Shown piece after piece: positions 1 through 35,109 of a DNA stretch of 35,109 nt. A model generated the notes under the pieces. That model had not been told where the DNA came from. It searched no databases and saw only the letters and a program-made list of their open reading frames with translations. The stretch's first letter is position 1; every line of letters starts with the position of its first letter. The DNA is taken from contig JAHJRQ010000001.1 of NCBI GenBank assembly GCA_018830485.1, positions 1 through 35,109 of the forward strand, in the 5' to 3' direction. Position numbers and translations under genes: made by a program. This stretch comes from Pseudomonadota bacterium. Its GTDB lineage: Bacteria; Desulfobacterota; Desulfobulbia; Desulfobulbales; Desulfurivibrionaceae.

Positions 1-138
1 AAATCAACTTCCTGTTGATTTTTCAAGCCGCAAAACCAAAACAAGTTTTGCCTTTGCTCACATTTTCAGCAACGTAAGTGGCTGAAAATGACGGGGCGTC
101 CTTGCCCCGCACAGGAGCCTTGAATTTTTCAAGGCTCC
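1..138. repeat. Run of five consecutive hairpins
   Basis: Five inverted repeats follow each other: 1-8/14-21 (8 bp, followed by T's), 30-36/45-51 (7 bp), 61-70/81-90 (10 bp), 92-97/104-109 (6 bp, G+C) and 114-124/128-138 (11 bp, 3-nt loop). All arms are perfect. No coding frame is evident. The first could terminate a plus-strand gene lying left of the window, and the last lies 12 nt past the stop of the minus-strand protease gene and could end its transcript. Five in a row is more than two terminators need, so a dispersed structured repeat is possible. Confidence 0.7.
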
Positions 139-150
139 CTTAAATGGATG

Positions 151-1602
151 TTATTTGAGTTTGAGGCCCAAAAATCTGGTGCGGCCGTCACGCTTGATGA
201 AAAAAGAAACCGTTGACTTGGCCTTTAACCCATTGATCACGCTGAGGAACCCCTTTACATTCCGGACAGGTTTCTGGTTTACCTCGAGGATCAGGTCTCC
301 CCTGCGCAGGCCGGCAAGGGCCGCAGGCGAGGAAGGCTCAACCCCGGTAACCAGCACCCCGTGCGTATCGGTGATGCCCAGGGCCGCGGCAATCTCCGGG
401 GTGAGATCCTGCACTCCCAGGCCAAGGCTTTTGTTGAGCGTCTCCGCCGGTTCGCTTACGGCAGCTTGCTCTTCGTTGAGTTTGGCAATGACCACCGGGA
501 GCTTTTTCACCGCGCCTTTCCGGTACAGGGTGACTTCCGCCCTGCTGCCCACCGTGGTTTCCGCCACCAGATTGGGCAGCATGCTCATCTGGGAGATTTC
601 CTTGCCGTTGAATTCGACAATGACGTCGCCCGGTTTGATGCCGGCCTTGTCCGCCGGACTGCCGGGGGAGACCTCGCCCACCAGGGCGCCGATGGGCCGG
701 TCGAGTTTGAACTGGGCGGCAAGCTCCGGGGTTACCGGCTGGATCATCACCCCGAGCCAGCCGCGCACCACCTTGCCATGTTCCTTGATCTGGTTGATGA
801 CGTTTTTAGCCATATTGGCCGGGATGGCGAAGCCGATACCGATGTTGCCGCCGCTGCGGCTGTAGATGGCGGTGTTGATCCCGACCATCTCGCCCTTGAG
901 GTTGAACAGGGGCCCCCCGGAGTTGCCCGGGTTGATGGAGGCGTCGGTCTGGATGAAGTTTTCATAGGGGCCGCTGCCCAGGGAACGGCCCTTGCCGCTG
1001 ACTATCCCGGCGGTAACGGTCTGCTCGAAACCGAAGGGATTGCCGATGGCCATGACCCAGTCGCCAACGCGCAATTTCTCCGAATCTCCGAAGGCTATTG
1101 CCGGCAGCCCGTTTCTGGGCGTGATCTTGAGCAGGGCAAGGTCTGTTTTCGGGTCGCGGCCGATGATCTTTGCGTCGTATTCCTCGAAGTTGGTCAACCG
1201 CACATTGATGGTGTCGGCGTTTTCCACGACATGGTTGTTGGTGACGATATAGCCATCCTTGGAGATGATTACCCCGGAGCCGAGGCTGGTTCGTTTCTGC
1301 TCCCGCTGGGGCTGATCCTGGTCAAAGGGCGAGGGCAGGCCGAAAAAGCGGCGGAACGGTTCGGGAATATCCTGGTGGTTGAACAGGTCGTGGGGAGAGC
1401 GGGAAGGCTTGACCGTTTGGGTGGTGTAAATATTGACCACGGTGGGACCGAGTTTGTCCGCCAGATCGGCAAAGGTTTCCGGAGGACTGCTTGCCGCCCG
1501 GCTTATTCCGGGGAGGGTAGCGAAAAAAAGTCCCATGAGCAGCAGGGTCAGGAAAACAGAAGCTGGACGGCGGCGGGAGAAGGTTGGCAAGGGCTGCATC
1601 AT
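151..1602 (-). CDS. degP: DegP/HtrA-type periplasmic serine protease (Do family)
   Basis: This is a 483-residue envelope protease/chaperone that would degrade or refold misfolded periplasmic proteins. The sequence shows an N-terminal hydrophobic signal segment (about 14-36), a trypsin-like domain with the triad His124 (TNNHVV), Asp154 (KTDLALL) and Ser228 (NPGNSGGPL), then two PDZ domains (about 270-370 and 390-480). Length and domain order match DegP/DegQ/MucD proteins. The ATG is chosen because AAGGAG lies 6 nt upstream; a second ATG follows directly. It lies downstream of an ECF sigma/anti-sigma pair on the same strand but beyond a strong terminator, so it probably has its own promoter. 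The linkage fits an envelope-stress response. DegQ or MucD are equally valid names. Confidence 0.95.
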   Translation of the reverse strand: MMQPLPTFSRRRPASVFLTLLLMGLFFATLPGISRAASSPPETFADLADKLGPTVVNIYTTQTVKPSRSPHDLFNHQDIPEPFRRFFGLPSPFDQDQPQREQKRTSLGSGVIISKDGYIVTNNHVVENADTINVRLTNFEEYDAKIIGRDPKTDLALLKITPRNGLPAIAFGDSEKLRVGDWVMAIGNPFGFEQTVTAGIVSGKGRSLGSGPYENFIQTDASINPGNSGGPLFNLKGEMVGINTAIYSRSGGNIGIGFAIPANMAKNVINQIKEHGKVVRGWLGVMIQPVTPELAAQFKLDRPIGALVGEVSPGSPADKAGIKPGDVIVEFNGKEISQMSMLPNLVAETTVGSRAEVTLYRKGAVKKLPVVIAKLNEEQAAVSEPAETLNKSLGLGVQDLTPEIAAALGITDTHGVLVTGVEPSSPAALAGLRRGDLILEVNQKPVRNVKGFLSVINGLKAKSTVSFFIKRDGRTRFLGLKLK

Positions 1603-1663
1603 TGTGGACTCCTTGGTGTGTTGAACAAGACAAAAGTGTCGTGCGGGGATGTTACGTATGTTA

Positions 1664-1696
1664 TGTATTGTGTATATCTCTTTAGCCGGAAGTCAA
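1664..1696 (-). promoter_or_regulatory. Weak candidate promoter for the HtrA gene
   Basis: On the minus strand TTGACT (1691-1696) is followed by several AT-rich hexamers (TATACA at short spacing, ACAATA at 19 nt), none ideal. The -35 sits in a small dyad (CCGGA 1686-1690 / TCCGG 1698-1702), which might be an operator. No sigma-E-like GGAACTT box was seen here. Confidence 0.25.
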
Positions 1697-1728
1697 GTCC
1701 GGTGTGTACATCCTTCATCCCCCCTCCC

Positions 1729-1771
1729 AAAAAAAAGCGGGACCGCGGGAGCGAGGCTGCTCCGCGGTCCC
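1729..1771 (-). terminator. Rho-independent terminator after the sigma/anti-sigma operon
   Basis: Read on the minus strand, a 13-bp G+C-rich stem (arms 1759-1771 and 1739-1752, one bulged G, 6-nt loop) is followed by eight T's (complement of A's at 1729-1736). It lies about 118 nt past the anti-sigma stop and upstream of the protease gene, so it separates the two units. Confidence 0.85.
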
Positions 1772-1888
1772 AGGAAAGAGCCCTTCTGGGGAAGAAGGGA
1801 GAAGGAAGGGATGCTTGGAGGATGCGCATCCTGAAAAAAAGACATGGCGTGACGGGTAAAAGTTCCTGAAAAAATTCAAGGCATGGTG

Positions 1889-2689
1889 TTATTCAAAGCG
1901 GATGGCAGCGGTCAAGACCGTTTTGCCGTAGCCGAACCGTGCCTCCGCGGCTGCGGCAGGCGCCAGGGCGTAGTGGTGCCGGTCGAGCAGTTCATGGAAA
2001 TTGTCCAGTTCCGCCTGGGGAAGATGTACAAGGAAGAGATTGGCGGTGATGCGGTGGAGCTGCCAGTTGTGGCGCACTATTTCCCGGCAGAGCACGACCT
2101 GGCTTTCGTGGTCGATTTTTTCAATGAGGACATGGATATCCGGGGACAACAGGCGAGGGGCATGGTCAGCCGCGGGCCGCCGGGTTGTCGGGGCGAGGGA
2201 TGCCAATCGTTCGCTCAGGCTGCCTCCGTCATGGGAGACGGCAAACATGGAGTTCGGGGCAATGGGGAGCCGCCGGGGGGTGAGAAGTTCCCCGTGCGAC
2301 GTGGCGCTCATGCGGGCCGGGCGGGAGGAAAGAACGCCGGGTTGCTCCAGGTGCGAGGTTTTCAGCAGAAAACCGGCCAGCATGGCAAGGGTGAATATGG
2401 CGGCGGCGGCCGGGATGGACAGGGAAAAATTCAGGGATTCGACAAGCGCCCAGGCACGTTGGAAAATCCCCCGTTGTGCCAGTTTCGCGTGGATGCCGGG
2501 GAGCAGATCCGCCGGAGGAGTCTGTGGCTCGAGATTGTGCATCAGGCCGAGGATCTGCTGGAAATCCCGCCATTCCTTGGCGCAGGCCTGGCAGTCGAGA
2601 AGATGGCCGGTCAGGGCGTGCAGTTCTTCGCGGCTAAGGGTGTTGTCCGCGAAATCGGTGAACAGCATGTGGGCGTCAGTGCATTGCAT
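1889..2689 (-). CDS. Membrane anti-sigma factor with zinc-finger N-terminus
   Basis: This 266-residue protein begins with an anti-sigma zinc-finger-like segment carrying His29-x3-Cys33-x2-Cys36 (HLLDCQAC), the ZAS/zf-HC2 signature that holds ECF sigma factors inactive. A single hydrophobic segment follows at about 88-110, so the N-terminus would be cytoplasmic and the C-terminal 150 residues periplasmic. The C-terminal part resembles the sensor regions of sigma regulators (DUF2275-like by impression; not certain). The gene starts 16 nt after the ECF sigma stop, the usual sigma/anti-sigma arrangement, and a terminator follows. The partner is therefore inferred to be the upstream sigma factor. 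What it senses cannot be told. Confidence 0.85.
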   Translation of the reverse strand: MQCTDAHMLFTDFADNTLSREELHALTGHLLDCQACAKEWRDFQQILGLMHNLEPQTPPADLLPGIHAKLAQRGIFQRAWALVESLNFSLSIPAAAAIFTLAMLAGFLLKTSHLEQPGVLSSRPARMSATSHGELLTPRRLPIAPNSMFAVSHDGGSLSERLASLAPTTRRPAADHAPRLLSPDIHVLIEKIDHESQVVLCREIVRHNWQLHRITANLFLVHLPQAELDNFHELLDRHHYALAPAAAAEARFGYGKTVLTAAIRFE

Positions 2690-2705
2690 AGGCGGGCCGT
2701 TTCGT

Positions 2706-3266
2706 TTACAGGAAATGTTTTAGGCGATTTTTCAGGGCCAGGCGGGCCCGGTTCAACTTTGATTTGACCGTGCCCATGGGCAGGCCGAGGATTTCGCTGA
2801 TCTCTTCGTAGGACAGCTCTTGCAGATCGCGGAGAAGAATAACCTCTTTTTCCGCCGGCGCCAGGGTGGCGATGGCTTCTCGCACCAGGCGGGAGGTGTT
2901 CTGCCGTTCATACTCTTTTTCCGGAGTAGCTCCGGAGCTGAGGTTCAGTCCGGTTTCCGTGTCGTCCAGGGACTGGTTGGTGAAAAATCCCCTGCGGCGA
3001 AGTTTCTGGTAACGGTTCCGGCAGTGGTTCATGGCAAGCTGATAGAGCCAGGCCCCGAACTTGCTTTCGTCCTGGAGTTTGTCCATTTGCCGGAACACGG
3101 TGACGAAGATGTCCTGGGCGAGATCCTTGGCCTCGTCCTCCTGCTTCACATACCCAAGCGCCAGATTGTAGATCTTCCTCTGGTAGAGGGCGACCAGCCG
3201 GTTAAAGGCCTGCTGGTTCCCCTGGCGAAAGGCGCGGACAAGTTGGGCTGCTTCTTGGTATGGCAT
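2706..3266 (-). CDS. rpoE: ECF-type RNA polymerase sigma factor (RpoE/SigW-like)
   Basis: This is a 186-residue extracytoplasmic-function sigma factor. Region 2 is visible in the DLAQDIFVTVFRQ and FGAWLYQLAMNHCRNRYQK stretches, region 4 in LAPAEKEVILLRDLQELSYEEI followed by GTVKSKLNRAR, the -35-binding helix-turn-helix. Only these two regions are present, as in ECF factors. I start at the ATG at 3266. A TTG at 3299 would add 11 residues, but it has no Shine-Dalgarno and lies only about 10 nt after the predicted transcript start. A sigma-E-like promoter just upstream suggests positive autoregulation. It is translated immediately before its anti-sigma factor. The symbol is generic. Confidence 0.92.
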   Translation of the reverse strand: MPYQEAAQLVRAFRQGNQQAFNRLVALYQRKIYNLALGYVKQEDEAKDLAQDIFVTVFRQMDKLQDESKFGAWLYQLAMNHCRNRYQKLRRRGFFTNQSLDDTETGLNLSSGATPEKEYERQNTSRLVREAIATLAPAEKEVILLRDLQELSYEEISEILGLPMGTVKSKLNRARLALKNRLKHFL

Positions 3267-3315
3267 TGTTATCCGCTTGCCCTTCAAGGCCAGGGCCAAT
3301 GTGTGCTGTTAATTA

Positions 3316-3343
3316 TGAGACAACCACCCGGATAAAAAGTTCC
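3316..3343 (-). promoter_or_regulatory. Sigma-E-like (ECF) autoregulatory promoter
   Basis: The minus strand reads GGAACTT (complement of 3337-3343), a 16-nt spacer, then TCTCA (complement of 3316-3320). This matches the GGAACTT-N16-TCTGA pattern of sigma-E-type promoters with one mismatch. It lies about 50 nt upstream of the ECF sigma ATG, where an autoregulated promoter is expected. The sigma specificity is inferred. Confidence 0.65.
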
Positions 3344-3453
3344 GGGTAAAATGGAAACGCGTTTTCGGCGATTTCACCGAAGAGGGGCGCTGGGAAAGAG
3401 AGCCTCTTGCTCGATTAAACAAAAAAGGAATCAAAAGAACAACAGGAAAGCGC

Positions 3454-3501
3454 GGGGAATCGTGATTCGCGGGTTTTGCGCGGACGCTTGAAAGATTCCC
3501 C
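3454..3501. repeat. Inverted repeat in the sigma-factor upstream region
   Basis: GGGGAATC (3454-3461) is repeated inverted as GATTCCCC (3494-3501), with 32 nt between. It lies in the 305-bp divergent gap between the sigma gene and the next plus-strand gene. Apart from the ECF promoter nothing else is clear in this gap; the short open frames there look non-coding. Confidence 0.35.
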
Positions 3502-3571
3502 ATGATTGGGTATCTTGTTTTTTTCGAGGTGTTCCTGTGCCGTTGCTCCCCCTTTGTTATGAGACTCTTCC

Positions 3572-3940
3572 ATGATAGAAAAAATCGTCACTGACTTGAA
3601 GAATATATTTGTTTTCAAGGAGAGCACCCAGGTCGGGGATATCGTCCTGATCGTGGCCGAAAAAATTATGTATGCCCTGGTTACCGGAATCGAGCGGGAT
3701 TATGCCAAGAAAGAGGAGTGGTGGCAGGTGGGTCTGCAGTTGCTGACCATTCCTCCGCAGAAGACGGTCTGGACCTTGCGGACCCCGCAGTTCACCGGGC
3801 AGGAAATATTCACCATGGGGGGCGAGGAGCGCTTTATCAAGGCCATCGACTTCGGCAGGGGTGAGGCAGCGGAGAAGAAAAAGGGCGAACCGGCGGGGCC
3901 CGGGAAAAAGAAAGGATCTTTTCTCAAGGTGATCAAGTAA
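3572..3940 (+). CDS. Conserved hypothetical protein
   Basis: This is a 122-residue protein of unknown function. It is soluble-looking: no signal peptide or membrane segment, a mixed alpha/beta N-terminal 90 residues (start MIEKIVTDLKNIFVFKE) and a Lys/Gly/Pro-rich basic tail (about 95-122) that is probably disordered. The even hydrophobic pattern and typical local codon use support a real gene, and the sequence gives the impression of a family found in Desulfobacterota, without a function. No good Shine-Dalgarno precedes the ATG. It is divergent from the ECF sigma gene and convergent with the mini-protein gene at 3968-4141. Confidence 0.65.
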   Translation: MIEKIVTDLKNIFVFKESTQVGDIVLIVAEKIMYALVTGIERDYAKKEEWWQVGLQLLTIPPQKTVWTLRTPQFTGQEIFTMGGEERFIKAIDFGRGEAAEKKKGEPAGPGKKKGSFLKVIK

Positions 3941-3967
3941 GAAGGGCTTCGTGGAAAAGGGAGTGTG

Positions 3968-4141
3968 TCAGGCGCTCTTGCGGCAGCCGTTTAAGACAAA
4001 GAAATTTTCAACCATCTCCATCATCTGCCTGTAACACTGGGGACAATAGCCGTGTGAGAACTGTGCCCCGGACCTGGCAGCCTGTTTTGCCCAGCCCTTG
4101 TGATTTTTTGTTTTGTGACAAACGCAGCAGATTACTTGCAT
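3968..4141 (-). CDS. 57-residue zinc-ribbon-like mini-protein (CxxC...CxxC)
   Basis: This small gene encodes 57 residues with Cys5-x2-Cys8 (ICCVCHKTK) and Cys33-x2-Cys36 (HGYCPQCYRQ), a likely four-cysteine zinc site. The spacing and the GAQFSHGYCPQC block recall a short module (ICxxCKKIRD... SHGICPxC) often found at the end of response regulators and histidine kinases in Desulfobacterota and Geobacter relatives; here it stands alone. Support for translation is good: GAGGAG lies 7 nt before the ATG, and the frame is closed cleanly by TGA. It is divergent from thiL (77-bp gap) and convergent with the hypothetical gene to the left. Function is unknown; metal binding or a signalling adaptor role is inference. 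Confidence 0.75.
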   Translation of the reverse strand: MQVICCVCHKTKNHKGWAKQAARSGAQFSHGYCPQCYRQMMEMVENFFVLNGCRKSA

Positions 4142-4218
4142 GGCTGGGCTCCTCGTTGTTCTTTGCTCTACGGATCGGGATAGTTTCCGGAAAACTTGAT
4201 GAAAAAATTGGGGGAGGC

Positions 4219-5211
4219 ATGACGCGGTCCGAAGGAGAAAGAGGGATTATCGCCCGTATCCGTCAGGCGGCGGGGAGTTCGGACGACCTTGTGATCGGGA
4301 TCGGCGATGATTGCGCGGTCTACCGGACGGCCCAGGGGAGGGTCAGCTTGGTTACCACCGATACCATGGTGGCGGGAGTGCATTTTGACTCAGCCTGGCA
4401 TCCGCCCCGTGAGCTGGGCAGGAAAGCGGCCTCGGTCAATATCAGCGACATCGCCGCCATGGGCGGTCTGCCCCGTTTTGCCCTGCTTTCCCTGGCCTTG
4501 ACCCCGGCCTTTGCGAGTCAGTGGCTGGATGCATTCATGTCCGGTTTTTTGGCCGTGCTTGCCGAACATGGGGTTGTGCTGATCGGCGGGGACACGGTGC
4601 GGAGCGAACAGGAGAGCGTGCTTTCCGTTACGATGCTCGGGGAGATGGACGAGGCAGAGCTGATTACCAGAAAGGGCGCCCGGCCCGGCGATGTGGTTCT
4701 GGTCAGCGGTTTCCTGGGCGAGGCTGCGGCTGGTCTCGCCCTGTGCCGGATGGGATTGGTTCATGATCCCGTCTGGCAGCCATTGGTCCGAGCGCATCTG
4801 GACCCGGTTCCCCAGGTGACTGTCGGCAGGGTTTTGGCCGCGAGCGGGCTTGTCCATGCCATGCAGGATCTCTCCGACGGCCTGGCCACAGATCTGGCCC
4901 ATATCTGCGCGGAAAGCAAGGTTGGGGCGGTGGTGGCGGCGGAAATGATTCCCCTTTCCCCCCTGCTGCGCAAGGCGGCGGCAACCTGCGGCCAGTCTCC
5001 CCTTGACTGGGCGCTTGCCGGCGGGGAGGATTATCAATTGCTCTTCACCGCGGGCGAGCAGCAGGCGGCGTCGCTCCGCGCTCTTGTCAGGGAAAAAACC
5101 GGCAAGGAGCTTTTTGCCGTGGGACGTATTGTCGAGGGCCAGGGTGTTTTTCTTGAAGAAGCGGGACAGAGCCGGGAGATCAGCTACCGTGGCTATGAGC
5201 ATTTCAGATAA
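4219..5211 (+). CDS. thiL: Thiamine-monophosphate kinase
   Basis: ThiL phosphorylates thiamine monophosphate with ATP to give thiamine diphosphate, the last step of cofactor synthesis. The 330-residue product has the family motifs in order: IGIGDDCAV (26-34), TDTMVAGVHF, SVNISDIAAMGG, LIGGDTVRS, the ITRKGARPGD block, DLSDGLATDL and AGGEDYQLLF near the C-terminus. The metal- and nucleotide-binding aspartates are present. The ATG at 4219 fits the family length (about 325-330); the frame is open 55 codons further upstream, but that part overlaps the divergent mini-protein gene and is not ThiL-like. The GGGGAGG just before the ATG is unusually close (1 nt). The next gene starts inside its last codons, suggesting coupled translation. 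Confidence 0.95.
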   Translation: MTRSEGERGIIARIRQAAGSSDDLVIGIGDDCAVYRTAQGRVSLVTTDTMVAGVHFDSAWHPPRELGRKAASVNISDIAAMGGLPRFALLSLALTPAFASQWLDAFMSGFLAVLAEHGVVLIGGDTVRSEQESVLSVTMLGEMDEAELITRKGARPGDVVLVSGFLGEAAAGLALCRMGLVHDPVWQPLVRAHLDPVPQVTVGRVLAASGLVHAMQDLSDGLATDLAHICAESKVGAVVAAEMIPLSPLLRKAAATCGQSPLDWALAGGEDYQLLFTAGEQQAASLRALVREKTGKELFAVGRIVEGQGVFLEEAGQSREISYRGYEHFR

Positions 5212-6076
5212 CCGGCCGGAGGGGCTGCCTCCGGCTGTAACGGCGTTTACCCTGCGGATCACCGTTGCGCCTGAGGATGCGGGTTCGGCCTGCGATCTCC
5301 TCGCCTCCCGGGCCGGACTTGCCAAGAGCCGGGTGAAGGACGCCATGTGCAAGGGGGCGGTTTGGCTGACCGGCAAAAGGGGCGGACGGAAACGGTTGCG
5401 AAAGGCAACCGCGCAGCCGGAGCCGGGCGAGGTGCTGGATCTGTATTACGACGCGCGGCTTCTCGCGCTGAAACCGCCGGCACCCCGATGTCTCCTCGAT
5501 GCCAGGCACTACAGCGTTTGGCTGAAACCAGCCGGCCTGCTCGCCCAGGGAACGGACTACGGCGATCATTGCTCGCTGGTGCGCCAGGTCGAGGTCCATT
5601 TCCGCCTGAAACGGCCGGTTCTGCCCGTGCATCGGTTGGATCGGGAAGCGGCCGGCCTGATGATCCTTGCCCACACCAAGGCGGCGGCAGCCAAACTTTC
5701 CCGATTGTTGCAGGATAAGGCCATTGACAAGCAGTACCGGGTGACGGTGCTCGGCCGTCTCCCCTCGGAGTCCGGGACGATTGAACTGCCGCTGGACAAT
5801 AAGCCCGCCCTCACCGGATACACCCTCGCCGCCTATGATCCGGCCAGTGACAGTTCCGTGGTCGAGGTCACCCTCGGAACCGGACGTCTGCATCAGATCC
5901 GCCGGCACTTTGCCATGCTCGGCCACCCCGTCCTCGGGGATCCGAAGTATGGGGCCGGGAACAAGAACAGCACCGGCATGGAGCTTGTCGCCCATCGGCT
6001 TGCCTTTCGCTGCCCCTTCACCAGGAAGGAGGTATGTGTCAGCCTGGAAACCCAGGCTGGGACGATTATTTCTTAG
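5195..6076 (+). CDS. RluA/RluD-family RNA pseudouridine synthase
   Basis: This 293-residue enzyme would convert specific uridines in rRNA or tRNA to pseudouridine. The family signature VHRLDREAAGLM carries the catalytic Asp149 (HRLD), followed by ALTGYTL, GRLHQIRRHFAMLGHPVLGDPKYG and HRLAF, all typical of the RluA/C/D group. The N-terminal 85 residues hold an S4-like RNA-binding segment (LAKSRVKDAMCKGAVWL). The ATG at 5195 is chosen because it overlaps the last 17 nt of thiL and gives a normal family length; starts further upstream lie inside thiL and look non-coding. The 3' end overlaps convergent mtgA by 11 bp. Target nucleotide cannot be assigned. Confidence 0.9.
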   Translation: MSISDNRPEGLPPAVTAFTLRITVAPEDAGSACDLLASRAGLAKSRVKDAMCKGAVWLTGKRGGRKRLRKATAQPEPGEVLDLYYDARLLALKPPAPRCLLDARHYSVWLKPAGLLAQGTDYGDHCSLVRQVEVHFRLKRPVLPVHRLDREAAGLMILAHTKAAAAKLSRLLQDKAIDKQYRVTVLGRLPSESGTIELPLDNKPALTGYTLAAYDPASDSSVVEVTLGTGRLHQIRRHFAMLGHPVLGDPKYGAGNKNSTGMELVAHRLAFRCPFTRKEVCVSLETQAGTIIS

Positions 6077-6857
6077 GGGGGGCGCCGAGGTGTTTGCGCA
6101 GGGAAGCAGGGCCGCCCATGAGCCGCATCTGCCGCTGGATATGCCAGGCCCGTTCGCTGATGTAGCCGGAAGGCCGGGCGGCATTTGACCGCAGAGGGCT
6201 GGGCAGTATGGCCGCCAGGATGGCGGCTTCCGCGCTATTGAGCTTGGCGGCCGGTTTGTGGAAATACGCCCGGCTGGCCGCTTCCACCCCGAAGATGCCT
6301 GGACCGAACTCCGCCACGTTGAGGTAGACCTCGAGAATGCGGCGTTTTGGCCAGAGCCCCTCGATCAGCAGGGTGAAATACACCTCCATTCCCTTGCGGA
6401 TATAGCTTCGCCCCGGCCAGAGGAAGAGATTCTTGGCAACCTGCTGGGAAATGGTGCTTGCCCCATGCACCCGTTTCCGGCGCTGGTTGCGTTCCCATGC
6501 CTTTTCGATGGCGTCAAAATCAAACCCCATGTGGCTGAAAAATTTTTGGTCTTCTGAGGCGATTGCCGCCAGCGGGGCATACGGGGAAATGCGGTCCATG
6601 TTCACCCACTGGTAGCGGAAACGGTACTCCTTGTCTTTTTTCCACAGGGAGGCGATCTGGCGCTGGACCATCAGGGAACTGCCCGGCAGCGGCACCCAGC
6701 GAAAGAGAAGGGTGATCGCCATGGTGGCCGCGAGGAAGCAGGCAAACCAGCGGAATGCGAGACGGAAAAACGAACGGAGCCGATGGCTGAATCGCTTCCT
6801 CCCGAACGGCAGGTCTTGGGGGGAGTTTTCGGCGTTGTTGCGAGGGGAGATATGCAT
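6066..6857 (-). CDS. mtgA: Monofunctional biosynthetic peptidoglycan transglycosylase
   Basis: MtgA polymerises lipid II into glycan strands at the outer face of the inner membrane. The 263-residue protein has one N-terminal membrane anchor (about 31-53) and a GT51 domain with the catalytic Glu102 (IASEDQKFF), the GASTISQQVAKNLFL motif, RKGMEVYFTLLIE, KRRILEVYLNVAEFGPGIFG and AARAYF-like ASRAYF. No transpeptidase domain follows, so it is the monofunctional form and not a class A PBP. It is convergent with the pseudouridine synthase gene, overlapping by 11 bp. The ATG lacks an obvious Shine-Dalgarno, so the exact start is less sure than the identity. Confidence 0.93.
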   Translation of the reverse strand: MHISPRNNAENSPQDLPFGRKRFSHRLRSFFRLAFRWFACFLAATMAITLLFRWVPLPGSSLMVQRQIASLWKKDKEYRFRYQWVNMDRISPYAPLAAIASEDQKFFSHMGFDFDAIEKAWERNQRRKRVHGASTISQQVAKNLFLWPGRSYIRKGMEVYFTLLIEGLWPKRRILEVYLNVAEFGPGIFGVEAASRAYFHKPAAKLNSAEAAILAAILPSPLRSNAARPSGYISERAWHIQRQMRLMGGPASLRKHLGAPPKK

Positions 6858-6989
6858 AGAGGGAGAAGGCCGGAGCGTACGGCTGCTCGGCGCACGCCAG
6901 GGGCAATGGTGGTTGCTGGATATTTTTCAGCGCCCCATGGCGCGTAAATTTATGTCTCCGTCATGCTTGGGAAAAAAGTAATGATCGGC

Positions 6990-7018
6990 TGTATAGCCGT
7001 TTTTTTCGCCGGAGGCAA
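6990..7018 (-). promoter_or_regulatory. Candidate mtgA promoter overlapping a dyad
   Basis: On the minus strand TTGCCT (complement of 7013-7018), 17 nt, then TATACA (complement of 6990-6995) form a plausible sigma-70 promoter about 130 nt upstream of mtgA. The -10 sits inside a perfect dyad CGGCT-GTAT-AGCCG (6986-6999). Read on the plus strand this dyad is followed by eight T's (7000-7007... approximately) and looks like an intrinsic terminator, though no plus-strand gene precedes it. Confidence 0.4.
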
Positions 7019-7062
7019 GAGGAATGGATTTTCGGGCGGTTTCCCCTGGTCCGGCAGGGCGG

Positions 7063-7099
7063 GCGGGTTTTCTTCCCGCGCACCCGGGGAAAAACCCGC
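7063..7099 (-). terminator. Possible terminator hairpin after the glucan synthase gene
   Basis: GCGGGTTTT (7063-7071) pairs with AAAACCCGC (7091-7099), and the inside can pair further (TTCCC with GGGG). It lies 24 nt downstream of the minus-strand stop codon. There is no T-run after it on the minus strand, so it may instead stabilise the mRNA end. Confidence 0.35.
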
Positions 7100-7122
7100 A
7101 AGAGCATGGTGAGTCGCCGGGG

Positions 7123-9744
7123 TCAGGCGGCGCTTTCCGGCTCAGGTGTCGCAGGAGGCGGCGCGGTGATGCTGCTGATGAATGTTTCCTCGGTCTTGGA
7201 GAAACCGCTTATCATCGACATGATGACCGCAGCCAGATAGGGGATCGACTGGACCAGCAGGACCATGATCCAGATCATGAGGTCCGCGGTCTCCGATCCT
7301 TGGGAGATCACGACGCAGACCGCTGCGAGCCAGAGGGCGACCATGATCAGCCCTTCTTCCCTGGCGGCCTGCAGGGCCTGCAGCAGGGCATGGCGCTTGG
7401 CTCGTTTCGGGGTCCGGAAAAACGGGATGTCCTTGGTGACAAAACCAAGGAGGATCGCGCGGGAAATGGTGTGGGACAGTGATAGGCCCGCCAGGGCCGA
7501 AGCCAGGGTCTGTCCGGCCGTGGCGCCGACCCGGGTCCGGTAGAGGTAGATCATCTTGCCCACCTTGAAAACAAAAAGGGTCAGCGGCAAGATCGACAGA
7601 ATGACCAGGGGCGGGTCAACCTGGAGGGGAAAATAAACCATGCCGGTGGACCAGCCCAGGGCGGCAACGGTGAAGAACATGTTCAGGCTGTCCGCCATCC
7701 AGGGTATCCAGCCGGCGACAAAATGATAGCGCTGCCCCCTGGTGAGGGAGGTCTTTCTGCCGAAAAGCAGGGCCTTGGCGTGCCGCCGCAGGATCTGTAC
7801 CGCTCCGTAGGCCCAGCGGAAGCGCTGTTTCTTGAAATCGATGAAGGTGTCCGGCATCAGTCCCCGGCCGTAGGTTTTGGGGATATAGGTGGCTTCATAG
7901 CCGCGTTCAAAGATCTTCAAACCCAGTTCCGCATCCTCGGTGATGCACCATTCCGCCCAGCCCCCCACCTCCTGCAGCACGGATTTGCGCACCATGGTCA
8001 TGGTGCCGTGCTGGATGATGGCGTTGCGTTCGTTGCGGGTCAGCATGCCGATATAGAAAAACCCCTTGTATTCCGCGTAGCACATGGCCTTGAAGAGGTT
8101 TTCCCCGTCGTCCCGGTAATCCTGGGGCGCCTGGGCAATGGCCAGGGAGGGTTTGGCAAACTGGGGCGCCATGGCCCGCAGCCAGTCCGGGGTGACAATG
8201 TAATCGCTGTCGATGACCGCCAGAATCTCGGCCTCGGGGTCGGTTTTTTCCAGGGCGAAGTTCAGCGCCCCGGCCTTGAATCCGGCCAGCGGAGCCACAT
8301 GGAAAAAACGGAATTTGGGCCCGAGTTTTTGGCAGTGCGCTTCCACCGGTTGCCAGATCGCGGGGTCCTTGGTGTTGTTATCGATGACCAGGACCTCGTA
8401 GCGGGGGTAGTCCAACTTGGCCAGGGCGTTGAGGGTCTCGATCATCATTTCCGGCGGTTCGTTGTAGGCCGGCACCTGGACGGAAACCATGGGCAACTGG
8501 TCGTCCTCCAGATGCTGCGGGATAAACGGCCGCCGCCACTGGGAAAGCCAGGTTGCCTCCGCCCATTCATGGGCCTCGGCAAGGAGGACCACCACGACCC
8601 CGATCATGCCGATGACCATGAGGATGCCGATGAGGATAGTGGTCGGGTTCAGGTATTGCCTGGTGTAGGTGTACACGATCCATACCGCTCCGGTGGAGGC
8701 GGTGAAGGCGATGGTGGCGAGAAAGCTGCGCCCCCGGGTGCGCAGGGTTTTGCTGTCGATCAGGAGAAAGGCGAAGGTGATGATGGCGATTATCGCGGAG
8801 ATTCCGGCCAGCATCCGCCATTCCGGAATCCTGACGATGGGTTCGGTGAAGGGGAATTTGGGCTGGCGGTTGACGTCGTACACGCCCCAGTATGCGCCCA
8901 CCGCGCCTTCGCTGCCCTGTTTCCAGGGTTGGTCAAAGGCCTCCATGATATAGTAGGTGTATTTTTCCTGTTCGGCCTTGGCCAGAAAGCGGCGGAGAAA
9001 GATGGCTTCGTTGGCCGGGGAGGCCACGGCCAACTGGCGGGTTCTCCCGTTGCTGGGCCAGCCCACCTCGCCGATGATCACCTGCTTGTCCGGGAACTTT
9101 TGCTTGAGCATGTTCATGTGCGTGACGATGTAGTCAATGGACTGGGCCATTTCCACCCCTTCCCAGTAGGGCAGCATGTGGGTGGCGACGTAGTCCACGT
9201 GTTCGCCGAGTTCCGGATACTTCATCCAGATGTGCCACGGTTCGGCCGTGCTCACCGGAACCACGACTGATTCCCGCATCCGGTCGAGATAGATGATGAG
9301 CTGCTCCGGGGTCAGGTCGCCCCGGAGCAGCGCCTCGTTGCCGACGATGATTCGGATCACGTTTTTTGGGTTTTCATGGGCAACCCTGATGGCGGTTTCG
9401 ATTTCCGTCTCGTTTCTTTCGAGATCGGCGCTCAACCAGACACCGAGGGCCACATTGAGCCCGTATTTGCGGGCCAGCCGGGGAATCTCCGCCAGGGTGC
9501 CTTCCTGGGTGTAGGTTCTCACCGCATGGGTTTTGTTGGCCAGCAGGGCCAAGTCCGCGTCGATTTCCTCCTCAGAGGGCAGGACATGGTCAATGGCGCT
9601 CTGCCACTCGCGAAAGGGGGAAAAGGAGAAACCTTGAATCTTGTCGGGCCAGCGGGGCTCCTGTTCCGGCTTGTTGACAAAGGCCCAGATGCTGCTGGAA
9701 ATAACCGCGATTGCGATGGCAATGAGGATGTTTGCCCTGGTCAT
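7123..9744 (-). CDS. GH17-GT2 fusion, NdvB-like beta-glucan synthase
   Basis: This 873-residue membrane protein joins two enzymes. After an N-terminal signal anchor (about 4-22) comes a GH17-like domain (about 35-320) with both expected catalytic glutamates, Glu137 (VGNEALL) and Glu226 (IIGEVGWPS). Three membrane segments follow, then a processive GT2 domain with VPAYNEPPEMM, DNNTKD, IDSDY, ITEDAELG and QRFRW (D,D,D,QxxRW), and about four C-terminal membrane segments. The same order occurs in NdvB-type proteins that make beta-(1,3) or cyclic beta-glucans, where GH17 acts as a transglycosylase. The role here (osmoregulated periplasmic glucan or exopolysaccharide) is inferred. The ATG at 9744 has AAGAGAG 4 nt upstream and directly precedes the signal anchor. 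It is divergent from uvrB. Confidence 0.88.
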   Translation of the reverse strand: MTRANILIAIAIAVISSSIWAFVNKPEQEPRWPDKIQGFSFSPFREWQSAIDHVLPSEEEIDADLALLANKTHAVRTYTQEGTLAEIPRLARKYGLNVALGVWLSADLERNETEIETAIRVAHENPKNVIRIIVGNEALLRGDLTPEQLIIYLDRMRESVVVPVSTAEPWHIWMKYPELGEHVDYVATHMLPYWEGVEMAQSIDYIVTHMNMLKQKFPDKQVIIGEVGWPSNGRTRQLAVASPANEAIFLRRFLAKAEQEKYTYYIMEAFDQPWKQGSEGAVGAYWGVYDVNRQPKFPFTEPIVRIPEWRMLAGISAIIAIITFAFLLIDSKTLRTRGRSFLATIAFTASTGAVWIVYTYTRQYLNPTTILIGILMVIGMIGVVVVLLAEAHEWAEATWLSQWRRPFIPQHLEDDQLPMVSVQVPAYNEPPEMMIETLNALAKLDYPRYEVLVIDNNTKDPAIWQPVEAHCQKLGPKFRFFHVAPLAGFKAGALNFALEKTDPEAEILAVIDSDYIVTPDWLRAMAPQFAKPSLAIAQAPQDYRDDGENLFKAMCYAEYKGFFYIGMLTRNERNAIIQHGTMTMVRKSVLQEVGGWAEWCITEDAELGLKIFERGYEATYIPKTYGRGLMPDTFIDFKKQRFRWAYGAVQILRRHAKALLFGRKTSLTRGQRYHFVAGWIPWMADSLNMFFTVAALGWSTGMVYFPLQVDPPLVILSILPLTLFVFKVGKMIYLYRTRVGATAGQTLASALAGLSLSHTISRAILLGFVTKDIPFFRTPKRAKRHALLQALQAAREEGLIMVALWLAAVCVVISQGSETADLMIWIMVLLVQSIPYLAAVIMSMISGFSKTEETFISSITAPPPATPEPESAA

Positions 9745-9929
9745 ATGGCTCTCTTGTTGTGGAAACGTTGCTGTCGCCGCGGGGGGGGCAAGCCGGGAAA
9801 AAACCGCGGCAAAGCCGGGCTGCTCGGGTCCCCGGCGCTTTGTCTGCTCTGTGGGATGATGTGCAGGGCCAAACCCTTTTTCCGCATGCGCGCATGGGGG
9901 GAAAGTGCTGGAATTTACACCATGAACCG
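9745..9929 (-). promoter_or_regulatory. Structured leader of the glucan synthase mRNA
   Basis: About 185 nt separate the predicted transcript start from the ATG. The leader contains competing inverted repeats: GCCGCGG (9776-9782) with CCGCGGC (9804-9810), and CCCGGC (9831-9836) that can pair with either of two GCCGGG copies (9792-9797, 9814-9819). A run of T's on the transcript strand lies between (complement of 9798-9803). This could switch between alternative folds, but no known riboswitch class was recognised. Confidence 0.35.
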
Positions 9930-9935
9930 TACCAG

Positions 9936-9965
9936 TATATACGTCTCCAGGATGCTGCTTGTCAA
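9936..9965 (-). promoter_or_regulatory. Sigma-70 promoter for the glucan synthase gene
   Basis: The minus strand has a perfect TTGACA (complement of 9960-9965), an 18-nt spacer and TATATA (complement of 9936-9941). It is the best promoter in the divergent gap for the leftward gene and leaves a leader of about 185 nt. Confidence 0.65.
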
Positions 9966-10058
9966 TCCTGTTCATGGGCGGGATTATTTTTTTGTGTCCG
10001 GCTCGGGATTTCTCCGGATTTTCAGTAAAAAAGGCAAAAAGCCATTGGGCCGGATTGT

Positions 10059-10087
10059 TTGGTAACACCTCGTCAATGTGGTATGAT
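10059..10087 (+). promoter_or_regulatory. Sigma-70 promoter for uvrB
   Basis: TTGGTA (10059-10064), 17 nt, then TATGAT (10082-10087) preceded by TGG, an extended -10. The start of transcription would be near 10094, about 36 nt before the uvrB ATG. No clear LexA box (CTG-N10-CAG type) was recognised, so SOS control is not supported. Confidence 0.6.
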
Positions 10088-10129
10088 GCCATTTCGTCCC
10101 TGATTGTGTCCGCCTTGGAGATGCGCCCC

Positions 10130-12124
10130 ATGTCCTTTCAGCTTGAAACCACCTTTACTTCCGCCGGAGACCAGCCAGCGGCCATCGATCTTCTGTGCCG
10201 AGGGCTTACGGAAGGGCTGCCGCATCAGGTTCTCCTCGGGGTCACCGGTTCGGGCAAGACCTTCACCGTGGCGCAGGTCATCGCCAAAACAGGCCGTCCG
10301 GCCCTGGTCATGGCTCCTAACAAGACCCTGGCAGCCCAGCTCTATTCGGAGTTCAAGGAGCTGTTTCCCAATAACGCGGTGGAGTATTTCGTCAGCTATT
10401 ACGACTACTACCAGCCCGAGGCGTACATCCCCTCGTCGGACACCTATATCGAAAAAGATTCCGCCATCAATGAGGCCATCGACAAGATGCGCCACTCGGC
10501 CACCCGGGCGCTCCTTACCCGGCGGGACGTGATCATCGTCGCTTCGGTTTCCTGCATCTACGGCCTGGGCTCCCCGGAGGAGTACCAGAACATGCATCTT
10601 TTTCTTAAACAAGGGGAGGAGTACCCCCTGGAGGAGATGCGGCGCAGGCTGGTCCATATGCTTTATGAGCGCAACGATCTCTCCTTCCATCGCGGCACCT
10701 TCCGGGTGCGGGGCGATGTGCTGGAAATTTTCCCGGCCTACGAGGAGGATCGCGCCGTGCGGGTGGAGTTTTTCGGCGACACCATCGAGGCGGTGAGCAT
10801 CATCGATCCCCTGCGCGGCAAGGTGCTGGAGCGGTTCGGGGAACTCACCGTTTTTCCGGGCAGCCATTTTGTCACCTCCAAGGATCGGTTGCAGCGGGCC
10901 ACGGCCACCATCAAGGAGGAGCTGCGGGAGCGACTGGAGTTTTTTTATAAAAACAACCGGCTGGTCGAGGCCCAGCGCCTTGAGCAGCGCACCATGTTCG
11001 ACCTGGAGATGCTCCAGGAGCTGGGCTACTGCCACGGGATCGAGAATTACAGCCGCCATTTCACCGGCCTGAAGCCCGGGGAGCCGCCGCCCACCCTGCT
11101 GGACTATTTTCCCCCTGATTTTGTCCTCTTTGCCGACGAGTCCCATGTGACCATCCCCCAGGTGCGGGGCATGTACCGGGGGGACCGTTCCCGCAAGGAA
11201 ACCCTTACCGAATTCGGCTTCCGGCTGCCTTCGGCCCTTGACAACCGGCCCCTGATGTTTGACGAGTTCGCTGCCCGGATACCCCAGGCAGTGTATGTTT
11301 CCGCGACCCCCGGGGATTTCGAGCTGCAAAAGGCCGCCGGCAGGGTGGTGGAGCAGTTGATCCGGCCCACCGGGCTTTTGGACCCCCGGATATTGGTCCG
11401 GCCGGCAACCAACCAGGTGGACGATCTGCTGGAAGAGGTGCGGCTGCGGGAGGAGCGCGGGGAACGGGTGCTGGTCACCACCCTGACCAAGCGAATGGCC
11501 GAGGATCTCACCGAGTATTACGAAAAACTCGGGGTGCGGGTGCGCTACCTGCACTCGGACATCAAAACCATGGAGCGCATGGAATTGATCCGCGATCTGC
11601 GCTTGGGCGAGTATCAAGTGCTGGTGGGCATCAATCTTCTCCGCGAGGGGCTGGATATCCCCGAGGTCTCATTGGTGGCGGTTTTGGATGCCGACAAGGA
11701 GGGATTCCTGCGCAGCGCTCGTTCGCTGATTCAAACCTGCGGCCGGGCGGCCCGGAATGTGAAAGGCATGGTAATCCTTTACGGGGACCGGGTCACCGAC
11801 TCCATGCGGCAGACCATGGACGAGACCGAGAGGCGGCGGGCCATTCAGGCGGAATACAATGCCGCCCACGGTATTACTCCGGAGAGCGTGCAGTCGCGGA
11901 TCAAGGATCTCATGGAGACAGTGTATGAACAGGATTATGTGACCGTTCCGGTGGCAACCGGCGAGGCAGGGCAGCAGTATGCAACCCTGGCGGAGCTGCG
12001 CCGGGAGATGAAGGCGCTGGAAAAGGAGATGCTTGCCGCGGCCAAGGAGCTTGCCTTTGAGGATGCGGCTGCCCTGCGCGATCAGCTCAAGAAATTAAAG
12101 GAAATGGAACTTGCATGGCTGTGA
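10130..12124 (+). CDS. uvrB: Excinuclease ABC subunit B
   Basis: UvrB is the damage-verifying helicase of nucleotide excision repair, acting with UvrA and UvrC. The 664-residue product has Walker A GVTGSGKT (37-44), the damage-probing beta-hairpin region ([19 protein letters not shown]), the DESH box at 336-339, VSATPG, the helicase motif block ending in [22 protein letters not shown], and a C-terminal UVR motif ([15 protein letters not shown] onward) that binds UvrC. I start at the second ATG (MSFQLE), 9 nt after GGAG; an in-frame ATG three codons earlier abuts that GGAG. The gene's last 10 nt overlap the start of the following acyltransferase gene. Confidence 0.97.
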
Positions 12125-12804
12125 AAAGCGGTTTTTTGCATAATGTGTTGCTGGTCGTTGCGCCATGGCTCTATGCCGGTCTGAGCCGTTTGTTGTTCGC
12201 CACTTGCAGGGTGCGGGTGCATGGGGGTGAGAACCTGGCGCAATGTGAGGCGCAAGCAAAACCCTTTGTCGGGGTGTTCTGGCATTACAGCGTATTTACC
12301 GCGGTTGAGCTCATCCGTGGACGGGGCAGGGGGTGGGGCGCCATGGTCAGCGCCAGCGAGGATGGTGAATTTGTCGCCCGGATTCTTGCCCGCCAGGGGG
12401 TCGTTGCGGTGCGCGGTTCCCGCAACCGGGGGGGACTTTCCGCGCTCAAAGGGCTGATCGCTTTACTGCGCCAGGGCTATAATGCGGCCATCGTTGGTGA
12501 CGGCTCCCAGGGTCCGGCCAGGGTAATGCAGGCCGGCGCCATCCTGCTTGCCGGCAAAAGCGGTGCGCCCGTCCTGCCCATGGCGGTGGCGGCTGACCGG
12601 TATTGGGCCTTTCGCAGTTGGGATCGCACCCTGCTGCCCAAGCCTTTCGCCCGGCTCGACTTCTGGTATGGCGAGCCTCTGATGGTTCCGGAAAAATCAG
12701 GGGCGGAGGAGATCGAGCTGGGTCGCCTGGAGATGGAGCAGCGGCTCAATGTCCTGTATGCCCAGGCATGGGGTAAATTTGGCAAAAACAGCCATGCAGG
12801 GTAA
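12115..12804 (+). CDS. DUF374-family lysophospholipid acyltransferase-like protein
   Basis: This is a 229-residue member of the DUF374/LPLAT-like family, related to acyltransferases of phospholipid or lipid A synthesis. It shows a hydrophobic N-terminal segment (about 8-30), a WHYSVF block with His57 in the place of the acyltransferase histidine, [14 protein letters not shown] (99-112) and DGSQGPARV (129-137), the DUF374 hallmark, followed by PVLPMAVAA. The substrate cannot be told. The ATG overlaps the end of uvrB by 10 nt (ATGGCTGTGA), suggesting cotranscription without a functional link. A strong bidirectional terminator follows. Confidence 0.85.
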
Positions 12805-12847
12805 AAAAAGAAGGGGTGCGGGACCTGTGTCCCCACCCCTTCTTTTT
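12805..12847. terminator. Bidirectional intrinsic terminator
   Basis: A 14-bp stem (12805-12818 with 12834-12847), one bulged C and three further G-C pairs enclose an 8-nt loop. A's precede and T's follow, so it has a T-run on both strands. It sits between the convergent acyltransferase and adk genes and serves both. Confidence 0.9.
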
Positions 12848-12879
12848 GTAGCCAAAGCCCCAATGGGGCTGGTCTTGCT

Positions 12880-13560
12880 TTAGGCCAACTGGCTCATGAT
12901 GGTCTCGGTTACTGCCTTGATGGAGGTAGAGCCATCAACGGAGATAACCTTGGCGCCGCCGGCTTTCTTGAAGTAATTGACCGCGGCCATGGTGCCGGTC
13001 TTCTCGTCGTAGTAGATGTCGTGACGCTTGCTGATCGCGTCTTCGTCCTGATCGTCGGCGCGGGCGCTCAAGTCGCCGCCGCATACCCGGCAGACCAGCT
13101 TGCCGTCTTTTTCCACGGGCTTGATGGCCTCAAAGGCGATGTGGTTGGGGTGGTTGTTGTCATTGGCGCAGAGGCGGCGGCCCATGATCCGGTCTTTGGC
13201 GATCTGGCGGTCCAGCACGATCTCCACCACATAGCTCAGCGGCATGTCCGCCTCTTGCAGGGCCTTGTCCAGCGCTTCGGCCTGGGCCAGGGAGCGGGGA
13301 AAGCCGTCGAGAAGCCAGCCCTTGGCCTTGGATTTCTTCAGGGTCTCAAGGACCATGGGGATGGTGATCTCGTCGGGAACCAGATCGCCGCGTTCGATGA
13401 ACGCCTTGGCCTTCATGCCCAGTTCGGTGCCGCCCTTGATGTGCTCGCGGAAGATGGCGCCGGATTCAATATGGTCAATATTGTACTTGTCCTTGACAAT
13501 GGCGCCCTGGGTGCCCTTGCCGCTTCCATTTGGCCCGAAAGCCAGGATGTTTACCGCCAT
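12880..13560 (-). CDS. adk: Adenylate kinase with metal-binding LID
   Basis: Adenylate kinase interconverts AMP plus ATP and 2 ADP. The 226-residue product has the P-loop GPNGSGKGTQ (9-18; Asn replaces the usual Gly/Ala context of GxPGxGKGT), the AMP-site IESGAIFREH, GFPRSLAQAE, and a LID with Cys131, His137/His140, Cys157 and Cys160 (CRVCGG), which suggests bound zinc as in many non-enteric Adk. DDQDEDAISKR carries the conserved arginine. AAAGGAG lies 7-8 nt before the ATG. An upstream extended -10 and a TetR-type operator (13629-13672) suggest unusual regulation for a housekeeping gene. It converges with the acyltransferase gene. Confidence 0.95.
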   Translation of the reverse strand: MAVNILAFGPNGSGKGTQGAIVKDKYNIDHIESGAIFREHIKGGTELGMKAKAFIERGDLVPDEITIPMVLETLKKSKAKGWLLDGFPRSLAQAEALDKALQEADMPLSYVVEIVLDRQIAKDRIMGRRLCANDNNHPNHIAFEAIKPVEKDGKLVCRVCGGDLSARADDQDEDAISKRHDIYYDEKTGTMAAVNYFKKAGGAKVISVDGSTSIKAVTETIMSQLA

Positions 13561-13628
13561 GACGATTCTCCTTTATCAATACAGTGTTATGTTGGCGGGA
13601 ACGCCTGATGCCCCCCGCTCCATGGACA

Positions 13629-13646
13629 TGAATGAGTACTCACTCA
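13629..13646. promoter_or_regulatory. TetR-type palindromic operator upstream of adk
   Basis: TGAATGAGTACTCACTCA is an 18-bp palindrome with a single mismatched pair, centred on GTAC. It has the form of operators bound by TetR/AcrR-family repressors. It lies just downstream of the predicted adk transcription start. No TetR gene is in the window. Confidence 0.6.
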
Positions 13647-13666
13647 AGAAAGAAATAGGTGATGAC

Positions 13667-13672
13667 TATATA
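13667..13672 (-). promoter_or_regulatory. Extended -10 of the probable adk promoter
   Basis: On the minus strand TATATA (complement of 13667-13672) is preceded by TGG, an extended -10. The -35 is poor. Transcription would start near 13660, so a repressor on the palindrome at 13629-13646 would block early elongation or polymerase loading. Confidence 0.4.
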
Positions 13673-13728
13673 CCAAAAAAAACATTGAAGCCAGAAAAAA
13701 TATTTTTTTGCGGGAAAGGCGAAGGAAA

Positions 13729-13759
13729 CGGGAGCGGCGGGATTATCGCCGCTTTCCCG
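13729..13759 (-). terminator. Hairpin downstream of the 38-residue ORF
   Basis: GCGGCG (13734-13739) pairs with CGCCGC (13747-13752), with an outer CGGG/CCCG (13729-13732/13756-13759) across an internal loop. On the minus strand it is followed by TTTCCTT. It lies about 73 nt past the mini-ORF stop and separates it from the adk promoter. Confidence 0.4.
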
Positions 13760-13831
13760 AGGCTGGCGCGGGCCAATATTCGGCGCGAATGGGCAAAGGC
13801 GTTGCTGGAAAAAAGAGCTACGGCAAGCGGA

Positions 13832-13948
13832 TCAACTGGCGTTATGCAATGCGCAGAATTCTTTGATCAGGAGTTTCCGGGCGGAGAGCTCCAGCTTGAA
13901 GTAGAAAGGGCTTTGCATGAGGATTCGTATGGCGTTTTGAGGGGTCAT
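13832..13948 (-). CDS. Putative 38-residue protein
   Basis: The frame runs from an ATG with GGAAGGTG about 6-9 nt upstream to TGA and encodes 38 residues, beginning MTPQNAIRILMQSPFYF and ending KEFCALHNAS. The SPFYFKLELSARKLLIKEFC core is amphipathic and looks helical, with a regular Leu/Phe pattern, unlike a random frame. I have the impression of similar very short proteins in related bacteria but cannot name a family. The remainder of the 677-bp gap between adk and the channel gene holds the adk operator, a hairpin, and a promoter for the channel; I see no other gene there. Translation is not proven. Confidence 0.5.
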   Translation of the reverse strand: MTPQNAIRILMQSPFYFKLELSARKLLIKEFCALHNAS

Positions 13949-14102
13949 GGCATTCACCTTCCGTGGGAATGTTTTTTGAGGCATCCGCTTTCCCTTGTGA
14001 TTAGCTCATCGGAGAATGTGTGCGCAAACTTGATTGAGAAAAAAGGTGGGACGTTCTGCGGAGGGGGAAAGGCGACTTTTTCAGGATATTGTTTCTTACT
14101 CG

Positions 14103-14131
14103 TTGATACCATTGAAAAAATGCAGCATACT
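14103..14131 (+). promoter_or_regulatory. Candidate promoter for the potassium channel gene
   Basis: TTGATA (14103-14108), 17 nt, CATACT (14126-14131). It would start transcription about 100 nt before the channel ATG. The -10 is only moderate. Confidence 0.4.
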
Positions 14132-14237
14132 GTGGGTGCAATAAGTACGGTGTCCGGGCAGAGCTGGCCGTCGGCGGCATTGCTGCAGCGGCCTCTAAGT
14201 CGTAAACCGCCAAGGCCGTACAATCTTCGAGGGGTGC

Positions 14238-15224
14238 ATGCAAAAAATATTTTTTGCCGTTTTCATGTTGGTCGTGATCCTGTGCATCGGCACCTCCGGT
14301 TACATGCTGATCGAACACGCTTCTTTTCTCGACAGTCTGTATATGTCGGTGATCACCATCACCACTGTGGGCTATGGGGAGATTATCCCTTTAAGTCCGG
14401 CGGGAAGGGTCTTTACCATCTGTCTCATCCTGGCCGGGGTAGGCTTTGTCCTCTATCTGGTGGGCGAGGTCACGGAATCCATGGTTGAAGGCGGATTGCG
14501 GAAAATCATGGGGAGGAACAACATGGAAAAGCGGGTGGCGGTCTTGAAGGATCATTATATTGTCTGCGGTTTCGGCCGGATCGGCAAGGTGATCTGCAAG
14601 AATTTCAAAGAAAGCAACCTCCCCTTCGTCATCGTGGAAAGCGACCCCCAGGAGGTGCAGAAGATCGACGAACTCGGCTATCTGGCTCTGCCCGGCAACG
14701 CCTCCAGCGACGAGATGCTGCTCAAGGCTGGGATCAAACAGGCCAGGGGACTGATCGCCGTAGTCTCTTCCGATGCGGAAAACGTTTACATCATTCTTTC
14801 TGCCCGGGGACTCAATGCCAAGCTGTTCATCATGGCCCGTTCCAGCGGAGCGGAAGGTTCGGAAACCAAGCTGTTGCGGGCTGGGGCCGACAAGGTGATC
14901 TCCCCTTATTTCATCGGGGCCTGCCGCATGGCCCAACTGGTGGTGCGGCCAACGGTGGTGGATTTTCTCGATCTCACCGTGCATGGCGGGGAGCTGGGCC
15001 TGCGCCTGGAAGAGTTGCGTGTTTCCGAGCATTCTCCCCTTGCCGGCAAGAGGCTGATGGATTCCGGGCTTCGCAAGGAATATGACCTCATTGTCGTCGC
15101 CATCAAGAGGGAGCAGGGGGAGATGCAGTTCAATCCCAAACCGCAGACATTCATCCTCCCGGGAGACATTCTGGTGGTGCTTGGCGAGCATGAGCATATC
15201 GCGGCGCTTGAAAAGCAACTGTGA
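14238..15224 (+). CDS. Two-TM potassium channel with RCK (TrkA-N/TrkA-C) domain
   Basis: This 328-residue protein resembles MthK/Kch-type channels. A first membrane helix (about 4-26), a pore helix with the K+ selectivity filter TTVGYGE (42-48) and a second helix (about 57-82) are followed by an RCK domain whose Rossmann nucleotide motif is GFGRIG (111-116), with the acidic residue at the end of strand 2 in FVIVESDP. A TrkA-C domain closes the protein (about 245-328). A helix-rich linker carries an internal Met (NNMEKR) that in MthK-like channels can start a separate RCK subunit; whether that occurs here is unknown. GAGGGG lies a few nt before the ATG. Role: ligand-gated K+ flux across the inner membrane. 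Confidence 0.93.
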   Translation: MQKIFFAVFMLVVILCIGTSGYMLIEHASFLDSLYMSVITITTVGYGEIIPLSPAGRVFTICLILAGVGFVLYLVGEVTESMVEGGLRKIMGRNNMEKRVAVLKDHYIVCGFGRIGKVICKNFKESNLPFVIVESDPQEVQKIDELGYLALPGNASSDEMLLKAGIKQARGLIAVVSSDAENVYIILSARGLNAKLFIMARSSGAEGSETKLLRAGADKVISPYFIGACRMAQLVVRPTVVDFLDLTVHGGELGLRLEELRVSEHSPLAGKRLMDSGLRKEYDLIVVAIKREQGEMQFNPKPQTFILPGDILVVLGEHEHIAALEKQL

Positions 15225-15237
15225 TCCGCCGCGATTG

Positions 15238-15246
15238 TGATATATT
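15238..15246 (+). promoter_or_regulatory. Extended -10 upstream of the FapA-family gene
   Basis: TGA-TATATT at 15238-15246 resembles an extended -10 element, with no good -35. It would give a leader of about 105 nt. The weak GGG...CCC plus T6 stretch at 15314-15337 is too short a stem to call a terminator. Confidence 0.3.
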
Positions 15247-15359
15247 GTACCCATTGGGGAGATAACGGCCTGGTTTGAAGATTTTTTTCCACTGGCCGAC
15301 AGGATAAGGGAAAGGGGACTTTAGCCCGTTTTTTCATTCTTCCGTAGGCGGCAGGCGCA

Positions 15360-16802
15360 ATGGCAAGTGAGAAACTATTCAAAGGCGGAGTAGAGATCCA
15401 GAATGGCGCGTTTATTCTGAGGGTCACCAAGGATCGTCTTCAGGCCGTTGTCACTATGAAAGACGCCAAGGCCGGAGTGCAGCTCGACAACAATCTGCTT
15501 CAGAAGGAGCTTGCCGAGAACGGGATTGTCGGCGGTTTGCTTCCGGCCCCCGAGCCAACGGGAGGAGGATCGTTTGTCGTGGCCAAGGGGGTTCCGCCGG
15601 CCATGGGCGAAAACGCCAGGGTGAAAATGCATGTCAAACCGGCCATCCCCGGTCCGCAGCGAACGGATCCGGATAAGGATCAGGTGGATTTCCGCGAGCT
15701 CGGAACGATCGTCAATGTCGCCAAGGACAGGCTGCTGCTGGAGAAAATCGCCCCCACCCAGGGCAAGGCGGGCCAGGATGTTTTTGGAATAGGCATCCCG
15801 GCCAAGCCGGGAAAAGACAGCAAGCTTAAATATGGCAAAGGGGTTACCCTCTCGCCCGACGAGATGAAGATTTTTGCCGCGCTTGACGGCAAGTTTGTCA
15901 TGGACGATGGCAGGCCCACGGTTTTCGGAGAACATTCCATTACCGGCGATGTGGATATGAAGGTGGGAAACATCGTCTTCGGCGGCTCCAAACTGACCAT
16001 CAGCGGCGAGGTTCTTCCCGGCTTCAGCGTCAAATGCCGGGGGGATATCTGGATCGGCCAGGGGGTTAATAACTCTTCCGTCATGGCCGGCGGCGCCCTG
16101 ACCGTTATCGGCGGCGTTGTCGGCGAGGAAGCGAAACTGCGGGCCAAGGGCGATATCACCGTTGATTTCGTGGAGAATGGCCCGAAGCTTGAAACGGCGA
16201 GTTATCTTCGGGTCAATGACGTGCTGTTGCAGGCGCATGCCAGTGTCGGCAAGGATGTGATCGCCACCCAGGGGAACGGCACGATCATCGGCGGCAAGAT
16301 TATTGCCGCCGGTTCCGTGCACGTCAAGGAGTTGGGGTGTGAAGCCGAGGTGGTCACCGAGGTTTGCGTCGGGCTCGTTCCTTCCTTGCAGATGAAGAAA
16401 CAGAAAATCGACGAGGAGCTCGGCCTGTGGTCGGACCGTTTGAATGAGGTCATCAAGAACATCAGCGCCCTGGAGAAGATCAAGAAGGAGCTGGCGGCGA
16501 AATTCCCCGCGGAGAAAAGCACCCTGCTGGCCAAGTGCAAATCCTTCATGCCCAAGGCCATGGACAAGGTCAATCTTTTGACCGAAGAAAACCAGGCCCT
16601 CGAGCTGGAGCTTGAGCAGATGGTGAACGAGGTGGTCTATGTCTATGGACGCCTCTTCCCCGGAGTGGTGGTGAAGATAGGCTCCCTGGTTCGGACCATC
16701 ACCCTTGAGGAAGAACAGTCGGTGGTGTATTTCGACCCAACGAGCCACCAGATCCTGGTGCGCAAGATGAGCCGCGACGAACGCGACGCCATGCCTGCCT
16801 GA
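15360..16802 (+). CDS. FapA/DUF342 family protein
   Basis: This 480-residue protein belongs to the DUF342 (FapA) family. Residues about 100-350 form the glycine-rich repetitive region typical of the family, with recurring blocks such as GDVDMKVGNIVFGGSKL, GEVLPGFSVKCRGDIWIG and GKIIAAGSVHVKELG, which would fold as a right-handed beta-helix. A charged coiled-coil-like segment follows (about 365-440, EEELGLW... ALELELEQM), then a C-terminal strand region. There is no signal peptide or membrane segment. Proteins of this family have been tied to polar localisation and flagellar assembly in Vibrio, but most are uncharacterised; no flagellar gene is near. The Shine-Dalgarno is weak. It converges with the DUF3124 gene. 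Confidence 0.88.
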   Translation: MASEKLFKGGVEIQNGAFILRVTKDRLQAVVTMKDAKAGVQLDNNLLQKELAENGIVGGLLPAPEPTGGGSFVVAKGVPPAMGENARVKMHVKPAIPGPQRTDPDKDQVDFRELGTIVNVAKDRLLLEKIAPTQGKAGQDVFGIGIPAKPGKDSKLKYGKGVTLSPDEMKIFAALDGKFVMDDGRPTVFGEHSITGDVDMKVGNIVFGGSKLTISGEVLPGFSVKCRGDIWIGQGVNNSSVMAGGALTVIGGVVGEEAKLRAKGDITVDFVENGPKLETASYLRVNDVLLQAHASVGKDVIATQGNGTIIGGKIIAAGSVHVKELGCEAEVVTEVCVGLVPSLQMKKQKIDEELGLWSDRLNEVIKNISALEKIKKELAAKFPAEKSTLLAKCKSFMPKAMDKVNLLTEENQALELELEQMVNEVVYVYGRLFPGVVVKIGSLVRTITLEEEQSVVYFDPTSHQILVRKMSRDERDAMPA

Positions 16803-16829
16803 TCTCTTCTTGCCTTGCCTTGTCCATGT

Positions 16830-17312
16830 TCAATGTGCGGTGTTGATTGCCTGGCCGCGGGAGGTGAAGGAAATTCCCTGCTGCGATTCCGCGCCGATCA
16901 TGACGGTCTCCACGAGCACCGGGTTGACGCCTTTTTCCGCACTCCACTCCACCACGAAGTTGGCGCCCGAACCGCCGCTCTTGTCTTTCTGCGGAACAAT
17001 ATACCGGATCGATTCCCAAGGGCCGAGGGAGACGGGTTGCTCCAGGTATTTACGGATGCGTTTTCCCTTGGTGTCGTAATAGTCCGCGGCAGTTATGGTG
17101 ACGGGATTCTTGGCGTCTATATTTCTGATGCTCAGGGTAATGGTCAGCAAAAAAGGCCGCTCTCTGTTGCCGACATAGATATGGGAATAGGCGGGCACAT
17201 ACACGGTTTGTCCCTTCGAGAGCTCCATGGCTCCGTAGGCATGACCTTCCGCGGGCGGGAGAAGCAGGAGCGCAAACAGAAGCATGGCGGGCAGGGAGCG
17301 AATCGTTTTCAT
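16830..17312 (-). CDS. DUF3124 secreted protein
   Basis: This 160-residue protein starts with a signal peptide ([20 protein letters not shown], cleavage near residues 24-27) and continues as a small beta-rich periplasmic domain matching DUF3124, with [32 protein letters not shown] and an [20 protein letters not shown] block. Its function is unknown. The ATG overlaps the TGA of the upstream antiporter gene in an ATGA junction, and GGAG lies 8 nt upstream, so translation is coupled. This is the last gene of the operon. A longer in-frame extension upstream lies inside the antiporter gene and is rejected. The coupling hints at a periplasmic partner of the antiporter, which is inference. Confidence 0.85.
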
Positions 17313-19309
17313 AGGAGTTTCTCCATGACGGTATCCGGCGGCAGCCCTTTGTCGTAGGGTTCCGCCATTTTTTTGAATGCAAGCTGTTCCTGCTTGTTCC
17401 CCACCACCGCGATCAGGTCTCCCTCTGCAAAACAATACTCCGCTTTCGGGTTGGAGTGAAATTCTTTTTCGTGCATCACCCCAACCAGCGAAGCGCCCGT
17501 CTTGGTGCGGACCGCAGCGTCCTTGATGCTTGCCCCGATCAGGGGACTTTTCGGGCCGATCTCCGCCCAAGAGATTTCCAGCAGGTTCTTGATCGTGTTC
17601 AGCCTGGTGAGGAGCTGATAATTCTGCTGGGAATACATGGGCGCATACATCTGTTGCCGGATTTCGTCGGTATATTGCTGGATGACCGGTACGGGTATCT
17701 CCAGATGCAGCAGCGCCTGCCTGGCGATCTCAAGTCCCGCTTCCATCTCGGGGAGCACAACCATATAGACCCCATTTTCATAAAGCTTGCGTGTCTGCGC
17801 CACCCCTTCGGCCCTGGCGACGATATGCAGGTCCGGGTTCAACCGGTGTGCCTGCCGGACGATGGCCTGGCTGACCACCACCGAGGGAGTGGTGATCAGG
17901 AGCAGCTTGGCGGAGACCACATGCGATGCCTCGATTGCCGTGGGCTGGCTCATGTCGCCGAATATCACCGGAAAATTGGCCCCCTTGCATTCCAGCATCC
18001 GTTGATGGTTCAATTCGACAAGGACACAGGGGACGGAGAGTTCGGTCAGTATCCGGGCGATATGCTGCCCGACCCTGCCGCCGCCGGCGATGACCACATG
18101 GTCCGTGAGCCCATGGCTGGGGAGATTTTCCGTCTGCAGCGGCTCCGGACGGGAAAACCGCATTTTCAAGGCGTACAGGGGAGTTGTCAGGGCCGAGGCA
18201 AGGGGGGTTGCCACCATGCTGAGCACCGACACGGCCAGAACCAGAGAGTAGAGGTTCTGATCAATGGTCTGTGTTTCAATGCCGACCCTGGCCAGGACAA
18301 AGGAGAACTCGCCCACCTGAAAGAGTCCGAATCCCACGGCCAGGGGAACGATGTTGCCGTAGCCGAAGAGCCTAGCCAGGAAGAAGAAGATCGCTCCCTT
18401 GGCAAGCCCTATCGCCAGGAGGAGAAGAAGGATCCGGTCCCAGTGAGCAAAGAGGAAGGCCGGGTCAAGGAGCATGCCCACCGAGGTGAAAAACAGCAAC
18501 CCGAAGATGTCCCGCAGCGGGATGATGTCGCTCAATGCCTGGTGGCCGTAGTCGGATTCGCTGAGCACCATGCCGGCGACAAAGGCCCCGAAGGCGAAGG
18601 AGAGGCCGAAGAGATGGGTGGCGTAGCCGATGCCCAGGCCGATTGCCGTGGTGGAGAGGATGAAGAGTTCCCTGGAGTTCCACTGGGCAACCGTGGCCAG
18701 CAGCCAGGGGAGGATCTTCGTGCCCAGATAGAGCATCACCACGAGGAAAATGATCGACTTGCCCACCGCCACGGCAAGCAGGGGCAGTCCTGCCTCGGGA
18801 TTGCCCAATTGCGGCAGGATGATCATCATGGGGATCACGGCCAGATCCTGAACGATGAGGATGCCGATCATCACCCGGCTGGAAAGGGTGCCCATGAGCC
18901 CTTTGCCGGTAAGGGTCTTGAGGGTGACCATGGTGCTGGACAGGGAGATCAGGGCGCCGAACCAGAGGGCCTGAACCGGGGGATAGCCGAAATACCTGGC
19001 AAGGGCGAAGCCGAAGGCGAGACTGAGCAGGATCTGGATCGGGGTGCCGATCAGGGCGATGTTGCGGACGGGTTTGAGTTCGCTTAAGGAAAATTCCAGG
19101 CCGAGCGCAAAGAGCAGCAGGGCCACGCCGATCTCGGCCAGCAGCTCGATTTCGTGGATGTCGCCGACGGTGATCCCCCCGGTATACGGTCCCACCACCA
19201 CCCCGGCGAGGATGTATCCCAGGATCAGCGGCTGCTTGAGCCGCTGGGCAATGAGCGCCCCGATCAGGGCGGCAACCACTATGATGACGATATCGGCGGC
19301 GATTCCCAT
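17309..19309 (-). CDS. CPA2-family cation:proton antiporter (KefB-like) with TrkA-N and TrkA-C
   Basis: This 666-residue transporter would exchange K+ or Na+ for H+ across the inner membrane. Residues 1-390 hold about 12 membrane helices with CPA2 signatures ([81 protein letters not shown]). A TrkA-N Rossmann domain follows with GGGRVGQH (about 415), then a TrkA-C domain (about 580-650). The start ATG has AGGAAA 5 nt upstream and lies 21 nt after the pdxJ stop. Its TGA overlaps the DUF3124 start by 4 nt. Regulation by NAD(H) or another ligand through the TrkA domains is expected. The substrate is not determinable. Confidence 0.93.
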
Positions 19310-19330
19310 GCGGATTTCCTATATTTTCAA

Positions 19331-20506
19331 CTATCTCGCCGGCAGCAGGGCCAGCATCTCCCGCACCGCCTGATCGAGGCCGACGAAGATTGCCCGCGCC
19401 ATGATCGCATGGCCGATGCTCAACTCCTCGATGGTTCCCAGGGCTGCCACCCGCCGGGTATTGAGATAATTGAGGCCGTGTCCGGCATTGACCCGCAGCC
19501 CCTGTTCATAGGCCTCTTCCGCTGCCGTGGCGATGAGGCTGAATTCTCGGTCCCGTAATTTATCCGTGGCAGCATCGCAGTAGCGGCCGGTGTGGATTTC
19601 GACAAAGGTCGCCCCCACCTCGTGGGCCGCGCTGATCTGTTTGGTGTCCGGGTCGATGAACAGGCTCACCGGAATGCCGGCCTTGCGCATCCGTCCGATG
19701 ACCTCCTGCAGTTTCTTCTTCTGGCCGGCAACGTTGAGCCCGCCTTCGGTGGTCAACTCCCTGCGTTTTTCCGGAACCAGGGTGATCATGTCCGGCTTGA
19801 TCTCCAGGGCGATGTCAATGATTTCCTCAGTGGCGCCCATTTCCAGGTTGAGCTTGGTTTTTACCGTCTGCCGGAGAAGCCGCACGTCGCGGTCCTGGAT
19901 GTGCCTGCGGTCTTCGCGGAGATGGACGACAATGCCCTGGGCTCCGGCCAGTTCGCAGATACCCGCGGCCAGAACCGGGTCCGGTTCGCTGATGCCCCGG
20001 GCCTGACGCAGGGTGGCGACATGATCGACATTGATGGCAAGAGTGACCACTTTTCCTCTCCTTTCTTCGATGAGCAGTTGGTGTAAAAGCTGTTTTTCCC
20101 TGTCCGCCATGCTTCTTTCTTCGGCGCGGGAGCGTTCGTGGTCAAAGCCCAGCAGGTGCAGCAGGCCGTGGATCAGGAGGATCGTCACCCGCTGGTGCAG
20201 GGTAACGCCATCGGCCATGGCTTCTCGGGTTGCGGTGTCCAGGGAGATGATCACATCGCCCAGCAGGTCCGCAACCGGCTGTACGCCTTCGCCCTCCTGC
20301 ATGGCAAAGGCCAGGACGTTGGTCGGCCCTTTTTTGTTCCGGTACTGCTCGTTGAGCTGCGCCATCGCGGGGTCGTCAATCAGCAGAATGCTCAATTCGT
20401 TTTCAGCGCAGCCGCACAGGCGCATGAGCCGTTCGGCCCGCTGTCGGAGCTGATGCAGGCTGATGTTTGGGGGCGAGGCCGTCTGGATGGTGATGAGCAC
20501 GGGCAT
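19331..20506 (-). CDS. ybeY-pdxJ: YbeY-PdxJ fusion: rRNA maturation endonuclease plus pyridoxine 5'-phosphate synthase
   Basis: One uninterrupted frame of 391 codons contains two complete proteins. Residues 1-152 are YbeY, the metal-dependent factor for 16S rRNA 3'-end maturation, with the zinc motif [12 protein letters not shown] (His113, His117, His123). Residues 153-391 are PdxJ, which condenses 1-deoxyxylulose 5-phosphate with aminoacetone phosphate to make pyridoxine 5'-phosphate, with [49 protein letters not shown] and [12 protein letters not shown]. No stop codon separates them. Codon 153 is GTG with AAAGGAG 7 nt upstream, so PdxJ may also be made alone from 20050 (239 residues, normal length). 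The gene starts 7 nt after phoH, the usual ybeY neighbour. Confidence 0.9.
20048..20064 (-). promoter_or_regulatory. Internal Shine-Dalgarno and GTG start for PdxJ
   Basis: Inside the fused frame the minus strand reads AAAGGAG (complement of 20058-20064), 7 nt, then GTG (complement of 20048-20050), exactly where PdxJ normally begins ([11 protein letters not shown]). The codons between read EERRGK in the fusion. This looks like an ordinary gene start whose upstream stop codon was lost. Confidence 0.7.
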
Positions 20507-20513
20507 GAGGGCT

Positions 20514-21500
20514 TTAGTGTTTCCTGTGTGTTGTTCGGCGGGGCGGCGGCAGGGTTTCCTTTGCGGCGTAAGCGCGGATGATCTCCTGCACCAGCCGGTG
20601 GCGGACCACGTCCACCTCGGAGAATTGGTTGAAGGCGATCCCCTTGATATCCTTTAAAATCCTGGCGGCCTCGATGAGCCCGGACTGCCTGCGGTCTGGC
20701 AGGTCGATCTGGGTGATGTCTCCGGTGATCACCGCCTGGGAGTTGAAGCCTAGCCGGGTCAGGAACATTTTCATCTGCTCATGCGTGGTGTTCTGTGCCT
20801 CGTCCAAGATAACAAAGGCGTTGCTGAGCGTCCGGCCGCGCATGAAGGCCAGGGGCGCGATCTCGATGGATCCTTCTTCGATGAGATCCGCAACCTTGCC
20901 CCTCCCCAGCATGGCGTTTAGGGCATCGTGTAGGGGGCGCAGGTAGGGATTCACTTTTTGAGCCAGGTCACCGGGGAGAAAGCCCAGACGCTCGCCCGCC
21001 TCCACCGCGGGGCGGGCCAGGATGATGGAGCGGACCTGCTTCCCGACAAAGGCGGAAACCGCCATGGCCACGGCAAGATAGGTTTTGCCTGTGCCCGCCG
21101 GGCCGATGCCGAAGACAATGTCGTTGGTCCGGATATTGTCGATGTAGAGCTTCTGGTTGATGCTCTTGGGCGAGATCACCTTCTGCTCGGCGGTGATGTA
21201 GACCTTGTCGAGGAAGATCTCCTTGAGGTTCGCCTTGGGCGAGGCCTGGAGGATCCGCAGGGCATAGGCGACATCCGAGGGATACACCGGATAGCCCGCG
21301 CGCACCAGCCCCTGGAGTTTATCTATGGCAGAAACCGTCAGCTCCACCTCGTGTTTCGGCCCGCTGACGGTGAGCTGGCTGCCCCGCGCCTGGATGGTGA
21401 CACCGGCGCCCTCCTCAAGAACGGCGAGGTTCTTGTTCAGGTCGCCGTAAAGCAGCAGGGCGGTAGTGTTGTCGGCCAGGGCGATGTCGCGTTTGATCAA
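20514..21500 (-). CDS. phoH: PhoH-like ATPase
   Basis: This 328-residue protein is a PhoH-family P-loop ATPase, of the kind next to ybeY in many bacteria and linked to RNA metabolism. It has an N-terminal KH-like segment (about 15-110), Walker A GPAGTGKT (133-140), [17 protein letters not shown], Walker [10 protein letters not shown] (229-237) and GDITQIDLP. The start codon is TTG: GGAG lies 7 nt before it, and TTGA forms a 4-nt overlap with the TGA of the upstream DsbA-like gene, so the two are translationally coupled. ybeY follows after 7 nt, supporting a shared role in ribosome RNA processing. Confidence 0.94.
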
Positions 21501-22384
21501 CGGGAGGCTCCGGTCTTGGTGCGTTTGCTCAGCTCCTGGTTGATCATCTGCTGAAGATCCTTGAAGTTGCGCTCTTTCAGGCGGCGGCCATTGACGAAGA
21601 TGGTCGGGGTGCCTCGAACTCCGACTTGTTGGGCCTCGGCCATGTCGCGTTCAAGGATCTGCCGGTTGACCGCCCCCTTGGCATCCTTGTGGAACCGTTC
21701 CAGGTCAAGGCCGATCTTCTTGGCTAGCTCCGTGTATTTCGGCTCGGAAAGGGACTTCTGATTTTCAAACAGCAGGTCATGGTACTCCCAGAATTTGCCT
21801 TGGCGATGGGCGGCCAGGGAGGCAAGGGCGGCGGACTGGGCTTGTTTGTGCATGGCCAGGGGAAACTGCTTGAAAACGACCTTGACCTCTTTGGGAAATT
21901 TGGCCAGCGCCTCTTCAAACAGGCCGCCCACCGCGCCGCAATAGGGGCATTCAAAATCGCTGAATGCGACAATGACCACCGGGGCGTTTTCCGGCCCGAG
22001 AAACGGCGCGCCCTGGATGTTGATGGGCACGGAAAAATCCAGGCTTATGGTCTGGACGGTTTTATGTTTGGCGCTGGACAGATAGATCCGATCGGGGATG
22101 TTGGCTGCCTGCAGGCCGGAAGAGGCGATGCGGTCCATGGCCGGGTCAACGGAAATGGTTTCCTCCAGGGCGCCCTTTTCGGAATAGACCAGGAGCCTGC
22201 CGCCTTCGACCAGTACAAAGGTCCATTTGCCGTCCAGTGAGGCGGCGATGTCCAGGGGGGCGGCCTGGGTTTTCAGGGAGCTGCTTACCTCCCAGTCAAC
22301 TCCGGCCTGGCAGGGCGCCGCCACAAGCAGGGCCGCGAAAATTATGGGGAAACAGCCGAAAAATCGTCGTGCGGTCAGGGGCAT
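21497..22384 (-). CDS. DsbA-family periplasmic thiol oxidoreductase (Thioredoxin_4)
   Basis: This 295-residue secreted protein has a signal peptide (about 1-27, ending PCQA), an N-terminal extension of about 95 residues resembling a small beta-propeller blade or dimerisation region (DGKWTFVLVEGGRLLVY), and a DsbA/DsbG-like thioredoxin fold (about 120-285) with the CPYC active site (Cys146, Cys149) and the cis-proline loop RGTPTIFVNG. It probably forms or isomerises disulfides in periplasmic proteins. AAGGAG precedes the ATG at good spacing. It heads the operon that continues through phoH, ybeY-pdxJ, the antiporter and DUF3124. Its substrate is unknown. Confidence 0.9.
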   Translation of the reverse strand: MPLTARRFFGCFPIIFAALLVAAPCQAGVDWEVSSSLKTQAAPLDIAASLDGKWTFVLVEGGRLLVYSEKGALEETISVDPAMDRIASSGLQAANIPDRIYLSSAKHKTVQTISLDFSVPINIQGAPFLGPENAPVVIVAFSDFECPYCGAVGGLFEEALAKFPKEVKVVFKQFPLAMHKQAQSAALASLAAHRQGKFWEYHDLLFENQKSLSEPKYTELAKKIGLDLERFHKDAKGAVNRQILERDMAEAQQVGVRGTPTIFVNGRRLKERNFKDLQQMINQELSKRTKTGASR

Positions 22385-22477
22385 TGTTGTCTCTCCTTTT
22401 TTTTGATGATCATACTATGCGCGGCCGAACCATCCGGCCAGGAATCTCACGGAACGGCAATCCTGTCCGGGGGATAC

Positions 22478-22506
22478 ATTATAATGCCCGGAAAAATTAC
22501 GCAAGG
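22478..22506 (-). promoter_or_regulatory. Candidate promoter of the DsbA-like/phoH operon
   Basis: The minus strand carries a perfect TATAAT (complement of 22478-22483). At 17 nt the -35 is CCTTGC, at 15 nt TTGCGT, both weak. The -10 lies in a palindromic CATTATAATG. It is about 95 nt before the first gene of the operon. Confidence 0.45.
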
Positions 22507-22539
22507 ATCAGCAGGAGGCAGGGGAAGAAAATTTTAGCC

Positions 22540-23757
22540 TCAAGGTTGTGTCTGGAGAAGCTCTGCCAGAAGAATGGCCAGATGGAGAACCTCCGGTCGT
22601 GCCGGGTCATGGCCCAACCCCTGCCGGATATGGATGAGGCAGCCGGAGCAGGTGGTGGTTATCAGATCGGGCGCCGCTTGTTCCAGTTGGGTGAGCAGGC
22701 GGCTTCTTATCGTTGCGGCCAGTTCGGGTTGAGCCAGATGAAACAAACCCCCCTGGCCGCAGCACTGCGGACCGTTGGCAAGTTCGGCCAGGTGCAGTCC
22801 GGGGATGGCCGTAAGGATTTTCCTGGGCGGGGCGATAATTTCAGAGGGAAACCTCAGATGGCAGGGGTCATGGTAGACCACGGTGCGGGGCACTGGCGAA
22901 CCGGTAAAACGGAAATCAGGCTCTGCCTCCATGGCTTGCGCCACAAAGGTTGAGAACTCAAGGAGACGGCCGGCAAAGGCCTGTGCCTGTGCCAGCCATT
23001 CGGGGTCATCCGCAAAAAGTTCTGGATAGCGGCGCAACTGGCTGTAGCAGGAAGCGCAGGATGTCAGGATGGGCAAGGTGTTTCCGGCAAAGGCGCTGAT
23101 GTTTTTCCTGGCAAGACGCATGGCTGCGGCGGTGTCGCCGCTGTTTTCCGCGGCAAGCCCGCAGCAGCATTGCCGCGGTGGCATGAGGAGGGGGGCGCCG
23201 GTGAAGCGTGCGGCTACTCGTTCTGTTGCCTCAATAATTTCCCGGTGCAGATGGGTGGCGTAGCAGCCCGGGAAAAAGGCCAGGGCCGGGGATGATGATT
23301 CCCCCCCCGGAGGTTCATGGCGAACAGGGGAAAGGGAAGCGCTCTCCGTTGGCAGGCCGAGGCGCAGCCGCAGGCCGCTGTCGGCGGGCAATCGCTCCAG
23401 CAGGGGGCGGCCGAGACCGGCGATTGTCGCCAACAGGGCCGGATTGCCCAGAGCCTTTCGGGTGATGGCCCTGAGCACGGCCTGGCACCCAGCGGTTTTC
23501 TCCAGCCGTTTCCGGGCGGCGATAAAACGGGTGGGCGGATCAAGCCCCCGGGAACATACGGCCCGGCAGGCGCCGCAGAGCAGGCATTGCGAAAGAATCT
23601 CCGCATAGGCGGCCGAGGCCTGGGCCGGATCAAGCCGAGTCAAAAGATGCAGCCTGCCTCGGGCCGAGAGCGATTCCCGGCCCGAGGCCTGAAATGCCGG
23701 GCAGACCACGGTGCAGGCCCCGCATTTTGCGCAGTGGCTGGAGTCTATCTCTGCCAC
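22540..23757 (-). CDS. GlcF-like (Fe-S)-binding oxidoreductase subunit
   Basis: This 405-residue protein has two [4Fe-4S] ferredoxin-type motifs, CAKCGACTVVCP (9-20) and CLLCGACRAVC (58-68), followed by two cysteine-rich CCG domains seen in QCCCGLA, SCASCYSQ, DPCHLR, QCCGQGG and TCSGCLIH. This is the layout of GlcF of glycolate oxidase, and related subunits of lactate or heterodisulfide-type oxidoreductases. No flavoprotein partner (GlcD) is adjacent, so the substrate is open. The start is GTG, overlapping the end of prfB by 13 nt, with AAGG about 10 nt upstream. It ends the corC-lnt-prfB group. Confidence 0.88.
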   Translation of the reverse strand: MAEIDSSHCAKCGACTVVCPAFQASGRESLSARGRLHLLTRLDPAQASAAYAEILSQCLLCGACRAVCSRGLDPPTRFIAARKRLEKTAGCQAVLRAITRKALGNPALLATIAGLGRPLLERLPADSGLRLRLGLPTESASLSPVRHEPPGGESSSPALAFFPGCYATHLHREIIEATERVAARFTGAPLLMPPRQCCCGLAAENSGDTAAAMRLARKNISAFAGNTLPILTSCASCYSQLRRYPELFADDPEWLAQAQAFAGRLLEFSTFVAQAMEAEPDFRFTGSPVPRTVVYHDPCHLRFPSEIIAPPRKILTAIPGLHLAELANGPQCCGQGGLFHLAQPELAATIRSRLLTQLEQAAPDLITTTCSGCLIHIRQGLGHDPARPEVLHLAILLAELLQTQP

Positions 23758-24840
23758 AAGAGATAGGCCTTGATGAACGGATCGAGGTTGCCGTCCAGCG
23801 TGCTGTCCACGTTGCCCACCTCAAAATTGGTGCGGTGGTCCTTGATCAGCCGATAGGGCTGCATCACATAGGAGCGGATCTGGCTGCCCCAGGCGATCTC
23901 CTTTTTCTCGCCGGCGATATCCTGGTGCTGCTCCTTCTGCGCCTCGCGTTCCTTCTCGTACAGCCGGGCCTTGAGCATTTTCATGGCCGTTTCCCGGTTG
24001 CGGTGCTGGCTGCGTTCGTTCTGGCACTGGACCACGATGCCCGTGGGCAGATGGGTGATGCGGATGGCCGAGCTGGTCTTGTTGACGTGCTGGCCGCCGG
24101 CGCCGCTGGCCCGGTAGGTGTCGATGCGCAGATCCTTGTCGTTGATGTCCACCTGGATGTTATCGTCCAGCTCCGGAAAGACGAATACCGAGGCAAAGGA
24201 GGTATGCCTACGGCCGCTGGCGTCAAAGGGGGAGATGCGCACCAGCCGGTGGATGCCCATTTCCGAGCGCAGCAACCCATAGGCATTGTGCCCGGTGACC
24301 ATGATGGTCGCGCTCTTGACCCCGGCCTCGTCGCCGGGTTGCAGGTCGAGCATCTCGGTGGGGAATTTCTTGGCTTCGCACCAGCGCAGATACATGCGCA
24401 GGAGGATGCTCACCCAGTCCTGGGCCTCGGTGCCGCCCGCGCCTGCGTGGATGGTAATCATGGCGTTGCTGGCGTCGTGCTCGCCGGTGAACATGCACTC
24501 AAGCTCAACGGTTCCCACCCTTTCAAGCAGCGCGTCCAGCGACTGATCAACCTCGTTGATGGTCGTCTCGTCGCCTTCGCTCATGCCCATTTCGAGCAGG
24601 AGTTCCGCCTCTTCCAGCTCTGCCTGGCAACTGTCCCATTCGTCAACAACATTCTGGATCGCGCCCTGCTCCCGCTGCACCTTTTGGGCGTTTTCCTGGT
24701 TATCCCAAAAGGCCGGGGCCAGGGTGAGTTGCTCCAGTTCCTGCAACCGTTCTCGCTTGTGATCTACCTCAAAGATGCTCCTTCAGGGAGATGAGTCGCC
24801 CCTTGAGATCTTGGATTTTTTGTTTGAGTTCCGCAGACAT
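23745..24840 (-). CDS. prfB: Peptide chain release factor 2 (programmed +1 frameshift)
   Basis: RF2 ends translation at UGA and UAA codons. The gene is in two frames: 23 codons from the ATG at 24840 (MSAELKQKIQDLKGRL onward), an in-frame TGA at 24771-24769, then the main frame from 24770 in +1, giving 364 residues, as in E. coli RF2 (365). The stop-recognition tripeptide SPF (203-205) and the catalytic GGQ (248-250, GAGGQHVNKT) are present. AGGAG lies 8 nt before the ATG. RF2 would control its own level: when scarce, ribosomes pause at TGA and slip. The gene's own stop is TAG, which RF2 does not read. It follows lnt and overlaps the Fe-S gene. Confidence 0.96.
24769..24783 (-). promoter_or_regulatory. 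RF2 autoregulatory frameshift site
   Basis: The minus strand reads AAGGAG-CAT-CTT-TGA-G. An internal Shine-Dalgarno (complement of 24778-24783) 3 nt before the slippery CTT and the TGA stop is the standard RF2 arrangement; the base after TGA is G where E. coli has C. Confidence 0.93.
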
Positions 24841-24860
24841 GGTGTGTTCTCCTGAAAATA

Positions 24861-24938
24861 AAAGGTTAAGGGGTAAAGGCAAAAGGCAAAAGGCTAAAGG
24901 TTGAAAAATCATACCTTGCTCCTTTTACCTTTAGCCTT
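24861..24938. repeat. Short-period AAAGG repeat with inverted partner at the end of lnt
   Basis: 24861-24900 is a run of AAAGG-type units (AAAGGTTAAGG, AAAGGC three times, AAAGG). The reverse complement pattern follows at 24914-24938. The core AAGGCTAAAGGT (24890-24901) is a perfect 12-bp inverted repeat with 24927-24938. The right half encodes the last codons of lnt. The same unit frames the element at 31547-31995. It may act as an lnt transcript hairpin; no gene lies inside. Confidence 0.7.
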
Positions 24939-26492
24939 GCGCCTGTTTACTCCTGCACCCGCCAGGGTCAGGAGTAAACAAAACCACGGGAAAAGATACC
25001 CCCAGCGGACATAGCAGGTCAAGCCATTGACCAGGGGTACCGGCTGACTGCGGGCGTACTCGGTAAAAAGGGGGGAGGCTTCCCGCATCCGGCCCATGGG
25101 GTCGATGAAGGCGCTGATTCCGGTGTTGGCCGCGCGCACCAGGGTTTTTCTGGTCTCCACCGCCCGGAACACCCCCATGGCCAGATGCTGCATCGGGGCG
25201 CTCGACCTGCCGAACCAGGCATCGTTGGTGAGGGTGACCAGCAGGTTTGCCCCGGCCAGTGCCTGTTTCCGGGAAATATCCGGGAAGATGCTTTCAAAGC
25301 AGATCAATATTCCGATCCTGCTGTTCTGGCACGAGAGCGGCGCGTTGCTCCGGCCGGGCGTGAACTCGCCCAGGGTTTCCACCAGCGGCGAGGCAAAACG
25401 CAGGATCCGGCGGAAGGGAATATATTCGCCGAAGGGCACCAGATGCTGCTTGTCGTAGCGGTCAGCGACCTGACCGTCCGGAGAGAGCAGGAAGGCGCTG
25501 TTGGCATAGCTGAGCCGCCCTGCAGCCGAGGTCTTTTCCCGGTGGGGCGCGCCGGTGAGCAGATATGTCTGGTGGGGCCGGGTCAGTTCGCTGTGCAGTC
25601 TGAAAAAAAGCGGGTGCTCGTAGGGGTAAAACGGCAGGGCGGTTTCCGGCCAGACAATGAGCTGCGGTTGTCCGGTGGTGAAAAAATCCCGACTCAGCCG
25701 GAGGTAGGTGTCAATGGTTTCCCGTTGAAAGGCGGGCTGCCATTTTTGATCCTGGGGAATATTGCCCTGGGCCACCGCCACTTCCATCTGTTCCGCCCGG
25801 GCAATGGTTGCGGGCAGGGTTTGCAGCCGCCAGAAGCTATAGCCCGAAGCGAGCAGCAGCAGGGCCGATGCCGCAATGGTAATTGCAGCGGGGTTCGTCC
25901 GCTTGCCGCGGACGAGGGAGGCGGCGAGGGTGAAGATCAGGGCGTTCGCCAGCACCAGGAGGAAGGTGAGGCCATGGTGGCCTGCCAGGTCGGCAATCTG
26001 GATGAACTGGGGCAGATTGTATTGGGTGTAGGCCAGATCCATCCAGGGAAAGCCGGTGAGCAATATGCCCCGGATCAGATCCAGCGCCACCCAGCATGCC
26101 GGGGCGAAAACGAGCAGGGGAAGGCGCGGCCCTGTTTTGGCGCAGAGAAAGGCGAAGAGCGCCAGGTAGCAGCTCATGTACAGGGCCAGAAACACCAGGG
26201 CCAGCACCGCGATGGGCAGGGATACCTGGCCGTAGGTGGCCAGGACAATGACGATCCAGTACAAAAGGGGCAGGTAATAGGCCAGGCCGCAGATGAGGCC
26301 GAGCAGCGCGGCCCGGCGTGGGGGCTGGTTGTCGAGGCTCCAGAAAAGAGGGACCAGCGCCAGCCAGGCAAGCTGCGGCAGGGCAAGGGTTCCCGGAGAG
26401 GCGAAAAATAACAGGGCGCTGGACAGCAATGCCAGCAGGGCACTCCTGCCGAAAGGGATGTGGCTATCGGAGCACGGGAACAAGGAAACCAT
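24909..26492 (-). CDS. lnt: Apolipoprotein N-acyltransferase
   Basis: Lnt adds the third acyl chain to the N-terminal cysteine of lipoproteins in the inner membrane. The 527-residue protein has about six N-terminal membrane helices and a nitrilase-fold domain (about 235-495) with the catalytic triad Glu283 (VWPETALPF), Lys348 (DKQHLVPFGEY) and Cys398 (ILICFESIFP), then a last membrane helix. The start shares one base with the corC stop (TGATG), implying coupling. The C-terminal tail (KAKGKRSKV) is encoded by the AAAGG-type repeat and is probably not native, so the family end would be about ten residues earlier. Confidence 0.95.
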   Translation of the reverse strand: MVSLFPCSDSHIPFGRSALLALLSSALLFFASPGTLALPQLAWLALVPLFWSLDNQPPRRAALLGLICGLAYYLPLLYWIVIVLATYGQVSLPIAVLALVFLALYMSCYLALFAFLCAKTGPRLPLLVFAPACWVALDLIRGILLTGFPWMDLAYTQYNLPQFIQIADLAGHHGLTFLLVLANALIFTLAASLVRGKRTNPAAITIAASALLLLASGYSFWRLQTLPATIARAEQMEVAVAQGNIPQDQKWQPAFQRETIDTYLRLSRDFFTTGQPQLIVWPETALPFYPYEHPLFFRLHSELTRPHQTYLLTGAPHREKTSAAGRLSYANSAFLLSPDGQVADRYDKQHLVPFGEYIPFRRILRFASPLVETLGEFTPGRSNAPLSCQNSRIGILICFESIFPDISRKQALAGANLLVTLTNDAWFGRSSAPMQHLAMGVFRAVETRKTLVRAANTGISAFIDPMGRMREASPLFTEYARSQPVPLVNGLTCYVRWGYLFPWFCLLLTLAGAGVNRRKAKGKRSKV

Positions 26493-27340
26493 CAGTCGAG
26501 CTTGGTCTGGATTTTTACGGTGTGGATGCGCCGCCGGTCGGCGGAGACCACCTCAAAGACCAGGGAGTTGATCAGCATGGTGGCGCCCACCGGCGGCACC
26601 CGGTCCAGTTGGTGGATGATCAGGCCGCCCACTGATTCGTAGGGGCCTTCCGGCAGGGTAATGCCGAAGAAATCCTCCACCTCCTCAAGATTGACCTTGG
26701 CGTCGGTGAGGAGCATGTGTTCGTTCACCACCTTCCACCGTTTTTCCGCCTTGTCGTATTCGTCGCGAATCTCGCCGACGATCTCTTCCAGCACGTCTTC
26801 CAGGGTCACCAGCCCGCGCACGCTGCCGAATTCGTCGGTGACCACGGCCATATGGCCTTTCTGGCTCTGGAAATCCTTGAGCAGGTTGACGATCTTGCGG
26901 GTGTCGAGCACGAAAAAAGCCGGTTTGACCAGCTCCGAGGCCGCGGGCATGGTGGAGGCGTTGAGGCAGAAGGGCAGCAGATCCTTGGCGTGGAGGATGC
27001 CGATGATATTGTCCGGGGAATCCTGGTAGATGGGGATTCTGGTGTATCCCTCATCGGTGATCAACTGGATAAGCTCCGCGGCCGACACCTGCGCCTCGGC
27101 GCTGATCATGTCGCTTCGCGGGGTCATGATCTCGCGGACCAGGGTGTCCCTGAATTCGAGGATGGAGCTGATCATCTCCCCTTCCTCGCGGGTGATCAAC
27201 CCCTGTTCTTCTCCGTCATCGAGGAGTTCCTGTATTTCCTGCTCAATATCTTCGGTGGTGTCTGGGGCGCGGTTGATGCCAAAAAAATTAAGAATGCGCT
27301 TGAAGGGGGAGTCGCCGGTGTCCGGGGCGGATGTGTCCAT
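26492..27340 (-). CDS. corC: CorC/HlyC-family CBS-domain protein
   Basis: This 282-residue soluble protein has a short acidic N-terminus, a CBS pair (about 60-180, with VREIMTPRSDM, GYTRIPIYQDSPDNIIGILHAKDLL and VTDEFGSVRGLVTLEDVLEEIVGEI) and a C-terminal CorC_HlyC domain (VNLEEVEDFFG... VGGLIIHQLDRVPP). It lacks the DUF21 membrane domain. Such proteins are tied to magnesium/cobalt efflux and sit beside lnt in many Gram-negatives (ybeX-lnt, near ybeY-phoH), as here. I use the ATG at 27340; an in-frame TTG at 27391 would add 17 residues but has no Shine-Dalgarno. Its function in cells may concern ribosome or magnesium homeostasis. Confidence 0.9.
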   Translation of the reverse strand: MDTSAPDTGDSPFKRILNFFGINRAPDTTEDIEQEIQELLDDGEEQGLITREEGEMISSILEFRDTLVREIMTPRSDMISAEAQVSAAELIQLITDEGYTRIPIYQDSPDNIIGILHAKDLLPFCLNASTMPAASELVKPAFFVLDTRKIVNLLKDFQSQKGHMAVVTDEFGSVRGLVTLEDVLEEIVGEIRDEYDKAEKRWKVVNEHMLLTDAKVNLEEVEDFFGITLPEGPYESVGGLIIHQLDRVPPVGATMLINSLVFEVVSADRRRIHTVKIQTKLD

Positions 27341-27490
27341 GTGGGGGTAAGAATCCTCTGGGGTAAGACGACGGAGCAGGCGCACCGTCAACGGTGAGGC
27401 CGGCGCTGTCGTCCGGTGGAAAAAAGTTTATACAATCGGCGGCAACACGCTCTGGCTAAAGGAAATAGCCGGGGGTGTCAAGAAAAAAAA

Positions 27491-27519
27491 TTGACGTTTA
27501 TCTTTAAAATCGGTATAAG
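27491..27519 (+). promoter_or_regulatory. Sigma-70 promoter of the acetyl-CoA carboxylase locus
   Basis: TTGACG (27491-27496), 17 nt, TATAAG (27514-27519): both boxes match consensus at five of six positions. Transcription would start near 27526, leaving a leader of about 330 nt before accC. The leader is AT-richer than its surroundings; I see no recognised riboswitch and no convincing ORF in it. Confidence 0.65.
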
Positions 27520-27577
27520 GGCCACACTTTGACCATGGAATGCATGCTTTCCAGGCGAGGAATTCAAAAACAGATAC

Positions 27578-27607
27578 ATTATACCATAGATCACCATGCT
27601 GTTTCAA
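27578..27607 (-). promoter_or_regulatory. Sigma-70 promoter of the corC-lnt-prfB group
   Basis: On the minus strand TTGAAA (complement of 27602-27607), 18 nt, then a perfect TATAAT (complement of 27578-27583) preceded by TGG. Transcription would start near 27571 and run left across the opposing accC promoter, so the two transcripts overlap for about 45 nt. Confidence 0.6.
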
Positions 27608-27858
27608 CAGATTGCGCTTCAGCGAATGGAGGGCTTTTGCTCCGAGGGGAGAATTGAGGCAGTCGCAGCAAGCCCAACAGCCTTGCCGGTGCCTTTCCTT
27701 GTTATGAGATCATCTGAATTCATCTTTTCATTTGCCCTGAAAATTAGTAAGAATTAGAAAACGGAAACGGCGGAGTGATCGTTCTCTTTTTCCTTATTTG
27801 TATATGGGGAGATGGTGAGCGGTGCAGCCTGCCCCCGCAACCGATATCGAGGGTTCGC

Positions 27859-29265
27859 TTGAAAGACAAGGTTTTGATTGCAAATCGGGGCGAGATTGCC
27901 CTGCGGATCATGGAAGCCTGTAAAGACCTGGGCCTGGATTATACCGTGATCTACACCGGGGCGGATGAGGAATCCGAACATGTCCGCCGCTGCCTGGACA
28001 GCCAGAGCAATGTCCGCCGGGCCTGGCGGGTATCGGCCTATACCGATCCCAACGATATTCTTTCCGTGGCGGATCACACCAATTGCACCGCCATCCATCC
28101 CGGCTACGGCTTTTTCTCCGAGGATTTCCGTTTTGCCCGGCGGGTAACCATCCGCAACCGGCCCCTGACCTTCATCGGCCCGAAATGGGAAGTGGTCAAG
28201 GATCTTGGCGACAAGATCAATACCAAGCGGGTTGCCAACCGCCTTGGTATCCCGACCATCCCCGGCACCGACGGTCCCATCTATAATGAGATGGAGGCCG
28301 AGGACATCGCCCTGCATCTCCTCGAAATCCAGGACGGCCAGAAGATCAAGAACCCCTCCATTCTGGTCAAGGCCGCTGCGGGCGGCGGCGGCATGGGCAT
28401 CGAAGAGGTCTACCAGATCGAGCATTTCCGGCGCATCTACCGCCAGGTTCAGAATTATGCCAAACGGCAGTTCGGCGACGGCGGGGTGCTCATCGAGCAG
28501 CGAATCCGCGACTTCAACCATCTTGAGGTGCAGTTGGTCTGCAGCCGGCACGGCGAGCGGGTGCATTTCGGCACCCGGAACTGCACCATCCAGAGCACCG
28601 GCCGCCAGAAGCGGCTTGAGGCCGCGCCCGGATTCGACAACTCCTGTTTTGCCTACGATTTTAACGGCCAGGAGGTGCTGGACAAGGTGGTTGAGTATTC
28701 GCTCAAGCTTGCCGCCCACGTGCGATATGACAACGTCGGCACCTGGGAGTGGATTGTCACCCGGGACGGCCAGCCCTATCTCCTTGAGGTCAACACCCGT
28801 ATCCAGGTGGAAAACGATGTCTCCGCCCGGGTCAGTTACATAAACAACAAGCATCCCAACCTCATCCGCGAGCAGATCCGGCTGGCGCTGGGCGACAAGA
28901 TGGGATACAGCCAGAAAGATATCGCCTCCCGGGGCGCGAGCATCGAGTTCAGAATCGTTGCGGAAGACACCGCCCGCGGCTTTGCTCCCTGGATCGGAAC
29001 GATCTCCAAGTTCTCCTACCCAAAATACGATTGGTCCGCGGTTTACAGCCATGTGCCCACCGACCGAACTTACGCGATCCCCAGCGAGTATGACCCCAAT
29101 CTGGCCCTGGCCTTGGTTTGGGGCGACACCATGGAGGAAGCCAAGGAACGGGGGCGGAAATTTCTGGCTGAGGTGGCCATCGAAGGCAGCAACGCCGCAG
29201 GAGGCCAGATCATGACCAACCTCCCTTATCTTCAGGAAAACATAGCCCGACTGCTCACTTTTTGA
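27859..29265 (+). CDS. accC: Biotin carboxylase, divergent (acetyl-CoA carboxylase)
   Basis: The enzyme carboxylates carrier-bound biotin with ATP and bicarbonate. The 468-residue product shows ANRGEIALRIM (8-18), AIHPGYGFFSED, the glycine-rich ATP loop KAAAGGGGMGI (171-181), HLEVQ (His221), GRQKRLEAAPG (Lys251), GTWEWI (Glu297 region), LEVNTRIQVEND (Glu310, Asn312, Arg314, Glu318) and EFRIVAED (Arg366). Residues needed for catalysis are thus kept, but nearby blocks differ from E. coli AccC: IQVEHPVTE is IQVENDVSA and ERDCSxQRR is TRNCTIQST. The TTG at 27859 is chosen for GAGGG 5 nt upstream and because the family N-terminus starts there; a GTG 28 codons upstream is less likely. The carboxyltransferase gene follows after 21 nt. 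Confidence 0.88.
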   Translation: MKDKVLIANRGEIALRIMEACKDLGLDYTVIYTGADEESEHVRRCLDSQSNVRRAWRVSAYTDPNDILSVADHTNCTAIHPGYGFFSEDFRFARRVTIRNRPLTFIGPKWEVVKDLGDKINTKRVANRLGIPTIPGTDGPIYNEMEAEDIALHLLEIQDGQKIKNPSILVKAAAGGGGMGIEEVYQIEHFRRIYRQVQNYAKRQFGDGGVLIEQRIRDFNHLEVQLVCSRHGERVHFGTRNCTIQSTGRQKRLEAAPGFDNSCFAYDFNGQEVLDKVVEYSLKLAAHVRYDNVGTWEWIVTRDGQPYLLEVNTRIQVENDVSARVSYINNKHPNLIREQIRLALGDKMGYSQKDIASRGASIEFRIVAEDTARGFAPWIGTISKFSYPKYDWSAVYSHVPTDRTYAIPSEYDPNLALALVWGDTMEEAKERGRKFLAEVAIEGSNAAGGQIMTNLPYLQENIARLLTF

Positions 29266-29286
29266 TGAGTTACAGGTGATCACTTT

Positions 29287-31542
29287 ATGGAAGATTTACG
29301 AAAGCGGCTGCTCAAGATAGAAGAACGCATCAATTATCTGAGCCAGATCAAGGACGGCGTCGAGTGGGGGAATCTCTCGGGCCTGCGCGAAAAAATCGTC
29401 ACCCTGCGGGACAAGTTCTACGACTATACCGAGGACCGGTTGTCCGAGGAAATCAGGGCACTGGAGGAATCCATCTCCTTTTTGGAGGTCCGCTGCGAAG
29501 AAACCCTGACCTCCATGGACCGGGTGCGCATTGTCCGCAACACCCACCGGTTTTCCCTGAAGGACATCCTTGAGAATGTCTACGAGGATTACACCGAACT
29601 CGGCGGCGCCGAAGAGGTCAGCATCGACCCTTCCATGGTCGCGGCCAGGGCGAGCATCATGCGGCGGGTGAAAAACAAAACCGTCATGCAGCAGGTCATG
29701 GTCATCGGCCACGAGAAGGGGCATGGCGAGGAATACCGCAACGGCGGCTGCAGCAAGCCCTGGGGCAACGAAAAGGCCCTGCGCTACATGAAGGTTGCCG
29801 AAACCGAAGGCATTCCCATCCATTTCTATATCTTCACCCCAGGGTCTTTTCCGGTGGAGGATTATCCCGGCGCCGGCCAGCAGATCGCGCGCAATCTCTA
29901 CGCCATGGCCAAGTTGCGGGTGCCGATGATTTCCGTCACCTCGGAAGGCGGCTCCGGCGGGGCCGAGGCCGTGGGCATGGCCGATGCCCGGCTGATGTTT
30001 TCCCACGGCTACTACTCGGTCATCTCCCCGGAGGGCGCGGCCGCCATCGAGGGCAAGATCCGCGAGGGCGAGAAGATGCCCAAGGAGCTGGTGGAGGCCT
30101 GCGCCGAAAATCTGCACATCACGGCGGCGGAAAACCTTACGCTCGGGACCATCGATCGGATTGTCCATGAGCCGCCCTTGGGGGCAAAACGGGACGATTT
30201 CGGTTTTTTCCGGCAGCTCAAGAGCGAGATCATCCGGGCCACCGACGAAGTGGTGCTGAAAACCAAGAGCCTCCGGGCTTTTCGCGCCTATGAATTGACG
30301 ATGAAGAAGTCAGAAGGGCAGGCCGTGGAGGAACCGCATATCGAGATTTCCTGGGACCTCAACGAGGACGAGGTCAAGCGGCTGCTCAGTTACCGTTCGA
30401 AAAAATACCGGAGCATGTCCTGCGCGGCCTATTCCGAAGAGAGCTCCGCCTGCTCCGTTTTCTGCCGGAAGGCAAAAAAGAGTATTGCCAAACTGTATTA
30501 CAGCTTCCGCTATGATCTGCTGAAAACCCAGCAGAAGCAGGTGAAAAAGGTATTTCAGGATGTTTCCGGCGAGGGCTCGGTGCTGCTCAGGCAGGTTTCC
30601 TCTCCGATCACCGCGGCGTATGATTTTATCTCGAAAAAGCCCGGCGTACGTCCGGGCAAGTCACCTGTTTCCTCAAGCGGCGTCGGGGAAGACCCCATTG
30701 AGTTCGGAGATGTCTATACCAGCCCGCTGGCCAACGAGGACCGCACCGTAACTTGCCCCAATACCGAAAAGCAGGGATGCAAGGACCTCTGGGTGCCCGA
30801 CCTCTACGGCGAATTCGGCGGGGTCTGCGAAAATTGCGGCCATCATTTCCCCTTGGAATATCAATGGTATCTCAAGCATCTTTTTGATCCGGATTCCATC
30901 CGGGAATTCAATGGAGGGGTTTGCGCGGGCAATCCCCTGGCCTATCCGGGCTTTGAAAAGAAATTGCAATCCGCCGTTGCCAAAACCGGGCGGAAAAGCG
31001 GCATCATCACCTTCGACGCCACGGTTATGGGCGTTGATCTGGTGGTGGCCATGCTGTACAGCGATTTCCGCAACGGGACGGTGGGCTCCGCCGAAGGCGA
31101 AAAATTCGTCCGGGCCTGCGAGGCTGCCAAGCTGAAACGGCGGCCCCTGCTCTCCTATGTGCACACCACCGGCGGCATCCGCATCCACGAAGGCACCCTG
31201 GGCGTGGTGCAGATGCCCAAGTGCACCATGGCGGTGCGGGAATACATCGACTCCGGCGGGTTGTACATCGTGGTCTACGACAACAACTCCTATGCCGGGC
31301 CGGTGGCGAGTTTCCTGGGCTGTTCGCCGTATCAGTTTGCCATCCGCTCAAGCCGGGTCGGCTTTGCCGGGCCGCGGGTTATCCGCGACACCACCGGAGC
31401 GGATATTCCGCCCGATTACCACAATGCCCGCAACGCCCTGCAACGCGGCCATATCCAGGGCATTTGGGACCGCCGTGAGTTCAGGCGCAATCTCCATAAG
31501 TCCCTGCTGACCATGGGCGGCGGCAATCTGTATTACCGATAA
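29287..31542 (+). CDS. Acetyl-CoA carboxylase carboxyltransferase, alpha-beta fusion
   Basis: This 751-residue protein carries both carboxyltransferase halves, which would move the carboxyl group from biotin to acetyl-CoA. Residues about 1-340 are AccA-like: EKALRYMKVAE, FTPGSFPVEDYPGAGQQIARNL, TSEGGSGGAEAVG (218-230) and YYSVISPEG (242-250). After a Lys/Cys-rich linker (about 360-470), residues 480-751 are AccD-like: a zinc ribbon with Cys490, Cys498, Cys514, Cys517 (C-x7-C...C-x2-C, first spacing wider than the usual CxxC), HTTGGIRIHEG, GPVASFLG and GFAGPRVI. The order alpha-beta is opposite to the beta-alpha fusions known to me from some other organisms. It lies 21 nt after accC. Confidence 0.88.
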   Translation: MEDLRKRLLKIEERINYLSQIKDGVEWGNLSGLREKIVTLRDKFYDYTEDRLSEEIRALEESISFLEVRCEETLTSMDRVRIVRNTHRFSLKDILENVYEDYTELGGAEEVSIDPSMVAARASIMRRVKNKTVMQQVMVIGHEKGHGEEYRNGGCSKPWGNEKALRYMKVAETEGIPIHFYIFTPGSFPVEDYPGAGQQIARNLYAMAKLRVPMISVTSEGGSGGAEAVGMADARLMFSHGYYSVISPEGAAAIEGKIREGEKMPKELVEACAENLHITAAENLTLGTIDRIVHEPPLGAKRDDFGFFRQLKSEIIRATDEVVLKTKSLRAFRAYELTMKKSEGQAVEEPHIEISWDLNEDEVKRLLSYRSKKYRSMSCAAYSEESSACSVFCRKAKKSIAKLYYSFRYDLLKTQQKQVKKVFQDVSGEGSVLLRQVSSPITAAYDFISKKPGVRPGKSPVSSSGVGEDPIEFGDVYTSPLANEDRTVTCPNTEKQGCKDLWVPDLYGEFGGVCENCGHHFPLEYQWYLKHLFDPDSIREFNGGVCAGNPLAYPGFEKKLQSAVAKTGRKSGIITFDATVMGVDLVVAMLYSDFRNGTVGSAEGEKFVRACEAAKLKRRPLLSYVHTTGGIRIHEGTLGVVQMPKCTMAVREYIDSGGLYIVVYDNNSYAGPVASFLGCSPYQFAIRSSRVGFAGPRVIRDTTGADIPPDYHNARNALQRGHIQGIWDRREFRRNLHKSLLTMGGGNLYYR

Positions 31543-31546
31543 GGCG

Positions 31547-31995
31547 AAAGGTCAAAGGTTCAAGGCTAAAGGGCAGATGCTTTGGGGGAGAGGAACTTGC
31601 CGGTGCCGCAGGCTTTTGAGGACGTTGAGGTCTGGAAGCGTTCAGCCCGCTTGAGTGCTGAATTGTACTAGACGTTGCGGGAATTATGGGATTTTGGCTT
31701 TCAGGATCAGATTACGCGGGCGGGGCTTTCCATTCCAAGCAACATTGCGGAAGGCTTTGAAAGAGAATCGATAAAAGAGAGTATTAATTTTTTCTCATAT
31801 GCAAAGGGTTCTGCGGAGAACTTCGCACCCAGATATACATTGGCGTGAACATCGGTTATATCGAAAACCAGAAAGGCAAGGAGTGGCGGCAGGAAACCGT
31901 GGAAATATCCTCGATGCTTGCCGGGCTGATAAAAGCACGGCGCAGTTTCCTGCGGGAAGATGAATGAGACCTTTGGCCTTGTACCTTTAACCTTT
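31547..31995. mobile_element. Putative small element with AAAGG inverted repeats and a decayed four-helix-bundle gene
   Basis: A 26-nt repeat at 31547-31572 returns inverted at 31970-31995 with 23 of 26 bases matching; both are made of AAAGG units with a 6-7-nt period, and the right copy continues with one more unit to 32003. Between them lies a broken four-helix-bundle gene. The element separates the carboxyltransferase stop (31542) from the carrier gene start (32014). It leaves that start with a pyrimidine-rich upstream region and no Shine-Dalgarno. No transposase or clear target duplication is visible, so mobility is inference. Confidence 0.55.
31597..31967 (+). pseudogene. Broken four-helix-bundle (23S IVS/S23-type) protein gene
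   Basis: Translation from a TTG at 31597 gives PQAFEDVEVWKRSARLSAELY, then TAG (31669-31671), then continues TLRELWDFGFQDQITRAG, LSIPSNIAEGFERESIKE and NFFSYAKGSA. There a single-base loss near 31818-31822 shifts the frame. The next frame reads ELRTQIYIGVNIGYIENQK and continues to TGA at 31965-31967. The LSIPSNIAEGFER and AKGS-ELRTQ blocks are the hallmark of the four-helix-bundle family first known from intervening sequences in 23S rRNA genes and related to Avd of diversity-generating retroelements. With one stop and one frameshift the gene is a pseudogene. Full length would have been about 122 residues, as usual. Confidence 0.85.
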
Positions 31996-32013
31996 AACCT
32001 TTCCTCATATATC

Positions 32014-32661
32014 ATGACTGACGAAATAGATTTCGACGCAATAATTGGCAAGTATCGTTCCGATCCTTTTGACTATCTGGACGTGCGGACCAGCCACACA
32101 GGCCAGGTTCGGTTCCGGGTGAAGGAAGGCGCCGAGGTTGAAGGGCCGTCCGGCGAGTGGCATCATCTCCGGGGCACCTTGCTCTATGAACTGCTGCGGG
32201 AGGGAAACCAGAAGAAGATCTTTTCCTCGAGCAACGGAGTGGTTTCCTTTATCCGCAGCGACCTGGAAGGGCAGTTCGTCGAAGCGGGCGAAAAGATCCT
32301 TACCATCCGGCATCCGTTGAAGAAACGCGAGATCATCGAGAATATCCTCCGTCAGGTGCTGGAGCCCTTCAACGCGCCGGAACGGGCCAAGTATTTCTTT
32401 TCCCTCGACCTGCAAGCCAAGATCGACAAGCACGGCCAGCGGGGAGTCTCCATCAAGCCCGGGGACGAGATCCTCACCATGTCCCTGATGAAGCGCGATA
32501 CCCCGGTCTATTATGCCGGGGAGCCGGGGATCATCCATTCCGTGTATTTTCAGCCGGGGGTCAGCGTTTCCCAGGGCGAGCCGCTGCTGGGCATCTGTTC
32601 CCAGGAAAAGCTGCCCATGATCCAGAAGATCATCGCCAGGGTCAAGGCGGAATGGGAGTAA
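32014..32661 (+). CDS. Biotin-carrier-like protein of the carboxylase locus
   Basis: This 215-residue protein probably carries biotin for the neighbouring carboxylase. Residues 140-195 align with a biotinyl domain: GVSIKPGDEIL, then SLMKR with Lys160 where the usual motif is EAMKM, then GEPGIIHSVYFQPG and VSQGEPLLGI. An earlier stretch (73-99, GVVSFIRSDLEGQFVEAGEKI) looks like the second half of another hammerhead domain without its own lysine. A helical segment lies between. The ATG at 32014 starts the conserved part (MTDEIDFDAI). An upstream ATG at 31960 would read through the AAAGG repeat and is rejected. No Shine-Dalgarno is visible, apparently because the element at 31547-31995 replaced the native upstream region. 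Biotinylation is inferred. Confidence 0.75.
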   Translation: MTDEIDFDAIIGKYRSDPFDYLDVRTSHTGQVRFRVKEGAEVEGPSGEWHHLRGTLLYELLREGNQKKIFSSSNGVVSFIRSDLEGQFVEAGEKILTIRHPLKKREIIENILRQVLEPFNAPERAKYFFSLDLQAKIDKHGQRGVSIKPGDEILTMSLMKRDTPVYYAGEPGIIHSVYFQPGVSVSQGEPLLGICSQEKLPMIQKIIARVKAEWE

Positions 32662-32792
32662 CCGTCCAGCAGCACCGCATCTGCTTCGCAGTCTCGCTCT
32701 GCGCTCGCTTAGCTGTCATCGGCCTGCTCGTGTGCACTAGCACACTTCGCAGGCCTCTTCCGCGCATCTGCGGCACTGCTGAACGGTTACTC
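32656..32792. repeat. 137-bp nested palindromic element
   Basis: Outer arms GAGTAACCGT (32656-32665) and ACGGTTACTC (32783-32792) match perfectly. After one mismatch CAGCAG pairs with CTGCTG, and after two more CCGCA pairs with TGCGG. In the centre GGCCTGC (32721-32727) pairs with GCAGGCC (32749-32755), and GTGTGC (32730-32735) with GCACAC (32740-32745) around ACTA. The left arm contains the carrier gene's TAA. No gene lies in the 180-bp gap before birA; it looks like a REP/MITE-type repeat. Confidence 0.75.
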
Positions 32793-32841
32793 TTTTGGGG
32801 CTGTTTGAGTCTGTTTTTTGATTTTGGTTACATAAATACCA

Positions 32842-33768
32842 ATGGTTGAGCCTCTTTCCTTTTCCGCCGTCCGACAACGCATCTCCGAAGAGGAGATTCC
32901 TGCCCGTCTGCTTCGCTATCCCGCCGAAGTCGTCCATGCCGTGTACCGCTATGGCGCGCCGGTGGGCAGTGTCATTCTTCATCTGCCCCAGGCCCAACGG
33001 CTGATGCCCCTTGCCCGGCAACGGATCAACGAATTTGAGGCCAGCGGCCAATCCTGCCCCAGCGGCATGGTGTTTCTCGCCGATGAACTCACCGATGGCC
33101 GGGGCCGGTTCCAGCGCTCCTGGCATGCGCCGACCGGTGGCCTCTGGCTGACCCTGGTCATGGCCAACACCCTGCTGCCCGAGAGCATGCGCCTCTATCC
33201 CCTCGCTGCCGGCATGGCCTGCTGCGAGGCGGTGCGGAGTTACGGCATCGATGCGCGCCTCAAATGGGTGAACGACGTGCATGTGGCCGGGCGCAAGATC
33301 TGCGGGGTGCTCTGCGAATCGTTTGCCAGCGCCGTCCACGGCGAGGAATATGTGCTGATCGGGGCGGGGCTTAACATCAACAACCTGGCCTTTCCCGCGG
33401 AGTTGGGGGCAACAGCGGTGTCCATGAAGGAAATCCTCGGGCGCGATACCGACCTTGCCGGTTTTGCCGCCCGGCTGCTGGCTAAATTTTCCTGGAACTT
33501 CGGCCTGCTCTGTTATGACGAGGCGCAACGGCTGGCTGCTGACGACGGTTCCGGCGCGGATCTGTCGGAGAGCCTGCTGCTTGGTGCCTGGCGGGAGCAG
33601 AGCGATACCGTGGGCCGCAGGGTCTGGTTCGGTTTTGATGTTCAGCAGCAGCCCCAATATCAAGCCGAGGTGCTGGGGCTTGCCCCGGACGGCGGCATCA
33701 TCCTCCTCCATCTTGAAAGCGGGGCGGAGATCGTCGAACATTCCGGGGAGTTGTTGTATATCGATTGA
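32842..33768 (+). CDS. birA: Biotin--protein ligase (BirA-like), no HTH domain
   Basis: The 308-residue protein would make biotinyl-AMP and attach biotin to the carrier. It has the ligase motifs DGRGRFQRSWHAPTGGLW (the biotin loop, normally GRGRxGRxW), LKWVNDVHVAGRKICGVLCE (KWPND-type with catalytic lysine) and IGAGLNINN, then a small C-terminal SH3-like domain. The N-terminal 65 residues show no helix-turn-helix, so it is unlikely to repress transcription as E. coli BirA does. Its position beside accC, the carboxyltransferase and the carrier supports a dedicated ligase for this divergent carrier. No Shine-Dalgarno precedes the ATG; a palindrome separates it from the carrier gene. Confidence 0.88.
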   Translation: MVEPLSFSAVRQRISEEEIPARLLRYPAEVVHAVYRYGAPVGSVILHLPQAQRLMPLARQRINEFEASGQSCPSGMVFLADELTDGRGRFQRSWHAPTGGLWLTLVMANTLLPESMRLYPLAAGMACCEAVRSYGIDARLKWVNDVHVAGRKICGVLCESFASAVHGEEYVLIGAGLNINNLAFPAELGATAVSMKEILGRDTDLAGFAARLLAKFSWNFGLLCYDEAQRLAADDGSGADLSESLLLGAWREQSDTVGRRVWFGFDVQQQPQYQAEVLGLAPDGGIILLHLESGAEIVEHSGELLYID

Positions 33769-33778
33769 TGTTTTTTGT

Positions 33779-33904
33779 CACGAAAACCACGAAAGACACG
33801 AAAAAAGCGAAGCTTCCACCGCAGATTGTCCAGTTGTCTTTTGGTGCTGGGCAGTTTTCTAAGCGACCCCCTGTAGTTTTTTTGTGGATTTCGTGGGTTT
33901 CGTG
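33779..33904. repeat. CACGAAA-type inverted repeat pair
   Basis: 33779-33807 holds three CACGAAA units. It recurs inverted at 33876-33904 with 24 of 29 bases matching. The 68 bp between contain no gene. CACGAAA/TTTCGTG runs of this kind are scattered in many bacterial genomes. The arrangement parallels the AAAGG pairs at 24861-24938 and 31547-31995. It starts 11 nt after the birA stop and ends 16 nt before the glycosyltransferase start. Confidence 0.75.
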
Positions 33905-33920
33905 GCGGAGTCTTTTGCCC

Positions 33921-34769
33921 ATGTCCTCTCCAGCCACCCCGGTCTCCGTCATCATCCCCACCCATAACCGGGCCGAGTTTCTGGCCCAGGCCATCGATTC
34001 GGTCCTCTCTCAAACCTATGCCAATTTCGAACTCATCGTGGTGGACGATGGCTCCAGCGACGAAACCCCGGCGCTGCTTTCCTCCTACGGCGAGGCTCTC
34101 GTAGTCCTGCGCCAGGAAAACCGTGGCCCGGCCGCGGCCAGGAATGCCGGGATCAGCGCGGCCCGCCATTCCCTTCTTGCCTTCCTCGATTCCGACGACC
34201 GGTTCACTAAAAACAAGCTGGCCCTCCAAGTTGCCGCCATGGAGGCGCAGCCGGAGCTGCTCATCTCCCATACCCAGGAAACCTGGTTCCGCAATGGCCG
34301 CCATCTCAACCAGAAGAAGCGCCACGCCAAGGAGGGCGGCGATATTTTTTCCCGCAGCCTGGAGCTCTGCGTGGTGGGCATGTCCACGGTCATGGCCCGC
34401 CGGGAGTTGTTCGACCGGGTAGGCCTGTTCGACGAATCCTTTCCCTGCTGCGAGGATTACGAACTCTGGCTCCGGGCCGGTGCGGCGTACCCCTTTCTTC
34501 TGGTGGATGCCCCGCTGACCGTCAAGCACGGCGGCAGGGAGGATCAGGTTTCCGTCCGATTCAAGACCGGCATGGACTATTTCCGCATCCGGGCCATGGA
34601 AAAGCTTCTTGCTGCGAAGCTTCTCACCCCGGAGCAGTCTCTTCTCGCCCGCCGGGAATTGGTCCGCAAGGCGACGATTTACGGAAACGGCAGTCTCAAG
34701 CATGGTCGGCGCGAAGAAGGCCTGCACTGCCTGTCCCTTGCTGCCAGGTACTCATTGCCGCCTCTCTAG
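33921..34769 (+). CDS. GT2-family glycosyltransferase
   Basis: This 282-residue enzyme has a GT-A fold of family 2: VSVIIPTHNRAEFL (9-22), VVDDGSSDE with the nucleotide-sugar aspartates, ENRGPAAARNAGI, and FLDSDDRF for the DxD metal site. CEDYELWLRAG is the likely catalytic-base region. There are no membrane segments, so it is cytosolic or peripheral. It would transfer a sugar to a lipid-linked glycan, lipopolysaccharide or exopolysaccharide; donor and acceptor cannot be told. The ATG at 33921 has GGAG 10 nt upstream and begins the conserved fold. The frame is open further upstream, but that part is the CACGAAA repeat and is not counted as coding. Confidence 0.92.
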   Translation: MSSPATPVSVIIPTHNRAEFLAQAIDSVLSQTYANFELIVVDDGSSDETPALLSSYGEALVVLRQENRGPAAARNAGISAARHSLLAFLDSDDRFTKNKLALQVAAMEAQPELLISHTQETWFRNGRHLNQKKRHAKEGGDIFSRSLELCVVGMSTVMARRELFDRVGLFDESFPCCEDYELWLRAGAAYPFLLVDAPLTVKHGGREDQVSVRFKTGMDYFRIRAMEKLLAAKLLTPEQSLLARRELVRKATIYGNGSLKHGRREEGLHCLSLAARYSLPPL

Positions 34770-34800
34770 TCTGTTCAGGACCGTGCCGCATGTTTTATGG

Positions 34801-34830
34801 TTGACATCGGCTCCTGACTTTTCATAGCAT
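34801..34830 (+). promoter_or_regulatory. Candidate promoter of the chemotaxis transducer gene
   Basis: A perfect TTGACA (34801-34806), 18 nt, then TAGCAT (34825-34830). It lies about 140 nt before the transducer ATG. A small hairpin TCCGCC/GGCGGA lies in the leader. No FliA-type box was recognised. Confidence 0.45.
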
Positions 34831-34968
34831 GGAGGCATGGGTGTTTGTACGTATGAGCGGTTGTTCCTGTCTTGGGCATCGTTCCGCCGCGGGGCGGAGG
34901 TGTTCCCGGCAATGGTTCCTGGTAGCCCTATGGGGTTTTTAGGTAAATTATGATTTGGAGGCTCGTCC

Positions 34969-35109
34969 ATGCGGTGGAATGATTTGAAGATCGGCAAGAA
35001 GATAATGATCGGCTCCTGCAGCATTCTTTTCCTGCTGATCGTTGTTGGGGGCTGGGCTTTCTGGGGTCTGGGCACCGTGGTGCATGACGGAATCGAGGTG
35101 GCCAAAGGC
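34969..35109 (+). CDS. Methyl-accepting chemotaxis protein, N-terminal fragment
   Basis: The gene runs off the window; 47 residues are seen. They begin MRWNDLKIGKKIMIG followed by a single membrane helix (about 15-38, rich in Ile, Leu, Val and Gly) and the start of a periplasmic region. A short NxLxIGKK-type cytoplasmic start before the first membrane helix is typical of transducers (MCPs) in Desulfobacterota and relatives, but histidine kinases or diguanylate cyclases can start alike. GGAGG lies 8 nt before the ATG. The signalling and sensor domains are outside the window, so the call rests on the N-terminus alone. Confidence 0.6.
   Translation, partial: MRWNDLKIGKKIMIGSCSILFLLIVVGGWAFWGLGTVVHDGIEVAKG

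Follow-up and report, generated by a model that had tools for sequence, protein, structure and literature searches.

Results

Organization of the locus

The window, i.e. the whole 35,109-nucleotide stretch of contig JAHJRQ010000001.1 that was analysed, encodes a biotin carboxylase (BC) subunit, a single-chain carboxyltransferase (CT), a carrier and an acetyl-CoA carboxylase (ACC)-type biotin protein ligase between positions 27859 and 33768 (Table 1). All four genes lie on the + strand, in agreement with an earlier note made from the sequence alone. No match was obtained when the window was scanned with Rfam at gathering thresholds.

Table 1. Positions in the window of the genes and features of the locus
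Feature	Position	Strand	Basis
BC subunit	27859..29265	+	468 aa when started at TTG 27859; open frame reaches back to 27775
Single-chain CT, alpha (AccA-like) before beta (AccD-like), 751 aa	29287..31542	+	Domain matches and invariant motifs
AccD-type zinc finger C-x7-C ... C-x2-C (residues 490, 498, 514, 517)	30754..30837	+	Four cysteines, 69/69 aligned
Carrier, 215 aa, two biotinyl-like domains	32014..32661	+	Profile, structure and alignment comparisons
Carrier domain 1 (residues 19-102), fold without lysine	32068..32319	+	Structure match to 5gua; hhalign
Carrier domain 2, MKR-bearing biotinyl domain (residues 117-196)	32362..32601	+	PF00364, hhalign, predicted strands
Lys160 codon, predicted biotinylation site (SLMKR)	32491..32493	+	Invariant MKR
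ACC-type biotin protein ligase, 308 aa	32842..33768	+	BPL domain 2.8e-16; no DNA-binding domain found
Ligase R53-L54-M55, replacing the S-T-N biotin-ring loop	32998..33006	+	Alignment, ACC-type versus canonical rows
Ligase KWVND (residues 141-145), replacing KWPND	33262..33276	+	Alignment, ACC-type versus canonical rows

The BC contains the Pfam domains Biotin_carb_N, CPSase_L_D2 and Biotin_carb_C. Its reading frame is open from GTG 27775, and the earlier reader had placed the start at TTG 27859, a tentative assignment since the homologous match begins exactly at the TTG residue in eight loci of the window's order but further upstream in others. The altered loop motifs that had been noticed earlier, i.e. 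a Gly-rich loop reading GGGGMGI (Met kept in 70/71 aligned sequences), [RK]QKR (70/71) and QVE[NS] (71/71), persisted across the phylum alignment, which excludes a chance reading of these motifs. The known catalytic residues of AccC-type BC were nevertheless kept, with K147, K199, H249, Q278, K279, E325, E338, N340, R342, Q344, E346 and R393 (numbered from 27775) invariant in all 71 sequences. A pseudogene or a chance reading of the locus was ruled out by its conservation across the phylum.

The CT consists of an AccA-type domain (residues 31-324, 7e-57) followed by an AccD-type domain (TIGR00515, residues 512-740, 3e-46), bearing out the alpha-beta order proposed previously. An EGGSGGA motif was invariant and [GA]GIRI was present in 69/69 aligned sequences. 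The fusion is not confined to the window: single open frames of 739-840 aa, rather than separate AccA and AccD chains, were found in the 35 uncut loci among 40 fetched from the phylum sample. The best matches of the CT were to AccA and AccD, those to propionyl-CoA carboxylase (PCC)-type enzymes being far weaker, and the PCC-type architecture (i.e. a BC-carrier fusion with a PCC-beta CT) was not encountered, as BC and carrier are encoded by separate genes. The NCBI equivalog cut-offs were not reached by the BC, the CT or the carrier.

The carrier protein

The carrier is composed of two biotinyl-like domains, of which the first keeps the fold without the lysine and the second bears Lys160. PF00364 was detected in 55/55 carriers at E <= 0.01 and covers residues 143-193 of the window protein (3.6e-6). 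The lysine stands in the context TMSLMKRDTPV, confirming the SLMKR reported in place of EAMKM; M159, K160 and R161 were invariant in all 55 aligned carriers, so that Arg always follows the lysine, and Ser occupied position -3 in 50. K160 is situated between predicted strands 152-158 and 161-166, in a hairpin that reads MKR and not MKM.

In domain 1 the hairpin is conserved as R62-[EQ]-x-N65-x-K67. The position equivalent to the lysine (64) was R in 28, G in 13, K in 10, N in 3 and H in 1 of the 55 carriers, and a second biotin site in this domain was rejected because the position is unconserved. Comparison of the carrier model with BCCP entry 5gua by VIA-align gave Z 12.2 and an rmsd of 1.3 over 70 aligned residues of domain 1; such comparisons covered mostly domain 1 and barely domain 2. 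Lipoyl domains and some hydrolases also reached Z 10-11, so the fold alone does not indicate biotin. Against MKM-bearing biotinyl domains, hhalign gave P 97.5% for domain 1 and P 86.9% for domain 2. The structure was predicted with a pTM of 0.56 from a shallow alignment and with pLDDT 88.3 and pTM 0.70 from a deeper one. A search of PDB sequences with the carrier profile yielded weak matches only (best E 0.06). An origin of both domains by recent duplication was not supported (domain 1-domain 2 profile probability 2.4%).

Distribution in the order and phylum

In a phylum sample of 395 genomes, the carrier was detected in 70 genomes from 19 families. Among the best 80 of 231 loci listed by a scan of genome contigs, it was also present in Desulfurivibrio sp. 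AMeS2 and Desulfoprunum benzoelyticum DSM 28570. Conserved synteny, which the earlier note had suggested examining, was evident across most of the window's order, where BC, CT, carrier and usually ligase are linked. The carrier adjoins the CT downstream in 34 of the 37 order genomes with a fused CT; two of the others (G028 and G016) stop at contig ends, and in the third (G035) carrier and ligase are encoded on a different contig. The ligase lies within 3 kb in 33 of these 34 genomes, and the 34th stops at a contig end. Six genomes of the order, all of family f11, lack the whole system and have only weak AccA-family matches.

The best AccA match was of the fused type (1e-51 to 1e-63) in 69 of the 70 carrier genomes, the remaining one giving no match because its contig ends there. 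Carrier and canonical-scoring AccA (defined as E <= 1e-95) were mutually exclusive, as none of the 70 carrier genomes was among the 123 with such an AccA. bioB scored above its cut-off in only 53/70 carrier genomes. The locus is hence not peculiar to the window's genome but is the usual ACC-like locus in a good part of the phylum. The linkage and the exclusion of AccA uphold the carboxylase part of the proposal that the four proteins form a co-evolved enzyme; the ligase fits that proposal less fully, being missing from 18/70 carrier genomes.

The ligase and its active site

The ligase exceeds the TIGR00121 cut-off (102.8 versus 83.1 bits), and no HTH family was found at E <= 0.001, consistent with its description as BirA-like without a DNA-binding domain. 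ACC-type ligases form a clade separate from canonical ligases (split support 100/100) and have an active-site signature of their own. In EcBirA numbering, the S89 position is R in 37/38 and Ser in 1/38 ACC-type ligases but S in 33/33 canonical rows; the Thr of T90 is gone in 31/38 and kept in 7/38; Q112 is replaced by L, V, M or I in 38/38, with Gln in none; and the proline of KWPND is replaced in 38/38 (V in 28, I in 10) but present in 33/33 canonical rows. The equivalents of G117, R118, W123, D176 and K183 were invariant in 38/38.

Using a profile built solely from linked ligases, an ACC-type ligase was detected at a score of at least 223 bits in 52/70 carrier genomes and in 0/325 others, the next score being 169. 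Mere linkage was rejected as the cause of this co-occurrence, since in 16 of the 52 genomes the ligase is on another contig or >70 kb away. In family f12 (G035 and G387) BC-CT is apart from carrier-ligase, and the latter two stay together. Canonical ligases adjoin a PycB-type carrier instead in f90 (8/8) and f61 (1/1).

The 18 carrier genomes without an ACC-type ligase belong to f53 (16) and f42 (2); a second ligase of one f53 genome (L270) matched neither ligase query and was left out of the tables. In both f42 genomes the sole ligase found has canonical residues at all tabulated sites and adjoins a PycB-like carrier (EAMKM read in G065), indicating either that the special ligase is not strictly needed for MKR or that a second ligase was missed. 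Thus, the idea of a ligase specialised for the unusual carrier gains from the co-occurrence, the clade and the signature but does not hold universally.

Other biotin enzymes of the window's genome

A canonical ACC elsewhere had been named in the earlier note as the first finding that would speak against its reading. None was found in the assembly (97.9% complete), nor was a second AccA-family match beyond the window's own, and the carboxylase reading survives. fabD and bioB were both above their cut-offs. Given fabD and the lack of another AccA-family match, the locus is most likely the genome's sole acetyl-CoA carboxylase. The genome also encodes a second, canonical biotin ligase and one other biotinyl protein, which is PycB-like, carries EAMKM and shares a contig with a second BC. 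Their presence beside the locus adds to the case for specialisation and makes two separate ligase-carrier pairs likely.

Discussion

Bacterial ACC is the textbook four-subunit enzyme that forms the gate to fatty-acid synthesis. The four genes described here probably encode the only ACC of this organism together with its maturation enzyme, with biotinylation divided between two pairs. From the sequence comparisons, the ligase would activate biotin with ATP and attach it to Lys160 of carrier domain 2, the BC would carboxylate this biotin using ATP and bicarbonate, and the carrier arm would swing to the alpha-beta CT to yield malonyl-CoA for fatty-acid synthesis. The malonyl-CoA role, and with it acetyl-CoA as substrate, is inferred from the retained catalytic residues and the lack of another AccA-family match. 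Domain 1 is of the biotinyl type but no longer has the lysine; a more speculative role for it is to provide BC or CT with a fixed docking site or scaffold. Co-occurrence and linkage suggest that the ACC-type ligase is paired with the MKR carrier, the canonical ligase probably serving the EAMKM carrier of pyruvate carboxylase.

In a rather unlikely alternative, the carboxylase still acts as the ACC of the cell, but its carrier is biotinylated by the housekeeping ligase and the operon ligase is auxiliary or otherwise employed. Retention of the MKR carrier without an ACC-type ligase in f42 and f53, and the altered biotin pocket, would fit such an arrangement; against it stand the co-occurrence with unlinked cases included, the joint displacement of carrier and ligase from BC-CT in f12, the invariant catalytic equivalents and the reported precedent that E. 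coli BirA did not biotinylate the AMKS carrier of Sulfolobus tokodaii (PMC3048393). Decidedly unlikely, too, is that the ACC-type ligase has ceased to recognise the biotin ring in the manner of other known biotin ligases and, with the lysine-less domain 1, constitutes a separate charging route, using a biotin derivative or a new form of biotin recognition and kept apart from the canonical biotinylation pair. Carboxylation of another acyl-CoA (e.g. propionyl-CoA), with malonyl-CoA made otherwise, is very improbable: CT and BC are divergent and the f11 genomes manage with weak AccA-family matches only, but the best CT matches are to AccA and AccD and not to a PCC-type CT, the carrier and a canonical-scoring AccA never occur together among the 395 sampled genomes, and the window's genome has no further AccA-family match. 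That the ligase loads a biotin derivative in place of plain biotin is extremely improbable, as the BC active-site motifs are of the usual conserved kind, bioB is present in the window's genome and a canonical ligase seems to suffice in f42, even though the S89, T90 and Q112 replacements fall at positions whose S. aureus equivalents are reported to form hydrogen bonds with the ureido ring and to be highly conserved across all species (PMC5039522).

The preferred reading, an ACC with its own ligase, makes the system a variant of a known enzyme. An AccC-like BC, AccA/AccD-type CT domains, a zinc finger and a separate carrier are shared with the canonical heteromeric ACC (AccA, AccB, AccC, AccD), from which it differs in that a long linker joins AccA and AccD into a single chain, the BC glycine loop contains Met, the carrier combines a pair of biotinyl-like domains with MKR, and the system has its own ligase in most lineages. 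PDB 1wnl, the Pyrococcus horikoshii BPL, is a class I ligase of the same sequence family, with the catalytic Lys and no DNA-binding domain found; the window ligase differs in its replaced biotin-ring contacts and KWPND proline. In the name, and only the name, of the PDB 9kkm chain AccADCB, A precedes D as here. Fused parts also occur in the ACC of Chloroflexus aurantiacus, but as a BC-BCCP fusion, whereas BC and carrier are separate in the window; the available text of that report contains no word starting 'Desulfo' (PMC11077971). Carrier motifs departing from AMKM are described in PMC3048393 for S. tokodaii (AMKS) and Aquifex aeolicus (ALKV), but the MKR carrier has Arg after the lysine and, in most cases, Ser at -3, and its ligase coexists with a canonical ligase and carrier. 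Two (putative) ligases per genome, as here, are recorded for Lactococcus lactis (birA1/birA2; PMC4861984) and D. vulgaris (DVU2557/DVU1835; PMC10102598), and the accessible parts of these sources mention no partition between two carrier types. In literature outside subscription journals, judged mostly by title and the start of the abstract, no description of the carrier or ligase was recognised, and the system is apparently undescribed within that literature.

A good part of the phylum therefore seems to run on a rearranged ACC that falls short of the cut-offs in curated family models. The changed ligase pocket makes the mode of biotin recognition directly testable. If true, the split of biotinylation would provide the MKR carrier and the ACC-type ligase as a natural orthogonal labelling pair and would allow target choice by biotin ligases to be tested.

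Architecture of the ACC-like locus

Four genes on one strand of the window form an acetyl-CoA carboxylase (ACC)-like locus, and the names proposed for their products in the earlier note, a biotin carboxylase (BC), a single-chain alpha-beta carboxyltransferase (CT), a carrier and a ligase, matched the Pfam and NCBIfam results.

Genes of the ACC-like locus as read in the window
Gene	Position	Strand
BC	27859-29265	+
Single-chain CT	29287-31542	+
Carrier	32014-32661	+
Ligase	32842-33768	+

NCBIfam scores fell below the cut-offs for the BC with the accC model PRK08591 (340 bits; cut-off 597), the CT with the accA model PRK05724 (183 bits; cut-off 357) and the accD model (158 bits; cut-off 317), and the carrier with PRK08225 (20 bits; cut-off 95). 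The ligase exceeded the cut-off of TIGR00121 (102.8 versus 83.1 bits). By sequence, the nearest solved structures were 2-oxoglutarate carboxylase and other BCs for the BC, the separate AccD and AccA of 2f9i for the CT and 1wnl for the ligase.

The BC indeed has altered loop motifs, with a glycine-rich loop of GGGGMGI (Met in 70/71 aligned sequences) and QVE[NS] replacing the usual QVEH; the residues that we take, after E. coli AccC, to be catalytic or biotin-binding were still invariant in all 71. The EGGSGGA and [GA]GIRI motifs and four zinc-finger cysteines of the CT were kept in 69/69 aligned sequences. Length and score filters removed 3/74 BC and 8/77 CT sequences (i.e. fragments and an f11 sequence; window counted).

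The ~150-residue linker that joins the two CT domains, alpha and beta (about 340-485; window 30304-30741), had no Pfam match at E <= 0.001. In the CT-carrier gap (window 31543-32013), the decayed coding sequence of a 23S rRNA-intervening-sequence-type protein is interrupted by stop codons (PF05635, 1.6e-15, on a 58-aa open piece). Three loci of the same genus (L029, L036 and L039) have a gap of ~475 bases as well; in several others it measures ~45-75. A 29-base inverted repeat between the carrier and ligase genes (window 32656-32792; arms 83% complementary, 79 bases apart), whose arm sequence had no second copy within the window, is perhaps a small palindromic element.

Two biotinyl-like domains in the carrier

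The second AlphaFold2 model of the carrier (55 rows; pLDDT 88.3, pTM 0.70) contained two barrel-like domains. VIA-align superposed residues 20-99, within domain 1 (residues 19-102), on the P. horikoshii BCCP 5gua (Z 12.2, rmsd 1.3, 70 aligned), followed by lipoyl domains and a few hydrolases at Z 10-11. All but one of the first 50 Foldseek rows were biotin-dependent carboxylases or BCCPs, the exception being an RNA-polymerase entry; their E-values were modest, 7e-5 at best. Using hhalign with 15 MKM-bearing biotinyl domains (from 30 candidate loci filtered on MKM and an open frame), probabilities of 97.5% and 86.9% were obtained for domain 1 and domain 2 (residues 117-196), respectively. PF00364 matched 55/55 carriers; HlyD-type barrel-sandwich families matched about half, inside domain 1 in the window protein.

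Position 64 of domain 1, which aligns with the MKM lysine, was unconserved (R28, G13, K10, N3 and H1 of 55), and its neighbours R62 (55/55), N65 (55/55) and K67 (54/55) were kept. M159, K160 and R161 of domain 2 were invariant in 55/55 carriers, and the lysine lies between modelled strands 152-158 and 161-166. These fold matches, together with the unconserved position 64 and the placement of the domain 2 lysine, favour a reading of the carrier as a biotinyl domain that lacks its lysine, placed ahead of a working one in which Lys160 would carry biotin. A docking role for domain 1 is speculative.

Conservation and exclusion with canonical AccA

Conservation in the order was assessed in regions around AccA-family matches, fetched from 36 relatives with a fused CT (37 loci with the window); a 37th relative, G034 of family f11, had weak AccA-family matches only. 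The synteny for which the earlier note proposed a search was kept in most of the order. The carrier followed the CT in 34/37 loci, the others being two that reach contig ends (G028 and G016) and one with carrier and ligase on another contig (G035). The ligase lay <=3 kb downstream in 33/34 CT-carrier loci, the remaining one reaching a contig end. SLMKR was identical throughout the order carriers inspected; a frameshift splits the carrier of L034, and L027 has masked bases.

Across the phylum, a carrier profile (A1) matched 72/395 sampled genomes, two of which, with a sole match near 1e-3, were discarded as chance, leaving 70 from 19 families. BC, CT and carrier occurred together in 35/40 regions fetched from carrier genomes. 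Contig ends truncated three others, and in the remaining two, G035 and G387 (both f12), BC and CT were missing beside carrier and ligase. A ligase gene adjoined in 18/40. MKR was present in 73/74 collected carrier pieces; the piece lacking it is the N-terminal half of the L034 carrier, which the frameshift splits.

No canonical ACC was found in the genome of the window (2.89 Mb, 26 contigs, 97.9% complete) by searches for AccA-family, Biotin_carb_N and biotinyl domains. The only AccA-family match was the CT of the window, and the second of two Biotin_carb_N matches lay ~3 kb from a PycB-like protein with EAMKM. This protein and the carrier, the latter below cut-off, were the two biotinyl-domain matches. 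Two ligases were present, that of the window and a 265-aa protein with KWPND, so that the genome encodes two kinds of carrier and two kinds of ligase. Both bioB and fabD exceeded their cut-offs.

The best AccA-family match was 1e-51 to 1e-63 in 69 of the 70 carrier genomes, some of which had further weak matches, and absent in G223, where a contig end cuts the CT. Canonical-scoring AccA (E <= 1e-95) was found in 123 of the 325 genomes without the carrier and a partial one in G279; the rest had none or weaker AccA-family matches, probably PCC-type and other CTs. Among the matches listed, carrier and canonical-scoring AccA coincided in 0/395 genomes, a comparison that concerns these two proteins and not a fused-type second match in canonical genomes. 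This mutual exclusion supports the same function for the carrier system and the canonical enzyme. Six f11 genomes of the window's own order (G034, G088, G124, G153, G206 and G312; 99-100% complete) had no carrier system, fused CT or canonical-scoring AccA, only weak AccA-family matches; a PCC-type enzyme may serve as their ACC. Many further sampled genomes resemble f11 in this respect. One canonical-scoring AccA (G374:C245:5041-5970; 3.4e-148) is part of an open frame of 746 aa, which may have arisen by a separate fusion event.

Co-occurrence and altered pocket of the ligase

A profile (A3) built from 30 linked ligases of the window's clade (ACC-type) scored at least 223 bits in 52/395 genomes, all among the 70 carrier genomes (17/19 families) and 0/325 without the carrier; the next score was 169 bits (Fisher test 6e-50, relatedness ignored). 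The gene was ~3 kb or less from the carrier in 36/52 genomes and elsewhere in 16/52. Phylogenetic analysis of 79 ligases, two of which had identical rows, split 38 ACC-type proteins at 100/100 from 41 others, the latter drawn from the best PF03099 loci and fetched ligase regions rather than all 70 genomes.

In the ACC-type ligases, Arg replaced the Ser of the S-T-N loop (37/38), L/V/M/I replaced Gln112 (38/38) and V/I replaced the KWPND Pro (38/38), with equivalents of G117, R118, W123, D176 and K183 invariant. S, T, Q and P were all retained in the 33 canonical rows, of which two are identical and 31 also have R118. Relevant passages of a review (PMC5039522) describe S. aureus BPL Ser92, Thr93, Gln115 and Arg119 as hydrogen-bonding the ureido ring and highly conserved in all species; their pairing with E. 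coli numbers is our own. As residues at such ring-contacting positions are replaced, the ACC-type ligase may hold biotin in another way. Judged by sequence, it probably works like a biotin ligase, yet two features typical of that family are missing from it.

PF03099 matched twice or more in 63/70 carrier genomes and once in seven (G065, G076, G216, G247, G308, G383 and G421); some third matches are weak or may be lipoate-type enzymes. Most carrier genomes encoded an additional PF00364 protein, often of 640-740 aa (PycB-like). The canonical ligase lay <=1 kb from a PycB-like domain in families f90 (8/8) and f61 (1/1), with the ACC-type ligase elsewhere, and both translated PycB-like domains of such loci (L275 and L279) contained EAMKM. 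These patterns are consistent with a partition into two ligase-carrier pairs.

The earlier proposal of a ligase specialised for the unusual carrier thus gained support from co-occurrence (52/70 versus 0/325) but does not extend to the 18/70 carrier genomes without an ACC-type ligase (16 f53, probably Desulfovibrionaceae, and two f42). Five f53 genomes had one ligase match and eleven more than one. In six fetched f53 regions (L268, L269, L271, L272, L273 and L285) a ligase lay near pyruvate carboxylase. The motif of the latter, translated in four of the regions, was S[VI]MKQ where EAMKM is usual, and Gln occupied the EcBirA Arg118 position of the ligase in 6/6; hence, neither carrier is of the usual kind in f53, nor is this ligase. 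This natural R118Q is curious beside R118G, the change used in proximity-labelling BirA. The sole ligase found in each f42 genome was canonical at every tabulated site, indicating that MKR as such needs no special ligase or that a second was missed. bioB exceeded its cut-off in only 53/70 carrier genomes.

Relation to known carboxylases

Lombard and Moreira 2011 (PMC3199775) tabulated the two carboxyltransferase subunits of ACC, CT-alpha and CT-beta, from 16 Deltaproteobacteria; its relevant passages do not mention the present carrier, and its text has no word starting 'Desulfo'. A D. vulgaris fitness study (PMC10102598) names DVU1835 as a second putative ligase, and 'carboxylase' is absent from its main text. 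Carriers with the variant motifs AMKS and ALKV are on record in PMC3048393. Neither the tandem carrier nor the ACC-type ligase was recognised in the literature searched. Because its AccA- and AccD-type parts are not separate chains, the locus is not classed as a canonical four-chain ACC but as a new form of the bacterial enzyme. Its substrate would be acetyl-CoA.
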